From positions 124,001 through 188,000 of the forward strand of contig NZ_JSEH01000007.1 of the NCBI RefSeq assembly GCF_000801335.2: 64,000 bases of DNA, read 5' to 3'. Each line of letters opens with the position of its first letter. Position 1 is the first letter of the stretch. Of the stretch, positions 1-64,000 are shown piece after piece. The position numbers and the translations under genes are program-made. Source of the stretch: Desulfovibrio sp. TomC. GTDB lineage: Bacteria > Desulfobacterota > Desulfovibrionia > Desulfovibrionales > Desulfovibrionaceae. The notes under the pieces are model-generated. The model made no database searches, was not told the DNA's origin, and saw only the letters and a program-made list of their open reading frames with translations.

Positions 1-76
1 GTTTAGCCAGATGCCGCCGCCCACCCAGGAGGCCATCAAGACCTACCTCGATCAGGCTCTGTCCATTCTCGGCTAG
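1..76 (+). CDS. C-terminal fragment of an unidentified protein (cut by window start)
   Basis: An open frame enters from the left edge (codons in phase with position 2) and stops at TAG 74-76. The visible tail of 24 residues reads FSQMPPPTQEAIKTYLDQAL and then SILG. It is too short to assign. It is on the same strand as the mod operon but separated from it by nearly 800 bp, so it is probably a different transcription unit. Confidence 0.5.
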   Translation, partial: FSQMPPPTQEAIKTYLDQALSILG

Positions 77-509
77 AGGGGCTCACTCAGGGGACGCCTT
101 GCGGCTTCCTGATTTGCCCGGCGCCATCCCGCCCGTCTGCTGCGCACCGGACGTCTGGTCATGCCGGGCGGTTACGGCCAGCCGCCAACCGACGGAGCAT
201 CCGTCTGAAGCACCCGGCCGGCAGGCCGGTCCGGCCAGCCGGCCGACACCCCCTTCGAGTCGTCCGCGTCCCGGCCCGGTTGCGGCCAGCCGGCCCTGGC
301 CGGTTGCGCCCGGCCGCCGCAGCGGCCGCCCCGCTCCCCTGGTTTCCGGCCGGTTGGACTCCCCGCCTGTCCGACAAATTTGTTCCTCCTCCCGCCATTT
401 TTGGCATTGGTCCTTCACTTTGTCACAATCAATCTTAATTATTCTGTCATTGCAATCCGTTGCAATTGGCATCAGACTTGCTGTGTTCGCTGCGACCAAG
501 GAGGCTGCC
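77..509. other. Gene-free stretch with CCGGCC-rich low-complexity core
   Basis: No supported gene. Positions about 185-350 are an extremely GC-rich run of overlapping CCGGCC/GGCCGG words. These keep several frames open on both strands, but the resulting Pro/Arg/Gly-rich translations look like composition artefacts. From about 385 the sequence becomes AT-richer and probably holds the promoter for the small ORF at 510. Confidence 0.5.
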
Positions 510-635
510 ATGCTCGTCCCGCTTATTGAAGCCCTGCTGTCTCTGCTCACCCGCCCCCGTGCCGTCCCGGTGCCCTGCCCCGTGGCCACGGACGAGGAGA
601 ATAAAGGCCGCCGTCAATCACGGCGCCAAGACTGA
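510..635 (+). CDS. Small 41-aa ORF with strong ribosome binding site
   Basis: ATG at 510 follows a near-perfect Shine-Dalgarno AAGGAGG (498-504) at correct spacing. The 41-residue product begins MLVPLIEALLSLLTRP (a short hydrophobic, possibly amphipathic segment), then a Pro/Val stretch, and ends in a basic tail (KGRRQSRRQD). No family is recognised. Its TGA stop (633-635) lies inside the left arm of an inverted repeat at 631-662. The strong SD argues for translation; absence of homology evidence keeps confidence moderate. It could be a small membrane-associated peptide or a leader ORF. Confidence 0.45.
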   Translation: MLVPLIEALLSLLTRPRAVPVPCPVATDEENKGRRQSRRQD

Positions 636-662
636 CACGGTCATTATTATAATCGTGTCAGT
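631..662. promoter_or_regulatory. Perfect 9-bp dyad, operator- or stem-like, upstream of mod operon
   Basis: ACTGACACG (631-639) and CGTGTCAGT (654-662) are exact reverse complements separated by a 14-nt AT-rich centre. No T-run follows, so it does not look like a standard intrinsic terminator. The right arm ends 194 bp before modB. GACAC words recur nearby (about 711 and 836). A molybdate- or tungstate-responsive operator is possible, but this is inference. Confidence 0.5.
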
Positions 663-788
663 TCTGTAGTGCCCCACTCTGAAGCGGACTGGCTCCAGTA
701 ACGGAACAGAAGTGACACTCCTTCTCTATTTATCGTGACGCTCTATACAAAACGCGCACCTTTCATTTATGAAGCATTCCTTGTGGCC

Positions 789-824
789 TGTCGCCAATGG
801 ACTTCCTTCATTTCGGTGGCGACA
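789..824 (+). promoter_or_regulatory. 8-bp inverted repeat in the modB leader
   Basis: TGTCGCCA (789-796) and TGGCGACA (817-824) can form a stem with a 20-nt loop, 32 bp before the modB start. It could be a leader hairpin or an operator. It does not match the Moco riboswitch architecture as far as I can see. Confidence 0.35.
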
Positions 825-856
825 CTTCGGCCCGTTGACACGAGAGACGCACCCCC

Positions 857-1525
857 ATGTTTGATGCCAGCTCCCTGCCTCCCTTGCTCCTGACCTTCCG
901 GGTCGCCACCCTGGCCACGGCCCTGGCTGCCGTGCCGGCGGTGTTTCTGGCCCGGCTGGCCCAGGTCCGCAGCTTTCCCGGCCGGGATCTGGCCGATGCC
1001 GTGCTGACGCTGCCCATGGTGCTGCCGCCGACCGTCTTAGGCTATTATATCATCGTGGTGCTGGGCCGGCGCGGGATCATCGGCAGCTACCTCTGGGACA
1101 ACTTCGGCATCTCCATCATGTTCACTTGGCAGGGCGCGGTGGTGGCTGCCTCGGTGGTAGCCTTTCCCCTGGTCTACCGCTCGGCGCGGGCCGCCTTCGA
1201 GGGCGTGGACGAAAATCTGGAAAATGCGGCCAGGACACTTGGAGCCTCCGAGCTGGCCATCTTTTTCCGGGTGTCTTTCCCGCTGGCCCTTCGCGGCATC
1301 GTGGCCGGCGTCATGCTGGCCCTGGCCCGGGCCATGGGGGAATTCGGAGCCACGCTCATGGTCGCCGGCAACCTGCCCGGCAAGACCCAGACCTTGTCGC
1401 TGGCCGTGTACAGCGCCACTCAGGCCGGCAACGACACCCTGGCCAACGAACTGGTGCTGCTCATTTCCCTGGCGTGCGTGGTGCTTCTCGTGGTCGTGGC
1501 CAAGATCGTCAAACCCAAAGCCTGA
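857..1525 (+). CDS. modB: Molybdate ABC transporter permease ModB
   Basis: This 222-residue integral membrane protein is the permease of a molybdate (possibly tungstate) ABC importer; two copies form the inner-membrane channel. The translation is strongly hydrophobic with about five membrane segments. It carries the permease EAA-type loop near residues 113-145 (ENAARTLGASELAIFFRVSF), which docks on the ATPase, followed by a GEFGATLMVAG-like stretch near 160-170 typical of ModB/CysW permeases. Length matches the family (about 220-230). The SD is weak (GAGAG). modA follows after 17 bp, so modB-modA-modC form one operon. Having the permease gene first is less common than modABC. Confidence 0.93.
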   Translation: MFDASSLPPLLLTFRVATLATALAAVPAVFLARLAQVRSFPGRDLADAVLTLPMVLPPTVLGYYIIVVLGRRGIIGSYLWDNFGISIMFTWQGAVVAASVVAFPLVYRSARAAFEGVDENLENAARTLGASELAIFFRVSFPLALRGIVAGVMLALARAMGEFGATLMVAGNLPGKTQTLSLAVYSATQAGNDTLANELVLLISLACVVLLVVVAKIVKPKA

Positions 1526-1542
1526 CGAAAAGGATGGTGCGC

Positions 1543-2289
1543 ATGAAAAAGCTCCTGTTGACCCTTGCCCTGATAATTTCACTGGCCGCCCCGGCCATGG
1601 CCGGCGACATCACCATTTCCGCCGCCGCCAGCCTGACCGACGCCTTTGGCGCGATCAAAACCGCTTTTGCCAAGGACCACCCCGGCGTCAATCTGGTGTT
1701 TAATTTCGCCGCCTCGGGAGCCCTGCTCTCCCAGATGGCCCAGGGCGCGCCCGTGGACGTGTTCGCCTCGGCCGATCAGAAAACCATGGATCAGGCGGTG
1801 GAAAAACAACTCATCGACACCGCTACCCGGGTCAATTTCGTCCAGAACGCCCTGGTGCTGGCCACTCCAGCCGACAATCCGGCCAAAATCAAGGACTTGA
1901 CCACGCTGACCACTCCGGCCGTCAAGCGCATTGCCATCGGCAACCCCGACTCCGTGCCGGTCGGCCGCTACACCAAGGCTGCCCTGACCAAGGCCGGCCT
2001 GTGGGATGCCCTGTCCCCCAAGTGCATCCTGGCTGAATCCGTGCGCCAAGTCCTCGACTACCTGAGTCGCGGCGAAGTGGATGCCGGCTTCGTGTACGGC
2101 ACCGACGCCAAGCAGGGCGGGGACAAGGTCAAGATCATCGCCGAAGTGCCGGTGGAAACCCCGGTCTCCTACCCCATTGCCGTGTTGTCCGGGTCCAAGG
2201 AGAAAAAGGACGCCGCCGCCTTCGTGGCCTTCGTGACCGGTCCCAAGGGCCAGGAAATCCTGGCCAAGTTTGGTTTCAAAAAGCCCTAG
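1543..2289 (+). CDS. modA: Molybdate-binding periplasmic protein ModA
   Basis: The 248-aa product is the periplasmic solute-binding protein that captures molybdate/tungstate and delivers it to ModB. A classic Sec signal peptide (MKKLLLTLALIISLAAPAMA, cleavage before GDI) supports the ATG at 1543, which has AAGGA 9-10 nt upstream; an in-frame ATG at 1534 is less well placed. The mature N-terminus ISAAASLTDAF and later FNFAASGALLSQMAQGAPVD are hallmark ModA oxyanion-binding segments. VRQVLDYLSRGEVDAGFVYG near 170-190 is also diagnostic. Length fits the family. It lies between modB and modC. Confidence 0.95.
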   Translation: MKKLLLTLALIISLAAPAMAGDITISAAASLTDAFGAIKTAFAKDHPGVNLVFNFAASGALLSQMAQGAPVDVFASADQKTMDQAVEKQLIDTATRVNFVQNALVLATPADNPAKIKDLTTLTTPAVKRIAIGNPDSVPVGRYTKAALTKAGLWDALSPKCILAESVRQVLDYLSRGEVDAGFVYGTDAKQGGDKVKIIAEVPVETPVSYPIAVLSGSKEKKDAAAFVAFVTGPKGQEILAKFGFKKP

Positions 2290-2359
2290 GGCCTTGCCTG
2301 GGCCGTCCCCGGAGGCACAGCCCCGGGGACGGCCCAAAGACGCCATGCCGGAGTCAACC

Positions 2360-3067
2360 ATGCGCATCTCCGTGGACATCAAAAAAAGCTACTGCTGCGG
2401 CGGCCGGGAATTCCATCTTGATGCCGCCTTTGCCGTGTCCGGCAACCGGGTGGTGCTGTTTGGTCCGTCCGGCTCGGGCAAAACACTCACCCTTCGCGCC
2501 CTGGCCGGCCTGCTGCGACCCGAGGCCGGCTCCATTGCCGTGGACGGCCGGGAATTTTTCAATGCGGCGACCGGTGTTTTCATACCGCCCAGGGAGCGGC
2601 ACATCGGTTACGTGTTCCAAGATTACGCCCTGTTTCCCCATCTCACCGTGCGCCAGAACGTCGCCTTTGGCCTGTCCCCGCTGTGGGGCCGGCTTTCCAA
2701 GGAAGCGGCCGCCCGCGTCCAGGACATGCTGGTGCTTTTCGGCATCGAAACCCTGGCTGACCAGCGACCGGCCCGCATTTCCGGCGGCCAGCGCCAGCGC
2801 GTGGCCCTGGCCCGGGCTTTGGCCGGCGAACCGGCTGCCCTGCTCCTGGATGAACCGTTTTCCGCCCTGGACATTCCGCTTCGACAGAAGGTACGGGCCG
2901 AGCTGGCCGGCATCCTGTCGCGTCTGGACATCCCGCTTGTCATGGTCACCCATGACCCGGCCGACGTGGCCTTTTTCGGCGGCGAGGTGGTGCGTTACGG
3001 CGACGGTCGCGTCCTGGACATGCACTCGGCCGAGGTTATGCGCCGCTCCATGGTCAAGGTGGCCTGA
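2360..3067 (+). CDS. modC: Molybdate ABC transporter ATP-binding protein ModC (short form)
   Basis: This 235-residue ATPase energises molybdate import. Walker A GPSGSGKT is at about 35-42, the Q-loop at Q87, the signature SGGQRQR at about 141-147 and Walker B LLLDEP at 161-166, followed by the D-loop and a His switch (VTHDP). The start at 2360 is chosen because GGAG lies 8 nt upstream; MPEST at 2345 is an alternative. E. coli-type ModC is about 350 aa with a C-terminal TOBE/Mop domain that binds molybdate. Here the protein ends right after the ATPase domain, so that regulatory domain is absent. It is 70 bp downstream of modA in the same operon. Confidence 0.92.
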   Translation: MRISVDIKKSYCCGGREFHLDAAFAVSGNRVVLFGPSGSGKTLTLRALAGLLRPEAGSIAVDGREFFNAATGVFIPPRERHIGYVFQDYALFPHLTVRQNVAFGLSPLWGRLSKEAAARVQDMLVLFGIETLADQRPARISGGQRQRVALARALAGEPAALLLDEPFSALDIPLRQKVRAELAGILSRLDIPLVMVTHDPADVAFFGGEVVRYGDGRVLDMHSAEVMRRSMVKVA

Positions 3068-3200
3068 CGGTCCTGCGCTGCGGCGCAAGCGGACTGGGAT
3101 GCCGACCTGCTCCCCGGCCTTTGCCACTCCCTTTTCCAGCGGCATTGACGCTCCACCCTGGCTGGCGTAGCATTTGGACACGTTTCCAAGTGAGTTGCCA

Positions 3201-4049
3201 ATGTCCCTTGCCGCCGCTTCCGACTGGACCAGCCTGCCGCTGACGTCTGCCAACCTCGACACCACGCTGGCGGTGGTGGCCGAGGCCAGCTATCGCGACA
3301 ACACCGCACTCATTTCGGGCCTGGAATCAGCCGGATTTGTCCAGCTCGATCTCGAAGGAGACGGCAACGGCACCTTTGTCGCCCAAAATGCCGCCTTCGA
3401 CGCCTGGATCACCGTGGCCAACGGCGCCCCGGCAGCCATCATCGCCTTTCGCGGCACCGACGACATCAACTACGCCACCGATGGACTCTCCGCTTACCAG
3501 GGCAGCGCCGATGCCGCCTTCTGGCTCGACACCACTGGCTATTACAATCTCCTGGATGCCGGCGTCTCCGCCTTCGACGCTGCGGTCAACGCGCTGGGCA
3601 TCACCCAGGTCTACGTCACCGGCCACAGCCTTGGCGGCGCAGCGGCCCAGGCCTACATGACCGAGCACGCCGACGACGCCGACTCCCGCTATGCCGCGGT
3701 GGTCTTCGGGTCCCTTGGCCTTTCCGGCCAGAGCACGGCCATCGCCACTGACGCGCGCGTCACGGCCTTTACCGACCCCTCGGATTTTTCCAACCAACTC
3801 GGCGTTCAGACCGCCGGTCTGACCATCAGCTTCAGCCAGGGCGAGACCAGCCTTGACACCGGCCTCGACCTGTCGGCGCTTATCAGCGACCCGGCTTCTT
3901 TTCTGACCAGCCATTCCATCAGCCTGTTTGCCGATGCGGCCAACCGCTACGATGCGGCCAAGGCCGGCATCCCGGCCACCGACGTGACGACGTTTTTCAC
4001 GTCCACGCTGTCTGTCGGCGGCCTGACCCTGACCGTTTCCCCGGTTTGA
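3201..4049 (+). CDS. Class-3 lipase-like alpha/beta hydrolase
   Basis: The 282-aa product (from ATG 3201; an upstream ATG at 3174 has no clear SD) has a lipase-3-like core: an IIAFRGTDD segment near residue 85 and the nucleophile elbow GHSLGG near 145. The likely activity is hydrolysis of carboxyl esters or lipids; the substrate is unknown. No N-terminal signal peptide is evident. The C-terminus (TSTLSVGGLTLTVSPV) is Ser/Thr/Gly-rich and could be an uncleaved secretion signal of a type I exporter, but no exporter is nearby. It is separated from modC by 133 bp and unlikely to be functionally linked. Confidence 0.75.
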   Translation: MSLAAASDWTSLPLTSANLDTTLAVVAEASYRDNTALISGLESAGFVQLDLEGDGNGTFVAQNAAFDAWITVANGAPAAIIAFRGTDDINYATDGLSAYQGSADAAFWLDTTGYYNLLDAGVSAFDAAVNALGITQVYVTGHSLGGAAAQAYMTEHADDADSRYAAVVFGSLGLSGQSTAIATDARVTAFTDPSDFSNQLGVQTAGLTISFSQGETSLDTGLDLSALISDPASFLTSHSISLFADAANRYDAAKAGIPATDVTTFFTSTLSVGGLTLTVSPV

Positions 4050-4473
4050 TCCGCTCCCTGCCCCTTCTTCCGACCAACACGTCAACGGCCATTCCAGCCG
4101 CAACAGCCCAAGGTACACAGTAGCGAGTGCGCGATCGGAGGGCAGAGGAAGCGGCGCATCCCCCTCCCTCCGTCGCGCAGCCGGACGACCCTCGCGCAGC
4201 GTCCCGCAGGGGTAGCGACGCCAGGGCCCGGGTTGTTTCCATGCTTCCTGCCATGCCCGTTGGGGCCAACCCTAAGCGACAACAATCACGAAAACGACGC
4301 TCATGCGCTTCGATGTCTCAAATTGCCTGAAACGATTTCTCATTTTGGTTGAGCGCTTAAAGCGAGGCCGCGTGACCAAGTGCCAATGCCGCTGCTAATC
4401 AGTGCCAAATCGCGCCCCGCCTTGCCAAACCGCAAAAGGGGCTGAACCTCATCAGTCCAACCCCTTGAAATTA
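4050..4473. other. Gene-free flank left of the tRNA-Arg island, with diverged tRNA-terminator copy
   Basis: No credible gene. 4328-4358 (TGAAACGATTTCTC and onward to GCTTA) is nearly identical to 18157-18188 near the other island end. 4437-4464 is a weakened copy of the tRNA-Arg terminator stem at 18263-18287. Related arms therefore sit to the left of both att copies, which suggests an older integration or element remnant here. Confidence 0.55.
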
Positions 4474-4523
4474 TGGTGCTCCCGGCGCGATTCGAACGCA
4501 CGGCCTATCGCTTAGGAGGCGAT
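4474..4523 (-). repeat. attL: Left attachment-site repeat: 50-bp 3' fragment of tRNA-Arg
   Basis: Fifty bases identical to 18299-18348, which are the 3' part (CCA, acceptor 3' strand, T-arm, anticodon region) of the intact tRNA-Arg(CCT). The copies diverge exactly after GGCGAT. The fragment lacks the D-arm and 5' acceptor strand, so it is not a functional tRNA. This is the expected scar of site-specific integration into a tRNA gene. The integrase gene begins 166 bp to the right. Confidence 0.9.
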
Positions 4524-4689
4524 TAACAGGGCCCTCACCAGACTTCACAGGAACACACAAAAGCGTTTACTATTCAGTATGTAAGCCCTATTTATCACTC
4601 ATTGGCTCTCACTCAGATTCACCACGCTTCCTCGTTTTTTGGGGGACAGGTGGGGGACAAAAATTTGGGTCACAAGCCGGGGGACAACG

Positions 4690-5913
4690 ATGGGCTACAC
4701 CTGGAAGCAGACCAAGCACGAAGGCGTCCGGTATCGTGAACACCCTACCCGCAAGCATGGTGTGAAACCTGACCAGTATTTCGCCATCCGCTACCGCGTA
4801 AACGGCCAGCGCAAGGAAGAGGCGTTGGGATGGGCAAGCCAGGGCTGGACCGCCGCCAAGGCAGCACAGACCCTTGCCAAGCTGCAAGAAGCCGCCCGGA
4901 CGGGCGAGGGGGCCACCAGCCTCGCCGAGAAGCGCAAGCAAGCCGAGGCCAAGCGCCAAGCCGAAGCCGAGGCCCGGGCCATCGAAGAACGCGAGAACAT
5001 CACCCTCGCCCAAGCCTGGGAAAAGTATCTGCCCGTGGCCCAGGCCAACAAAGCCGCCCATACCGCCTATGCCGAGGAAGCCGCCTATCGTCTCTGGCTC
5101 TCTCCTACCCTGGCCGGCAAGCCCTTGCGCGACATCAAGCCGATCCATTTGGAGCGCATCAAGAAGACCATGGCCGAGGCCGGCCGATCCGCCCAAACGA
5201 TTCGGCACGTCCTGGCCGCCCTGCGACAAGTCTTCAACTTCGCCAAGCGCCATGCCCTCTATGCCGGCGACAACCCGGTTTCCCTGGTCAAGAAACCCTC
5301 TGCCGATGCTCGCCGATTGCGCTTCCTGACCCATGACGAAGCCAACCGGCTGCTTGCCTCTCTGGCCGAACGGGAGTCCAACGTCCATGACATGGCCTTG
5401 CTCGCCCTGCATTGTGGCCTGCGCGCCGGCGAAATCTTTTCTTTGACCTGGGGCGACGTGGATATGGAGCGCGGCGTCCTCATCCTGCGGGACACCAAAA
5501 GCGGCAAGACCCGGGCGGCCTACATGACCGAGGCCGTGGCGGCGATGCTCGGGGCCATGGAACGCCGAGGGCACAACGATCTGGTCTTCCTGTCTGCCAA
5601 TGGCGGGCGCATCGTCCAGATTACCGAGACGTTCAACCGCGTGGTCGCCGCTCTTGGCTTCAACAACGGCGTCACCGATCCGCGCCAGAAAGTCGTTTTC
5701 CACACCTTGAGGCACACCTTCGCATCCTGGTTGGTCGAGCAAAGCGTGGACTTGTATTCGGTCAAGGAACTCATGGGCCATGGCACGCTTGCGATGACCG
5801 AAAGATATTCGCACTTGTCCCCGGATAAGCTGCGCCGGGCGGTCAAGACCCTCGAAGCCGGCATGGACGCAGCCAAGGCTCGGGGCAAGGTCGTTAAGAT
5901 CGGTGAGAAATAG
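4690..5913 (+). CDS. int: Tyrosine recombinase / tRNA-targeting integrase
   Basis: The 407-aa product catalyses integration and excision of the island. It has an N-terminal arm-binding DUF4102-like region (MGYTWKQTKHEGVRYREH, then RYRVNGQRKEEALGW), a charged Ala/Lys-rich linker, a SAM-like core-binding domain (about 110-200) and a C-terminal catalytic domain. Visible catalytic residues are the Arg in LHCGLRAGEI, the HTLRHTF box and the Tyr in TERYSHLSP. The start at 4690 is chosen because homology-like sequence begins there; a frame-open ATG at 4639 would add 17 residues. No strong SD is present. GGGGACA occurs three times just upstream (4643, 4654, 4680), which may be arm sites. Confidence 0.93.
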   Translation: MGYTWKQTKHEGVRYREHPTRKHGVKPDQYFAIRYRVNGQRKEEALGWASQGWTAAKAAQTLAKLQEAARTGEGATSLAEKRKQAEAKRQAEAEARAIEERENITLAQAWEKYLPVAQANKAAHTAYAEEAAYRLWLSPTLAGKPLRDIKPIHLERIKKTMAEAGRSAQTIRHVLAALRQVFNFAKRHALYAGDNPVSLVKKPSADARRLRFLTHDEANRLLASLAERESNVHDMALLALHCGLRAGEIFSLTWGDVDMERGVLILRDTKSGKTRAAYMTEAVAAMLGAMERRGHNDLVFLSANGGRIVQITETFNRVVAALGFNNGVTDPRQKVVFHTLRHTFASWLVEQSVDLYSVKELMGHGTLAMTERYSHLSPDKLRRAVKTLEAGMDAAKARGKVVKIGEK

Positions 5914-5992
5914 GCAACATGATCCTGCCGGAACGGCGAAAGGAATAGCTCATGCCATTGACCATCGGGCATTTCTGCCCTACCTGTTTGCC

Positions 5993-6190
5993 ATGAAGGG
6001 GCGCGAACTGTTGCGGCGGCTGGTCGCCCTCGGCGTGGTGGTCGAACCGGCCAGAGGTAAGGGCGGCCATTGCCTGCTTCGCCATGGCGGCAACAAGGCC
6101 CCGCTGCCTGTCCACGGTGACGCGGACATTAGCCCCGTCTTCATCAAGATGCTGTGCAAGCAGTTGGGCATTGACCCCAAGGAGCTTTAA
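5993..6190 (+). CDS. hicA: HicA-type mRNA interferase toxin
   Basis: The 65-aa product fits the HicA fold (dsRBD-like RNase): MKGRELLRRLVALGV gives the first helix, then KGGHCLLRHG holds the catalytic His, then a PLPVHGDADISPV strand and an IKMLCKQLGIDPKEL helix. ATG 5993 gives the usual HicA size; the frame is open further upstream to 5903 without family similarity. It is followed after 1 bp by the HicB-like antitoxin, the normal hicAB arrangement. The role is probably stabilisation of the island or growth inhibition when antitoxin is lost. Confidence 0.8.
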   Translation: MKGRELLRRLVALGVVVEPARGKGGHCLLRHGGNKAPLPVHGDADISPVFIKMLCKQLGIDPKEL

Positions 6191-6191
6191 T

Positions 6192-6668
6192 ATGCTGCGC
6201 TTCCCCGTGGTGCTGACCCCGGATGAGAACGGAACCATCATTGCCGAAGTGCCCGACATCCCCGGGACCATCACTTTCGGGCAGGACGAAGCCGAGGCCC
6301 TGGACATGGCGCTTGACGCAGCCCTGACCATGCTTTCCGCCATGATGGACGACGGCGAGGACATCCCCAGCCCGAGCGAACCCACGGCAGGACAAAGCTG
6401 GATCGAACTACCGCCCATGGCCGTGGTCAAGCTGGCCGTCTACCAGGGCATGAAAGATCAAGGCGTCTCACAACTCAAGATGGCCGCCCGGCTACACACC
6501 GACGCCAAGTCCGTGCGCCGTTTGCTGGACCTCTACCACCGCAGCAAGTGGGACCATCTGGAAATGGCGCTTGAAGCCCTCGGCTACCGCGTCCAGGTGC
6601 GCGTCGAGCCATCCCCGACCTACCCCGGCTTCTTTGGCGGCAGGGGCAAGGAACGTGTTTGGGGATGA
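6192..6668 (+). CDS. hicB: HicB-type antitoxin with C-terminal DNA-binding domain
   Basis: The 158-aa product has the HicB N-terminal partial RNase-H fold (FPVVLTPDENGTIIAEVPDI, then FGQDEAEALDMALDAAL) and a C-terminal helix-turn-helix (QGVSQLKMAARLHTDAKSVR) of the type that lets HicB repress its own operon. It starts 1 bp after the hicA stop, so the two are co-translated. The C-terminus (about 125-158) extends beyond the compact HicB size. The assignment rests on gene order and motif pattern together. Confidence 0.8.
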   Translation: MLRFPVVLTPDENGTIIAEVPDIPGTITFGQDEAEALDMALDAALTMLSAMMDDGEDIPSPSEPTAGQSWIELPPMAVVKLAVYQGMKDQGVSQLKMAARLHTDAKSVRRLLDLYHRSKWDHLEMALEALGYRVQVRVEPSPTYPGFFGGRGKERVWG

Positions 6669-6699
6669 ATGTGGCCCCAAAGCCTTCAACGAGGGCCTT

Positions 6700-7158
6700 A
6701 TGGACTCCAAGCTAAAACACGACCTCATGCGGGAAGCCTGTGAAACAGATAGCCCCGACACCCGCAAGGTTCGCCGTGATCGTCATGAAACGGCTTGCAA
6801 GGACAAACGGCGAGACAAGGGCTGCTGTGGCATCTGCGGCTCGGAGAATGTCATCCGCCAGAGCGTGGCCGTCTGCCACCAATGCGGCGCGGAAGAGCCG
6901 TACCTGATGCTCGAAGCTGAATGGTTCCAAGTTTGGCTTGATGCGGCACAACACAAAGAAAGCTGGCCTCATCCCCCCTGCGGACATGAACCGGATAAGC
7001 GACAACGGTTGACCATACCGCAAGATGCCTACGTCCTGAAGTGCCCGGACTGCGGGGCCGTGCATGGACCGCGCTGTCCAGCCTGCGGGAAACCTTCCTG
7101 GAAAGCTGGGGACAAGGCGTTTTGCACCCAGTGCGGGTTTCGACGAGAAGGACGATAA
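6700..7158 (+). CDS. Multi-zinc-ribbon hypothetical protein
   Basis: The 152-residue product starts at ATG 6700 (GAGGG 5-9 nt upstream). It carries a series of paired cysteines: CGICG and CHQCG form one ribbon in the middle; CPDC, CPAC and CTQC form one or more in the last 40 residues. The N-terminus is charged (DSKLKHDLMREAC, KVRRDRHETACKDKRRDKGC). Such proteins usually bind zinc and nucleic acid or protein partners. Function is not assignable. It lies 31 bp after hicB in the island's left module and may be transcribed with it. Confidence 0.6.
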   Translation: MDSKLKHDLMREACETDSPDTRKVRRDRHETACKDKRRDKGCCGICGSENVIRQSVAVCHQCGAEEPYLMLEAEWFQVWLDAAQHKESWPHPPCGHEPDKRQRLTIPQDAYVLKCPDCGAVHGPRCPACGKPSWKAGDKAFCTQCGFRREGR

Positions 7159-7523
7159 CGACATTTCCCCGGCCTAGGCCGTGAGTGACCATCGTGCCGC
7201 CGGCTCTCAGGAAGACGGTATGCCCGCGTCACCTGCCCAGGGTCTTCAAGGTCGACCCCCAAACGGTTATTGGGAGTGTAGCCTCGCTGGATCAACATGG
7301 ACCAATCCGACCTTCTGCGCGTCGTCTATGCCCATATCACCAGATGCAAAAACAACGTTAAATTCATTCAGGCGTAGCCGCATGGCCTGCTGCCGAGGCG
7401 AAATTATTGCGCAATGCGCTAGCCCCCAATTCAAGGCAGAACATTAATGTCATGCTACCCCTTTGCCACACCCCCCTTCGAACAGAACTTACAAACCAAC
7501 AACACCATAGAAAGAGTTCATTC
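7159..7523. other. Gene-free stretch in island
   Basis: About 365 bp without a supported gene. A short frame at 7181-7447 has no SD and no recognisable similarity. The last 100 bp become AT-rich and run into the low-GC gene at 7524, so its promoter probably lies here. Confidence 0.4.
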
Positions 7524-8240
7524 ATGAATAATATATGGTGGGATGGATATGACTCTCGCACCAGAGCCTATTTTTTCTGGAAATGGGAGTATGATCGCAG
7601 AAATCAAAATTATTGCTGTGACTATTACAAGGCAATATTCACAGGCAAACCATCCCCTGAGTACTTTCATAAAACATATAAGCATGGACATCTTGACCCA
7701 GAAAAAGGACCAGACATATCGGATATATTAGAGTCAACACTCAAATCGAGCACACAGTTTCCGTTTAAGCCCTACCCCCCAGACAGTCTTTACCTAGACG
7801 AAACAGGAGGAGACGGACACCACGACGAGCAAGAGTGCATACACTTTATTACTTCAAGCGATACAATATTGTTTAATATAAACCCAAACATTGACCTAGC
7901 AACTCATATTAATATCCTCAAAAACAACTTTGAAGATGTTACAAAAGAATGGAGAGAGCACCCTCCAACAACGACACTACGCACATTCCCATTTGCTGGA
8001 CTACGAGGACTCTACATACCCAAAGGCTACCGACAGCGAGACAATCACACGGGACGCGCCATTGGACTTGCACTGTATGACCTTGAAGTCAAAGGGATAA
8101 ACTTACAAGAATCATTAAAACACCTTACAACCAGACATGCATCTTTTGCTATAACAGATAGAGATGAAAACACACTCCGTCGATACCTCCGGGCAACCCG
8201 TGACTGCGTAAACCGCCACGAGGTATTACCTTTAACCTAA
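7524..8240 (+). CDS. Low-GC hypothetical protein with DUF6499-like N-terminus
   Basis: The 238-aa product starts at ATG 7524. Codon use is strikingly AT-rich compared with the surrounding chromosome, a sign of recent transfer. The N-terminus (WWDGYDSRTRAYFFWKWEYD, then RRNQNYCCDYY) resembles the short W..EFLRRN..Y..DY pattern of regulator-like proteins found on integrative elements. The middle (LRTFPFAGLRGLYIPKGYRQ) and the C-terminus (DENTLRRYLRATRDCVNR) look nucleic-acid-binding. This is a tentative resemblance from memory. It precedes the small ORF and primase gene on the same strand. Confidence 0.5.
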   Translation: MNNIWWDGYDSRTRAYFFWKWEYDRRNQNYCCDYYKAIFTGKPSPEYFHKTYKHGHLDPEKGPDISDILESTLKSSTQFPFKPYPPDSLYLDETGGDGHHDEQECIHFITSSDTILFNINPNIDLATHINILKNNFEDVTKEWREHPPTTTLRTFPFAGLRGLYIPKGYRQRDNHTGRAIGLALYDLEVKGINLQESLKHLTTRHASFAITDRDENTLRRYLRATRDCVNRHEVLPLT

Positions 8241-8334
8241 TTTTTGTCTGGTACAGTTTAGGATCATTCTTAACTGTCAAGCCTTTTTTGCTTGCTTGTG
8301 CTCCAGTGAGGCCAACACCCCACCGGAGGTCACC

Positions 8335-8604
8335 ATGCAAGTCTCCATCGACTCTGTGGTCGCCGAAATGCAGGCGGCCCTCCCACCAATCTTCGCCGGC
8401 AAATCCCTCGACGTCCTAACAGGCGATGCTATCGTTTGGGCCTCGGTACAAAATGCCCGCAGTCGGCGCGAAATACCCTCTGATTGCTTCATCTACTCAG
8501 GGCGCAAGGTACTGATTCGACGTGATCCGTTCCTCACTTGGTGGCGAACCACCCTGCGTGAGCGCCCTGGCTACGACAAGCAACGGGCTGACCATGGAGC
8601 ATAA
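8335..8604 (+). CDS. Small putative DNA-binding (excisionase/AlpA-like) protein
   Basis: The 89-aa product starts at ATG 8335 behind an excellent SD (GGAGG, 8325-8329). The pattern LDVLTGDAIVWASVQNARSR, REIPSDCF, RKVLIRRDPFLTWW is like the small winged-helix DNA-binding proteins encoded just before primases in integrative elements and satellites. Its stop overlaps the primase start at 8594 by 11 bp, so the two are translationally coupled. The role may be excision directionality or control of replication genes. The family is inferred from pattern and context only. Confidence 0.55.
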   Translation: MQVSIDSVVAEMQAALPPIFAGKSLDVLTGDAIVWASVQNARSRREIPSDCFIYSGRKVLIRRDPFLTWWRTTLRERPGYDKQRADHGA

Positions 8605-11200
8605 GCAGATGTCTCCTGACTCCTTCATGCGCGTCAACGCCTCTGCCTTTGGACGGATAACTGAGCTACTCCCCATCTGGCTGCCTGGGGGACGCCAAGA
8701 AGGGCAAGAGTACGTCTGTGCCAGCCTTGACGGCGGACAAGGCCGATCATGCAAGGTCAACCTTGCCACCGGTAAGTGGGCCGATTTTGCCACCGACGAA
8801 AAGGGGGGCGATCTGGTATCCCTGTTCGCGGCCATCCACGGCCTGCGGCAAAGCGATGCGGCCCAACGAATCGCTGAAAACTTGGGAATCACCCCAAACC
8901 AGAGTCCCTACGCCCTTTCGGAGAAGGCGAGCGCGCGAAGGGGAACGTCTTCTAATTCTCCAGGGCAAATCATCATGCCTGTGCCATCGCATGCCCCTGC
9001 GCCGCCAGATATACTCAGACGCAAAGTTGCCGGCTCCTGGGTCAAAAGGATCGTCGCTGCTCGCTGGGCCTATCAAAATGAGCAAGGGCAGATATTGGGC
9101 TACGTCTGCCGTTTCAATCTACCCGACGGCGGCAAAGAAGTCGTCCCCCAGGTCTACGGCGAGGCAGACGGCAAAGCTTGCTGGCAGTGGAAAGGCTTTC
9201 CTGTCCCCCGCCCCCTATATGGCCTTGACCGCTTGGCCGCCTTGACCACGGATGACTTGGTTCTTGTCTGCGAAGGCGAGAAAACAGCGGACGCAGCCCG
9301 ACGCCTTCTTAAAAATGCCGTAGCTGTCACTTGGCCAGGAGGCTCGAAAGCAGTGAACAAGGCCGACTTCGGGCCACTGGGGGGCAAGACCGTCATTATC
9401 TGGCCGGATGCAGACAGGTGCGGCTATGAGGCGGCGATAGACGCGGCAGAGGCCCTTGCATCAATGGGCACGCCCACCGATATTGTCTTGCCTCCAGCGA
9501 GTGTTAAATCCGGCTGGGATTTGGCTGATGCTGAGGCTGAGAGCTGGGACAGCACACAGGTCATGCAGCATATTAAACACAACGCCTTATCATTACCCGA
9601 TTTTAAAGATGTTGTCAGAAATAAATACGGAATTATCAGCAACAATCTATACATAAATCCCACCAAGAAGCAAAATACATTGAACGTCATTCGAATTGAA
9701 AAAGGCGCATCCGGCGAGATTGTGGATGATTGTGAGGCAGTTCTAGCCAAACTGGATTTACCAAATGAGTTCAAAATATTTCAACGTGGCAGTCAACTGG
9801 TTCGCCTAGGAACGCTGCCGACATCTTCACAAAGTTGCGCTACTGATTGCCCTCAAGATAAAGTTGTTATTATGGAGGCCCAAAAGTCGTTCATTCTGGA
9901 TGTGCTGGGGCGTTATGGCAGATTCGTAAAGTTGGATCACCGAAGTGGTGAGCTTCGTGCTGCCGATCCACCCAAAGATGTCGCCGAGACCATCACAGGG
10001 CGCGCTGGTCTGTGGCCCATGCCGCCTTTGCGAGGCATTTTGACCTGTCCAACTTTACGACCTGACGGCACCCTGCTGCTCACGCCTGGATATGACCCCA
10101 AAAGCCAATACTATTTCGCTCACCGCCTCAACGTCAAAATCTCTAGCCAGCCGACACACTCGGAAGCCACAAATAGAATTGAATTTGTCAAAGATTTACT
10201 TTCAGGATTCAGTTTTGTGGAACCCGTGGATCGCACTGTCGCCTTGGCTCTGATTCTCAGCACGATGGTACGACCTATCCTCGACCACATGCCTCTTTTC
10301 GCAATCACGGCCCCAGTGCGTGGCAGCGGGAAATCATATTTAATGGACATTGCAGCTATAATAGCAACAGGCAGAAGGACTGCAGTCCTTGCAGCGACTA
10401 CCGACAGAGCAGAACTTGAAAAACGCTTAACAGGAAGCCTTCTGTCCGGAGATCCACTTGTAAGCCTGGACAACTGTAATGGCGCCTTACAATCTGACCT
10501 ACTCTGTCAAGCCATCACTGCTAGCACAGTCAAAGTCCGCCCTCTTGGCGCGTCCGCCCAGGTTGAAATACCCAGCACGACCCTTTGGTCAGCCAATGGC
10601 AACAACCTGGTTCTGGCTGGCGACTTGCCGCGCCGTTCCTTGCTTTGCCGGCTGGACCCAGGTTGCGAACGGCCGGAAGAACGTAAATTCTCCTTTGATC
10701 CCCTTGAGCGTGTTCTCCACTGCCGCACCGAGTACGTCAGCGCCGTTTTGACCATCCTGCGCGCCTACATTGTCGCCGGCCGGCCGGATATGGGCGGCAA
10801 ACCTTTCGGCGGCTTCGGCCAGTGGTCTGCTCTCGTGCGTGGCGCGCTTCGGTGGGTCGGCGAACCTGACCCCTGCGCCAGCCGCGACGCTATCATGGAT
10901 GATGACCCGGAACTGGCGCAACTTCGCACGCTTCTTCCTCTTTGGTGGCAGGAGTTTGGGAAAAGCGCCATAAAGATCAAGCAGCTCATAGAACGCAGCC
11001 ATTCAAATGATACTGGGCTTTATGAAGTCCTGGACGACATCGTCGGCGAGGGGAAAGGCCCTGGGATCAATGCTCGCAGCCTTGGCCACTGGCTCAAACT
11101 GAAAAAAGACAATGTTGTTTGCGGGTTAAAACTTCTCCAGGTCCCCGGCAAAAATATGGCCAGTTGGCAGGTCGTCCAAGTCAAAGCGGGCGAAGCATAG
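8594..11200 (+). CDS. Mobile-element primase/helicase with Toprim domain
   Basis: The 868-aa product has a phage/satellite primase layout. The N-terminal 120 residues resemble a zinc-free primase entry domain (CKVNLATGKWADFATDEKGG, DLVSLFAAIHGLRQSDAA). A Toprim segment follows at about 220-310 (LVLVCEGEKTADAARRLL; VIIWPDADRCGYEAAIDAAE). A C-terminal helicase-like ATPase sits at about 560-720, with a P-loop variant TAPVRGSGKSYLMD, Walker-B-like DPLVSLDNCNG and an arginine-rich sensor (DLPRRSLLCRLDPG). It would unwind DNA and prime replication of the excised element. It overlaps the preceding small DNA-binding gene. Codon use in the middle third is AT-richer than the ends, hinting at mosaic origin. 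Confidence 0.8.
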   Translation: MEHKQMSPDSFMRVNASAFGRITELLPIWLPGGRQEGQEYVCASLDGGQGRSCKVNLATGKWADFATDEKGGDLVSLFAAIHGLRQSDAAQRIAENLGITPNQSPYALSEKASARRGTSSNSPGQIIMPVPSHAPAPPDILRRKVAGSWVKRIVAARWAYQNEQGQILGYVCRFNLPDGGKEVVPQVYGEADGKACWQWKGFPVPRPLYGLDRLAALTTDDLVLVCEGEKTADAARRLLKNAVAVTWPGGSKAVNKADFGPLGGKTVIIWPDADRCGYEAAIDAAEALASMGTPTDIVLPPASVKSGWDLADAEAESWDSTQVMQHIKHNALSLPDFKDVVRNKYGIISNNLYINPTKKQNTLNVIRIEKGASGEIVDDCEAVLAKLDLPNEFKIFQRGSQLVRLGTLPTSSQSCATDCPQDKVVIMEAQKSFILDVLGRYGRFVKLDHRSGELRAADPPKDVAETITGRAGLWPMPPLRGILTCPTLRPDGTLLLTPGYDPKSQYYFAHRLNVKISSQPTHSEATNRIEFVKDLLSGFSFVEPVDRTVALALILSTMVRPILDHMPLFAITAPVRGSGKSYLMDIAAIIATGRRTAVLAATTDRAELEKRLTGSLLSGDPLVSLDNCNGALQSDLLCQAITASTVKVRPLGASAQVEIPSTTLWSANGNNLVLAGDLPRRSLLCRLDPGCERPEERKFSFDPLERVLHCRTEYVSAVLTILRAYIVAGRPDMGGKPFGGFGQWSALVRGALRWVGEPDPCASRDAIMDDDPELAQLRTLLPLWWQEFGKSAIKIKQLIERSHSNDTGLYEVLDDIVGEGKGPGINARSLGHWLKLKKDNVVCGLKLLQVPGKNMASWQVVQVKAGEA

Positions 11201-11741
11201 GTTTCTGAGGTTCTGAAGGTTCTTTTCTGGGGTACCGACAAAAAAATGAACAGGAAAGAAGAGGAGATAGTTTTGAGGGCTGGGACAAAACCTCAAGAAC
11301 CTGTCAAACCTTCACCTCGGATTGACGGCGTCTCATGCTTAATCCCCGATTATTTACTCTACTGGCTCATATACTTCATTATTATCGGTAAATCTTAACT
11401 CATGCTTCACCATTAGATCATCTTATCGGGCAATTTCCATCTCAGTCCATCGGCCTGCGTCTTCGGCCGCAGGCGCTTTCCTGACTTTTCTTTCTGATAT
11501 AAGCGTCATTTTGTTTTCATTGTTACAAGGACTATTTTCCGAATTTCGACAGAAATACACCAACATGAACTGCGAAGTACGGTCAAGTGGACACCAACTA
11601 TGCCGCAACTTATACTCCATGACATTGTCAGACCGGGAATATCAGCCCACGTTGTGACCTCCAAGTGTACGGACGAATTGCCGCCACTTCGTCAGGATGA
11701 GTAGTTTCAACGCCTCAATTTAACATCTCGTAGCAGCACGT
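11201..11741. other. Gene-free island stretch before IS66 remnant
   Basis: No supported gene. The sequence is of mixed composition, AT-rich around 11340-11620. A minus-strand 65-codon frame at 11423-11620 lacks an SD and similarity. Probably decayed DNA around the IS insertion. Confidence 0.4.
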
Positions 11742-12129
11742 TGGCTGGCTGGATCCTCCGACTTGTAAGAGCCTACGAACCGCTTATCGGCCTGTTTGCC
11801 AAGAAACGCATCTCCGGCCCCGTAATAAATGACAAAACTACGGCCCAGGTGTTTGCCTAACCAGACCGGACTAACGCGAAATTCTTCATGTTGGTGGCTG
11901 GGGCAGTTCTACGCAGGTTCCGGCTGTGCTGTTTCGCTACCCTCCGGGCCGGCGACGTTGCCGAGGAAATCCTCGGGGACAACCAAGGCCATCTGCAAAC
12001 CGACGGCTACCAGGGCTTCGAGGCTGTGGGCAAGCGCATGGGTCCCCGCCATCTTGGCTGCATGGCCTATGCCCGACGTAAATTCATGAAGGACGAAAAA
12101 GCCGGCGGGAACCAGGCCAAGGCGACGCG
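11742..12129 (+). pseudogene. IS66-family transposase remnant
   Basis: Translation in shifting frames recovers the IS66 TnpC core: AGWILRLVRAYEPLIGLFAK, then GPVINDKTTAQVF ending in an in-frame stop; then, in another frame, FRYPPGRRRCRGNPR-type sequence and NQGHLQTDGYQGFEAVGKRM, CMAYARRKFMKDEKAGG. The D of the DDE triad (normally in a GPV..DET motif) and other segments are disrupted, and at least one frameshift and one stop are present. Neither end of the element nor its other ORFs (tnpA/tnpB) are recognisable. It marks decay inside the island. Confidence 0.8.
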
Positions 12130-12446
12130 GGAGGACAACCAGAAATTGGAACCGAATAGGCTGGGCACTAATGGAGTGTTCATTTCTCTCTTGGCGGCAA
12201 TCTACACATTTTGGAGTAGGACTGATTGACATGACGCTTATTTTTCGCGCTTCTTTGCCATTTCGTTGCCCGCGCAACACCCAATTCCTGACCGTCCTCG
12301 TGTGATAGCAACCAGCATATATCTGCTTTACTTTGAATACCCTTCTCGTTAGCAGTGTAATAAATATTGAACGATCCTGGGGATGCCTGAAAGCTTCTCC
12401 GCGGCCACGTCGCCCACTGGATACGCAACGACAAGGAAGGAATGGA
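12130..12446. other. Gene-free stretch, likely promoter of the cargo operon
   Basis: No supported gene. The last 120 bp are AT-richer, then AAGGAAGGAATGGA immediately precedes the ATG at 12447. No confident -35/-10 pair was picked. Confidence 0.35.
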
Positions 12447-14972
12447 ATGCTGAAAAGACTGTGCTGCATACTGCTGACCGGGCTACTCATGGCCTGGAGC
12501 CACTCAGCCCTGGCTGGGATCGTTGGCGGAGAACTTTCAAAAACAGATGTTTTTCGTCAATACATAAGCACACAGACGAATCTCAACAAAGAGATATCTA
12601 GTCTTTATGCGGCTATTGAAGACAACAAATTGATATTATCAAAAAAAGAATCTGACGCATCTCTATACCTTGCTTCAATGTACATCAAGTTCAGTGGACT
12701 TTTTTATTTCATAGCTTTTTCCAGCACAATCACAATAGTTCTTTACATTATTTATCTGATAAAGTGGAATCCTCGAAAATGGAAACTTATGACCTCAGGC
12801 CGGACAATTCTCGTTTTGCGAGATAAGTTGCTACATCACAACGGGCTGTTAACGCTGTTAATTTTATTATCACTGTGTATTCCGTCTCCTGCAATGGCCA
12901 AGACCAATGTTTTGCAGGATCTCAAAATGTATTATACGGGCAATGATTTCGAAAAAGGCTACCTACTGTGCAAATATGCCAAAGGTCCAGTCGAACTGCG
13001 CTATGACGCCGTGGGCGGCGTTGCGGTGATCCAGCAACCCAAGCTTGGTTTTGAGCGGTCCTTTGATCTGGTGGCGCACCAGCAGGGCCTGGGTAAGCCT
13101 CTGGCTGCCGAAGAATTCGTTTCCCTGTATGAGGCTGCCGGAGACGAGCATCAGCGTCAGGCGGTCTTTGCCCTGCTGGCCCAGGTGGATAAGGATACGG
13201 CCCAATCCGCCGGCGAACAAATCCTGACCGCCATGGCCAGCCAGTCCGGTGTCAAACTGGATGCGGCTATCGGCCAAGCCAAGGCTCTGTTGACCTTTTT
13301 TGCCAGTAGCAACAACCGATTGTTAGTCGCTGCGCTGGTCAAGACGTTTCTTGAGAAAGCCGTGAGCCGGGTCAGGGATCTGGAAGGGCTTGATGCCCTG
13401 GTCGATCTGGCTGTGGCCAACGGGGCATTTGAAGTTATCCGGGAACCGACAACCAAGGCGCTCAAAAGTATTCCGAGCCGGCTTACGTTTTCCGACACGG
13501 TCTATGCCGCGCGCGTATATTTCAAAATCGACAAAGATGTTGCAAGAAACTACTTCAACGGTATTCGTTTTGATTTTCGAGAGTTCGTCAAATCGAAACT
13601 CCTGAAAGAAAAAATTGTCGGCCTGATGCGTGATCTATCCGGCGTTGCGGCTTTTCTTCCGTTGTACGAAAGCGATTCGCTGTACAAGTCGTTGCAACAG
13701 CAGCCAAATGAAATCCGTATTGCCGTGGCAAGCCTTTTTGACGAGATCGATCATGGCCTTGCAGCGGTAGCGTATAATAGCATAGGCACGGGTGACAGTG
13801 ATCTCGTTTTCCAGAATCCTGAGACGATGGTGACATTTGCCGCCCTTACTGCCAAGTACAACAAAGAAAAAAGTGCTGAAATTCTCAACAGCATGACCAA
13901 AACCATTGTTGAGCGCCATGTGCCCTATTCAAAGAATCTGCTGTTTCAGGCCGTGGCGGCCATGGAACAGCAGCCTGCAACCCTTGTCGAGGGAGTCCTG
14001 ACCCACGACATGAACACCAATTGCCGCTTTGGCCGCAATGCCCCCCTGCTTCTCACCCTCATTGATGAGCTCGCCCCAGGGCAGCTTCCGGCTTTTGAAG
14101 GGTATTTCGCCAAAAAAAATGATCTTGCCAAAGGGATTCTCGCCATCCTCTTTAGCAAGGATAAAACCGCATTCTACAAGCTTCTGGCGCATGTTTTTGC
14201 CGAAGCCCCCCAGAGCATCGCCGACCTGCGCCTGCCAAACGACATCTTTGACCTCACTGCTGTGGCCCCGGCTTTTTCACCCGACACACTAAAAAAATTC
14301 CAGACCGTACCTGCGCCCTTGGTTTTTGCCCAGCACGAACTAGCCAAGTCCAACCCCGACGTCAAACTGATTCGCCGGGCGCTTATCCCGGAACTCGACA
14401 CCCTGTTCCGCACGTTTCTATCCCAGGACGCCAAGCACCTGTCCGAAGAGGAAGTCCTTGAGGCAATGATTCTGCTTTCCCTTGTGGAATCTCCGAATGC
14501 AACCGCTTTTGCGGACGAGGCTTTTGTCCTGAACAAGCTGGTATCGGACTACTTTGGCGCAGTGATCGGCAATGGGAACACTGTCCTTGCCGAGCAACTT
14601 GCCGCCCAAAAAAAGGCCCTCGCCGCTGTCGAGGCCGATATGGCCATCGTCAAAACAGCAGCTACTCTTTCCGGATTCCTCAAGGTCTATGCCTCTCTGA
14701 TCACCCTCTATCTGGTCGGCACCGCCATTCTGTCTTTGATGTATGCGTGCAATATGATTTTGCCTGGAAAAAACTTCAGCTTGCTTAATGGGTTGCTACA
14801 TTTCAGTGAAGCACAGGCAAAGTTTATTATGTCCACCTTCGTGCTGCTGCCTGTCGGAGTCTTACAGCTTGTGTCTGCCCAATTTTTGCGGGGATTGATT
14901 GCCCGGGAAACCGTTACTCCCGGCTTGCAGGAATGTGTCGCCGCACTGGATGCCGAGTACCGGAAGAAATGA
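12447..14972 (+). CDS. Large membrane-anchored protein of unknown function (island cargo)
   Basis: The 841-aa product starts at ATG 12447 with a strong SD (AGGAAGGA). It begins with a Sec signal or membrane segment (MLKRLCCILLTGLLMAWSHS), has a membrane helix near 75-105, another hydrophobic stretch near 130-150 ending AMA, a long soluble alpha-helical region (about 160-740, HEAT-like in texture, Ala/Leu-rich) and two C-terminal membrane helices (about 745-775 and 795-820). No catalytic motif is visible. It is followed after 12 bp by a 32-aa ORF and then a secreted TPR protein, so the three may form one envelope module. No family is recognised. Confidence 0.7.
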   Translation: MLKRLCCILLTGLLMAWSHSALAGIVGGELSKTDVFRQYISTQTNLNKEISSLYAAIEDNKLILSKKESDASLYLASMYIKFSGLFYFIAFSSTITIVLYIIYLIKWNPRKWKLMTSGRTILVLRDKLLHHNGLLTLLILLSLCIPSPAMAKTNVLQDLKMYYTGNDFEKGYLLCKYAKGPVELRYDAVGGVAVIQQPKLGFERSFDLVAHQQGLGKPLAAEEFVSLYEAAGDEHQRQAVFALLAQVDKDTAQSAGEQILTAMASQSGVKLDAAIGQAKALLTFFASSNNRLLVAALVKTFLEKAVSRVRDLEGLDALVDLAVANGAFEVIREPTTKALKSIPSRLTFSDTVYAARVYFKIDKDVARNYFNGIRFDFREFVKSKLLKEKIVGLMRDLSGVAAFLPLYESDSLYKSLQQQPNEIRIAVASLFDEIDHGLAAVAYNSIGTGDSDLVFQNPETMVTFAALTAKYNKEKSAEILNSMTKTIVERHVPYSKNLLFQAVAAMEQQPATLVEGVLTHDMNTNCRFGRNAPLLLTLIDELAPGQLPAFEGYFAKKNDLAKGILAILFSKDKTAFYKLLAHVFAEAPQSIADLRLPNDIFDLTAVAPAFSPDTLKKFQTVPAPLVFAQHELAKSNPDVKLIRRALIPELDTLFRTFLSQDAKHLSEEEVLEAMILLSLVESPNATAFADEAFVLNKLVSDYFGAVIGNGNTVLAEQLAAQKKALAAVEADMAIVKTAATLSGFLKVYASLITLYLVGTAILSLMYACNMILPGKNFSLLNGLLHFSEAQAKFIMSTFVLLPVGVLQLVSAQFLRGLIARETVTPGLQECVAALDAEYRKK

Positions 14973-14984
14973 GGAGGTATCCTG

Positions 14985-15083
14985 ATGCCGCCGGTCGAAC
15001 AGGAGCAAACGTCGCCACCGCTACCGGCCAAGGCTCCACTTGACGACTATTCCGAGAGTGCTCCCGGTCGACAGTTTGCATGA
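14985..15083 (+). CDS. 32-aa ORF between the two cargo genes
   Basis: ATG 14985 is preceded by GAGGAGG (14971-14977) at normal spacing and lies 12 bp after the stop of the large membrane protein. The product is Pro/Glu-rich at first (MPPVEQEQTSPPLPAKAPLD) and ends DDYSESAPGRQFA. It may be a genuine micro-protein or the truncated start of a longer decayed gene. The strong SD and tight spacing are the only support. Confidence 0.35.
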   Translation: MPPVEQEQTSPPLPAKAPLDDYSESAPGRQFA

Positions 15084-15228
15084 CACGGAAATGTGCAGAA
15101 TGTATTTTCGGCAGAGAGACCTTTTTCAATGCGCCATCGCGCTTGTGTGCATAGCGCAGTACACGCTTCGGACCGGGAGTCCGGCCAAGACCAGACTCCC
15201 GGTCAAACGACCGGCGAGGAACGCTTCC

Positions 15229-16569
15229 ATGCAAAAAAACCTGTTTCCGACCACCCTGTTGCTGTTGGGACTCGTCCTGGCTCTCGGCCCTGACCGCGCC
15301 GTCGCGCAAACAGCCGCCGATGACGTGGGGTATTCAACGGATTCCGCTGGTTCAGCGCCAGTGGCAGCACCCAGACCTTCCCCGCCTCCCCCCGGCCAGA
15401 CAGCAACCGAGGAGCCGGCAAAGCCGCCCGCCCTAACCATCAACCTTGATGCCTACGCCAGATCAATCCAAGATTCGGATGTGCCTCCCCGGCAGCCATC
15501 TGTTCCTTCCGCCAGTGTCCCCCCGGTCCCGCTCCTGGTGCGGCCTGCCCCCGTCACCCCGCCACCGGCAACCGTCAGCCAGCCTTCGTTGGTAATGGCC
15601 ATGCTGGAGAGCACGTTGCATGGAAACTATGCCGAAACCCTGGCCCTCAAGGCTCGCATGTCAAAAAAGGCCTTCACCCAGCGTTTCGACCGTGCCACGG
15701 CAAATAAGTACAGCCAGATGGGCAATGCCCTGCTCAACAAGCAGGATGACCCGTCCGGGGCAGTGCGTGCCTATGAAACGGCCTATGCCAACGACCGGTC
15801 CAGTTCGGAGATCAACGGCAGCTATGGCTACGCCCTGTTTCGCACCGGCAGGTTTGCCGAGGCCAGGGACATGGAGATGGAAGCCCTGGAAATCAGTCCG
15901 GGCTACGGGGCGGCCTGGTTCGTGCTGGGCCAGATTCTCGGTTATCTCAAGCAGGAGGACCTAGCCTATGCGAGCTTTGTCAATACCTGCCTCTTTACGA
16001 AAAACATGACCACGACCCTGGGATTCTTGGATCGTGAAAAGGACAAATACGGCGAAATCTGTGTGCAAAACGCCGCTGCAAAAGCCTTGGCCACCTGCCA
16101 ACGATTGACCAACGACGAGACGTCGCAGCGCGCGCAGACGCCTGCATCGCCGGTTCTCCCGGCAGCGGTCCCCTTCAGGGACAGGCGCATCGGCAAGATC
16201 GACATCAAAGCAATCGTTCTTGGCAGCAAGCAGTTTCAGGGAATGCTGAGCAGTCTGGCAGACCTGCGCGGTCTGTCCGAACAGCAGCGGGAGCAGCGGA
16301 TACAAACCATGGTGACCCCGCTTATCTCCACGATTCGTGGCCTCACCCTCCGTTTCGCTACCACCAACAACTACCAGCTCATCATCCCGTCTGACGAAGA
16401 AGCGACAATGCGCCGAGGAAGCGACCTGCAGCCTAGCGCGTTGGTCTTTTCCAATGTCGACAGCGCGTTTTTGACCTTTCTTAACAGCTTCCCGGGAAAA
16501 GACTTTCGAAAAACTGTTCCTATTGACGATCTGACCCAACCGATTCTCAAACAGCTCAACGGTATCTGA
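15229..16569 (+). CDS. Secreted TPR-repeat protein (island cargo)
   Basis: The 446-aa product starts at ATG 15229 (GAGGA upstream; start chosen because a Sec signal peptide MQKNLFPTTLLLLGLVLALG begins there). The mature part has a Pro-rich low-complexity linker (about 45-125), then TPR-like helices (about 155-260: KYSQMGNALLNKQDDPSGAV, GSYGYALFRTGRFAEARDME). A C-terminal domain (about 325-446; GKIDIKAIVLGSKQF, then NNYQLIIPSDE) is faintly reminiscent of the OmpH/Skp helical-hairpin pattern, a weak guess. It is periplasmic or surface-exposed, probably partnering the upstream 841-aa membrane protein. Confidence 0.7.
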   Translation: MQKNLFPTTLLLLGLVLALGPDRAVAQTAADDVGYSTDSAGSAPVAAPRPSPPPPGQTATEEPAKPPALTINLDAYARSIQDSDVPPRQPSVPSASVPPVPLLVRPAPVTPPPATVSQPSLVMAMLESTLHGNYAETLALKARMSKKAFTQRFDRATANKYSQMGNALLNKQDDPSGAVRAYETAYANDRSSSEINGSYGYALFRTGRFAEARDMEMEALEISPGYGAAWFVLGQILGYLKQEDLAYASFVNTCLFTKNMTTTLGFLDREKDKYGEICVQNAAAKALATCQRLTNDETSQRAQTPASPVLPAAVPFRDRRIGKIDIKAIVLGSKQFQGMLSSLADLRGLSEQQREQRIQTMVTPLISTIRGLTLRFATTNNYQLIIPSDEEATMRRGSDLQPSALVFSNVDSAFLTFLNSFPGKDFRKTVPIDDLTQPILKQLNGI

Positions 16570-16805
16570 TTTATTGAACCGGGCTGGCCCATGGCGATAA
16601 GCCGCATGCGGCGCACACGCTGGGTCAAGAGTGGGAACGAGTGCTTCGCCCCGGTCAATGCCCTCCCCTGGATCTTCACCCAGCTGACGCTTGCAGGGCT
16701 TTTCGTCGCGGCGCTGTCGTCTGTTGCGGTGAGACGGAGTCTTCCCTGATGCGGATGGCCTCGGGGGAAAAACCCTTCTCGACCCGACCGGGCAGAGCAG
16801 GAGTG

Positions 16806-17434
16806 TTTCTGATCTGCCTATACGGCAGTGAACATGGAGGCTGCGCCCTGCCTGCGCTGCGAGCATTTTCTGAGCTGTCTACGCGGTAGTAAACCATCCA
16901 CACTCAACAACGCCGGTCCCGCACTTTTCTGAGCTGCCTACGCGGCAGTGAACGCTGCCTAGCTGTCCGGGCGGCCTTTTATTTTTTTCTGAGCTGCCTA
17001 CGCGGCAGTGAACCCGCTGACGAGCTTGGGCCTGACGTCGGGGTATTTCTGAGCTGCCTACGCGGCAGTGAACGCGGCGATGGCGGCTTGCTTGGTCGTC
17101 TCATATTTTCTGAGCTGCCTACGCGGCAGTGAACACACGCCGGCCTCTTGCCACTCGATGGTGTCCTTTCTGAGCTGCCTACGCGGCAGTGAACGCTCAC
17201 CTCTTGCTGCGTCATGCGTTCACTGTTTTCTGAGCTGCCTACGCGGCAGTGAACGTGGTCTGGTGTGGTCTGGTGTGACCACGTCTTTTCTGAGCTGCCT
17301 ACGCGGCAGTGAACACCAGCTCCACCCACACGGTCTACGTGCGCGATTTCTGAGCTGCCTACGCGGCAGTGAACCATCCAGGAGGATATGAGCCACCTCC
17401 GAGCATTTTCTGAGCTGCCTACGCGGCAGTGAAC
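16806..17434 (-). CRISPR. Orphan type I-F CRISPR array: 11 repeats, 10 spacers
   Basis: A 28-bp repeat, read on the minus strand as GTTCACTGCCGCGTAGGCAG followed by CTCAGAAA, recurs every 59-61 bp. Repeat starts on the plus strand are 16806, 16867, 16926, 16986, 17046, 17107, 17167, 17227, 17287, 17347 and 17407. Spacers are 31-33 nt. The sequence matches the I-F repeat consensus closely. The first two copies (16806, 16867) carry substitutions, as expected for the leader-distal end, so the leader should lie right of 17434. That side is occupied by an IS3 remnant, and no cas gene is present in the window. Confidence 0.97.
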
Positions 17435-17580
17435 TCCTACACAGGCCCGGACGCTTAGCGTCGTCCTGATAGCCATACACAGACCTGCTCAGACCAAAAA
17501 CACAGCAGGCTCTCCGAAGACTCAGTCCATGCACAATGTGGACGTATGTGATCAACTCTCGCTTGTCGTCTGGCCTTACA
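17435..17580 (-). pseudogene. IS3-family orfB 5' fragment, cut at the CRISPR boundary
   Basis: On the minus strand, the -1 frame after an A6G slippery run (plus strand CTTTTTT, 17582-17588) reads VVRPDDKRELITYVHIVHGL and SLRRACCVFGLSRSVYGY, the N-terminus of an IS3-type OrfB. About 45 codons remain. The frame stops being transposase exactly where CRISPR repeat 11 begins (17434), so the catalytic DDE domain is gone. Confidence 0.8.
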
Positions 17581-17842
17581 ACTTTTTTGCGATCACATCC
17601 TTCAGGGCCTGATTCTCCAGGCTCAGCTCGGCAAACATCTGCTTGAGGCGGCTGTGCTCGCTTTCAAGATCCTTGAGACGTCGCACATCGGATGCTTCCA
17701 TGCCGCCGTATTTGGTCTTCCACTTGTAGAACGTGGTCGCGCTGATGCCGTTTTCACGGCAAATATCCGCGACAGGACGTCCTGCCTCAGCTTCCTTGAG
17801 CATCTTGACGATCTGCGTCTCAGAAAATCGAGATTTCCGCAT
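17576..17842 (-). CDS. IS3-family transposase OrfA (helix-turn-helix subunit)
   Basis: The 88-aa product starts at ATG 17842 with SD AGGAGG. It is a standard OrfA: MRKSRFSETQIVKMLKEAEA, then a helix-turn-helix (VADICRENGISATTFYKWKT), and a leucine-zipper-like C-terminus (LKDLESEHSRLKQMFAELSL). OrfA ends IAKKL at the A6G slippery site used for programmed -1 frameshifting to make OrfAB. Since orfB is truncated, the element cannot transpose by itself. The IRL probably ends at 17912 (minus strand TGTAACCCTCCCC). Confidence 0.88.
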   Translation of the reverse strand: MRKSRFSETQIVKMLKEAEAGRPVADICRENGISATTFYKWKTKYGGMEASDVRRLKDLESEHSRLKQMFAELSLENQALKDVIAKKL

Positions 17843-17912
17843 CGCTCCCTCCTGGGGCGGGTTTGCCAGAAATCTCAACTTTTCGCTGGCCCTATTTTAG
17901 GGGAGGGTTACA

Positions 17913-18040
17913 GAGGCACCACGGCAGTGGCCTGCATTGAGACCGAGCGACGGTTTGTTGGTGTGGAGCTATCGAGCGAATACGCCTCGCTGGCAGCCGA
18001 GCGGATCGCTGCCGTCGAGCTTGCCCATCTTAAATCGTAG
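17913..18040 (+). pseudogene. C-terminal fragment of a DNA N6/N4 methyltransferase
   Basis: The plus-strand frame after the IS end reads GTTAVACIETERRFVGVELS, SEYASLAAERI and ends LAHLKS-stop at 18040. This is the conserved C-terminal motif I region of N6-adenine/N4-cytosine methyltransferases (DPF.GSGTT....E...IG.E....Y). The DPPY and target-recognition parts are missing, apparently because the IS3 element inserted here and the upstream half was later lost. The fragment is non-functional. Confidence 0.75.
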
Positions 18041-18155
18041 TGGCATCCTTGAACAGTCGCCTATACTCAAAATATACCCAAGAAGGGCGGCTACCGGCGT
18101 GAGGTCGCTTCAACCAAAATGAGAAGTCAGAGAGAGACAGAAGTTCTCACTTTGA

Positions 18156-18188
18156 TTGAAACGATTTCTCATTTTGGTTGAGTGCTTA
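18156..18188 (+). repeat. Island-end repeat (copy of 4328-4358)
   Basis: TTGAAACGATTTCTCATTTT and the following GGTTGAG.GCTTA match the left copy with one substitution (T for C). It lies 110 bp inside the right att copy, whereas the left copy lies 115 bp outside the left att copy. The two are therefore in equivalent positions relative to each att copy. Confidence 0.8.
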
Positions 18189-18257
18189 CAATTGTCTTCC
18201 ACGGTAACCTTAAATTTAAAAGTGGGGAGAGAATGGGGAGAAAAACACCCCAAACGC

Positions 18258-18287
18258 AAAAAGGGTTGGACCTCTTCAGTCCAACCC
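18258..18287 (-). terminator. Intrinsic terminator of tRNA-Arg
   Basis: On the minus strand, downstream of the tRNA 3' end, GGGTTGGAC (complement of 18279-18287) pairs with GTCCAACCC (complement of 18263-18271), followed by a T5 run (plus strand AAAAA, 18258-18262). Confidence 0.8.
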
Positions 18288-18298
18288 ATTGATTTTTT

Positions 18299-18375
18299 TG
18301 GTGCTCCCGGCGCGATTCGAACGCACGGCCTATCGCTTAGGAGGCGATCGCTCTATCCTACTGAGCTACGGGAGC
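18299..18375 (-). tRNA. tRNA-Arg(CCT), island target site
   Basis: A 77-nt cloverleaf including encoded CCA. The 5' acceptor GCTCCCG pairs with CGGGAGC, the D-arm begins TAGCTCAG, the anticodon loop CTCCTAA gives anticodon CCT (codon AGG), and the T-arm carries GTTCGAATC. Its 3' 50 nt (18299-18348) are duplicated at 4474-4523, showing that the island integrated into this gene and left it intact. Confidence 0.95.
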
Positions 18376-18777
18376 AAACGGAACGCATGAAACGATGTTC
18401 ATGCTTCCTTCAGTTAGCATCGATCAATCATCAGGCAAACAAACGTAATACACTCATTTTAAACAATTTTATTTAATAACCAAAACTGGTTTTTCCAGCT
18501 TTCTCCGCGAAAACAGGCAATTGACGCGCGCCAAACAAACTTTACTATTTCCCCCGCAGCTTCTTGTCAAGAAAAGGACAAGACCAGGCCGCTTGCCTCG
18601 GACATGCGCCGTATCCCGGGCATAGGCGCAAAACCCAGGTCACGGTTTACAACAGGTTCAACCGGCGTATAACGGGACCAAGAGCTCCGGATACACCGCT
18701 CCATCGACCCAAACGGATACAGCCCCAGGGACCCTCTGACCAATCGTGCGCAGGGTCCCCGAACACAGGAGTTCCTC
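18376..18777. other. Intergenic region upstream of degP-like gene
   Basis: About 400 bp without a gene. The first 170 bp are AT-rich; GC-rich sequence follows. It should hold the tRNA-Arg promoter (minus) and the protease promoter (plus). No confident promoter boxes were assigned. Confidence 0.4.
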
Positions 18778-20238
18778 ATGGCCAAACGCTTCCTCGTCAC
18801 CCTCGGCAGCGCCTTCCTGTTCCTGGCCTGGACGACCATGGCCCAGGCTCGAATCCCCCTGCCGGACATTACCGAACTCGTGGAGAAGGACGGTCCCGCC
18901 GTCGTCAACATCTCCACAACGAAAACCATCAAGGCCCAGGAAGGCGCGCGCGACCTCTTCGAGCAGTTCCGCAACAAGCGCGGCGGCCCCATGGACGACT
19001 TCTTCGACCAGTTCGAAAAGCACTTTGGTCCCCAGGGACGCGGCAACGGCAAAGGCCAGAAGCAGCGCTCCATGGGTTCCGGCTTCGTCATCTCTGCCGA
19101 CGGCTACATCGTCACCAATAACCATGTTGTTGACGGCGCCGACGAGGTCAAGGTCCAGTTCCGGCACAACGAAAAGCCTTTGACTGCCAAGATCATCGGC
19201 CGTGACCAGGAAACCGATCTGGCCCTGCTCAAGATCGACGGCAAGTCCAACCTGCCCTACCTGGAGTTCGGCGACTCGGGCAAGATGAAGGTCGGCGAGT
19301 GGGTGCTGGCCATCGGCAACCCCTTTGGCCTGGAAAACACCGTGACCCTTGGCATCGTCAGCGCCAAAGGCCGCATCATCGGGGCCGGTCCCTTTGACAA
19401 CTTCATTCAGACCGACGCCTCGATCAATCCGGGCAACTCCGGCGGACCGCTGATTGATCTTGACGGCAAGGTCGTGGGCATCAACACCGCCATCGTGGCC
19501 TCGGGCCAGGGCATCGGGTTTGCCATCCCCTCGAACATGGCCAAGGACGTCATCGCCCAGTTGCGCGACGGCAAGAAGGTCCAGCGCGGCTGGCTTGGTG
19601 TGACTATCCAGGATATTGACGAGAACACTGCCAAGGCGCTTGGCCTGGAAAACACCAAGGGTGCGCTGATCAGCTCGGTCATCGAAGGCCAGCCCGCAGC
19701 CAAGGGCGGAATCAAGACCGGCGACGTCATCACCGCCGTGGCCGGCCAGAAGATCGAGAATTCCAATGAGCTTCTGCGCCATATCGCTGCTATCCGCCCG
19801 GGCGAATCCGTGGAACTCTCGGTCACCCGCAAGGGTTCTCCGGTCACTGTCAGCGTCACCCTCGGCGAGCGCGACGCCAAGAAACTGGCCCAGAATACTC
19901 CGGACCAGGGCGACGACAACGGGGCTGAAGGCGATCAGACCGCTTCCGCTCTCGGGCTGTCCGTGCGCAGCCTGTCGGCCAAAGAAGCCAAGGCCCTGGG
20001 CATGGACAAGGTCCAGGGGCTGCTGATAACGGAAGTGGCCGACGGTTCCGAAGCCGAGCAGGCCGACGTGCGTCCGGGCGACGTGATCCTGGAAGTCAAC
20101 CAGCGCCCGGTGGCCTCTCCCGAAGACTTCAAGAAGGTCATTGGCGAGGACGGCAAGAAAAAGGGTGTGGTCATGCTGCTGATCAAGCGCCAGAGCCAGA
20201 CCGTTTTCCGCACGGTCCCCCTTACGGATTCGAAGTAA
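18778..20238 (+). CDS. degP: DegP/HtrA-family periplasmic serine protease
   Basis: This 486-aa Do-family protease/chaperone degrades misfolded periplasmic proteins. The signal peptide is MAKRFLVTLGSAFLFLAWTT (cleavage near AQA). The trypsin-like domain has the triad His116 (NNHVVDG), Asp147 (ETDLALL) and Ser221 (NPGNSGGPL). Two PDZ domains follow (about 265-355 and 390-480), each with a carboxylate-binding-loop region (RGWLGVTI; GLLITEV). A Gly/Gln-rich loop (about 85-98) corresponds to the LA loop. ATG 18778 follows CAGGAG. Length matches the Do family (about 470-490). It is monocistronic or weakly linked to ispE, with a dyad between them. Confidence 0.95.
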   Translation: MAKRFLVTLGSAFLFLAWTTMAQARIPLPDITELVEKDGPAVVNISTTKTIKAQEGARDLFEQFRNKRGGPMDDFFDQFEKHFGPQGRGNGKGQKQRSMGSGFVISADGYIVTNNHVVDGADEVKVQFRHNEKPLTAKIIGRDQETDLALLKIDGKSNLPYLEFGDSGKMKVGEWVLAIGNPFGLENTVTLGIVSAKGRIIGAGPFDNFIQTDASINPGNSGGPLIDLDGKVVGINTAIVASGQGIGFAIPSNMAKDVIAQLRDGKKVQRGWLGVTIQDIDENTAKALGLENTKGALISSVIEGQPAAKGGIKTGDVITAVAGQKIENSNELLRHIAAIRPGESVELSVTRKGSPVTVSVTLGERDAKKLAQNTPDQGDDNGAEGDQTASALGLSVRSLSAKEAKALGMDKVQGLLITEVADGSEAEQADVRPGDVILEVNQRPVASPEDFKKVIGEDGKKKGVVMLLIKRQSQTVFRTVPLTDSK

Positions 20239-20254
20239 CCAGTACGACAACACA

Positions 20255-20286
20255 GCGCACCCCGGTCCCTGAGGATCGGGGTGCGC
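20255..20286 (+). terminator. Dyad between degP-like gene and ispE (possible attenuating stem)
   Basis: GCGCACCCCG (20255-20264) and CGGGGTGCGC (20277-20286) are exact reverse complements with a 12-nt loop. There is no T-run and ispE starts 14 bp later, so a full terminator is uncertain; it may partly insulate ispE or stabilise the upstream mRNA end. Confidence 0.45.
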
Positions 20287-20300
20287 ACAGGCTCATACCC

Positions 20301-21191
20301 ATGGCGTCTTCCCCCATTCCCGCAGAGGAAATCGTTTTCCCGGTCCCCTGCAAGGTCAACATCCGCCTTGCCGTCGGGGCCAGACGGCCAAGCGGCTACC
20401 ACGACATCGATACGCTTTTTCTGCCCCTGCCCGAGCCGGCCGACACCATACGGGTGCGTCGGTACGACGAGATCGGGGACATTGATTTCACCTGTTCCGA
20501 TCCGGAGCTGGAAACCGACGACAACCTGGTGGTGCGGGCCTACCGGACCTATGCTGCGGCCACGGGCTTTTCGCCGCGTCTGGAAGTCCACCTGACCAAG
20601 CATATCCCCCACGGAGCCGGCCTTGGCGGCGGGTCCTCGGATGCAGCGGCGCTTTTGCGCTACTTAAACGACCGGGCCGGGGAGCCCTCTCTGGCCGCAA
20701 CCGATCTGGCCGCCTTGGCCTTGACCCTGGGTGCGGATGTGCCTTTTTTCCTGCTGGGCGGCCCGGCCACAGCCACCGGAGTGGGTGAAACCCTCCTCCC
20801 GGCCGACCCCGGACTGGCCGGCTGGTGCGCCGTGGTGGTGTGCCCGTCAAGCCGCGTCAAGACGCCCTGGGCCTATGCCGCCCTGGACGCTTCCCGGACT
20901 TTGCCGCAAAAACACGGGGCAGACCTCTTGACAACAGTATTTGACGCCTCTAAAAGGGCGTTTTGCGTGACCGGTGCGCCCATGCGAAACGACTTTGAAG
21001 CCGTCGTCTTCGCCGCCCATCCCGAACTGGGACGGGTCAAGGAGCGCCTGCTGGCCCTCGGGGCGGCGGGCGCGCTTCTTTCGGGAACGGGTTCGGCCGT
21101 TTTCGGGCTTTTCCGCCAACGCCAGACAGCCACTCTGGCTCTGGCTGTCTTGTCGGGAAGCGGGCCACGCGCCTATCTGGCGCCGCTGTAG
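20301..21191 (+). CDS. ispE: 4-diphosphocytidyl-2-C-methyl-D-erythritol kinase IspE
   Basis: The 296-aa GHMP-family kinase phosphorylates CDP-ME in the non-mevalonate isoprenoid pathway (cytosol, ATP-dependent). Substrate-binding KVNIRLAVGARRPSGYHDID lies near residues 17-36 (usual form KiNl.L.v...r.dGyH), the ATP-binding motif PHGAGLGGGSSDAAALL near 102-118, and a C-terminal GHMP segment (LLSGTGSAVFGLF) near 258-270. Length is in the family range. It is followed by tRNA-Gln and prs, a gene order common in this group of bacteria. Confidence 0.93.
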   Translation: MASSPIPAEEIVFPVPCKVNIRLAVGARRPSGYHDIDTLFLPLPEPADTIRVRRYDEIGDIDFTCSDPELETDDNLVVRAYRTYAAATGFSPRLEVHLTKHIPHGAGLGGGSSDAAALLRYLNDRAGEPSLAATDLAALALTLGADVPFFLLGGPATATGVGETLLPADPGLAGWCAVVVCPSSRVKTPWAYAALDASRTLPQKHGADLLTTVFDASKRAFCVTGAPMRNDFEAVVFAAHPELGRVKERLLALGAAGALLSGTGSAVFGLFRQRQTATLALAVLSGSGPRAYLAPL

Positions 21192-21230
21192 GGGCACGGA
21201 CCGGGCAGCTGTTTTTTTTGATGTTTTTGT

Positions 21231-21306
21231 TGGGGCGTCGCCAAGTTGGTAAGGCACGGGGTTTTGGTCCCCGCATTCGAGGGTTCGAGTCCTTCCGCCC
21301 CAGCCA
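21231..21306 (+). tRNA. tRNA-Gln(TTG)
   Basis: A 76-nt cloverleaf with encoded CCA. Acceptor TGGGGCG pairs with CGCCCCA, the anticodon loop TTTTGGT gives TTG (codons CAA/CAG), and the T-arm has GGTTCGAGT. It sits between ispE and prs on the same strand. Confidence 0.95.
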
Positions 21307-21368
21307 TTTTTTTCCGTCACAAACGGTTTGCCGCCACAGGCAGGCCACCATAATACCCGAGGGTTGGC

Positions 21369-22313
21369 ATGGCGCAAGGCGATCTGAAAATCCTGACCGG
21401 CACGTCCAATCCCGGACTGGCCGAGGCCATCTGCGACCATCTCGGCTGCACCCTGCTGCCGGCCAAGGTCGGCACGTTTAGCGACGGGGAAATCCGCGTC
21501 GAGGTCGGGGCCAATGTGCGCGGATCGGACATCTTCGTGGTCCAGTCCACGTCCTATCCGGTCAATTACAACCTCATGGAACTGTGCCTGATGCTTGACG
21601 CGCTCAAACGCGCCAGCGCCCGGCGCGTCACGGCGGTGGTGCCCTACTACGGCTATGCCCGTCAGGACCGCAAGGTGGCTCCGCGGGCACCGATCAGCGC
21701 CAAGCTCGTGGCCGACTTCCTGACCGTGGCCGGCATGAACCGCCTGCTCACCATCGACCTGCACGCCGGCCAGATCCAGGGTTTTTTCAACCTGCCCGTG
21801 GACAACCTCTTTGCCGCGCCCATCATGGCTGAGTATTTCAAGGAATTTTCCGGTCCCGACCTGTGCGTGGTCTCGCCTGACGCCGGCGGCGTGGAACGGG
21901 CCAGGGCCTTTGCCAAACGCCTGGGCGCAAGCCTGGCCATCATCGACAAACGCCGCGACGCGCCCAATCAGGCCCAGGCCATGCACGTTATCGGCGACGT
22001 CAAGGGCAAGTTGTGCGTGGTCCTCGACGACATGATGGATACGGCCGGCACCATGTGCCAGGCCGGCGTGGTGCTCCTGGACAACGGAGCCCGCGAGGTC
22101 ATGGCCACCGCCACCCACCCGGTCCTGTCCGGCCCGGCCATTGAGCGCCTGGAAAGTTCCCCGTTCACCCAGATCGTGACCACCAACACGATTCCGTTAA
22201 ACGACAAGGCCAAGGCCTGCTCCAAGATCAAAGTCCTGTCCATCGCGGGACTGCTCGCCAAGGCCATCCACAATATCCACACCGAATCGTCGGTGAGCGT
22301 GCTGTTTACCTGA
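21369..22313 (+). CDS. prs: Ribose-phosphate pyrophosphokinase
   Basis: The 314-aa enzyme makes PRPP from ribose 5-phosphate and ATP for nucleotide, His and Trp synthesis. Class I features are visible: [18 protein letters not shown] near 37-54, a [10 protein letters not shown] flexible loop near 94-103, the [16 protein letters not shown] region near 168-183, and the PRPP-binding [12 protein letters not shown] near 217-228. Length is exactly that of bacterial Prs (about 310-315). rplY follows after 66 bp, a frequent pairing (prs-ctc/rplY-pth). Confidence 0.97.
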
Positions 22314-22379
22314 CCACGGGCGACGCACGGCCAGTTTGAAAAACATGTTTCGCCCCAGGGCGCAAAGGAGATACCCGAT

Positions 22380-22973
22380 ATGAGTCAGACCCAGTCCCTC
22401 GCCGTCAAGACCCGCGCGGGCCTCGGCAAAGGTGCCTGCCGCAAACTGCGTGCCCAGGACATGGTCCCCGGCGTGTACTATGACACCAAGGGCGTCAACA
22501 TTCCGGTCATGGTCGAGCACCTTCCCCTGCAAAAACTTTACTCCAAGACGGCTTCCGCCCACGTCTTCGATCTGCGGATCGATTCCGACGCCGGCCAGGA
22601 AACCAAGCCCTCCCTGGTCTGGAAGGTGGTGCATCATCCCACCAAGCCCCGGATCACCCACGTTGATTTCTACGGCGTTGACTTGACCAAGGAAATCGAA
22701 GTCTTCGTGCCCGTGGAAGTGGTGGGCAAGGCCAAGGGCCAGGTCAAGGGCGGATTGCTTGAGATCTACCGCGAGACCATCGAAATCGTCTGCCTGCCCC
22801 TGGCCATTCCCGATAAAGTCGTTATCGATATCACCAATATCGATATCAACGAAAACATCCAGATCGCCGATGTGGCCCTGCCCGAAGGCGTCAAGGCTGT
22901 GTACGACAGCAACTACGCCGTGCTCGGCGTCGTCACTGCGGTTGCCGAAGAGGCCCCGGCCGCAGGCGCCTAG
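22380..22973 (+). CDS. rplY: 50S ribosomal protein L25/general stress protein Ctc
   Basis: The 197-aa product binds 5S rRNA. It has the N-terminal L25 domain (about 1-95: RAGLGKGACRKLRAQDMVPG) and the longer C-terminal TL5/Ctc beta-domain (about 100-190: THVDFYGVDLTKEIEVFVPV), so it is the long Ctc form, not the 94-aa E. coli L25. The start at 22380 is preceded by AAAGGAG. It lies between prs and pth as in many genomes. Confidence 0.95.
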   Translation: MSQTQSLAVKTRAGLGKGACRKLRAQDMVPGVYYDTKGVNIPVMVEHLPLQKLYSKTASAHVFDLRIDSDAGQETKPSLVWKVVHHPTKPRITHVDFYGVDLTKEIEVFVPVEVVGKAKGQVKGGLLEIYRETIEIVCLPLAIPDKVVIDITNIDINENIQIADVALPEGVKAVYDSNYAVLGVVTAVAEEAPAAGA

Positions 22974-23068
22974 CCGGTCCGACGAACCGTTTTCGCGTGT
23001 TGTGGGCGGGGTGCGTTTCCGGCGCGCTCCGCCCATTTTCTCCGCGTAAACGCCGCCGCCCCACTTCC

Positions 23069-23692
23069 ATGGCTGTTACTGCTCTCATTGTCGGCCTGGG
23101 CAACCCGGGTCCGAGATACGCCGCCACCCGCCACAATTTCGGTTTCATGGCCCTGGACGCGCTGCTTGCGCGCGCCCGGGAGCTTGGAGGCGCGCCCAAG
23201 GCCGCCCTGACCGGACGCAAGGACCTGGAGGCCGTGGCCGTGTCCCTGCCGGTGCTGCCTGGCGGGGCTTTTGCCCAATTCGCCTGCCTGCGCCCCCTGA
23301 CCTTCATGAATTTAAGCGGACGGGCCGTCCGCGCCGCCCTGGATTTTTACAAACTCGCCCCCGAGGACGTGCTGGTCGTCCATGACGAACTCGATTTGCC
23401 CCTTGGACGGATGCGGCTCAAACGCGGCGGCGGCAATGCCGGGCATAATGGGCTTAAATCCATCACCCAGGAACTCGGCAGCCCGGAGTTCGTCCGCCTT
23501 CGCCTGGGCATCGGGCGGCCCGACCCCGGGCGCGACGTGGCCGGCTATGTGCTGGAATCCTTTCGCAACGACGAAACCCCCACGGTGCGCCGCCTGTTGC
23601 CGGCGGCCGTTGACGGCATCCTGACTTTTTTCGAAGACGGCCTGGAAGCGGCAAAGCTCCGGATTGGCGGCTTCGACGCCGCCGCCGGCTAG
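23069..23692 (+). CDS. pth: Peptidyl-tRNA hydrolase
   Basis: The 207-aa enzyme releases peptides from stalled peptidyl-tRNA. Hallmarks: IVGLGNPGPRYAATRHNFGF (residues about 7-26) with Asn and the catalytic His in RHNFG, TFMNLSGRAV near 78, VHDELDLPLGRMRLKRGGGN near 103-122 with the catalytic Asp, and GHNGLKSI. ATG 23069 is chosen because the conserved start begins there; the frame is open upstream without similarity. SD is weak. Confidence 0.95.
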   Translation: MAVTALIVGLGNPGPRYAATRHNFGFMALDALLARARELGGAPKAALTGRKDLEAVAVSLPVLPGGAFAQFACLRPLTFMNLSGRAVRAALDFYKLAPEDVLVVHDELDLPLGRMRLKRGGGNAGHNGLKSITQELGSPEFVRLRLGIGRPDPGRDVAGYVLESFRNDETPTVRRLLPAAVDGILTFFEDGLEAAKLRIGGFDAAAG

Positions 23693-23853
23693 TTTCCGGC
23701 CCTGTTTGACTCCCTCCCGGAGCCTGTCCCGATAGCGACTTGCCGGCCGTTGCCGGAATACATGGACACAATGGGACAAGTGCGCTATTTTGAATTCAAG
23801 ACGGCAGGCGTGCCTAGATTTCCTGCACGCAGTATCCAGAAAGGAGTCGCCCG

Positions 23854-24366
23854 GTGTTTTCCGAGGATCAACTAGTCGTTTATCCCGCCCAGGGTGTGGG
23901 CAGGGTCGAACGCATCGAGACCCAGGTCATCGGTGGCGCCTCGGCTGACTTTTTCATCGTGCGTATCCTCAGCAATAACGTCACCCTCATGGTGCCGGTG
24001 AAAAATGCCGCCAACGTGGGCCTTCGGGCTCTGTGCTCTGCCGATGAAGGCCAAGCCATCATTGAATCCCTCAAGGACCGCTCCGATTTTACCGGATACA
24101 CCGGCCAGAACTGGAACCGGCGCTATCGGGAGTATTCCGAAAAACTCAAAAGCGGCGATTTGGGCGATGTGGCCTACGTGCTCAAAGAGTTGTTGCTCAT
24201 TGGCCAGAACAAGGAACTTTCCTTTGGCGAACGGCGGCTGCTCGAACAAGCCACCAGCCTGCTGACCCTGGAGTTGGCCCTGGCGCTTGACAAAGACCAG
24301 CAAGACGTCAAAGACATCATCAACGAAATCTTTGCCGACGTTCTCCAACCCAAACCCGAAGAATAG
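23854..24366 (+). CDS. CarD-family transcriptional regulator
   Basis: The 170-aa product has the N-terminal CarD/RNAP-interacting domain (QLVVYPAQGVGRVERIETQ at about 6-24, then FIVRILSNNVTLMVPVKNA) and a helical C-terminal half (about 75-160) containing WNRRYREYSEKLKSGDLGDV, AYVLKEL and LSFGERRLL. CarD proteins bind the RNA polymerase beta subunit and stabilise promoter open complexes, often of rRNA and stress genes. The start is GTG 23854 with AAGGAG 9-14 nt upstream. It precedes rho by about 360 bp. Confidence 0.92.
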   Translation: MFSEDQLVVYPAQGVGRVERIETQVIGGASADFFIVRILSNNVTLMVPVKNAANVGLRALCSADEGQAIIESLKDRSDFTGYTGQNWNRRYREYSEKLKSGDLGDVAYVLKELLLIGQNKELSFGERRLLEQATSLLTLELALALDKDQQDVKDIINEIFADVLQPKPEE

Positions 24367-24410
24367 CGCCGCGATCCCGGGCGATTGCTCCAGGAACACG
24401 CACGGCGCGC

Positions 24411-24438
24411 TTGACAGTCCCACGAAAAAGTATATGGA
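24411..24438 (+). promoter_or_regulatory. Candidate promoter in front of rho
   Basis: A perfect -35-like TTGACA (24411-24416) is followed by TATGGA (24433-24438) at 16-bp spacing or TATATG (24431-24436) at 14. The AT-rich context contrasts with neighbouring coding DNA. The long leader to rho (about 290 nt) fits the autoregulated rho leaders known in other bacteria, but no specific structure was identified. Confidence 0.4.
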
Positions 24439-24725
24439 TCGTTCCAGGCCGTTGCCGGTCTATCCTCCACTACCCTGGTCCCCGTAATTAGCGAGTTACT
24501 CCCCACTCCTTAAGAGTACGGCTGTAACGAACTCACGCAATCGGGCTTTTACACACTTAATCAATATGCGCATTTCTGCGCCGGGCTATTCTTGTGAGCA
24601 ACGCACCTAAACGCCGTGGGCGTACTCCGCAGCCGTCCCCTGCCCCAGTGCTTTCAGATCCCATCGAAAGCGACGACATCCTACAACCTTCGACCGTCAA
24701 GTCCAGCCTCATGGAGGGAAACTCC

Positions 24726-25973
24726 ATGAACCTCTCCGAGCTCAAGCTGAAAAGCATGCCTGAGCTTATGGACCTGGCTGTCCAGTACAATGTCGAAAAC
24801 CCCAACGGCATGCGTAAGCAGGAGCTTATTTTTGCCCTACTGCAAAGCTGCGCCTCCCAAAATGGGGCCATCTTTGGCGAAGGGGTGCTGGAAATCCTGC
24901 CTGACGGCTTTGGATTTTTGCGCTCGCCCATGTACAGTTACATGCCCGGCCCGGACGACATCTACATCTCCCCCTCCCAGATCCGCCGCTTTGGCCTGCG
25001 CAAAGGCGACGTGATCTCCGGCCAGATTCGGCCGCCCAAGGAAGGGGAACGCTATTTCGCCCTGCTGCGGGTCGGCGAAATCGGCTTTGCTCCACCCGAG
25101 GCTTCGCGCAATCTGGTCCTGTTCGACAACCTGACGCCGCTGTATCCCGACAAGCGTTTCGTCGTCGAAAACGGAGCCGAAAACTTCTCCTCCCGCGTCA
25201 TCGACCTGCTTGCCCCCATCGGTCACGGCCAGCGCGGCATCATCGTCGCCCCGCCCCGTACCGGCAAGACCATGCTCCTTCAGACCATCGCCAACTCCAT
25301 CAGCGCCAACCGCCCCGATGTCTTCCTCATCGTTTTGCTCATCGACGAACGCCCCGAGGAAGTCACGGACATGGAACGCACGGTCAATGCCGAGGTGGTT
25401 TCCTCCACCTTTGACGAACCGCCCCAGCGCCATGTCCAGGTGGCCGAGATGGTCATCGAAAAGGCCAAGCGGCTGGTCGAACGCAAGATCGACGTGGTCA
25501 TCCTGCTCGACAGCATCACCCGCCTGGGACGCGCCTACAACGCCGTGACCCCGTCCTCCGGACGCGTGCTCTCCGGTGGTCTCGACGCCAACGCCCTGCA
25601 GCGGCCCAAACGCTTTTTCGGCGCGGCCCGCAACATCGAAGGCGGCGGTTCGCTGACCATCATTGCCACGGCGCTTATCGACACCGGCTCCCGCATGGAC
25701 GAAGTCATCTTCGAAGAGTTCAAGGGAACCGGCAATATGGAAATCTATCTGGACCGCCATCTGGCCGAAAAGCGCGTTTTCCCTGCCATCGACATCAATC
25801 GGTCCGGCACCCGCAAGGAAGAGCTGCTGCTTGATACCGACGTGCTCAACCGTGTCTGGATCCTGCGCAAACTGCTCGCCCCCATGAACCCGATTGATTC
25901 CATGGAATTCATGCTCGACAAAATGCGCGGCACCAAGAGCAACCGCGAATTCCTCGACCTCATGAACAGGTAG
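24726..25973 (+). CDS. rho: Transcription termination factor Rho
   Basis: The 415-aa hexameric RNA helicase terminates transcription. The N-terminal Rho domain begins [20 protein letters not shown]; the cold-shock-like RNA-binding part includes [20 protein letters not shown]. Walker A is in [14 protein letters not shown], Walker B in [16 protein letters not shown], and the Q/R-loop region [20 protein letters not shown] follows. ATG 24726 is chosen (GGAGGG upstream, canonical first residues, usual 415-420 length). The frame is open to GTG 24594, which would add 44 basic/Pro-rich residues. Confidence 0.96.
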
Positions 25974-26010
25974 CGCCGCTCGGGCCTGCTCTGTAGCCGT
26001 CCCGACAGAA

Positions 26011-26044
26011 AGCGGACCGCCCAGCCGGCGGTCCGCTTTTTTTT
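26011..26044 (+). terminator. Intrinsic terminator of rho
   Basis: AGCGGACCGCC (26011-26021) pairs with GGCGGTCCGCT (26027-26037) around a short loop and is followed by an eight-T run. It lies about 40 bp after the rho stop. Confidence 0.92.
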
Positions 26045-26243
26045 GCCCGCGCCACGCTCCGTTTGTCCAAAGAGGCCAACAAGGCGTTGCACCAACGGAT
26101 CAGACGCCATGCCCGGCTGATGCCGGCATCCGGCGCGGGGGCGACACCGAGTGCCGTCATCCTTCTTGGGCCGATTGCTTACGACTTGTTCACCTGGCGC
26201 GCCGATGCTTTCCTTCCCGCCCGGATCGGCGTATGGGGCATCC

Positions 26244-27710
26244 ATGGACGCTCCAAGCTTGCATGCCTGTCCGGGCACGACCCGACGGCTGGCGGCGACC
26301 CTGGTCGTTGTCTGGCTCATCGTCTCCCTGCTCGTCCCTCCCTTGGCCCAGGCCTCTTTTTTTTCCTTCGACCTCAAGGATGAACGGGAGCTTGGCGAAA
26401 AATTCAACATCCTGATCCGAGCCCGGATGCCGCTGATTGAGGACACCGAGATCAACGACTACGTCATGGGCGTGGTGGACCGCATCGTCAAAGCCATGCC
26501 GCCCCAACCCTTTCCCTTCACCGTCGGCATCGTCAACAACAACGCCGTCAATGCCTTTGCCGGACCGGCCGGCTATGTCTTTGTCTTCACCGGCCTGCTG
26601 CTCCAGATGGAGCACGAATCCGAAATGGCCGGCGTTCTGGCCCACGAACTGGCCCACGTCAGCCAGCGCCATATCGCCAAGCGCGTGGGTGAGATGAAAC
26701 TGCTCTCCCTTGGCCAGCTTGTCGGCGTCCTGGCCGGCGTGGTGCTCGGCCAGACCACCGGCAAACAGGACCTGGGCACGGCTGTGGCCGTGGGTTCCCA
26801 AGCCCTCTCGGCCCATGCCTATCTCAAATATTCCCGCGACGACGAACGCGAAGCCGATCAGGTGGGCATGAACTACCTCGTAGCCGCCGGCTACCCGCCG
26901 CAAGGATTGGTCGAGGCCTTCGAGACCATGCGCAAACTCAAATGGATGCAGGGCGGCGGCGACATTCCGACCTATTTAAGCACCCACCCCGGCATTGACG
27001 AGCGCATGAATTACTTGAAGGACCGCATCAAGCTTCTGCCCCGCGACGTGCAGGACCGCAAAAATCATGACGCCGCCTTCAAGCGCGCCCAGGTGCTGGT
27101 GCGCGCCCGCTACACCGACGCCAAAAACGCGGTGGCCTACTTCCGTAAGATCGGCGACAAGATGACTTGCCTGGACAAGCTTGGACTGGCCATCGCCCTG
27201 TCCCGGTCCCTTGAGGACATGGGGCAGGCCCGTTCCGCCTTTGACAACGCCCTGGCCTGCGGCGGCAACGACGCCCTGATCCTGCGCGAAACCGGCCGCT
27301 ACTATCTGCGTATCCGGGATTTCACCCGGGCCAAGAGCCTGCTGGAGGCGGCCCTGGCCCAAAATCCCACCGACATCGACGCCAATTTTGAATACGGTCG
27401 GATGCTTGCCCAGGAAGGCAACCCCAAGGCCGCCGTCAGCTATCTGGAGAAGGTCCGGCTGCGGGTACCGGAAAACGCCGAAATCCGGTCGATCTACGGG
27501 CAAATCCTCGGTCAGGCCGGCGACGTCTTCCACGCCTATCTCAATCTGACCTACGCCGCCGCCTTCGAAGGCAACCCCGAGCAGGTAAAATTTCAGCTTG
27601 AGAAGGCCAAGGGCGCAGCCAAGACCGATGCCGACCGGCGCGAACTGGCCAAACTGGAAGAAACCATCAAGAAACGCTCCGAATTCTGGAAAAAAAGGCT
27701 CATGGAATGA
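26244..27710 (+). CDS. M48-family metalloprotease with TPR repeats (BepA-like)
   Basis: The 488-aa product is a periplasmic zinc metallopeptidase of the M48/BepA type, involved in outer-membrane protein quality control in relatives. A signal-peptide-like segment (LAATLVVVWLIVSLLVPPLA) is followed by the protease domain with HELAH (in VLAHELAHVSQRH, about residue 132) and the third ligand Glu in DDEREADQVG. The C-terminal half (about 280-488) is TPR-like. ATG 26244 is picked because it places the signal peptide near the N-terminus; 26205 and 26151 are alternatives. It overlaps the next gene by 4 bp. Confidence 0.88.
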   Translation: MDAPSLHACPGTTRRLAATLVVVWLIVSLLVPPLAQASFFSFDLKDERELGEKFNILIRARMPLIEDTEINDYVMGVVDRIVKAMPPQPFPFTVGIVNNNAVNAFAGPAGYVFVFTGLLLQMEHESEMAGVLAHELAHVSQRHIAKRVGEMKLLSLGQLVGVLAGVVLGQTTGKQDLGTAVAVGSQALSAHAYLKYSRDDEREADQVGMNYLVAAGYPPQGLVEAFETMRKLKWMQGGGDIPTYLSTHPGIDERMNYLKDRIKLLPRDVQDRKNHDAAFKRAQVLVRARYTDAKNAVAYFRKIGDKMTCLDKLGLAIALSRSLEDMGQARSAFDNALACGGNDALILRETGRYYLRIRDFTRAKSLLEAALAQNPTDIDANFEYGRMLAQEGNPKAAVSYLEKVRLRVPENAEIRSIYGQILGQAGDVFHAYLNLTYAAAFEGNPEQVKFQLEKAKGAAKTDADRRELAKLEETIKKRSEFWKKRLME

Positions 27711-28123
27711 ACAGCTCGCTGCTCGTGCGTCTGCCCAAAGGCGAAGACCTGCTGGGCGCCCTGGTCTCCTTCTGCCTGGAAAAAAACATCACCAAGGGAC
27801 ATGTGAGCCTCATTGGCTCCCTGAAAAAAGCCGTCCTCGGCTACTATCTCCAGGACACCCGCCAATACGCCAGTCGCAGCCTGGATGTTGACGCACAGAT
27901 CCTCTCCGGCCTGGGCAACATTTCGCTGATGGAAGGCCAGCCCGTCGTCCACCTGCACCTGACCCTGCTTACAAGTGATTTCACCGTCACCGGCGGCCAT
28001 GCCCTGCCCGGCTGCATCCTGTTTGCCGGCGAAGCCTGCATCACGCCCATCGAGGGACCATGCCTCCACCGGGGCCTGGACAGCGCCACCGGCCTGCCGC
28101 TGTGGGACCAGACCGGCATGTAG
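27707..28123 (+). CDS. PCC/DUF296-domain protein
   Basis: The 138-aa product is a stand-alone PCC (plants and prokaryotes conserved; DUF296) domain: LLVRLPKGEDLLGALVSFCL at the start, GHVSLIGSLKKAVLGYY in the middle, and the metal-site-like HLHLTLLTSDFTVTGGHALPG near 86-106. Bacterial members form trimers with a bound metal and are of unknown function. Its ATG overlaps the protease stop (ATGA), so the two are translationally coupled. Confidence 0.88.
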   Translation: MNSSLLVRLPKGEDLLGALVSFCLEKNITKGHVSLIGSLKKAVLGYYLQDTRQYASRSLDVDAQILSGLGNISLMEGQPVVHLHLTLLTSDFTVTGGHALPGCILFAGEACITPIEGPCLHRGLDSATGLPLWDQTGM

Positions 28124-28288
28124 TCTCGATTTCCCAGACTCCGCTTCGGGCATCGGCCCTGGCCCGGCTCCAGGTAAGCCTCTCACCCGGTTCCCGGCCC
28201 TGCTGCCGCTTTCGCCAGGGCTTTTAAGGCAATGGTTTGCCCCCGTTCCCGGGACAAGACTGGCGCAGGCAGTTGGCCGCAACAGCAA

Positions 28289-28350
28289 GGGCGCTTGTCC
28301 CGTTTGCGGCCCCCGGTCTTCGGGCTGGCCTGCAAACGGGACAAGCGCCC
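28289..28350. repeat. Perfect 19-bp inverted repeat between convergent genes
   Basis: GGGCGCTTGTCCCGTTTGC (28289-28307) and its exact complement GCAAACGGGACAAGCGCCC (28332-28350) flank a 24-nt loop. It lies between a plus-strand gene ending at 28123 and a minus-strand gene ending at 28397. No T-run is present on either side, so it is not a canonical bidirectional terminator, though it would fold very stably. Confidence 0.85.
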
Positions 28351-28396
28351 CTGGTGTCGTCCGATCCCTGGCCCAGGGCCGGGCTGGCGCGACGCC

Positions 28397-29254
28397 CTAC
28401 GGCCAGCAGGTTTCCTTGCCGGCCGCAGCCGATTTCCCCGTCTTTAATTCCAGGACCATGGGTCGCACGGCCGTCTTGCCCGCCGGGCAGGCCGATTTGC
28501 GGCCGGTGTCCGGCAGTTTTTCGCTATACAGGAGCTTCCCCTTCTCCACACGCCCCCCCGGGGTCACTGTGGCGTCAAGTGTCTGCTTCTGCCCGGCCAG
28601 ATTGACGGCCATAAGCCCATGGATGGCGTCGGGCTGGCCGTTTTGCACAAAGAGCGTGTCCCCGGCCAGTCCGTCAAAAGCGAAGTCCCCGCCGTTTGGA
28701 ATCTCGAAAAGCGGCGTTCCCTGGGCCATCTCGCACACCGCGTCCGGCGAATCCGCGGCGCTGTGGGCCAAAACACGCAGGGTGTGGCCGTCGGTATAAT
28801 TCGCCAGCGTCTCCACCACGGCATAGCGGGGGAAGAAATAACACGTCTTATTGTAATAGGCATGGACCTCGGCCACGTCCGTGCCGGGCAGGCCCACCGC
28901 CTTGCCGTGCTCGATGGTGGTGGCCCCGTACTCGGCCGTCATGGGCGTGACGTCGTCCACGGCCAAGACCTTGTACGTCGTGCCCTGGCGCACCACGCTC
29001 TCGCGCACGACCCCGCGCACCCGCACCTTGATGTCCAGCATGCTTCCCATGATCGCCCCCCGGTCAAAGGGGACATAGACCACGCCGGGTTCCTGCGGGC
29101 TGGTCAGCTCGATGCCGCCCTGGGCGTTCTGGCGCAGTACGCCGTAGACGGTCGTTTTTCTGGTTTCGTCCTGGGCCTCAGCCAGTGCCGGAGCCGCCAT
29201 CAGGCAGCCAAGCAACAGGACAAGGGTGACCAGGGGAGAGAAGACTCGATGCAT
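28397..29254 (-). CDS. Secreted hypothetical protein
   Basis: The 285-aa product starts at ATG 29254 behind AAGGAGG. It has a Sec signal peptide (MHRVFSPLVTLVLLLGCLMA, likely cleavage after ALA), then beta-rich sequence (TTVYGVLRQNAQGGIELTSP; VRVRGVVRESVVRQGTTYKV) suggesting an OB-like fold, and a single Cys pair in the second half. No family is recognised. It is divergent from the alpha-2-macroglobulin gene (gap 124 bp), which may indicate shared regulation; both products are exported. Confidence 0.7.
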   Translation of the reverse strand: MHRVFSPLVTLVLLLGCLMAAPALAEAQDETRKTTVYGVLRQNAQGGIELTSPQEPGVVYVPFDRGAIMGSMLDIKVRVRGVVRESVVRQGTTYKVLAVDDVTPMTAEYGATTIEHGKAVGLPGTDVAEVHAYYNKTCYFFPRYAVVETLANYTDGHTLRVLAHSAADSPDAVCEMAQGTPLFEIPNGGDFAFDGLAGDTLFVQNGQPDAIHGLMAVNLAGQKQTLDATVTPGGRVEKGKLLYSEKLPDTGRKSACPAGKTAVRPMVLELKTGKSAAAGKETCWP

Positions 29255-29378
29255 AGGGCCTCCTTGGCGTAATGCCCCCGGGTATCAGAGCCGTGCGATT
29301 TTGCAAACGGGTCATTTCCCATCATCGCAGTTGAAAAAATATGGCACGAGGGTATGAATGGGAGAATTGGAGGCCGGC

Positions 29379-32300
29379 ATGAACGACGTTCCCGAAAGCG
29401 GCTCGCGGCAGACTTGGAAAAACTGGCTCATCGCGGTTCTTGTGGTTATCGCAGCCGGTGAATTCTTCCTGTTAAACCGGACACCCGCGCCAATGCCTGC
29501 TGCCCCGGCCCCGGCGAAGCAAGCCCCATCGCCCGAGGCCCCCCTGGATGCCGTGCGCGTGGCCGGTCTGGCCATGGACCCCGAGCGCGGCCGCTATCTG
29601 CTGGCCGTCTTTGACCGACCCGTGACCGGAGCCAGGGAAGGCACGTCCCCGGCCGCCGATCCCGCCTCCATTGAACCGCCGGTCCCCGGCCGCTGGACCT
29701 GGGTCTCGCCCTATATGCTGCGCTTCGAGCCGACCGACGGCTTTGCCCAGGCCACCGTCTACACCGTGAAGTTCACCCCGGCCAGCCTGCTCGCCCCACC
29801 GCAAACCCTGGCCGGACAGGATGCGTGGCCGGCCAGTTACGGCAGCTTCGAGGTGGCCCGCCTGACGGCCCATCTCGAACCGGCTCCCGAAGGCGGCGCG
29901 CTGGTGGTGGTTCGCGGCGAGGCCGCCTTCAACCGTTCCGTCGATCCCAAGGCCCTGGCCAACCATATCCAACTGATCGACCCTCGTGATCCGTCAAAGC
30001 CCGTGGCCGTCTCCCTGACCACCACCTACGGTTCCAAAAAGCTCGGCTTTGTTTCCGATCCCATCGGAAAAACCCCGCAACAGCGCGACGTCAAAGTCGT
30101 GGTCACGCCGGGGCTGCGTCCGGAAAAGGGCAACATTGCGCTTGCCCGCGAGGCCGTGGCCGTCATTCCCGTGGCGCTCGATCCCCATCTGCGCCTGCGT
30201 GAGGCCAAAGCCGCGGCCGAGGAGGGCGCGGCCACCATCCGCCTCACCCTGTCCACCCCGGTGGAACCAAATGAGGAGACTGCCGGCCATATCAGCATCG
30301 AACCGGATATCGAAACCGAATTGGCGGCTGACGGCGCGGAGTTGCTCTTAAGCGGTCCTTTTGAGCCGGGCCGCGAATACACCGTCACCCTGGACAAAGG
30401 CCTGACCGCCGCCGATGGGGCCGTGCTCGACGCCGCCGTCAAGCACAGTCTGCGCATCCCGGACCTCGAACCGTCGGTCGATTTCCGCGATCAGGGCCTG
30501 TTCCTGTCCCGAAACGGCTACAAGAACCTGGCCATCAAAAGCGTCAATGCCACAGCGGCCGAGGTTTCCATCGACCGGGTCTATTTCAATAATATGTTCC
30601 CGCTGTTCACCATGGACTATTCCGCCTTTGACGACGACTACAGCGGCGGCGGGGTGAGTTCCAACCTGGGCGACCGGATTTTTAACGACCGCGTGCCCCT
30701 GCGCCACAAAAACAATGCCGCCGAGATCACGCCGGTCAATCTTGAAAAATACATTCAGGGCCACGAACCCGGCCTCTACCGCATGTCCCTGACCGTCCCC
30801 GGCAAGTTTCAAGGGTTTCAGCGTTTTATCTGTATCACCGACATCGGCGTCGTGGCCAAGACCGGTCCCGGCGACCTGCTGGTCTGGACGGCCTCGCTCA
30901 CCAGTCTGGCCCCCATAACCGGCGCTTCGGTCAAGGTCCTGTCCCACCAGAACCAGGAGTTGGCCTCGGGCACGACCGATGCCCAGGGTCTTTTCCGGGC
31001 CAGGATCGATGCCAAAGCCGCCTCGGACAAGCGTCCCTATCTCATCGTCGTCCAAAAGGGTGCGGACACGAGCTTTCTGCTCTACGACCGCTTCCGGGTG
31101 GACGAAGGCGGCCTCAATGTCGGCGGCAACGTCATGCCGGCCGCCGGTTACACGGCCTTTATTTACGGCGAGCGCGACATCTACCGTCCGGGCGAGACCC
31201 TGGAAGGGCTGGCCGTGGTGCGCGACGTGCGCCTGGGCGTGCCGCCCTCCATGCCGGTGCTGATCCGGCTGTCCGACCCACAAGGCCGAAAGATCAGCGA
31301 ACAGGCCGCCGTCACCGGGGCCGAGGGCGCAGTCAGCCTCAAACAGGCCCTGCCGGCCCAGTCTTTGACCGGGGCCTACAATCTGGAACTGGTGACCGGC
31401 GAGACGGTCATCGGCCAGTATCGCTTCCAGGTGGAAGAGTTTGTGCCGGATCGCATCAGTGTGGCCGTCGCCTCCGAGGCGGCCGCGGCAGCCCCGGGCG
31501 AACCCGTGCCCTTTGCCGTAGCCGGGCGCTATCTGTTTGGCGCGCCCGGAGCCGATCTGCCGGTGGAAGCCCGGGGCCGGCTGGTCAAGGCGGCCTTTGC
31601 CCCCAAGGGCTTTGAGCAGTACGTGTTCGGCGATCCGGAACGCAGCTTCGAAGATACGGAATTTTTCCAGGAAACAGGGACTCTGGACGCCGAGGGCAAA
31701 CTTGCCTTCTCGGCGAATCTCCCAGGCGACCTGTCGCCGCCGGCCGCCCTGGAAGCGGTCCTGACCGCCCGGGTGCGCGAGGGCGGCGGCCGGGGCGTCA
31801 CCGGCCTGGTCCGCTTGCCGGTCCATGTCTATGCCGCCTATCCGGGCCTCAAACGCTTGGCCAGCGAGGCTGTCAGCCCGGGCAAGCCCCTGTCGCTCGA
31901 CTGCGTCTCCGTGGCTTCAAGCGGCAAATTGGCCGCCACGGCCTCGCTGACGGCCACGCTTTTCCGCGACGAGTGGCAAACGGTCCTGCGCAAAGGCCCG
32001 GACGGATCGCTTAAATACGAGTCCGTGCGTGATCCCAAGGTCATCGACACCAAGGACGTAACGCTCACCGGCGGCAAGGGCCGGGTGAGTTTTACGCCGC
32101 CGTCCTTTGGCAGCTACCGGGTGGCCCTGGCCGACCCGGAGTCCGGCGCATCCACCCAGCTGGAATTCTATGCCGGCGGCTTCGGCTATTCGCCCTGGGC
32201 CATGGAGAATCCGGCCCGCATCGAGCTTAAGCCCGACAAGGCCGACTATGCCTCCGGGGAAAGCGCCCGGTTGCAGGTGCGCGCGCCCTTTGCCGGCAAG

Positions 32301-34844
32301 TTGCTCGTGGCCGTGGAAGGTTCGGCCATCCACGACGTGCAGATCCTTGACCTGCGCGGCAACACCGGCGAGATCGTCGTCCCCATCAAGCCCGAGTACC
32401 TGCCCGGGGTGTACGTCACCGCCACGCTCGTGCGCAAAGTGGGCGACGTGACGCCCGGCAGCCCGTCGCGGGCCTACGGCGCGGTTCCCATCGGGGTGGA
32501 CAAGGCCTCGGGCAAACTTCCGGTGACCATTGCCGCCCCGGCCGAAATACGGCCCGGGACGACGCTTTCCGCCGAAGTAAGCGCCCCCCCCGGCAGCATT
32601 GTCACTGTGGCCGCCGTGGACGAAGGCATCCTGCAGCTCATTGCCCAGAAAACGGCCGACCCCTTTGCCGCCTTTTACGCCAAGCGCCAGCTCCAAGTGG
32701 AGACCAGCGACACCTTTGCCCTGCTTTTGCCCGAAGTGGCCCCGCTCCTCGGCAAGGCTCTGGCCGGCGGCGGCGACGGCATGGAAGACCTGTCCGGCTT
32801 CGTGCGCTCCCAAAGCCCGGCCGCCAGGACCGTGGCCTTCTGGTCCGGTCTGGTGTCAGTCGGTCCCACAGGCAAGGCTGTCGTGCATTTTGACATCCCG
32901 GAATTCCAGGGACAGGTGCGGCTTATGGCCGTTGGTGTCTCGGGCCGCCGCTTTGCCTCGGCCGAAGCCAAAACCATTGTCAAAAGCCCGCTGGTCCTGT
33001 TGCCGTCCTTCCCCCGCTTCCTGTCCTTTGGCGACACGGCGCAAACGACCATGACCGTGAAAAACGACACCGGAAAAGATGGCACGTTCACGGTGTCGCT
33101 GACCGCTTCCGGCCCGGCCACGGTGGCCGACTCCCCGAAAACCGTGCCCATCGCCAAGGGGGCCACGGTGGCGGTGCCCTTCACCCTGACCGCCGGGCAC
33201 AGCGAAGGCGTGGCCGCCCTGGCCGTCGCCGTTACCGGATCCGGGGAAACCAGCGCCGATTCGGCCACCATCCCGGTGCGCTCGCCGTTGCCGGCCCGGA
33301 CTTCGGTGCGCTCCGGCAGTCTTGAGACCGCAAGTCTCACCATCCCGGAACTGGCCTCCGGGGAATTCCTGCCCGGCACGGCCCGACGCGACGTCACCGT
33401 GGGGGCCTTTCCGCTGATCCGCTTCACCGGCAATTTGAAGGCCCTGCTTGGCTATCCCTACGGCTGTCTGGAACAGACCACGTCCAAGGCCTTCCCGCTC
33501 CTCTACTTCTCCGATCTGGCCCGGGCCATGGACCCAGCCGCCTTTGAGAAAGAAAATCCGGCGGCCATGATCCTCTCGGCCATTCGCCGGGTGACCGGGA
33601 TGCAGCTTTATAACGGCGGCTTTTCCATGTGGCCCGGCGGGGACGAGCCCCAGCCCTGGATGAGTCTGTATGCCGCTCATTTCCTGGTGGAAGCGGCCGG
33701 GGCCGGCTATCCTGTGGACAAGGACGTGCTGTCTCAGGCCCTGCGCTATGCCGGCGAAACCGGGCGCGAAGCCAAGCTCGACACCCCGGACGGCCAGAAG
33801 CTTGCGGCCTACGCCCTCTACATCCAGGCCAAGGCCGGCCGGGCTGATATCGGGGCCATGGACAATCTGCGCGACGCCCATGGCAAGGGGCTGCCGGCCG
33901 ATGCCAAGGGCCTCTTGGGCGCAGCCTACGCCGCCGTCGGCAACACCCGGGCGGCCGATATCCTGGTGGCCGGCCCGGTCCCCTCAGGTGAGCCGCACAA
34001 GGAAAGCGGCGGCACGCTGGATTCCACCCTGCGCGACAAGGCGCTGTATCTGGCCGCCCTGATCGACGCCGCTCCGGCCGACCCGCGCCTGGGCAGTCTG
34101 GCCGTGGAGGTCGGACGGTTGCTCGAAGGCGAACCCTACCCCTCCACCCAGGAGAATGCCTTCGCCTTGCTGGCCCTTGGCAAGTTCTACGCCCGCCAGC
34201 AGGCCAAAAAACCCTTTACCGGCCAGCTCTATGCCGGCTCGGGCCTGCTGTCAGACTTCTCCAACCGCAAGGTCTTAAGCCTTCGCGGCATCGGCGACCC
34301 CGGTGATCTGCGCCTCGCGCTCGGCCAGGGCTACGAACCGGGCAGCTGCTACTACTCCGTGCGCACCCGCGGCATCCCGGCCCCGTCCGCCTATGCTCCC
34401 CAGGCCGCCGGCCTGGAGGTGGCCCGGACCTACCTCAGCCGAAACGGTGAACCGCTGTCCGGCAACATCGTGCCCCAGGGCGCGCTGGTGGTGGTCAAGT
34501 TCGCCGTGCGGGCCACGAATGGAGCCGTGTCCAACGTGGTGCTGGAAAACCTGCTGCCGGCCGGACTCGAAGTGGAAAATCCGCGTCTGGAGACCACGGA
34601 GCGCCTGCCCTGGATGGGCGAGGCCGACGAGACCAAGGCGGCCTATCTTGATCTGCGCGACGACCGCATCCTCATGTTCACCGACCTGGCCAAAGGCAGT
34701 TGGCAGATCCACTACGCCCTGCTGCGGGCCGTGACCCCGGGCGTGTTCAGCCTGCCCCCGGCCCAGGCCGAGGCCATGTACGCTCCGGAACTGCGGGCCA
34801 GCGGCGAGGCCGCCACCTTCACCGTAACTAAGAGCGACAAATAA
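29379..34844 (+). CDS. Bacterial alpha-2-macroglobulin family protein
   Basis: This 1821-aa periplasmic, membrane-anchored protein would trap attacking proteases. The N-terminus has one membrane anchor (WKNWLIAVLVVIAAGEFFLL, about 13-32) without a lipobox, then a Pro/Ala linker and many MG-type beta domains. The thioester motif CLEQ is intact (YGCLEQTTSKAFPLL), followed by the helical thioester domain (NGGFSMWPGGDEPQPWMSLY). ATG 29379 is chosen for its SD (GGAGG); 29358 would add 7 residues. Most bacterial homologues pair with a pbpC gene for PBP1C; none is adjacent here. The next gene starts 13 bp after the stop. Confidence 0.93.
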   Translation: MNDVPESGSRQTWKNWLIAVLVVIAAGEFFLLNRTPAPMPAAPAPAKQAPSPEAPLDAVRVAGLAMDPERGRYLLAVFDRPVTGAREGTSPAADPASIEPPVPGRWTWVSPYMLRFEPTDGFAQATVYTVKFTPASLLAPPQTLAGQDAWPASYGSFEVARLTAHLEPAPEGGALVVVRGEAAFNRSVDPKALANHIQLIDPRDPSKPVAVSLTTTYGSKKLGFVSDPIGKTPQQRDVKVVVTPGLRPEKGNIALAREAVAVIPVALDPHLRLREAKAAAEEGAATIRLTLSTPVEPNEETAGHISIEPDIETELAADGAELLLSGPFEPGREYTVTLDKGLTAADGAVLDAAVKHSLRIPDLEPSVDFRDQGLFLSRNGYKNLAIKSVNATAAEVSIDRVYFNNMFPLFTMDYSAFDDDYSGGGVSSNLGDRIFNDRVPLRHKNNAAEITPVNLEKYIQGHEPGLYRMSLTVPGKFQGFQRFICITDIGVVAKTGPGDLLVWTASLTSLAPITGASVKVLSHQNQELASGTTDAQGLFRARIDAKAASDKRPYLIVVQKGADTSFLLYDRFRVDEGGLNVGGNVMPAAGYTAFIYGERDIYRPGETLEGLAVVRDVRLGVPPSMPVLIRLSDPQGRKISEQAAVTGAEGAVSLKQALPAQSLTGAYNLELVTGETVIGQYRFQVEEFVPDRISVAVASEAAAAAPGEPVPFAVAGRYLFGAPGADLPVEARGRLVKAAFAPKGFEQYVFGDPERSFEDTEFFQETGTLDAEGKLAFSANLPGDLSPPAALEAVLTARVREGGGRGVTGLVRLPVHVYAAYPGLKRLASEAVSPGKPLSLDCVSVASSGKLAATASLTATLFRDEWQTVLRKGPDGSLKYESVRDPKVIDTKDVTLTGGKGRVSFTPPSFGSYRVALADPESGASTQLEFYAGGFGYSPWAMENPARIELKPDKADYASGESARLQVRAPFAGKLLVAVEGSAIHDVQILDLRGNTGEIVVPIKPEYLPGVYVTATLVRKVGDVTPGSPSRAYGAVPIGVDKASGKLPVTIAAPAEIRPGTTLSAEVSAPPGSIVTVAAVDEGILQLIAQKTADPFAAFYAKRQLQVETSDTFALLLPEVAPLLGKALAGGGDGMEDLSGFVRSQSPAARTVAFWSGLVSVGPTGKAVVHFDIPEFQGQVRLMAVGVSGRRFASAEAKTIVKSPLVLLPSFPRFLSFGDTAQTTMTVKNDTGKDGTFTVSLTASGPATVADSPKTVPIAKGATVAVPFTLTAGHSEGVAALAVAVTGSGETSADSATIPVRSPLPARTSVRSGSLETASLTIPELASGEFLPGTARRDVTVGAFPLIRFTGNLKALLGYPYGCLEQTTSKAFPLLYFSDLARAMDPAAFEKENPAAMILSAIRRVTGMQLYNGGFSMWPGGDEPQPWMSLYAAHFLVEAAGAGYPVDKDVLSQALRYAGETGREAKLDTPDGQKLAAYALYIQAKAGRADIGAMDNLRDAHGKGLPADAKGLLGAAYAAVGNTRAADILVAGPVPSGEPHKESGGTLDSTLRDKALYLAALIDAAPADPRLGSLAVEVGRLLEGEPYPSTQENAFALLALGKFYARQQAKKPFTGQLYAGSGLLSDFSNRKVLSLRGIGDPGDLRLALGQGYEPGSCYYSVRTRGIPAPSAYAPQAAGLEVARTYLSRNGEPLSGNIVPQGALVVVKFAVRATNGAVSNVVLENLLPAGLEVENPRLETTERLPWMGEADETKAAYLDLRDDRILMFTDLAKGSWQIHYALLRAVTPGVFSLPPAQAEAMYAPELRASGEAATFTVTKSDK

Positions 34845-34857
34845 CCATCATTTATAT

Positions 34858-36093
34858 ATGGAAAAGTTCAACAGGCTCGTCACTTCCTGCATTCGCAACA
34901 ACGTCTCGGATCTGCACCTGCGGCCCGGGCAGCCTGTCGCTGCCCGGAAAAACGGGCAACTCCACTTCCAGCGCGACATTGTCTTCGCCGCCGAGGAACT
35001 CGACGCCCTGTTGCGCCGCCTGACCACGGATCGCCAGCGGCGCATCCTGGCCGAACGCTGGTCGGTTGACTTCTCGGCCCACCTCCCCGACACCCAGATG
35101 CGGCTTAATGCCTTCCACACGGCCGACGGCCTGAGTCTGGCCATCCGGTTTCTGCCCTCGGCCATCCCTGACTTCGAGGCCTTAAACCTCCACCCCTCCC
35201 TGCGGGAGCTGTGCGCCCAGCCTTTTGGCCTGATCCTCATCTGCGGCCCCACCGGCAACGGCAAATCCACCACCATCGCGGCCATGATCCGGGAAATAAA
35301 TGAAACCCGGGCCGCCCATATCGTCACCCTGGAAGACCCCATCGAGTACCGGTTCGCCTCCAAGCTCGCCCTGGTTGACCAGCGCGAACTGGGGGCGCAT
35401 TTCCCGAGTTTCGAGCAGGGGTTGCAGGACGTCCTGCGCGAGGACGCCGACGTCATCGTGGTGGGGGAGTTGCGCGAGCCGGAAACCATGCGCCTGACCA
35501 TTAACGCGGCCGAGTCCGGCCATCTGGTCATTGCCACGCTCCACGCGGCCACGGCCGAAGAGGCGATGCTGCGCCTGTGCAATGCCTTTACCGCCGATGC
35601 CCAGGATTTTGTGCGCTCCCAGCTGGCCTCGTGCTTAAGCGCCGTAGTGGTGCAACATCTGGAATTATCGGTGAAGGCGGGATTTCGCGTCCCGGTGCTG
35701 TCCATCGCCCGAAGCGCCCCGGCCCTGCGCAACATCATCCGGGAAAACCGCTTCAATCAGATCGAGAACATCCAGCAGGCCGGCCGGGCCGAGAGCATGT
35801 TCACCTTTGCGCGCTACCGCGAGGAGTTCCTCGACGCCAAGGTCCGGCTGACCCCGCCAGCCCTGGTCTTTCGGGCCACCACCAGCCAGGCGCTGCCTCT
35901 GGTGCGCCCGACCCAGGCGCCGCCCTCCCCGGCCGCCGCCATCCAGCGGCCCGCGCCCGACCCGACGCCAGGGTCGCCCGAATCGCCGGCCGACGACCTC
36001 GACGTCGGAACCACCTATGAGCCGTATCGCATTGATGACGAGGTGTCCCTGGAGGAACTCGTGGCCCAGATGCAGGGGAAGACGCCCACGTAG
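34858..36093 (+). CDS. PilT/PilU-like type IV pilus retraction ATPase
   Basis: The 411-aa product has the PilT architecture: N-terminal PAS-like subdomain (about 1-100), Walker A GPTGNGKST near 130, Asp box LEDPIEYRF near 156-164, Walker B-like DADVIVVGELREPET near 197-211 and His box GHLVIATLHAATAEEAMLRL near 221-240. PilT/PilU hexamers power pilus disassembly. The C-terminal 75 residues are a Pro-rich extension ending in an acidic stretch (DDEVSLEELVAQMQGK) not seen in standard PilT. The start at 34858 has no clear SD. No other pilus gene is nearby. Confidence 0.85.
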   Translation: MEKFNRLVTSCIRNNVSDLHLRPGQPVAARKNGQLHFQRDIVFAAEELDALLRRLTTDRQRRILAERWSVDFSAHLPDTQMRLNAFHTADGLSLAIRFLPSAIPDFEALNLHPSLRELCAQPFGLILICGPTGNGKSTTIAAMIREINETRAAHIVTLEDPIEYRFASKLALVDQRELGAHFPSFEQGLQDVLREDADVIVVGELREPETMRLTINAAESGHLVIATLHAATAEEAMLRLCNAFTADAQDFVRSQLASCLSAVVVQHLELSVKAGFRVPVLSIARSAPALRNIIRENRFNQIENIQQAGRAESMFTFARYREEFLDAKVRLTPPALVFRATTSQALPLVRPTQAPPSPAAAIQRPAPDPTPGSPESPADDLDVGTTYEPYRIDDEVSLEELVAQMQGKTPT

Positions 36094-36249
36094 ACGATGC
36101 CTGCGACAAGGCAGCGACGCCAAACGCTTCGTGTGGCCGCAACGACGAAATCCGCGCTGCAGGGACTATTCTCCGGCAACGGCCGGGATGTCCAACGCCT
36201 CGCTTCCTGACAACAAAAAAATGCGCAGCGGACAGGAACAGTTGCGGTT

Positions 36250-37128
36250 TCAGGCCGCCCCGTCCCGCTCCTTGTCCCCGATTGGGGGCTGCGCGACCCG
36301 GGCCAGAAGCGACGCGACCAGGGCAATGACCCCCCGGTGGTAGAGCATGGCCACATGGGCGACCGGCGGCGTGACCACCACCTGCCAGCCCGGCCGGGCT
36401 GGATCAAGGCCGCAGTCGGGCACGACCAGATTGTCCACCGGCGAGACCACGGCCACAAGCGTCGCCCCGGGCGGGTCGGCCAGGGCGGCAATGCGGGCCA
36501 GAAGCGGACTGCCCGGGACCAGCGACCGCCCCAGCCGGCCCACGGCCAGACAGGCCAGGGCACTTCCCTGGTGCGGCGTACCCAGGGTAATGACGGCCAG
36601 GGTGCGCCGGGCGTAGCCTGGCTCGGCCGCCAGCCGTCTGGCCACAAGCCCGCCCAGGCTGTGGCCGAGAAAACATAGCCGGGCGTCGGCAGGCACGGTC
36701 TGGTCCAGTATCGCGGCCACGCGCCGGACCTCGGCCTCGAAATCCGTGCCGTGGCTCCGGTACCCCGGCAACACGACCCGGGAAAATCCAGCCCGCACAA
36801 GCGCCGGCCGGATGGCCAGAAAAGCGGATGGGTTGTGATACAGCCCGTGCAGGCACACGACGACCGTCTCGCCCGCAGCGCAGCGTCCGCCCCGGGACCG
36901 GACGGACAGCCGCCCGCCCAGAGGATAGGCCGCCATCATGACGCACAGGCCGGCCACGGCCGAACCCAGGCCCTGTGCCAGCTCCGACAGTCCCCGACCG
37001 GCCCAAGGCCGAGGGAAAAGCGTCTGCCGTCCCGTTGCCAAGGCCAAAACGAAGGCGGCATAGCTGAGGCCGGTCACGACCAGGACCGCGACAATCGGGA
37101 GCAGGAGTAAAAAATACAGGGCTGTCAT
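36250..37128 (-). CDS. Membrane-anchored alpha/beta hydrolase (PGAP1/lipase-like)
   Basis: The 292-aa product starts at ATG 37128 (SD AGGAAGG; a TTG at 37135-37137 is an in-frame alternative). An N-terminal hydrophobic segment (LYFLLLLPIVAVLVVTGLSY) and a second one near 55-70 would anchor it in the inner membrane. The hydrolase core has VVVCLHGLYHNPSAF (oxyanion region) and the elbow FLGHSLGGLVAR near 150, followed by ITLGTPHQGS, a pattern of triacylglycerol-lipase/PGAP1-like enzymes. Catalytic Asp and His probably lie in SPVDNLVVPD and VAHVAML. Substrate unknown. Confidence 0.82.
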   Translation of the reverse strand: MTALYFLLLLPIVAVLVVTGLSYAAFVLALATGRQTLFPRPWAGRGLSELAQGLGSAVAGLCVMMAAYPLGGRLSVRSRGGRCAAGETVVVCLHGLYHNPSAFLAIRPALVRAGFSRVVLPGYRSHGTDFEAEVRRVAAILDQTVPADARLCFLGHSLGGLVARRLAAEPGYARRTLAVITLGTPHQGSALACLAVGRLGRSLVPGSPLLARIAALADPPGATLVAVVSPVDNLVVPDCGLDPARPGWQVVVTPPVAHVAMLYHRGVIALVASLLARVAQPPIGDKERDGAA

Positions 37129-37270
37129 GCGGGTCAACCTTCCTTGAAAACGACTGCTCTCTCCCGTCCAGCTTGTCCAAATTGCGGGAGAAAGGGAACT
37201 GCTTCCAGTTCCCGCAAAATAGGTGTTGACGAGCCAGGCCGACTTGCGTAGATACCGTGTCTCGCCGGGC

Positions 37271-37346
37271 GGGCGGGTAGCTCAGATGGGAGAGCATCGG
37301 CCTTACAAGCCGAGGGTCACAGGTTCGAGCCCTGTTCCGCCTACCA
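37271..37346 (+). tRNA. tRNA-Val(TAC)
   Basis: A 76-nt cloverleaf with encoded CCA. D-arm TAGCTCAG, anticodon stem TCGGC/GCCGA with loop CTTACAA giving TAC, T-arm ACAGG/CCTGT around TTCGAGC. Acceptor GGGCGGG pairs with TCCGCCT through two G-U pairs. Confidence 0.92.
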
Positions 37347-37364
37347 CGAATTGTCGAGCGATCT

Positions 37365-37441
37365 GGGGTCGTAGTTAAGTTGGTTATAACGCCGGCCTGT
37401 CACGTCGGAGGGCGAGGGTTCGAGTCCCTTCGGCCCCGCCA
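37365..37441 (+). tRNA. tRNA-Asp(GTC), copy 1
   Basis: A 77-nt cloverleaf with encoded CCA. Acceptor GGGGTCG/CGGCCCC, anticodon loop CTGTCAC giving GTC, T-arm GGTTCGAGT. Identical to copy 2 at 37529. The sequence after it is a degraded version of the terminator found after copy 2, so the pair arose by duplication. Confidence 0.96.
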
Positions 37442-37528
37442 GATCAGACCAAGCCCTGTGCTTGGAGGAGCCTTGAAGCCCAATCCCCTTCGAGGTTTCT
37501 TGATTTCGAGTTAACGGATTGTCGATCT

Positions 37529-37605
37529 GGGGTCGTAGTTAAGTTGGTTATAACGCCGGCCTGTCACGTCGGAGGGCGAGGGTTCGAGTCCCTTCGGCCC
37601 CGCCA
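37529..37605 (+). tRNA. tRNA-Asp(GTC), copy 2
   Basis: Identical in all 77 nt to copy 1, including the flanking CGATCT before and GATCAGA after. It is the last gene of the tRNA-Val-Asp-Asp transcript and is followed by the intact terminator. Confidence 0.96.
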
Positions 37606-37631
37606 GATCAGAACAAGCCTCCGCGCTTGTC

Positions 37632-37673
37632 GAGGCCTCGAAGGAAATCCCTTCGAGGCCTCTTGCTTTTTGA
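37632..37673 (+). terminator. Terminator of the tRNA cluster
   Basis: GAGGCCTCGAAGG (37632-37644) and CCTTCGAGGCCTC (37650-37662) form a perfect 13-bp stem with a 5-nt loop, followed by TTGCTTTTT. Confidence 0.92.
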
Positions 37674-37760
37674 GATCAGCCAGTTGCCGACGCGCGCTAT
37701 GCGCCTGTACCAAAATCATTCGTGGTAGCAGTTTCTTTCCTGTGGTAAGAAAGTCGAATC

Positions 37761-39377
37761 ATGCGAAACGTCCTTCTGGTCAACCCACCGCTGCCCTTGT
37801 CGTTTTGGAGCTTCAACCAGACCCTGGCCATGACCGGGAAAAAGGCCCTGCTGCCGCCCTTGGGACTGCTCACCGTGGCCGCCCTGCTGCCGCCGGCCTG
37901 GAACTTGAAGCTTGTTGATTTGAACGTGCGCTCCCTGGTCGAAGAAGACTGGCGCGGCATCGATCTGGTCATGGTCACCGGGATGCTCGTGCAGCGCGAG
38001 AGCCTGCTCGACCTCATTGCCCAGGCCAAGGCCCGCAAAATTCCCATCGCCGCCGGCGGAGCCTACCCCACAACCGCCTCCCAGGAAGTCCTGGACGCCG
38101 GCTGCGACTTTCTCGTCAAAGGCGAAGGGGAAACCACCATTCCCCAGTTGCTCGAAGCCCTCGAAGCCGGCCAGACCCATGGCGTCTTCGAATGCGCCGA
38201 GAAACCGGTGCTGGCCGATTCGCCGCTGCCGCGCTTCGATCTGGCCCCTCTGGCCGATTACGAATCCATGTCCCTGCAAACCTCCCGGGGCTGCCCGTTT
38301 GCCTGCGAATTTTGCGACATCGTCAGCCTTTTTGGCCGGGCCCAGCGCCACAAGACCCCGGATCAGGTCATTGGCGAACTGGAGGCCATCCGCCGTCTGG
38401 GCTTTCGCGGCACGGTCTTCGTGGCCGACGACAACTTCATCGGCAACCGTCCCCGGGCCGTCGCCCTGTTGACCCGGATCATCGAATGGCAGGCGAAGTA
38501 CGGCGAACCGTTTACCTTCATCACCCAGGCCTCGGTGAACCTCGGCCAGGACGTGCCCCTTATCGATCTGCTGACTGCGGCCAATTTCTCCTACGTCTTC
38601 GTCGGCATCGAATCCCCGGATGAGGACGTGCTGACCTCGGCCCACAAACACCAAAACGTGCGCAATCCCCTGCTCCAATCCCTGCAGGCCATCAATGCCA
38701 ACGGCTTAAGCGTCATCGGCAGCTTCATCCTCGGCATGGACGGCGAAACCCCGGGAGCCGGCAAGCGGATGCAGGCCTTTGCCGAAGCGGCCGCTGTCCC
38801 CTGGGTCATGATCAATGTCCTGCGCGCCCTGCCCCAGACGGCCCTGTGGGACCGGCTCAAACAGGAGGGCCGGCTGCACGAGTCCATCGAGGAGAGCGGC
38901 TGGGATGCCCTGACCAATTTTACCCCGCTTCGCCCCATTGAAACGATTTTTGCCGAACAGCTCACCGCCCTGGACGGTCTCTACGATCCCGGGGCCTACC
39001 TGGCCCGGGTGCTGCGGGCCACCCTGGCCATGCGCCCCACCCGCCGGGCCGCAAACCCGGCCCAAACCACGCCCAAAGCCGATCCGGCCCTGGCCGTGGC
39101 CCGTCAAAGCCCTGGTTCGGAAATCATGCCGCTCCTCTACCTCATCTGGCGTCAGGGCCTTGTGCGCAAGACGCGCTGGCAGTTCTGGCGGCAGTTGGTC
39201 ACGGTGTTCCGCAAAAACCCCAGCCGCCTGCGCCGCTATCTTGTCCTTTGCGGCCTGGGCGAAAACCTCTTTTCGTTTGTGCGGCATATCCGCACCCAGG
39301 GCAATGCCGAGCATCTGCTCCAGGCTGCGGCCGTCTCTGCCCAGGCGAACCTTGACGCCAGGCCCTGCGTTCCGTAA
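37761..39377 (+). CDS. B12-binding-domain radical SAM protein (DUF4070 type)
   Basis: The 538-aa product has an N-terminal cobalamin-binding Rossmann-like domain (VLLVNPPLPLSFW; GAYPTTASQEVLDAGCDFLV), then a radical SAM core with the 4Fe-4S ligands in SRGCPFACEFCDI (CxxxCxxC, about residue 175-187), and a DUF4070-like C-terminal region. Such class B enzymes methylate or otherwise modify unactivated carbons, for example in hopanoid methylation. The substrate cannot be predicted. The start is ATG 37761. The small SUI1-domain gene follows after 34 bp and may be co-transcribed. Confidence 0.9.
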   Translation: MRNVLLVNPPLPLSFWSFNQTLAMTGKKALLPPLGLLTVAALLPPAWNLKLVDLNVRSLVEEDWRGIDLVMVTGMLVQRESLLDLIAQAKARKIPIAAGGAYPTTASQEVLDAGCDFLVKGEGETTIPQLLEALEAGQTHGVFECAEKPVLADSPLPRFDLAPLADYESMSLQTSRGCPFACEFCDIVSLFGRAQRHKTPDQVIGELEAIRRLGFRGTVFVADDNFIGNRPRAVALLTRIIEWQAKYGEPFTFITQASVNLGQDVPLIDLLTAANFSYVFVGIESPDEDVLTSAHKHQNVRNPLLQSLQAINANGLSVIGSFILGMDGETPGAGKRMQAFAEAAAVPWVMINVLRALPQTALWDRLKQEGRLHESIEESGWDALTNFTPLRPIETIFAEQLTALDGLYDPGAYLARVLRATLAMRPTRRAANPAQTTPKADPALAVARQSPGSEIMPLLYLIWRQGLVRKTRWQFWRQLVTVFRKNPSRLRRYLVLCGLGENLFSFVRHIRTQGNAEHLLQAAAVSAQANLDARPCVP

Positions 39378-39411
39378 AGCCGCCCGGAAAAGCCTTGCAG
39401 GAACGCCCGAT

Positions 39412-39777
39412 ATGACGCCACGCCAAACAAGCCGCTCCACTCCTGTCTATTCCACAGACCAGGGCCGGCTGTGCCCGGGCTGCGGCCAGGCCCGGGACCA
39501 TTGCGCCTGCTCCAGGACCGCCCTGGCCAAAACCGGCGACGGCGTCGTGCGCATTGCCCGCCAGACCAAAGGCCGCAAAGGCAAAGGCGTCTGCCTCGTC
39601 ACCGGCCTCCCCCTGGCCCCGGAGGCCCTGGAAGCTTTGGCCCGGGCACTCAAGCAGCGCTGCGGCTGCGGCGGCACGGTCAAGGACGGGGTCATTGAAA
39701 TCCAGGGCGATAATCGTGAAGTGCTGGCCGACGAACTCAAAAAACGCGGCTATGCCGTCAAACTGGCCGGCGGTTAG
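39412..39777 (+). CDS. yciH: YciH/SUI1-family translation factor
   Basis: The 121-aa product ends in the SUI1/eIF1-like domain (VRIARQTKGRKGKGVCLVTG, then LKQRCGCGGTVKDGVIEIQG and an AVKLAGG end). Bacterial YciH binds the 30S subunit and influences initiation fidelity. An N-terminal CPGCGQARDHCAC cluster near 21-33 looks like a small zinc site, an addition seen in some bacterial homologues. ATG 39412 has AGGA about 8 nt upstream. Confidence 0.88.
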   Translation: MTPRQTSRSTPVYSTDQGRLCPGCGQARDHCACSRTALAKTGDGVVRIARQTKGRKGKGVCLVTGLPLAPEALEALARALKQRCGCGGTVKDGVIEIQGDNREVLADELKKRGYAVKLAGG

Positions 39778-39835
39778 CCGGGGTGCGTGCGTCTCCAAAC
39801 AATGCAGCAACAGACCAAGCAGGCAGGTGGATGCG

Positions 39836-40072
39836 ATGAAACGGTACACGCTGGCGTCTGACACCGAAAGCACTGGGGACAAGGGGATGCGTGAGGACCA
39901 GGAGGGCGCGTGGGTGCGCTATGAGGAGGCCATGGCCGAGATTTCCCGTCTCCGCAAGGCCCTCAATCCAATCCTGCGCCACGCCGGCGGCGACGACAAG
40001 CAGCCGCCGCTTCGCCTCAATATCGAGGAAACCCGGTTGATCAGAAAAGAGGTCAACCACTCGCCGCACTAA
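39836..40072 (+). CDS. Small hypothetical protein
   Basis: The 78-aa product starts at ATG 39836 (AGGTGG upstream). It is highly charged and helical (WVRYEEAMAEISRLRKALNP) and ends NIEETRLIRKEVNHSPH. No family is recognised. It is convergent with anfA, with a long dyad between. Confidence 0.45.
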   Translation: MKRYTLASDTESTGDKGMREDQEGAWVRYEEAMAEISRLRKALNPILRHAGGDDKQPPLRLNIEETRLIRKEVNHSPH

Positions 40073-40121
40073 CCGCACCGCCGAACCGCCCGGGCCATCG
40101 GGGCGGCTGCGGCGAGGCAAC

Positions 40122-40171
40122 CGCAGGGTGGACAGGGGCGCGCCCCTGCCGCCCACCCTGCGTCGGGTTGG
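40122..40171. terminator. Long GC-rich dyad between convergent genes, probable bidirectional terminator
   Basis: CGCAGGGTGG at the left pairs with CCACCCTGCG at the right, and an inner AGGGGC/GCCCCT palindrome extends the stem. It lies between the 78-aa ORF (plus) and anfA (minus). T-runs are lacking, so confidence is moderate. Confidence 0.5.
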
Positions 40172-40208
40172 GGTGCGCCTGGACCGCCTGGGGCTTCGAC
40201 TCGCCGCC

Positions 40209-41903
40209 TTACAGACTCTTTGGGCCGGCCGCTGCACTTCCCGGCCCTGCCAGCCAGGAAGGCGCCGGAGCGACAGGGTCTGCCCGCCGGAATTCCCGGT
40301 AATCCAGCCGATATTTCTTCATGCGAAGGCCCATGGTCCGCCGGGTCAGGCCCAGTTCCCGGGCCGCCTCGGTGGTGTTGCCCTGGTGCAGGCGCAAGGC
40401 CTCCACCAGCATCTCGTATTCCACGGCCGCCAGTCTCGCCTCCAGCCCGTCCAGGGCGTCTGGGCCGGAAAAAACCGGCGTTTGCAGCGACAAGGGCAGG
40501 TTATAGCCATGAATGGCCTCGTCCTCGGTCAGAATGACCGCCCGGTGGATGACGTTCTCCAGTTCCCGGACATTGCCCGGCCAGTGGTAGTGCATGAGCA
40601 TATTGATGGCCGGGGTGGTGATCCGCTTGATCACCTTGCCCGTTTCCTCGGCATAGCGGGCGGCAAAGTGCTCGGCCAGGGTGACGATGTCGCTGCCCCG
40701 GTCGCGCAGCGGCGGCACCTGGAGCGGGAAGACATTGAGCCGGAAATAGAGGTCCTGGCGAAATTCGCCCCGTTCGGCCATCTCGGCCAGATTCTTGTTG
40801 GTGGCGGCGATGATGCGGATGTCCACGGTCACGGTCTTGTTGCCGCCCACCCGCTCAAAGGCCCGTTCCTGGAGCACGCGCAGGAGCTTGGCCTGGACCC
40901 CAAGCGACAGTTCGCCCACTTCGTCGAGAAAAATGGTGCCGCCGTCGGCTTCTTCAAAACGGCCCTTGCGCAGCTGGGTGGCCCCGGTAAACGAGCCCTT
41001 CTCATGGCCGAACAGCTCGCTCTCCAGGATGCTTTCCGGCAACGCGGCGCAGTTGAACTTGACCATGGGGCCGTCCGGACGCTGACCGTCGGCATGGATG
41101 GCGTTGGCGATCATTTCCTTGCCCACGCCGCTCTCCCCCAGGAGCAGCACCGTGGTCCGGGTCTTGGCCACCTTGTGCAGCACGGCGAACACCTCCATCA
41201 TGGCCTTGGAGGAGCCGATAAAGGCCGAGGGTTTGAAACGCGCCTGGAGCGCGCCGAGCAGTTCCCGGTGGCGCTCTTCCCACTGCACCTTGTCGACGGT
41301 TTCCACCAGATAGAGTTCCACGGCCTGGGCCAGCATGTAGGAGACGACCACCAGGGCGTTGACGTGTTTGTCGAGCAGCTCGTCGCTGTCGTAGAGCCGC
41401 ACGGCGCTGATGCTGCCGAGCACCTTTTTGCCGCGCAGGATCGGCACGCAGACAAAGGCGTTGTCGCTGTCTTCGGGCCGCGACAGACTGCCGGTGCGGT
41501 TCAAGATAGCCGGCTCCTGGCCGATGCGCCGCACCACGATGGGCCGGGCCTCTTCCACCACCTGGCCGGTGATCCCCTCCCCCGGGAAATAGACGCCCCG
41601 GGCCTGCTCTTCCTCGGTCAGGCCCAGGCTCTTGTGGATGAAGATGTGGCCGGATTGGCGGTGGTGCAGGTTGACCATGGCCCGGGTGACGCCCATGTCC
41701 CGGCGCATGTAGTCAAGCAGAGTATCCAGGGCCAGGGCCAGATCGTTGTGCTCGGAAAGCGCCTTCCCCATCTCGTAGAGCAGCGGCACGATTTTGCCCC
41801 GGCACACCCCGGCGTGACATTCCTTCACCCGGGGATCGCTGTGTTTGCAAGCCCCGGCGTGACATTCCTTGACCGAGGCGCTTTCCCCATACTTCTCGTC
41901 CAT
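40209..41903 (-). CDS. anfA: Sigma-54-dependent activator AnfA of the Fe-only nitrogenase operon
   Basis: The 564-aa product belongs to the NifA/VnfA/AnfA family. An unusual N-terminus carries two copies of VKECHAGxC, giving Cys14-X4-Cys19 and Cys29-X4-Cys34. A GAF domain follows (about 45-195), then AAA+ with Walker A GESGVGKE (256-263), the sigma-54 loop GSFTGA (303-308) and Walker B GGTIFLDE (321-328). A Fis-type helix-turn-helix ([20 protein letters not shown]) lies near the C-terminus. It is divergent from anfH across a 751-bp gap with three GTAC-N6-GTAC sites. VnfA of Azotobacter uses N-terminal cysteines for an Fe-S cluster; a similar sensor role here is inferred. The AnfA call rests on the neighbouring operon. 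Confidence 0.9.
41807..41870 (-). repeat. In-gene 19-bp direct repeat encoding duplicated KECHAG box
   Basis: CCCCGGCGTGACATTCCTT occurs at 41807-41825 and 41852-41870, spaced 45 bp (15 codons). It encodes the duplicated KECHAG box of AnfA. Exact DNA identity suggests a recent in-frame duplication. Confidence 0.9.
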
Positions 41904-42167
41904 GCGGCCTCGCTTGCGCGCTGCTTTTCAGGGTGGTGTGACAGGTCTTGGCGACGTGCGCCCGACGGGCCCGGGTCCCTGTCCCAGGTCCGAAGCCGGG
42001 TCAGCAAGCCACATGCCATTCCCGCCATTTGGGCCACGGCAGCGGCGTAAAACGTATGCTATTTTAGACATATCAAAAAGACAAGCTATTCCAAGGCTAT
42101 TTTCTTTCCCTCCGACACTTGACCCTGCCGATGGCCTCCCCCTCGGCCTGGGGAACCCAGTCCTTTC

Positions 42168-42181
42168 GTACCGATGGGTAC
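42168..42181. promoter_or_regulatory. Activator-binding palindrome 1 (GTAC-N6-GTAC)
   Basis: GTAC CGATGG GTAC. This is the published recognition pattern of the related activator VnfA in Azotobacter. It lies 265 bp upstream of anfA and 395 bp upstream of the anfH -24/-12 promoter, so it could serve either gene. Confidence 0.75.
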
Positions 42182-42324
42182 GTTTTCCACCCATTTTGTA
42201 GGCTCGGGCGACAGCACCGTTGCGCAGTCCGGGGCGATGGCGCTCTCAGTCGATCGCCGGCGACATCCCCAGGCGCTCCCGATCGGTCGCGCCGGTCACT
42301 GTCCCGCCTTGGGGACGTGATTGT

Positions 42325-42338
42325 GTACACCACTGTAC
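42325..42338. promoter_or_regulatory. Activator-binding palindrome 2 (GTAC-N6-GTAC)
   Basis: GTAC ACCACT GTAC, about 240 bp upstream of the sigma-54 promoter of anfH, a normal enhancer distance. Confidence 0.8.
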
Positions 42339-42353
42339 AACCGGCCTGACAAG

Positions 42354-42367
42354 GTACATTTGGGTAC
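42354..42367. promoter_or_regulatory. Activator-binding palindrome 3 (GTAC-N6-GTAC)
   Basis: GTAC ATTTGG GTAC. Its start is 29 bp from that of palindrome 2, close to three helical turns, so both sites would face the same side of the DNA. Two further single GTAC half-sites lie at 42420 and 42450. Confidence 0.8.
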
Positions 42368-42528
42368 GTCACAAAAGATTTATCGCTTGGAGCAGACATC
42401 AATATGAAGATACAATTCTGTACAACACCACAACGAATAGTTCTCTTTCGTACATCTGGCCTGCTGCCGACACTCATGACCTTGACAATAAAAACATATA
42501 ATATCAGCATATTAATGACAGATTTTAG

Positions 42529-43482
<954 letters not shown>

Positions 43483-43507
43483 CCATTGCCCCCAAAGGAG
43501 CAGGCGC

Positions 43508-43825
43508 ATGAAAATGATCAAGGCGATTGTGCGGCCGGAAGCGGCCGAGACCGTGACCGAAGGGCTGGCCAAGGCGGGCTTTTTCACCATGACCAAAATA
43601 AACGCCTACGGCCGGGGCAAGCAAAAAGGCATCACCATGGGCGATGTCCACTACGACGAGCTGCCCAAGACCATGATCATGATGGTGGTCGAGGACAAAA
43701 ACGTCGCGGAAGTACTCAAGATCATCAAATACAAGGCCTACACCGGCAATTTCGGCGACGGCAAAGTGTTTGTCATGCCCGTGGACTCGGTCTTTACCGT
43801 CCGAACCGGCGTCAGCGGACTGTAG
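43508..43825 (+). CDS. nifI1: Nitrogenase PII-like regulator NifI1
   Basis: The 105-aa GlnB-family protein (MKMIKAIVRPEAAETVTEGL start; T-loop region GRGKQKGITMGDVHYDELPK; C-terminal GDGKVFVMPVDSVFTVRTG) is of the NifI1 subgroup. With NifI2 it binds and inhibits dinitrogenase when ammonium is plentiful, and 2-oxoglutarate relieves this. It starts 25 bp after anfH and precedes nifI2 by 11 bp. Confidence 0.93.
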   Translation: MKMIKAIVRPEAAETVTEGLAKAGFFTMTKINAYGRGKQKGITMGDVHYDELPKTMIMMVVEDKNVAEVLKIIKYKAYTGNFGDGKVFVMPVDSVFTVRTGVSGL

Positions 43826-43836
43826 CGGGAGCCGCC

Positions 43837-44208
43837 ATGAAGGAAATCATCGCCATCATCCGCCCCAAAAAGGTGGGCCAGACCAAGGATGCCCTGGAAA
43901 CACTCGGGTTCCCCAGCTTCATGGCCGTGCGGGTGCTCGGGCGCGGCCACCAGCGCGGCATCGCCGCCGAACTCAACTGCGATCTGCCCCCCGAACTGCA
44001 AGGTCAGGGCAAATCCGGCGGCATGAAATACATCCCCAAACGGATGCTCTCCGTCGTCGTGCCCAGCGCTGACGCCGAGGCCGTGGTCGCAGCCATCATC
44101 AAGGCCAACCAGACCGCCCAGATCGGCGACGGCAAGATCTTTGTCCTGCCCGTGGACGACGCCCTGCGCCTGCGCACCGACGAAACCGGCGACATGGCTG
44201 TGTTGTAG
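43837..44208 (+). CDS. nifI2: Nitrogenase PII-like regulator NifI2
   Basis: The 123-aa GlnB-family protein has the longer T-loop of NifI2 (GRGHQRGIAAELNCDLPPEL and QGQGKSGGMKYIPKR) and the C-terminal GDGKIFVLPVDDALRLRTDE. It partners NifI1 in post-translational control of nitrogenase. The start follows GGGAG. Placement between H and D genes is typical of anaerobes and archaea and absent from Azotobacter anf. Confidence 0.93.
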   Translation: MKEIIAIIRPKKVGQTKDALETLGFPSFMAVRVLGRGHQRGIAAELNCDLPPELQGQGKSGGMKYIPKRMLSVVVPSADAEAVVAAIIKANQTAQIGDGKIFVLPVDDALRLRTDETGDMAVL

Positions 44209-44246
44209 GGAGGAGGAAGAGGAGAAGATGAAGAGGCCTCCGGCGG

Positions 44247-44267
44247 CCAAAGGGCTGAGCCCTTTGG
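44247..44267. repeat. Short perfect hairpin in the nifI2-anfD spacer
   Basis: CCAAAGGGC-TGA-GCCCTTTGG, a 9-bp stem with a 3-nt loop in a 207-bp spacer. A second GC-rich palindromic stretch (around 44372-44404) follows. No T-run. Such intergenic elements may act as mRNA processing or stability signals, tuning anfDGK relative to anfH. Confidence 0.6.
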
Positions 44268-44400
44268 AATCCCACCTGGGGGAAGTTTGGAGGGGGCGTG
44301 GCGTGGGCTGGAAATTCGGCCGGCTGCGGACCGGGACAGCCCATTGGGATTCCATAACGATGACAGGCTTTAGGCCGGGGCGCAGCCCCATATGGCCTGA

Positions 44401-45978
<1,578 letters not shown>

Positions 45979-45990
45979 GGGGGGTACGCC

Positions 45991-46341
45991 ATGGATGACT
46001 TGCGAAACGAACGCGTCGAACTGCTCATCGACTACATCATGAAAAAGTGCCTGTGGCAGTTTCACTCCCGGGCCTGGGACCGAAAAGATCAGAACGAAGG
46101 CATTCTGTCCCGGACGCGCCAGATTCTGTGCGGCGAGCACGTTTCTCTGGAAACGCCGGCCGACCGCTGCTTTTGGGTTGACGCCGTGGTGTTGGCCGAA
46201 GCCTACCGGGAGCGCTTTGCCTGGCTTGGCGACATGTCCAAGGAGCAAATCACAGACCTGTTGCAGGCGGTCCACGAGCGCCTGGACTTTCTGACCATCA
46301 CCGGCTCGCTTAACCTTGAACTGACTGACCAGCACTACTAG
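45991..46341 (+). CDS. anfG: Fe-only nitrogenase delta subunit AnfG
   Basis: The 116-aa subunit is found only in V- and Fe-nitrogenases and stabilises the DGK complex. Conserved parts: LIDYIMKKCLWQFHSRAWDR at 13-32, LCGE, DRCFWVDAVVLAEAYRERF and a C-terminal LNLELTDQHY. It starts 12 bp after anfD. Its presence confirms this is not a Mo-nitrogenase. Confidence 0.96.
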   Translation: MDDLRNERVELLIDYIMKKCLWQFHSRAWDRKDQNEGILSRTRQILCGEHVSLETPADRCFWVDAVVLAEAYRERFAWLGDMSKEQITDLLQAVHERLDFLTITGSLNLELTDQHY

Positions 46342-46458
46342 CGTTGCGTTCGATCCTTCCCTGTACGGGCAATCAGGCCGCAACACATTGAAAGTGGCAT
46401 GCATACTCACACATACACAGCAATGGCGTTTGTCAACGCGACACGCGAGGGGCGTATC

Positions 46459-47847
46459 ATGTCTTGCGAATTACAGGAAAAAACGCGGGCCGGCGTCATC
46501 AATCCGATCATGACCTGTCAGCCGGCCGGGGCCCAGTTCGTCAGCATCGGCGTGACAGACTGCATTGGCATCGTCCACGGCGGTCAGGGCTGCGTCATGT
46601 TCGTGCGCCTTTTATTCTCCCAGCACTTCAAGGAGAGCTTTGAACTGGCCTCGTCGTCGGTGCACGAAGACGGCGCGGTGTTCGGGGCCTGCGGCCGGGT
46701 GGAGCAGGCTGTCGACGTCCTTCTCATGCGCTACCCCCACGTCAAGGTGGTGCCGATCATTTCCACCTGTTCAACCGAAGTCATCGGCGATGACATCGAC
46801 GGTGTGGTCACCAAGTTAAACGCCGGTCTGCTCAAGGAAAAATACCCCGACCGCGAGGTCCATCTCATCCCCATCCACACCCCGAGCTTTGTCGGCAGCA
46901 TGGTCACGGGCTACGATCTGGCCCTGCGCGACTTTGTCATGCACTTTGCAAAAAAGACCGAACCAAACGGCAAGCTCAATCTCATCACCGGCTGGGTCAA
47001 CCCGGGCGACGTCACGGCGCTCAAACACCTGCTGGCGGCCATGGACATCGAAGCCACGGTCCTTTTTGAGATCGAAAATTTCGATGCCCCGCTCATGCCC
47101 CACGGCAACCACGTGGCCCACGGCACCACCACCATCGCCGATTTGGCCGGCACGGCCAATGCCCTGGGCACCCTGGCGCTCAATCGCTACGAAGGCGGCA
47201 AGGCCGCAGCCTATCTGGAAAAAGAGTTCGACCTCCCGACCCTTGTCGGCCCAACGCCCATTGGCATCCGAAACACCGACACGTTTCTGGCCAACCTTAA
47301 AAAGCTCACCGGCAAACCCATTCCCGAGTCGCTGGTGCGCGAGCGCGGCATCGCCATCGATGCCCTGACCGATCTCACTCACATGTTTTTCGCCGAGAAG
47401 CGCGTGGCCATCTACGGCAACCCCGATCTGGTCATCGGGCTGGCGGAATTTTGCATCGATCTCGAAATGAAGCCCATGCTGCTCCTGTTAGGCGACGACA
47501 ACCCGGCTTACGTCCGGGACCCCAGGATCAAGGCGCTCCAGGAAAACGTCGATTGGAACATGGAGATCATAACCAACGCCGATTTCTGGGAAATGGAAAA
47601 CCGCATCAAAAACGAGGGACTGGAGCTTGATCTGATCCTTGGCCATTCCAAGGGCCGGTTCATTGCCATCGACCACAACATCCCCATGCTGCGGGTGGGC
47701 TTTCCCACCTACGACCGGGCCGGCATGTACCGCCATCCCGTGGTCGGGTACGCCGGGGCCATCTGGCTGGCCGAGCAGATGGCCAATGTCCTTTTCACGG
47801 ACATGGAGCACAAGCACAACAAGGAATGGATTCTCAACATGTGGTAG
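46459..47847 (+). CDS. anfK: Fe-only nitrogenase beta subunit AnfK
   Basis: The 462-aa beta subunit shares the P-cluster with AnfD. The start at ATG 46459 (MSCELQEKTRAGVINPIMTC) matches the family start and gives exactly the Azotobacter AnfK length; the frame is open to 46399 without similarity. P-cluster cysteines are in PIMTCQPAG, GGQGCVMF and IISTCSTEVIGDD. The C-terminus NKEWILNMW is family-typical. It follows anfG after a 117-bp spacer, longer than usual. Confidence 0.97.
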   Translation: MSCELQEKTRAGVINPIMTCQPAGAQFVSIGVTDCIGIVHGGQGCVMFVRLLFSQHFKESFELASSSVHEDGAVFGACGRVEQAVDVLLMRYPHVKVVPIISTCSTEVIGDDIDGVVTKLNAGLLKEKYPDREVHLIPIHTPSFVGSMVTGYDLALRDFVMHFAKKTEPNGKLNLITGWVNPGDVTALKHLLAAMDIEATVLFEIENFDAPLMPHGNHVAHGTTTIADLAGTANALGTLALNRYEGGKAAAYLEKEFDLPTLVGPTPIGIRNTDTFLANLKKLTGKPIPESLVRERGIAIDALTDLTHMFFAEKRVAIYGNPDLVIGLAEFCIDLEMKPMLLLLGDDNPAYVRDPRIKALQENVDWNMEIITNADFWEMENRIKNEGLELDLILGHSKGRFIAIDHNIPMLRVGFPTYDRAGMYRHPVVGYAGAIWLAEQMANVLFTDMEHKHNKEWILNMW

Positions 47848-48001
47848 GCCGGCGACGCCTGCCTGCGGTCTGGGCCATGGCCGGCCGCGTCTGCCAGGGA
47901 CCTTGCCCGTCCCGGCAGGCGCGCCGGGCCATGCCCAAACGCGTCACGGAAATGGCCGAACGCAACACGAGCGTTACGCCGCCGGGGACAGGGAGACGAT
48001 T

Positions 48002-48649
48002 ATGCAGCGATCAGTCGAAACTATGTCGGGAAATACGGCGCCCGCCAAACCGAAGATCACCGGCCGGGGGCGCAAGCTCCTGTATTTCTCGTACGGGGCC
48101 GAGATGCTTTCCAGCCGTATCCAGTCGCGCTGCAACTCGCCCAAGGCGATAGCCACGGCCAGACTGGCCGACCATCGTCTGGTCTTTCACGGCTACAGCC
48201 CGGTCTGGGACGGGGGCCTGGAGACCGTGGACCCGGCCCCTGGGTGCGAAGTTTGGGGCGTGGTCTACGAGCTCAGTTTCTCCGATGCCGACAGTCTCGA
48301 TACCTGGCAGGGCGTGCGCTTAAACGGCACCGGCGCCTATTTCCACTCTCCGGCCGAAGTGACGGACGGGCAGGGCACGGTGTATGCCGTCCTGGTGTAT
48401 AAAAAGGATGTGTTGGGCGAACCGACGGCCCCAAGCCAGCCCTATCTTGATGCCATTGTCGCCGGAGCCCGGCAGCAGGCCTTGCCGCCCCAGGCGATTG
48501 AAACCCTGCAAGCCATACCCGCCAAGCCGGCCGCCTACCCCGTGCCCAAGTTCGGCCTGACCCGCCAGCCCGGGGTCCTGCCCGGCGAGTCCTGCGCCGA
48601 TTGCGGCTCGCTGGTCCCGTCCCGAATTGCTTCGCCCAAGCACGCCTGA
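48002..48649 (+). CDS. Gamma-glutamylcyclotransferase-like protein in anf operon
   Basis: The 215-aa product has a GGCT/AIG2-like fold: LLYFSYGAEMLSSRIQSRCN (the Y.SYG.N nucleotide-like loop, here with Ala in place of Asn), KAIATARLADHRLVFHGYSP, and WGVVYELSFSDADSLDTWQG. The C-terminal 40 residues hold CADCGS. GGCT enzymes cleave gamma-glutamyl amides; a role in nitrogenase cofactor or glutathione chemistry is unproven. It starts 154 bp after anfK on the same strand, where anfO would be expected. ATG 48002 has GGGAG upstream; 48023 is an alternative. Confidence 0.78.
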   Translation: MQRSVETMSGNTAPAKPKITGRGRKLLYFSYGAEMLSSRIQSRCNSPKAIATARLADHRLVFHGYSPVWDGGLETVDPAPGCEVWGVVYELSFSDADSLDTWQGVRLNGTGAYFHSPAEVTDGQGTVYAVLVYKKDVLGEPTAPSQPYLDAIVAGARQQALPPQAIETLQAIPAKPAAYPVPKFGLTRQPGVLPGESCADCGSLVPSRIASPKHA

Positions 48650-48678
48650 GGGCGGCCAACAAAAGAAAGGAGACGTAC

Positions 48679-49176
48679 ATGTCCGAAACGACCCACCCGG
48701 GCCATCCCCATGGGGCTATGCGGCGCAAGGACCGGGAGATCACCGACCGCACCGAGATCGACGCCGTCATCGACGCCGGCCGGGTCCTCTATCTGGCCTT
48801 GGCCGACGACAACATCCCCTTCGTGGTGCCGGTCTTTTACGCCTATGACCACACGGGCCTTTACTTCCACTGCGCCCGGGCCGGGACCAAGGTCCGCATC
48901 ATGCAGCGCAATCCGGTGGTGAGCTTTGTCATTTCGTTGGATCACGGCGTGATCGAAAGCGATGCGGCCTGCGACTTCGAGGCGCGCCACCGCACGGTCA
49001 TCGGCTTTGGCCGCACCGTTTTTATCATGGATGAAGCCGCCAAGATCGCAGCCCTGGACCGGATCGTGGCCCGGTTTACGCCGCAGCGCTTCGACTACCC
49101 CAAGACCAATCTGGCCGCCACGACCGTGGTGCGCATTGAAATTGACTCGGTCAAAGGCAAAAAGCACGGCCTGTAA
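48679..49176 (+). CDS. PNPOx-fold flavin/heme-binding protein in anf operon
   Basis: The 165-aa product belongs to the pyridoxamine-5'-phosphate-oxidase-like split-barrel family (RRKDREITDRTEIDAVIDAG; VLYLALADDNIPFVVPVFYA; GLYFHCARAGTKVRIMQRNP), close in pattern to NimA-type flavoproteins. The N-terminus is His-rich (HPGHPHG). It would bind FMN or heme and may protect or reduce something in the nitrogenase system; this is inference from operon position. SD AAAGGAGA; 29 bp after the GGCT-like gene. Confidence 0.82.
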   Translation: MSETTHPGHPHGAMRRKDREITDRTEIDAVIDAGRVLYLALADDNIPFVVPVFYAYDHTGLYFHCARAGTKVRIMQRNPVVSFVISLDHGVIESDAACDFEARHRTVIGFGRTVFIMDEAAKIAALDRIVARFTPQRFDYPKTNLAATTVVRIEIDSVKGKKHGL

Positions 49177-49314
49177 CACCCTGACCGACCATCCTGCCCT
49201 GCCCTACTCCCCTGCCCTGCCATGTCCTGCCGGCGGCCAGGCCCGGCCTGGCCGAGCCAGACAAGACACGAAGGGCGGCGACCAGCCCCCCAGCCACGTC
49301 CCCATACATACAAA

Positions 49315-49342
49315 CGGCCGGGACCACCTGTGGTCCCGGCCG
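49315..49342 (-). terminator. Hairpin terminator between anf operon and porin
   Basis: CGGCCGGGACCAC (49315-49327) and GTGGTCCCGGCCG (49330-49342) form a perfect 13-bp stem with a 2-nt loop. On the minus strand TTTG follows. It lies between convergent transcripts and may serve both. Confidence 0.8.
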
Positions 49343-49372
49343 TATACGCTTGGGGTCTGCGGCGTCAGGCGG

Positions 49373-50851
49373 TTAGAACTTGTACGACAGGCCGAAGGAG
49401 ACCTTCCAGGTGTCGCCGTTTCGGGACTGGTTGACCAGGGAATGGCCCCAGACGCTTTGCTGGAACTCGCCATGCGCCCAGCCGGTTTCAACCACGGCGG
49501 CGAGATTGTCGTAGATCATGTACTTGCTGTCCAGGTTGACGCCAAAGACATGCTCGTTGATGGTCAGATCGCGCCCCATCTGGAAATAGGGGTTGCTGCC
49601 CATGAGCGTGTTGAGGTTGCGGATGGCCCGGGCGGAGTTGGTGCCGTTGACGTAGAGGGCCGTCAGACGCTGGGTGAGTTTGGCCATAAACGAGATGTCG
49701 TCCAGGGTGACGCCGAGCCCCCAGGAGCCGACCGGACTCATGCCCATGTTGGAGTTTTTGACCAGTTCCTGGCTGTCGTCGAACAGGAAACTGTTGCCGG
49801 GTCCCCAGTTGGGACGGATCATGGGCATCCGCTCGGAACCGTTGCGCGTCGAACCGTCTTCGCCGGTGGACCACCAGCCATAGGCTTTGGGCGTCAGGAC
49901 GTCCCAGCCGGTGTATTCCACGCCGGCATCGATGAACCAGCCGCTGCGATGGCTCTTTTTACGGTCGCTCTCGGCTCCTGCGCCGTAGATCACGTCGGCG
50001 TAGAACTTCACGGGATCAAGGGCGGTAATTTCAAACGCGCCGCCGGCCCACCAAAAGGCATTCTGGTCGTTTTTCCACAGCTTGGGCGAGGCGTATGTCC
50101 CGGCAGACGTCAGGTTGTCGGCGTAAAACGACGAATTCTGCTGGGAGCTTTTGAGCGTGAAAAGGTTGGCGTCCTTGCCGGCCACAGCAATGGTGCCCCA
50201 CGGAGTGGCCTTGAACCCCTCAAGGGTAATGGGCAGGGCCAGGAAGTAGGCGTCGAGCTCGTCGGCCACCTGGGTGGTCGTCGTGTCATAGGTCCGGTTG
50301 GTGTCGATCAACCGGCCAAAGCCGGCCATCACGGAAAGCGTCTTGTCGATCAGCGGGGCATTGACGATAAGGGCGGCCATGCGGTCGCCAAACACCGGCG
50401 AACCGTAGAAGAGCTTGCTCTGCGGCAGGGCGACGTTTTGCAGACCGGCCGTCACGTCCGCATCGGTGCCCGGCAGCTTGAACTGCAGATACGCACCATA
50501 AATCATAATGGAAGCTTCCGGATTGGCGGCAGTGAACGTGCCATGCCCCCAGGTGTCTTCCACCTTCATTTCCAGGCGGAACTTCACGGCCTCGTTGGTC
50601 ACAAAGTCCGTGCGCAACCGGAACCGCTCCCAGATTTCAAAGGCTTCCTCAGTCTTTTTCCCGGCTTTGCTCCAAGTCGGTGTCGTTGAGGTCCAGGCAG
50701 GGGCGTTCCAGCCGGTGAAATTGCGGTTGGTAAAAAAGGTCCCATAGACCAGGGCGTCGCCCACCATGCGTACTTCCGTAGCCGCAAAGGACACCGTGGT
50801 CAGAGCCAGGCCGAAAAGAATCGCCAGAGCCGAGAGACGTGTGTGTTTCAT
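49373..50851 (-). CDS. Outer-membrane homotrimeric porin (Desulfovibrio type)
   Basis: The 492-aa product starts at ATG 50851 (SD GGAAGGGAG; the open frame upstream to 50959 is AT-rich and non-homologous). Signal peptide MKHTRLSALAILFGLALTTV ending SFA. The mature protein is beta-barrel-like with alternating aromatics (ALVYGTFFTNRNFTGWNAPA; FEIWERFRLRTDFV) and ends in Phe (KVSFGLSYKF), the beta-barrel insertion signal. This pattern is typical of the major porins of Desulfovibrio. It is a main taxonomic hint in the window. Confidence 0.9.
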   Translation of the reverse strand: MKHTRLSALAILFGLALTTVSFAATEVRMVGDALVYGTFFTNRNFTGWNAPAWTSTTPTWSKAGKKTEEAFEIWERFRLRTDFVTNEAVKFRLEMKVEDTWGHGTFTAANPEASIMIYGAYLQFKLPGTDADVTAGLQNVALPQSKLFYGSPVFGDRMAALIVNAPLIDKTLSVMAGFGRLIDTNRTYDTTTTQVADELDAYFLALPITLEGFKATPWGTIAVAGKDANLFTLKSSQQNSSFYADNLTSAGTYASPKLWKNDQNAFWWAGGAFEITALDPVKFYADVIYGAGAESDRKKSHRSGWFIDAGVEYTGWDVLTPKAYGWWSTGEDGSTRNGSERMPMIRPNWGPGNSFLFDDSQELVKNSNMGMSPVGSWGLGVTLDDISFMAKLTQRLTALYVNGTNSARAIRNLNTLMGSNPYFQMGRDLTINEHVFGVNLDSKYMIYDNLAAVVETGWAHGEFQQSVWGHSLVNQSRNGDTWKVSFGLSYKF

Positions 50852-51505
50852 ACTCCCTTCCTCAAAGCTGTAATAAAACCAGCGAAACCCAATGTCGCGC
50901 CACAGTTCACGGCGAATGAACTTGCAGGCGAATGTTACAAAGATGATAAGTGACAGCAATTCAAACGATTAGAAAATAGTTGTACAAATTCATCGTGTTA
51001 CATTTTTTCTGCCTGAAGGATACTGACACGTATACCGTAATTCGCAGAATTCAAGACCATTCAGGTCTGTTACTCGCCAATAAAAAACGATCACGGATAA
51101 AAATAGAAGCGTGATTTCTCCGCTAGAAACAGGAGAAGATGACAGTTCCGTTGCTGCATACAACAACTAAACTATAAATTTCTATTTTATCATCTTAAAA
51201 TACGAATAAATTTAACATTACTATTCAACAAACCTCAACTCAATTGACAACACCTTTACAACTCTGAGCAATATCAGCGGGCATTCAGGATCAACCCGGA
51301 TCAGAACACTATATAATTCTTGGCAATACGCCACATTATCCTGGAATATATTCCAAAAATGAACGTACGCCTGCCACTATTCCGGCGCAAAGACTTCACA
51401 GACTCGGAAAGTCTATTGAAAATGCGGGATAAAAAGAGGAGAAACGAGGAGTGATTAAATCTGGCCCGCCATCATAACCGACAAGCGAAGGCACAAAATA
51501 GAGGA
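50852..51505. other. AT-rich gene-free intergenic region
   Basis: About 650 bp of strongly AT-rich DNA without a supported ORF. It must contain the porin promoter (minus strand). No repeats or RNA gene were recognised. Confidence 0.5.
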
Positions 51506-51539
51506 AAAGGGGTCAGGATGTTCCATTCCCAACCCCTTT
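51506..51539 (-). terminator. Terminator of the amidohydrolase operon
   Basis: AAAGGGGT (51506-51513) and ACCCCTTT (51532-51539) form a stem with an 18-nt loop. On the minus strand a T-rich tail (TTCCTCTATTTTG) follows. It lies about 110 bp after the amidohydrolase stop. Confidence 0.7.
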
Positions 51540-51647
51540 GCTGTTTGCATCCGGCCAGACTCCGGCTGCGCCCCGCGAGATCAACTTTGGACCGTCATTT
51601 CTTTGCGGTGCAGCCCACGGATGGCAGCCGAGCCTCCGACCGCTGTT

Positions 51648-53486
51648 TTAAAAGGCGAAACAGGTGCAGCCGATGCCCCAGCTTCCCTTCTCGCCGACCA
51701 CCCGGTGCGTGTGCCGATGCAGCGGATCACCGCAGGAACCATCATGGCAATGGGCCAGACCGCCCTGACTGGCGTTCGCCAAGCTGCCCCAGGCGGCCGT
51801 GCGAATGCCGGCCGGCGACCAGTCCGGCGAAACCGGCGGCAGCGGCGGCGCCAGGGAGGCGTACTCCCCGGAGGCATGGACGATCTTCCCATCCATGATG
51901 GTCAGGACGGATTCGATCCCCTTGATGGCTTCCTGGGGCACGCTGAAGTAATCAGACGACAGCACGGCCAGATCGGCCAACCGGCCAGGAGCGATGGCGC
52001 CCTTTTGGGCCTCGTCCCCGGAAAACCAGGCGCTGCCTTGGGTATAGAGTCGCAGGGCGGCTGTCCGGTCGAGACGGTTGTCCGCATCGTAGAGGGAAAG
52101 CCCGCCGACCGTTTTGCCGCTGGTCAGCCAGTACAGGGAAACCCACGGGTTGTAGCTCGATACCCGGGTGGCGTCGGTGCCGGCCCCGACCGGGATGCCG
52201 TAGTTGAGCATTGTGGTGATGGGCGGGGTCCGCTTGCCGGCCTCTTTCCCGTAGCGGGCCACGAAGTATTCTCCCTGGAAGGCCATGCGGTCCTGAATGG
52301 CAATGCCGCCTTCCAACGCCCGCACCCGCTCCATATTGCGTTCGGAGATGGTCTCGGCGTGGTCAAAAAACCAGCGCAGCCCGTCAAAGGGGATGTCCCG
52401 GTTGACGGCCTCGAACACGTCCAGGAAGCGCCCTATGGACTCGTCGTAGGTGGCGTGCAGGCGAAACGGCCAGCGCTTCTGGGTCAGCAGGGCGACCACC
52501 TTGCCCAGTTCCTTTTCCATCACCGGAGCCAGATCCGGCCGTGGCTCCAGGAAGTCTTCGAAATCCGCGGCAGAAAAGACCAGCATCTCGCCGGCCCCGT
52601 TCATCTTGTACAAATCATTGCCCTGGCCTGGCGTAACGAGCTGCGACCAGCCAGAGAAATCCTCGTATTCCGCCTTGGGATGCTGGGTGAAAAGGTTATA
52701 GGCCAGCCGCAGGGTCAGTTCTCCGCGTCCGGCCAGATGCTCGATAACCCGGTAATCCTCGGGATAATTCTGAAACCCGCCGCCGGCGTCGATGCAGCTG
52801 GTCAGCCCCAGCCGGTTGAGTTCGCGCATGAAGTGGCGGGTGGAATTCACCTGGTCGTCAAAGCCGAGCCTGGGGCCCAGGGCCAGACTGGCGTACAGGA
52901 TCAAGGCATTGGGTTGGGCCAGCAGCAGGCCGGTGGGGTTGCCGGTCTTGTCCCGTTCGATGCGCCCACCCGGCGGGTCAGGTGTGTCCTTGGTGTAGCC
53001 GAGCACATGCAACGCCGCCCGGTTAAGAAGAGCCCGATCGTACAGGTGGAGCACGAAAACCGGGGTTTCGGCCGAAACAGCATTGATCTCGTCCAGGGTC
53101 GGCATGCGCCGCTCGGCGAACTGGAACTCCGACCAGCCCCCGACCACCCGCACCCATTGGGGCGGCGGCGTGCGACGGGCCTGTTCCCGCAGCAGACGCA
53201 GGGCATCGGCCAGGGAGGGCACGCCGTCCCAGCGCAGTTCCATGTTGTAGTTGAGTCCGCCCCGGATGACATGGATATGGGAATCGTTGAGCCCGGGAAT
53301 GACGGTGCGGCCCTTGAGGTCGATGCGGCGGGTGTCCGGGCCGATGTGTCCGGCGAGTTCGCCCTCGTCGCCAACCGCCAGGATGCGGTTTCCCAGCAGG
53401 GCGACGGCTGTTGCCTGGGGCTTGTCCCGGTCCAGGGTGGCGATGCGGCCATTGGTCAGTATGCTCTCGGCAAAGGTGGTATTCAT
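51648..53486 (-). CDS. YtcJ-like amidohydrolase with Cys/His-rich tail
   Basis: The 612-aa product starts at ATG 53486, overlapping the ABM gene's stop (ATGA). It is an amidohydrolase-family 3 (YtcJ/NfdA-like) metal-dependent hydrolase: RTVIPGLNDSHIHVIRGGLN holds the HxH metal ligands, FFDHAETISE a further His, and VPVGAGTDATRVSSYNPW the catalytic Asp region. No signal peptide. The last 45 residues (HCHDGSCGDPLHRHTHRVVG and ending CTCFAF) are rich in His and Cys, unlike usual members, and could bind metal. It is the last gene of a three-gene minus-strand operon. Substrate unknown. Confidence 0.85.
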   Translation of the reverse strand: MNTTFAESILTNGRIATLDRDKPQATAVALLGNRILAVGDEGELAGHIGPDTRRIDLKGRTVIPGLNDSHIHVIRGGLNYNMELRWDGVPSLADALRLLREQARRTPPPQWVRVVGGWSEFQFAERRMPTLDEINAVSAETPVFVLHLYDRALLNRAALHVLGYTKDTPDPPGGRIERDKTGNPTGLLLAQPNALILYASLALGPRLGFDDQVNSTRHFMRELNRLGLTSCIDAGGGFQNYPEDYRVIEHLAGRGELTLRLAYNLFTQHPKAEYEDFSGWSQLVTPGQGNDLYKMNGAGEMLVFSAADFEDFLEPRPDLAPVMEKELGKVVALLTQKRWPFRLHATYDESIGRFLDVFEAVNRDIPFDGLRWFFDHAETISERNMERVRALEGGIAIQDRMAFQGEYFVARYGKEAGKRTPPITTMLNYGIPVGAGTDATRVSSYNPWVSLYWLTSGKTVGGLSLYDADNRLDRTAALRLYTQGSAWFSGDEAQKGAIAPGRLADLAVLSSDYFSVPQEAIKGIESVLTIMDGKIVHASGEYASLAPPLPPVSPDWSPAGIRTAAWGSLANASQGGLAHCHDGSCGDPLHRHTHRVVGEKGSWGIGCTCFAF

Positions 53487-54061
53487 GATGGGGTGTCCTT
53501 TGCAACGGGAAACAGCCATCGGGCCAACAGCCGGGTCAGTCCGGGCATGACCAGATAGGTCATGAGCCCCACGACGATCGCCGTTTCCACGAAGCCGACC
53601 ATCCAGGGAGCCAGACCGCCGAGAAGCGGCGCGAAGACGATCCCCACAAGATTGACGAGGATGTAGATGGCGACGACCGTCACGGTTGCCATTTTCCAGC
53701 GCGGCGGCGAGCCGGCCGCGCGGGAAGAGGCAAACCAGAAGTCCAGGCCATAGCCTTTCCGGTAACGAATGGGTGAGAGGCGAAAGGACTCGGACCGGCG
53801 CAACCATTCGCCGCGTTCTGGGGACGTTTCCCAGGCGACAAGATGCTCAAGGGAATCAAACCGGAAAATGGCCAAGTACTCGCCGGCTGCTTCCCCGGGG
53901 CGCATGACGATATTGCCCATGTGCCCGGGGAAGCGTGCTGCCTGCGCTGCAATGCCCTGGTGCCATTGCTCGAACGCAGCTTCCATTCCCGGCTTGATGC
54001 GCCAGGCCGCGACCACAGTGAGTGGTCCGGAACCATCCGTCAGTGTGGTCGTTTCGTCCAT
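53483..54061 (-). CDS. ABM-domain membrane protein (antibiotic biosynthesis monooxygenase-like)
   Basis: The 192-aa product joins an N-terminal ABM dimeric alpha/beta-barrel domain (LTVVAAWRIKPGMEAAFEQW; FPGHMGNIVMRPGEAAGEYL) to two C-terminal membrane helices (MATVTVVAIYILVNLVGIVF; FVETAIVVGLMTYLVMPGL). This ABM-plus-two-TM layout occurs in a family of membrane proteins often near YcaC/isochorismatase and amidohydrolase genes. Start ATG 54061. It sits between the two hydrolase genes and is coupled to the amidohydrolase. Confidence 0.85.
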   Translation of the reverse strand: MDETTTLTDGSGPLTVVAAWRIKPGMEAAFEQWHQGIAAQAARFPGHMGNIVMRPGEAAGEYLAIFRFDSLEHLVAWETSPERGEWLRRSESFRLSPIRYRKGYGLDFWFASSRAAGSPPRWKMATVTVVAIYILVNLVGIVFAPLLGGLAPWMVGFVETAIVVGLMTYLVMPGLTRLLARWLFPVAKDTPS

Positions 54062-54071
54062 GACGCCATCC

Positions 54072-54719
54072 CTACCTTCCAGCGGCCCGGCTCGGGGGTG
54101 CGCCGTGCACCATGGTGTAGGCGTATTCCACACCCTGGCCGTACGCGCCGCCATGCTCCTTCACGACGGCAATCACGTCGTCGTAGGTGCCCTTGCGCGC
54201 CCAATCCCGCTGGAATTCCAGGAGCACCTGCAAGGCAGTGACCGGGACCGCGCCGGCCTGCTCGATACGACGCATGGCGGCGTTGTGTGCGGCCAGACTG
54301 GTGCCGCCGGAGGCGTCCTCGACCGCGTAGACTTCGTAGCCGGCGCCGAGAGCTTCCAGGGCCGGAAACACCAGACAGACCTCGGTCCAAAGCGCCGCCA
54401 TGACGAGCTTCTTGCGGCCTGTGGCCGCGACGGCCTTGACGAATTCCGGACTGTCCCAGGAATTCATGCTGGTGCGCTCAATGGGTTCCTGACCCGGGAA
54501 GATATCGAGGAGCTGCGGCCACATGTTGCCGGAAAAACTCTTCGTCTCAACCGTGGTCAGGATGGTTGGAACCTTGAAGATGCTGGCGGCCTTGGCCAGC
54601 AACAGAACGTTGTTGACAAGGGTCTGACGATCAATATTGGCCACGCCAAAGGTCATCTGCGGCTGATGGTCTATAAAGATAACCGCGCTATTGGCGGGCG
54701 TTAACAATTCAGTCTTCAT
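54072..54719 (-). CDS. Isochorismatase-family (YcaC-like) hydrolase
   Basis: The 215-aa product starts at ATG 54719 (SD CAGGAG). The cysteine-hydrolase fold is evident: VIFIDHQPQMTFGV with Asp17, VPTILTTVETKSFSGNMW, and KLVMAALWTEVCLVFPALEA with the nucleophile Cys114. The usual catalytic Lys position seems to be in IERTSMNSW, where Arg81 stands, as in many YcaC-like members. Likely a C-N hydrolase of unknown substrate. It is the first gene of the operon; the ABM gene follows after 10 bp. Confidence 0.88.
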   Translation of the reverse strand: MKTELLTPANSAVIFIDHQPQMTFGVANIDRQTLVNNVLLLAKAASIFKVPTILTTVETKSFSGNMWPQLLDIFPGQEPIERTSMNSWDSPEFVKAVAATGRKKLVMAALWTEVCLVFPALEALGAGYEVYAVEDASGGTSLAAHNAAMRRIEQAGAVPVTALQVLLEFQRDWARKGTYDDVIAVVKEHGGAYGQGVEYAYTMVHGAPPSRAAGR

Positions 54720-54982
54720 AACACGCTCCTGTATAGAGGTTTGAGCGTTTTCACTAGTATTTTTAATAACCACTCACCTTGATTTGTCCATCCAGACGTC
54801 TCCGATTGGAAAGATGATTCACAACGCCCACCAAAGGAGTTCCGCTGGAGTTCCGATTCCTTGTCGTAAGACAGCCCGTGATTCAGGAAAAGGCTTGTTC
54901 ATTTTTTGAAAACGCGAAACAATTCACTAATACTTTCACCATAGTCATGTCGTAAGCTGTCCTTGGGCACGAGAGGGCGATC

Positions 54983-55624
54983 ATGGCCGACGTTGGCGAA
55001 TATTTAAGCATTCTTTGCGCCTGGGCCGTCCTGCACAGCTTGAGCATGTCCCGGCACGGCAAGTTGATGCTGTCCAGATTTCTAGGACCGCGTTTCGCGT
55101 TCTATCGACTTGGGTTCACGGTTGTGAGTCTGGCAAGTTTTGGCCTGACCCTTGCGTTGCTGCCGCACCTGCCGCAAACGCTCTATCACGCGCATGGCTT
55201 AGCAGCCTGGACTCTTTGGACAATCCGGCTGGCCGCAATTCTTTTCTTTCTTTCGACCTTCAAGGCCTTCGATCTTTGGGAGTTCACCGGCATTCGCCAG
55301 GCAGCATTGTACCCCGCTGGGATTATCGGACCTGACGGCGAAACAGCGCCATCCGCAGAACTGATCGTGACCGGGCCGTACCGGATTGTGCGCCATCCGA
55401 TGTACTTGGCTGCGGTAGCCTATCTCTTCGCCGATCCGGTCATGACACTGGAGAGAGTGTTGTTCGCGACCTTCGCCTTGGCTTACTTTCTGGTCGGATC
55501 GATATTCGAAGAACGCCGCCTGCTCGCAGCCTTTGGTCTCCCCTACCGGGCCTATCAAGAAACAACACCGCGCCTCGTGCCTTGGCCGCTTCCATTTCGC
55601 ATGCCAGCGAACGGCAAGCGATGA
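54983..55624 (+). CDS. NnrU/isoprenylcysteine methyltransferase-like membrane protein
   Basis: The 213-aa integral membrane protein has about five hydrophobic segments and the methyltransferase signature TGPYRIVRHPMYLAAVAYLF (about 131-150), with FEERRLLAAFGLPYRAYQE near the end, as in NnrU/ICMT/PEMT-type enzymes that bind SAM at the membrane. The acceptor is unknown. ATG 54983 follows GAGAGGG. It is divergent from the isochorismatase operon, with a 263-bp AT-rich gap. Confidence 0.85.
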   Translation: MADVGEYLSILCAWAVLHSLSMSRHGKLMLSRFLGPRFAFYRLGFTVVSLASFGLTLALLPHLPQTLYHAHGLAAWTLWTIRLAAILFFLSTFKAFDLWEFTGIRQAALYPAGIIGPDGETAPSAELIVTGPYRIVRHPMYLAAVAYLFADPVMTLERVLFATFALAYFLVGSIFEERRLLAAFGLPYRAYQETTPRLVPWPLPFRMPANGKR

Positions 55625-55887
55625 ACCATCACTCCCCCACTCTCCTTCTTCGACTCGTCCGTTCCGGCCTGAACCGGCCCGGAATGTCCCTCACGTTCGA
55701 TTTGAGCGTATCAGGCAACAATCGAGGAGAATCAGGCTCCCCTTGCGGCTGGAAATCACGTAAACAAATTTATTAGTGACTCGCGGGCCAGCCCGGCTCG
55801 CACCCACGATCCCGCCCAGCGTCTTCTCAGACCACCTGGGCAGCCCCTCAAACTCCCGGCATCCCGGGACCACTAGGCGGAGTCGCG

Positions 55888-56514
55888 ATGTGCGATTGTG
55901 CTGACGAAAAAGGCAGGCCCGGGGGCATGACCCGGCGCCAGTTCATCAGAAGCGTCATAGCCGCCGGCGTCGTCTCCTTTTCCGGGCCGCTTTTTCCCGG
56001 GCCGGCCGGAGCCGGTCCCAAGGCCACGCCCGGGGCTGTCGAGCGGCTCATCACCCTCACGGTCAACGGCCAGCAGCGCCGGGTGGACGTCATGCCCCAG
56101 GAAACCCTGGCCCAGACCCTGCGCGGCAAGCTGGGGCTGGCCGGACTCAAGATCGGCTGCGACCGGGCCGAATGCGGGGCCTGCACCGTACTGATCGACG
56201 ACGTGCCGCAGTATTCCTGTTCCATCCTCACCCACTCGGTCCGGGATAAAAAAATTCTGACCATCGAGGGGCTGGCCCGTCCCGACGGCGGCCTGCACCC
56301 CCTGCAGCAAGGCGTCCTCGACGAGCAGGGTTTCCAGTGCGGCTACTGCGCCCCGGGCTTTCTCATGGCCGCCCTTGGCTCCCTCAAGACCAATCCCGAG
56401 CCGACACGCCAGGAACTGGCCCAGGGCGTTTCGGGAAACCTCTGCCGTTGCCAGGATTACGACAAGATCCTCACCGCCCTCCTGCGCGGGGCCGAATATA
56501 TGAGGAGGGCGTAA
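55888..56514 (+). CDS. Tat-exported 2Fe-2S subunit of a molybdenum hydroxylase (PaoA-like)
   Basis: The 208-aa product has a twin-arginine signal (TRRQFIRSVIAAGVVSF; RR at 16-17), so the complex is exported folded to the periplasm. The plant-type ferredoxin domain ligands are Cys91, 96, 99 and 111 (GCDRAECGACT) and the second 2Fe-2S cluster uses Cys151, 154, 186 and 188 (CGYCAPG; NLCRCQ). ATG 55888 has GGAG upstream. It starts the operon; the Moco subunit follows after 3 bp. It resembles E. coli PaoA (YagT). Confidence 0.92.
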   Translation: MCDCADEKGRPGGMTRRQFIRSVIAAGVVSFSGPLFPGPAGAGPKATPGAVERLITLTVNGQQRRVDVMPQETLAQTLRGKLGLAGLKIGCDRAECGACTVLIDDVPQYSCSILTHSVRDKKILTIEGLARPDGGLHPLQQGVLDEQGFQCGYCAPGFLMAALGSLKTNPEPTRQELAQGVSGNLCRCQDYDKILTALLRGAEYMRRA

Positions 56515-56517
56515 GCC

Positions 56518-59010
56518 ATGCCGCCAAACGACGCGCTTTTCACGCCGAAACTGACCGGGCGCGACTACACCACGCCCGATTTGCGGGCCAAGCTCACTGG
56601 CGCGGCCCGCTACGCCGAGGACTTCCGGACCGAGGGCATGCTCGTATGCAAGCTTCTGTCCAGTCCCATGCCCCACGCCAGGGTGACGCGCCTGGACACG
56701 CGCGCCGCCCTGGCCATGCCCGGGGTGCGGGCCATCCTCACGGCCGACGATCTGCCGCCCCCGGCCGACTCCGTGTCCGACAGCGGCGCGGTCATCAAAG
56801 CCAGCCCCTGGGCCGAACGCGGCCTGACCATGGAGCCGCTCTACCGGGGCGACCCCATCCTGGCCGTGGCCGCCGTTGACGAGGCTTCCGCCGTTGCCGC
56901 CCTTGAGGCCGTCGACATCGCCTTTGAACCGCTGCCGTTTGTCATCGACCCCCTGGACAGCCTGCGTCCGGGCGGCCCCAACGCCCGCACTGACGGCAAT
57001 GTCTGGCTGCCGCCGGCCAAGGCCGGCGACCAGGCGACCGTAGGCGAACTCAAGTGGACGGCCGCTGATTTTGCTGCCGCCGGCCCGGACCGGCTTCCCC
57101 TGGGCAAGGCGACCGGCGAGTGGGCCTACGGCGACCTTGAGGCCGGGTTCAAACAGGCCGAACTGGTCCTGGACGAGACCTTTGTCACCCCCAACGTCAG
57201 CCACCAAGCCCTGGAGACCCGCTCCGCCCTGGCATGGTGGGAAAACGGCAAGCTCTTTCTCACCGCCGGCACCCAGAGCACCATCCAGACCGTGCCGGCC
57301 ATCGCCCGCTGGCTGGGCATGGACGCAGGCGACATCGTCTTTATCAGCGAATACACCGGCGGCGGTTTCGGCGGCAAAATCACGGCCTCGGTGGCCGTGG
57401 TCATCCCGGCCCTCCTGGCCAAGAAAGCCAAGGCCCCGGTCATGCTGCGGATCAGCCGCGAAGACGAGCAGGCCATCGGCCGGGCCAGGCCGAGCTGCAT
57501 CGGCCGGATGCGGGCAGGCTTTTCCAAGGAAGGACGCCTGCTGGCGCTGGACGTTTTTGTGGTCCAGGACAACGGCCCTTATGAGCAGCAACACGACTAT
57601 GCCCTGGTCGGACGCATGGCCTCCCTGCTCTATCAGCCCCAGGCCATGCGCTGGCGCGGGGCGCCCGTCCTGACCAATACGCCGACCCGCTCGGCCCAGA
57701 CCTCCCCGGGCGGCCTGCAAGCCCAGGCCTTCATGGGACCGGTGCTGGCCAAGGCTGCCCGCCTCCTGAACCTCGATCCCCTGGCCGTGTGCCGCCTCAA
57801 TTCGCCCGAGGGCGCGGCCCCGGTCGGACCGCCCAAACCCGACGGCAGCCTGAATGCCGCCACCAGCGCCTTTGTCAAACAGGCCCTGGACCAGGGCGCG
57901 CGGACGTTTGGCTGGGAAGCGCGCCGGGCCAGGCCGGCCTTGGCCACGGGACCGATCCGGCGGGGCATCGGCGTGGCCACGGGCTGTTTCGTGGCCGGCA
58001 CCATTGGTTTCGACGGCCTCTTTATCATAACCCTGGAAGGGAAGCTTCGCATCCACTGCGGCGTGGGCAACCTGGGCACGGAGTCGTTTAGCGACGTGCA
58101 GCGGGTGCTGGCCGACGCCATGGGCGTGCCCTGGGAGTCGTGCGAAATCGTCTGGGGCAATACGGGCCAACAGCTCGCCTGGAGCTGCGTGTCCGGCGGC
58201 AGTCAGACCATCCACGCCATGTCCCGGGCCGCCCTGGCGGCCAGTATCGACGCCAAACGAAAACTTCGGGAGATCGCCGCTGTCACCCTGGGCGGCCAGG
58301 CGGACGACTACCAAGTGGGAGGACTGCGGGTCTTTCGGGCCGATACAGGCCAGGGTCTCAGTTTCGCCGAGGCGGCCAAACAGGCCATCGCCCTGGGCGG
58401 GGTCTACGACGGCCACACCTGCCCGGACGACGTCCACAAGCTGACCAAGGCCTCGGTGGCCGCCCTGGCCGGCCAAGGGCTGGTGGCCGTGGCCCGCGAC
58501 GCCTTCGGGCGCGACGGCCAGACCTACTCCTATGTGGCCGCCTTTGCCGAGGTGGAGGTCGACGTCGAAACCGGCATGTACCGGATCACGAATTTCCACG
58601 CCGAGGCCGACGCCGGTCTGGTGGTTCATCCCCGGGCCTTTGCCGGTCAGCTGGTCGGCCGGTCCATGCTCGGCATCGGCCATGCCACCACCCAGAAATG
58701 GTTCTACGACAAGCACTACGGCCTGCCGGTGGCCACACGCTTCTACCAGACCCGGCCGCCGACCATCTTAAGCCTCCCGGACAAATTCACCTGGGGGTCC
58801 GTCGGCCTGCCCGATCCGCAAACCCCGATCGGAGCGCGCGGCATTGGCGAACCGCCGACCGGTGCGGCCTGCGCGGCAGTCTTGTGCGCCCTGGCCGACG
58901 CCCTGGGCGACGACCTGTTTTCCCGCGCCCCGGTCATGGCCGATGCCGTCCTAACCGCCCTCGAACCGGGAGCACGGCTCCGCCCGGGCGGCCTTTCGGC
59001 CAATGTCTGA
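56518..59010 (+). CDS. Molybdopterin-binding large subunit of a xanthine-oxidase-family enzyme (PaoC-like)
   Basis: The 830-aa product has the XDH/CO-dehydrogenase layout: an N-terminal a/b hammerhead domain (KLTGAARYAEDFRTEGMLVC), then Moco-binding domains. Moco motifs include GGGFGGKITASVAVVIPAL, CVSGGSQTIHAMS, and near the C-terminus GARGIGEPPTGAACAAVLCA, which contains the catalytic Glu. It has no signal peptide of its own and is presumably carried through Tat by the 2Fe-2S partner. Substrate (aldehyde, purine or N-heterocycle) cannot be told from sequence. Confidence 0.93.
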   Translation: MPPNDALFTPKLTGRDYTTPDLRAKLTGAARYAEDFRTEGMLVCKLLSSPMPHARVTRLDTRAALAMPGVRAILTADDLPPPADSVSDSGAVIKASPWAERGLTMEPLYRGDPILAVAAVDEASAVAALEAVDIAFEPLPFVIDPLDSLRPGGPNARTDGNVWLPPAKAGDQATVGELKWTAADFAAAGPDRLPLGKATGEWAYGDLEAGFKQAELVLDETFVTPNVSHQALETRSALAWWENGKLFLTAGTQSTIQTVPAIARWLGMDAGDIVFISEYTGGGFGGKITASVAVVIPALLAKKAKAPVMLRISREDEQAIGRARPSCIGRMRAGFSKEGRLLALDVFVVQDNGPYEQQHDYALVGRMASLLYQPQAMRWRGAPVLTNTPTRSAQTSPGGLQAQAFMGPVLAKAARLLNLDPLAVCRLNSPEGAAPVGPPKPDGSLNAATSAFVKQALDQGARTFGWEARRARPALATGPIRRGIGVATGCFVAGTIGFDGLFIITLEGKLRIHCGVGNLGTESFSDVQRVLADAMGVPWESCEIVWGNTGQQLAWSCVSGGSQTIHAMSRAALAASIDAKRKLREIAAVTLGGQADDYQVGGLRVFRADTGQGLSFAEAAKQAIALGGVYDGHTCPDDVHKLTKASVAALAGQGLVAVARDAFGRDGQTYSYVAAFAEVEVDVETGMYRITNFHAEADAGLVVHPRAFAGQLVGRSMLGIGHATTQKWFYDKHYGLPVATRFYQTRPPTILSLPDKFTWGSVGLPDPQTPIGARGIGEPPTGAACAAVLCALADALGDDLFSRAPVMADAVLTALEPGARLRPGGLSANV

Positions 59011-59048
59011 CCTTTGCGCCGCCGTTAAAACGGCGGCAGGAGAACGCT

Positions 59049-60047
59049 ATGGCGATCATACGCGACGGCATGCCGCCCTTTGACCTCTACCAACCGACAA
59101 GCGTTGAGGACGCCCTGGCCCTGGCCGAGCGCCTCGGGGGCGACGCCTGGATGCTGGCCGGGGGACTCGACAGTCTGGAGCGGTTCAAGGACCGCCTCAA
59201 ACGGCCCAAGGCGGTCATCGACCTCGGCCGCATCGCGGCCCTTCGGGGAGTCAGCCAGGACAACGGCGAGCTGGTTATCGGCCCCATGGCCACGCTGACG
59301 GCCATCGCCGGGCATCCGCTCATCCGGGCGCGCTTTGGCCTGCTGGCCGCTGCGGCCGGAGAAGTGGCCTCGCCGCAAATCCGCAACCAGGGAACCCTTG
59401 GCGGCAACATCTCCCAGGACACCCGCTGCTGGTATTATCGCGGCGGCTGGGACTGCTACCGGGCCGGCGGCAACATCTGCTACGCCGACACCCCGGAGGG
59501 CATGAACCGGGAACACGCCATCTTCGGGGCCAGCCGCTGCGCCGCCGTGTCGCCGTCGGACACCGCGCCGGCCCTCGTGGCCCTGGAGGCGAGACTGGTC
59601 GTCCAAAACGCCTCGGGCCGGCGCGAGATGGCGGCCGAGGACTATTTCGTCGGCCCGGATGACGATATTACCCGACTCAATGTACTTGGCCCCGGCGACC
59701 TGCTGACCGAAATTCGCATTCCGCAAACCTGGGCCGGGGCGCCCTTCTATTTCGAGAAAGTCCGCGACCGGCCGGTCTGGGATTTCCCGCTGGTCAACAT
59801 CGCGGCGGTCCTGAGCCTTCGCGGAGACCGCATCGCCAGGGCTCGCTTTGTCCTGGGCGCGGTGGCGGCCCGTCCCTGGCGTCTGCCCCGGGTGGAGGCG
59901 GCCGTGGCCGGCCAGTCCCGAAGCGCTGCCGCGGCCGCCGCAACTCTTGCCGCCGAAGGAGCGGTCAGCCTGACCCACAACGGCTATAAGACGACCTTGG
60001 TCCGCACTCTGGTCAAACGCGCCATTAACGGCAAGGAGGCGTCATGA
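59049..60047 (+). CDS. FAD-binding subunit with extra Fe-S insert (PaoB/HcrB-like)
   Basis: The 332-aa product is the CoxM/XDH-type FAD subunit: WMLAGGLDSLERFKDRL, VASPQIRNQGTLGGNISQDT. The insert QDTRCWYYRGGWDCYRAGGN, then IC and a later SRC gives Cys127, 136, 144 and 164, the pattern of a 4Fe-4S cluster as in E. coli PaoB and in 4-hydroxybenzoyl-CoA reductase beta subunits. The ATG at 59049 is 38 bp after the Moco gene. It overlaps the cytochrome b start by 4 bp. Confidence 0.92.
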   Translation: MAIIRDGMPPFDLYQPTSVEDALALAERLGGDAWMLAGGLDSLERFKDRLKRPKAVIDLGRIAALRGVSQDNGELVIGPMATLTAIAGHPLIRARFGLLAAAAGEVASPQIRNQGTLGGNISQDTRCWYYRGGWDCYRAGGNICYADTPEGMNREHAIFGASRCAAVSPSDTAPALVALEARLVVQNASGRREMAAEDYFVGPDDDITRLNVLGPGDLLTEIRIPQTWAGAPFYFEKVRDRPVWDFPLVNIAAVLSLRGDRIARARFVLGAVAARPWRLPRVEAAVAGQSRSAAAAAATLAAEGAVSLTHNGYKTTLVRTLVKRAINGKEAS

Positions 60048-60865
60048 ACCTTGTCGCCTGGGGAGCCTCGCCCTGGGGCCAGCCCGTCATCCTGCACGCT
60101 GCCTGGTACTTGCTTTGGGTTTCACTGGCTGCCGGCGCAGCCTTTGCCCTGGTCCACGCCCTATGGGTCCGCCTGCGCCGGCACGACGATGCCGGCCCGG
60201 CCATATCGCCCGAAGCGGCAGGGCGGTTCCCGGCCCGCATCGTGCGCCATTCCCTGCCGGCCCGGCTCTTTCACTGGACCATGGCCGCAGCCATGCTGAC
60301 GCTTTTGGGTACGGCTTTCTTGCCCAAGCTCGGTATCCGGTTCGATTGGGTGGGTATACACACGCTGGCAGGGACGGTCCTTCTCGCGGCCATCCTCTTT
60401 CACATCGTGCACGCCGTGTGCTGCATGGATTTTCGCTCCATCTGGCCCGAGCCGTCGGATTTGGCCGAAATCAAGGGATTGGGCGGCACGGCCGGGCAGG
60501 ACCGGTCGCCGGTCCGAACGGGCAAATATCCGCTCGGCAACAAACTCTACCATCTGGCCCTGGTGGTCCTGGGGCTGACCATGGCCGCCACCGGCCTTGT
60601 CCTGTTGTGGCGGGTGCGTACGCCTTTTCTCACCCGTGATCCGTACCGCTTTTTGAGCGACGGCGGCTGGGGCGTGGTCTACGCCCTGCACGGGCTGGCC
60701 GGCCTGTCCCTGGCGGCCCTGGTCATCATCCACATCTATTTCGCCCTGCGCCCCGAAAAGCGCCCGATCACCCGGTCCATGCTCACCGGGACCATGGACC
60801 GCGATTACTTCCTCGGCCACCACGACCCTGCCCGCTGGAGCGGCAGGCAGGATTCAACCCGATAA
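60044..60865 (+). CDS. Cytochrome b membrane subunit of the Mo-hydroxylase operon
   Basis: The 273-aa product has about five membrane segments. His residues sit in RHSLPARLFHWTMAAAML, DWVGIHTLAG, LFHIVHAVCC and LHGLAGLSLAALVIIHIYF, the pattern of diheme formate-dehydrogenase-gamma/cytochrome b561-like subunits. It would pass electrons from the periplasmic dehydrogenase to the quinone pool. PaoABC of E. coli lacks such a subunit. ATG overlaps the FAD gene stop (ATGA), supporting one complex. Confidence 0.9.
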   Translation: MNLVAWGASPWGQPVILHAAWYLLWVSLAAGAAFALVHALWVRLRRHDDAGPAISPEAAGRFPARIVRHSLPARLFHWTMAAAMLTLLGTAFLPKLGIRFDWVGIHTLAGTVLLAAILFHIVHAVCCMDFRSIWPEPSDLAEIKGLGGTAGQDRSPVRTGKYPLGNKLYHLALVVLGLTMAATGLVLLWRVRTPFLTRDPYRFLSDGGWGVVYALHGLAGLSLAALVIIHIYFALRPEKRPITRSMLTGTMDRDYFLGHHDPARWSGRQDSTR

Positions 60866-60887
60866 CGCCTGCCGGAGACATGAAACC

Positions 60888-61334
60888 ATGACGGAATTTG
60901 CCGATATTGCCAGGCGCTGCGACGCCATCGAGGAATGCTACGAGTTCATGCTGGCCTATGCGGCCCAGGGCCTCGCCGACGACCGGGACAGCCGCAGCGG
61001 GACACAGCTGCGGGAACTGCTGACCCGGGCCGTTAACGCGGCTTGCGGCCTGCCCGCAGCCTACGGTGCCGCGACGCAGGCCCTGGAACTCGCGCCCAGA
61101 CAACGCTACCAGGACTTTCTCGATGTCCTTCGCGCGGATACGGCCAAGGCGCTGGCAGCCATGGAACTCGTGCTGGCCCAGCCGCGCATTTCCTCCCAGC
61201 TCATCGACAATCTCAACGCCTCTCTGCACGTGCGCACGCTCCTGACCGATGTCTTTCTGCTCGATGAGATCCTGGGCATACAGCAAGCCCTGCGGGGACC
61301 GGCGGCCAGCATTCCGGACCATCAGCCAGCCTAA
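60888..61334 (+). CDS. Conserved-looking small protein at the end of the Mo-hydroxylase operon
   Basis: The 148-aa product is almost entirely alpha-helical (FADIARRCDAIEECYEFMLA; RYQDFLDVLRADTAKALAAM; LHVRTLLTDVFLLDEIL). No signal peptide, cofactor motif or known family is seen. It lies 22 bp after the cytochrome b gene and is probably in the same operon. A cytoplasmic maturation or Moco-insertion chaperone is one guess, by analogy with helical chaperones of other Mo enzymes. Confidence 0.65.
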   Translation: MTEFADIARRCDAIEECYEFMLAYAAQGLADDRDSRSGTQLRELLTRAVNAACGLPAAYGAATQALELAPRQRYQDFLDVLRADTAKALAAMELVLAQPRISSQLIDNLNASLHVRTLLTDVFLLDEILGIQQALRGPAASIPDHQPA

Positions 61335-61550
61335 ACTGTTCAGGTGCGCCCGATAACAAAAATGCCCTTGCCGCTACCGGAATTATCGACCTGCCGGGTG
61401 TCGGCATCGAGGTGCAGTCCAGTCATTTCCGGCATTCCAGCATCCTGAGCTCACCCAGGAATCCATTCGTTCCGACATCTGATTTCCTGCATCCCTCCTG
61501 GAGATATTGACACACATGAATCAAGAGCGTACAGGAATCAACTCGCACGC

Positions 61551-61626
61551 GCCAGCATAGCTCAGTTGGTAGAGCAGCTGATTCGTAATCAGCAGGTCAA
61601 GAGTTCGAGTCTCTTTGCTGGCTCCA
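61551..61626 (+). tRNA. tRNA-Thr(CGT), probable integration site of a second island
   Basis: A 76-nt cloverleaf with encoded CCA. Acceptor GCCAGCA/TGCTGGC, D-arm TAGCTCAG, anticodon loop TTCGTAA giving CGT (codon ACG), T-arm AGTTCGAGT. Immediately downstream the base composition changes to AT-rich, foreign-looking DNA. Confidence 0.95.
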
Positions 61627-61633
61627 TTATTTC

Positions 61634-61667
61634 AAGGGGTTAGGACCGATGGTCCTGGCCCCTTTTT
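61634..61667 (+). terminator. Terminator of tRNA-Thr
   Basis: AAGGGGTTAGGACC (61634-61647) pairs with GGTCCTGGCCCCTT (61651-61664) with a 3-nt loop and one mismatch, followed by a T-run. Confidence 0.9.
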
Positions 61668-62364
61668 CGTTTATCAGATGCCCCTGCCTGTTGGCTCCGT
61701 TGGCGGACCCGATTTGTCCGCTATCCCCCCTGTCCCCATTTTTTCACGAGTTTTGGCACTGCCGGAATATTATCCTACTATTTCAGTATTTTGAAATATT
61801 TTGAACGATTTTGAACGCCGATTTTTTGCGTTTCCCTGGTAATTTTAGTGTGTTGCGTCTAATCTGTGGGAAATTTGAAATTTTGAACGCTGTGGGGTTT
61901 CGGGCGGCCGGGGAGAAATGAACCGAGATACGCGGCGATGAGCCGGGTTGCATAAGGCGCAGACGTCTGCGCGTGTAGTCGAGGGGGCGTGGAAATGCGC
62001 ATCTTTTTGGAAACATATATTCCATCTCTGCCTTAGGGATGGGTCCGCAAATTATGCCCGCTAAAATATTTTGTCAGAAACGCCGTAAAAAGAAATCTAA
62101 ACCGCTTATTCACAATAGATCCACCCCATCTTCCAACTGACGACTGAATTTATTGACTAGTGTTGCGTTCGTGAAATAATATTGATATCGTATGTATGCA
62201 CTTGACTCCGGTAGACTATCAACTTAAATGCCCAATGGAATGTTATTCACAAGTTAGGTCTCTACGCCACTGACCATGCGTGAAATCTATTAAACCATAT
62301 CATTCGCCCCTTGACTGTTTTCCATAACAACAAAACAACTGAACAACATAGGAGATAAATCTAA
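61668..62364. other. AT-rich gene-free left end of second island
   Basis: About 700 bp with no supported gene. Between 61775 and 61890 TTTTGAAC-type words recur (61792, 61800, 61808, 61881), which may be protein-binding sites or simple decay. GGAG at 62350 marks the SD of the McrB-like gene. Confidence 0.45.
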
Positions 62365-64000
62365 ATGAAAAGCAGACTGAAGAACCTTTACAAATATTTG
62401 ATTGAAAACAGGAAGCACGAAGTAAAAGGCTGGCATGACGCCTATCGCGAGTTTTATGGTCAGGTCGAACAAATCCGTGAACGAATCAAATCAGGAGAAG
62501 GTTTGTCTCAAAGGGATGAGGCTTTCCTGAAGCAGCTCCTCTATGAAAAAAGTAACGGGATTGCTTCTCGCGGCCAGTCTGTTTTAAGCTACGAAAACTT
62601 CCAGTCATTCATCAAAGACAAGGATTTCTTATCCGCGCTGCAACAATTCATCCTGACTCCCAACAAAGCGTGCTTCAGAAAATTTGACGCCGCGTGGTCT
62701 GACCAAGGCAAGTCCAACAATCCAGTCCTTGTCAATCGTGTGGCGGCGGCCTGCACGCTCGAAGTTTCCACAACGGTCGATTCCGGTAAGTTCAATCAGG
62801 TCTTTAGCTGGCTTATACGTGAAGGAATTATCCGTGCATATCCTGCAGAAGAGGATCAAGACTGGTATTCAAAAAACACTTTTCTGCTGAAGATCATCAA
62901 AGATGAGTTCAACGATGAGCTTCTGGACGATAAAATGGATGTTTTTTATCTGAGTCAGTTTGTCTGGGTGCTCTATGAGAATCTTTCCAATCCATTCAGC
63001 CTAACAAAGCAAATCGTTAAATACGGTGCCCCTGGAACTGGAAAAACATACCAAGCTCGCCAGCAGACCTCTCTGCTGTTTGATATCTGGAAAGAGGAGT
63101 TTGCTCCGAACAGTAAACTCACACATTCAAGCCAGATTGAGCTGGTACAATTCCATCCTTCTTTCAGTTATGAAGACTTCATGGAAGGCTTACGCCCTGT
63201 TCTGGATGGTAATGGAACCGCGCAACTGACGTTACAGAATGGTGTTTTCAAGAAATTTTGCAGAAACGCCGGAAAGTGGGAAATTGATGTTTGCAGCCTT
63301 GGTCTCAATCGGGACTGGGAATCAATCACGCTCGATGAGCTTCGGCCCTATAGAGAAAAGTTATCAGGTGCTCATTGGAAATACATCTTCGAAATATCAG
63401 ACTCGTCGAAGCTAGTATCCGAGGCTGTGCCACCATTCTTCTTTATAATCGATGAAGTAAACAGAGCCGAGTTGTCCCGGGTCTTTGGTGAACTGATGTA
63501 TTGCCTGGAATATCGTGGCATCAAGGGCAGCGTCAAAACCCAGTATGCCAATTTGAATAATGATATTACCGGCATGCTTAAGACCGATCAGGGGTATCTA
63601 TTCTTCATTCCAACAAACATTTATCTGATCGGAACGATGAACACCATTGACCGAAGCGTGGAAAGCTTTGATTTCGCTCTTCGACGCAGATTCCGCTGGG
63701 AAGAAGTGACGCCGGATACAGGGCTATTGAGATATCACCTAAACCAGTTCTGCAAAACCTGGTTACCTCTGGCAGACAATCTTGAACAACTGAACACCCA
63801 GATAGCCAAGGAACCATTGCTGGGCCATGATTATCAAATCGGTCATGCCTATTTGATGAACTTGAAGTATGCCACTAGCCTTACAGTCGCTGAGGCTAGA
63901 GAGCGTGTCTGGGATGATTGCCTCCGGCCTTTGCTGCAGGAATACCTACGCGGTACCGGCAAGGAGGCTGAACTCATCGGTTCTTTTGGAAAGGCATTCG
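62365..64000 (+). CDS. mcrB: McrB-type AAA+ restriction GTPase (runs off the window)
   Basis: An open frame from ATG 62365 (GGAG upstream) continues in frame to the window end (545 codons seen). The N-terminal about 210 residues are a variable target-recognition-like region. The AAA+ core follows: Walker A YGAPGTGKTYQARQQ (about 222-236), FHPSFSYEDFMEGLRPVLDG, Walker B FFIIDEVNRAELSRVFGELM (about 353-372), sensor LIGTMNTIDRSVESFDFALR and arginine fingers RRRFRWEE. This is the McrB family that, with McrC, cleaves modified DNA. McrC should lie beyond 64000. Base composition is much lower in GC than the chromosome. Confidence 0.9.
   Translation, partial: MKSRLKNLYKYLIENRKHEVKGWHDAYREFYGQVEQIRERIKSGEGLSQRDEAFLKQLLYEKSNGIASRGQSVLSYENFQSFIKDKDFLSALQQFILTPNKACFRKFDAAWSDQGKSNNPVLVNRVAAACTLEVSTTVDSGKFNQVFSWLIREGIIRAYPAEEDQDWYSKNTFLLKIIKDEFNDELLDDKMDVFYLSQFVWVLYENLSNPFSLTKQIVKYGAPGTGKTYQARQQTSLLFDIWKEEFAPNSKLTHSSQIELVQFHPSFSYEDFMEGLRPVLDGNGTAQLTLQNGVFKKFCRNAGKWEIDVCSLGLNRDWESITLDELRPYREKLSGAHWKYIFEISDSSKLVSEAVPPFFFIIDEVNRAELSRVFGELMYCLEYRGIKGSVKTQYANLNNDITGMLKTDQGYLFFIPTNIYLIGTMNTIDRSVESFDFALRRRFRWEEVTPDTGLLRYHLNQFCKTWLPLADNLEQLNTQIAKEPLLGHDYQIGHAYLMNLKYATSLTVAEARERVWDDCLRPLLQEYLRGTGKEAELIGSFGKAF

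Follow-up and report, generated by a model that had tools for sequence, protein, structure and literature searches.

A doubled cysteine box at the N-terminus of AnfA in Desulfovibrio sp. TomC is a lineage variant that may ligate an iron-sulfur cluster

Introduction

The nitrogenase regulator AnfA of Desulfovibrio sp. TomC begins with two C-X4-C boxes, which raises the questions of whether the second box is a genuine feature of this kind of protein, how old it is, and whether its cysteines could hold a metal cluster. We addressed these questions in a 64,000-nucleotide stretch of contig NZ_JSEH01000007.1 (the window, numbered from its first letter) and in relatives of the regulator. According to the accessible parts of the source, VnfA and AnfA share conserved N-terminal cysteines and a GAF domain, substitution of these cysteines abrogates activity in vivo, VnfA may hold a [3Fe-4S] cluster and is inhibited by chelators and superoxide generators, and removal of the N-terminal domain frees AnfA from its need for the Fe protein (PMC9542535). 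An earlier note, made from the letters of the window, considered the doubling recent and a four-cysteine or dimer-bridging cluster conceivable; such a cluster is possible.

Results

The gene carrying the two boxes is anfA. It occupies 40209-41903 on the minus strand and encodes 564 residues with the order GAF (residues 54-195, 41319-41744), sigma-54 interaction AAA+ (Sigma54_activat, residues 229-394, 40722-41219) and Fis-type helix-turn-helix (HTH_8, residues 491-531, 40311-40433), all assigned by Pfam on that strand. This order matches that of AnfA from Azotobacter vinelandii and Rhodobacter capsulatus, and a C-X4-C box (C29/C34) stands immediately N-terminal to the GAF domain. Matches to NCBIfam, PADLOC and PDB sequences were mostly due to the common AAA+ or GAF domains. 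On the plus strand, divergent from anfA, lie anfH (42655-43482, from a second methionine that we chose as the start), two genes at 43508-43825 and about 43837-44208, anfD (44416-45978), anfG (45991-46341) and anfK (46399-47847). In seven relatives, anfD lies beside a gene whose product is 88-95% identical to that of anfH. We take the two genes after anfH to encode PII-like proteins from their sequence features and place. The anfD product matched TIGR01861 at 44416-45951 with 1062.6 bits against a cut-off of 873.8, while anfG and anfK were named by place and by conservation in relatives.

The region between anfA and anfH contains three predicted GTAC-N6-GTAC enhancer sites of the VnfA/AnfA type (42168-42181, 42325-42338 and 42354-42367; motif matches, no strand assigned), against 0.14 expected in the window, which holds no others. 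In its accessible text, one source gives GTAC-N6-GTAC as the VnfA binding site, a pattern that includes the TAC-N6-GTA consensus bound by AnfA of A. vinelandii and R. capsulatus (PMC7294313); a second, also available in part, likewise describes sites of this type (PMC9542535). The AnfA consensus is thus present before anfH through the three sites. In four of seven relatives' loci, an exact TAC-N6-GTA occurs in the 700 bp preceding anfH, a count made without a shuffle control. GTAC pairs are generally rare in this 5.07-Mb genome, since GTAC-N6-GTAC occurs at seven places and the reversed control CATG-N6-CATG at 94. The four sites outside the anf region lie at position 64325 of contig C14, 67575 of C18, and 8948 and 52314 of C29. 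A possible sigma-54 promoter of anfH, TGGCACAGTTATGGC, lies at 42576-42590 on the plus strand; its pattern is expected 0.97 times per window by chance, and its placement before anfH is what argues for it.

Domains, an adjoining anfD above the family cut-off and the three sites before anfH together identify the gene as anfA, in agreement with the earlier note. As a NifA, the protein fell below the TIGR01817 cut-off (465.8 against 528.85 bits), although NifA has the same domain order and GAF fold. VnfA, which serves a vanadium nitrogenase, has the motif C-X-C-X4-C before its GAF domain; the window protein, encoded beside iron-only nitrogenase genes, has no C-X-C at its N-terminus, reads C-X4-C-X9-C-X4-C and in this does not fit VnfA.

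The distal box, KEC14HAGAC19, spans residues 12-19 (41847-41870), and the proximal box, KEC29HAGVC34, residues 27-34 (41802-41825), both on the minus strand. They lie 15 residues apart, just as the earlier note described them, with the linker KHSDPRV (41826-41846, minus strand) between them and RGKIV after the proximal box. At the DNA level, the boxes contain an exact 19-bp direct repeat with a 45-bp offset, also on the minus strand (41808-41826 and 41853-41871). The identity that had been reported is exact, whereas the end given for it, 41865, cuts the distal copy short of its true end at 41871. The repeat is beyond chance in the window: when the first 120 nt of the gene were shuffled 2000 times by mononucleotides, no exact repeat exceeded 12 bp, and other exact repeats of at least 15 bp at offsets of 6-99 occurred in the window only within a CRISPR-like array. 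Across the whole genome, the DNA pattern encoding CHAGxC has five matches, of which two are the anfA boxes and only these lie close together; a reversed control pattern has three.

The array just mentioned is a CRISPR array at 16796-17434 with eleven direct repeat copies at a spacing of about 60 bp. Nine copies contain the 28-nt core TTTCTGAGCTGCCTACGCGGCAGTGAAC and the first two are degenerate; the repeat resembles that of type I-F.

To place the boxes among relatives, we searched with the first 234 residues of the window protein through 59 genomes (its own included), 395 of the phylum, 288 of the family, 291 of the order of genome G353 and 141 of the order of genome G211. With the best seven to nine candidates per genome scored, as in the phylum search, at least 24 of the 288 family genomes had a match at E ≤1e-45. 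The order of G353 yielded one match at 1e-43, in G353 itself, and that of G211 yielded six. Matches at E ≤2.5e-49 gave 36 aligned AnfA-like proteins including that of the window, and the next phylum match among those listed was at 1.3e-39. Six rows (L042, L048, L049, L082, L093 and L094) begin without methionine, the other starts are manually chosen methionines, and the counts of upstream cysteines below hinge on these choices. By eye, the weaker NifA-like loci (L050-L070, 21 in all, with L015 and L016) showed no C-X4-C directly before the GAF start. Among plasmids, 11 records matched the N-terminal part of AnfA, none of them listed as AnfA, and 251 matched AnfD, all below 60% identity in both searches.

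A match to anfD above the TIGR01861 cut-off is present in 25 of 28 genomes, the exceptions being G633, G564 and G277, and anfH, anfD, anfG and anfK accompany anfA in seven of 13 fetched neighbourhoods (L097, L099-L102, L107 and L108). No anf genes were found within 8 kb in L098 and L103 or in the fetched 17 kb of L104, a different nitrogenase-like cluster lies in L105 and L106, and L109 contains only an ORF resembling the one after anfK.

The L104 protein (G633) is AnfA-like, 63% identical in its N-terminal part and 81% in its AAA+ part, in a genome without anfD above the cut-off. In L101 (G355) and on contig C36 of G581, a single anf operon is flanked by two anfA-like genes, one with a C14-type tail and one with another tail, and G580 has two anfA-like genes on different contigs. 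Near the nitrogenase-like cluster of L105 (G564) and L106 (G009), which shows 28-35% identity to AnfD and AnfK in its genes, lie the AnfA-like paralogues L086 and L090, in which the GAF stretch GEGITG is altered and which have no upstream cysteine.

C29 and C34 are each present in 35 of the 36 rows, the sole exception being L048, from the genome G277 that has no anfD match above the cut-off. Aligning AnfA N-termini had been proposed as a check on whether one box or two are usual: one is, whereas two complete boxes are unusual (3/36). Related AnfA proteins lacking the boxes entirely, which the same proposal named as evidence against it, did not turn up among the rows other than L048. Such breadth is also what a dimer-bridging cluster would predict, in which only C29 and C34 bind, two per subunit at the paired first GAF helices, and cysteines further upstream are accessory or idle. 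A further cysteine occurs somewhere upstream in 21 rows, at -15, -11, -10 or -9 from the proximal box, and a second one at -19 in L043 and at -23 in L071. The remaining 15 rows have none, and 14 of them carry only the proximal pair, which makes the dimer-bridging cluster the main rival to a ligand role for the whole tail.

C14 is found in nine rows (the window protein, L012, L013, L014, L042, L043, L071, L077 and L088), and C14 with C19, the complete second box, in three, namely the window protein, L012 and L013, all of the window's genus. In the six other C14 proteins the C19 position is G, F, Y, V, R or R. Within the genus (14 genomes), three of five AnfA-like genes found have the complete second box; of the other two, L014 has C14 only and the paralogue L090 has neither cysteine. 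An additional relative, L041 of Desulfovibrio sp. DV, the single one found by a contig scan, has the same N-terminus as L012 and was left out of alignment and tree. Residues before C14 vary among the nine proteins, the spacing from C14 to C34 is constant, a glycine lies three residues after C14 in eight, and the linker keeps D-P at the same place in eight and N-P in L077. From the constant spacing to the proximal box and the retained D-P or N-P, the upstream element reads as an old extension, usually with one cysteine and not a second pair. The distal element reads C-P in five of the nine (L014, L043, L071, L077 and L088), and heme binding at C-P was considered. Elsewhere, C152 in the GAF domain (F-x-C-V-P-I, window 41448-41450) is present in 35 of 36 rows. 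Since L048, which lacks the N-terminal box, has it too, we left C152 out of the motif.

These patterns bear on a neutral reading, in which the distal box is a product of local duplication or slippage and has no ligand role. The restriction of the complete box to 3 of 36 rows and the 19-bp identity in the window gene would suit it, yet the C14 element recurs in nine rows, including L042 of another order, and L012 and L013 keep the box residues while their synonymous sites differ; we regard this reading as very unlikely.

The same synonymous sites date the doubling. In L012 and in L013 the two boxes are identical at 19 of 24 nt, and from the codon usage of nine window ORFs, identical codons for all six shared residues (KECHAG) are expected in about 4% of cases. 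The differences in both of the other double-box genes lead us to reject a recent duplication of the box, contrary to what the repeat had first implied, and the doubling is older than the species; the 19-bp identity in the window gene would then reflect later homogenisation or chance.

A tree of 40 rows (the 36 and four NifA-like outgroups), built with the boxes left out, joined the window gene with L012 (100/99), L013 with L014 (93/93) and all four together (100/99). Both the double box and C14 require two changes on this tree, and forcing the window gene, L012 and L013 together was disfavoured (p 0.026, the group having been defined once the tree was known), which leaves a single origin with loss in L014, or two origins, as the probable histories. 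All three double-box genes use GGG for the distal glycine, a codon that accounts for 16% of the glycine codons of nine window ORFs and also occurs in boxes of other relatives; for the proximal glycine, L012 and L013 have GGC and the window gene GGG. The shared distal GGG, together with the matching proximal GGG and two TGT codons in the window gene, suggests that the double box arose once, was lost in L014 and was later homogenised in the window gene. L042 (neighbourhood L099, genome G353) belongs to another order; its nesting among Desulfovibrionaceae rows in the anfA tree and the full anf operon alongside make horizontal transfer of this anfA likely.

In a structure model of the window protein, a single metal-free chain with an N-terminal tail of low confidence, the GAF part resembles NifA-type GAF folds (matches 4g3v, 8jrc and 4g3k). 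Residues 1-25 have pLDDT <50, the first GAF helix begins at residue 33, and C34 is modelled at its start.

Discussion

Our reading of these data, to which we give about an even chance, is that the N-terminus of AnfA is a tail with a variable set of Fe-S ligands, through which the GAF domain is gated. AnfA would switch on the adjoining iron-only nitrogenase operon through sigma-54 RNA polymerase, and its first 40 or so residues would form a flexible cysteine tail holding an Fe-S cluster close against the beginning of the GAF domain. As long as this cluster is intact, the GAF domain would permit activation; loss or oxidation of the cluster would leave AnfA switched off. C29 and C34 would be the core ligand pair, used family-wide. 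C14 would add a third, which the close clade retains and for which several other proteins have a cysteine at a different spacing, and C19 would be a fourth, limited to the genus, that completes the second box. With four cysteines, a single subunit could hold a [4Fe-4S] cluster with cysteine at every ligand position, unlike the [3Fe-4S] cluster suggested for VnfA. Against a ligand tail count the 14 rows with the proximal pair only, and L014, which belongs to the same four-row clade and has C14 without C19. Since an upstream cysteine is absent from 15 of 36 rows, the third and fourth ligands would be dispensable in the family.

Bridging of two subunits by C29 and C34 draws further on the model, which places this pair where the first GAF helix begins, a helix expected at the dimer interface in NifA-type GAF domains. 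It leaves unexplained the constant spacing and the conservation around C14 in nine proteins, and the VnfA data were reportedly fitted with one cluster per subunit; we consider it doubtful, though a serious competitor. A thiol/disulfide switch, or binding of zinc or another metal, would dispense with the Fe-S cluster altogether, and C-X4-C pairs and four cysteines would suit zinc or disulfides equally well. Against it stand the [3Fe-4S] cluster suggested for VnfA and the inhibition of VnfA by chelators and superoxide generators, as far as the available text goes (PMC9542535), and we judge it unlikely.

The accessible part of the same source reports that VnfA in Escherichia coli is not oxygen-sensitive and that its GAF domain has no major role there except under a strong oxidising agent (PMC9542535); both observations weigh against our reading, and the minor role of the GAF domain counts against a simple redox switch. 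In Rhodopseudomonas palustris, the PII protein appears to act via the GAF domain, according to the part of the report available (PMC12093980).

Compared with known systems, the proximal box sits where the cysteine motif of A. vinelandii AnfA is reported in accessible text (residues 21-26, before a GAF domain at 33-193; PMC7294313). The parallel with the Azotobacter C-X4-C motif drawn in the earlier note holds for the proximal box; the distal element usually contributes one cysteine. The second, upstream C-X4-C sets the window protein apart from the published descriptions of Azotobacter and Rhodobacter AnfA, and no doubled AnfA box was found in the literature searched, with partial coverage of subscription papers. 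Many NifA proteins carry their cysteine motif in the interdomain linker between AAA+ and HTH, as described in the available text (PMC7294313), whereas that of the window AnfA precedes the GAF domain. The chloroplast sensor kinase CSK/Hik2 likewise has a GAF-associated [3Fe-4S] redox sensor in the portion of the source at hand (PMC6949291), but it is a kinase with the cysteine inside the GAF domain and a functional analogue only.

The doubled box is genuine and conserved, and the regulator that carries it is of a known kind; the doubling is a lineage variant that is not recent. A bolder view, which we think rather improbable, is that the regulator family has shifted its cluster among sets of two, three and four tail-cysteine ligands (dimer-bridged, [3Fe-4S]-like and fully ligated [4Fe-4S]) with its fold, operon and role unchanged; single gains and losses of cysteines would then have changed cluster type, and thereby the signal sensed, in anaerobes. 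The enzyme under AnfA control is also capable of reducing CO2, with formate and methane as products, according to the accessible part of PMC12093980. Within this clade, proteins that are otherwise close differ naturally in having two, three or four tail cysteines, a series with which experiments can separate ligand number, cluster type and signal.
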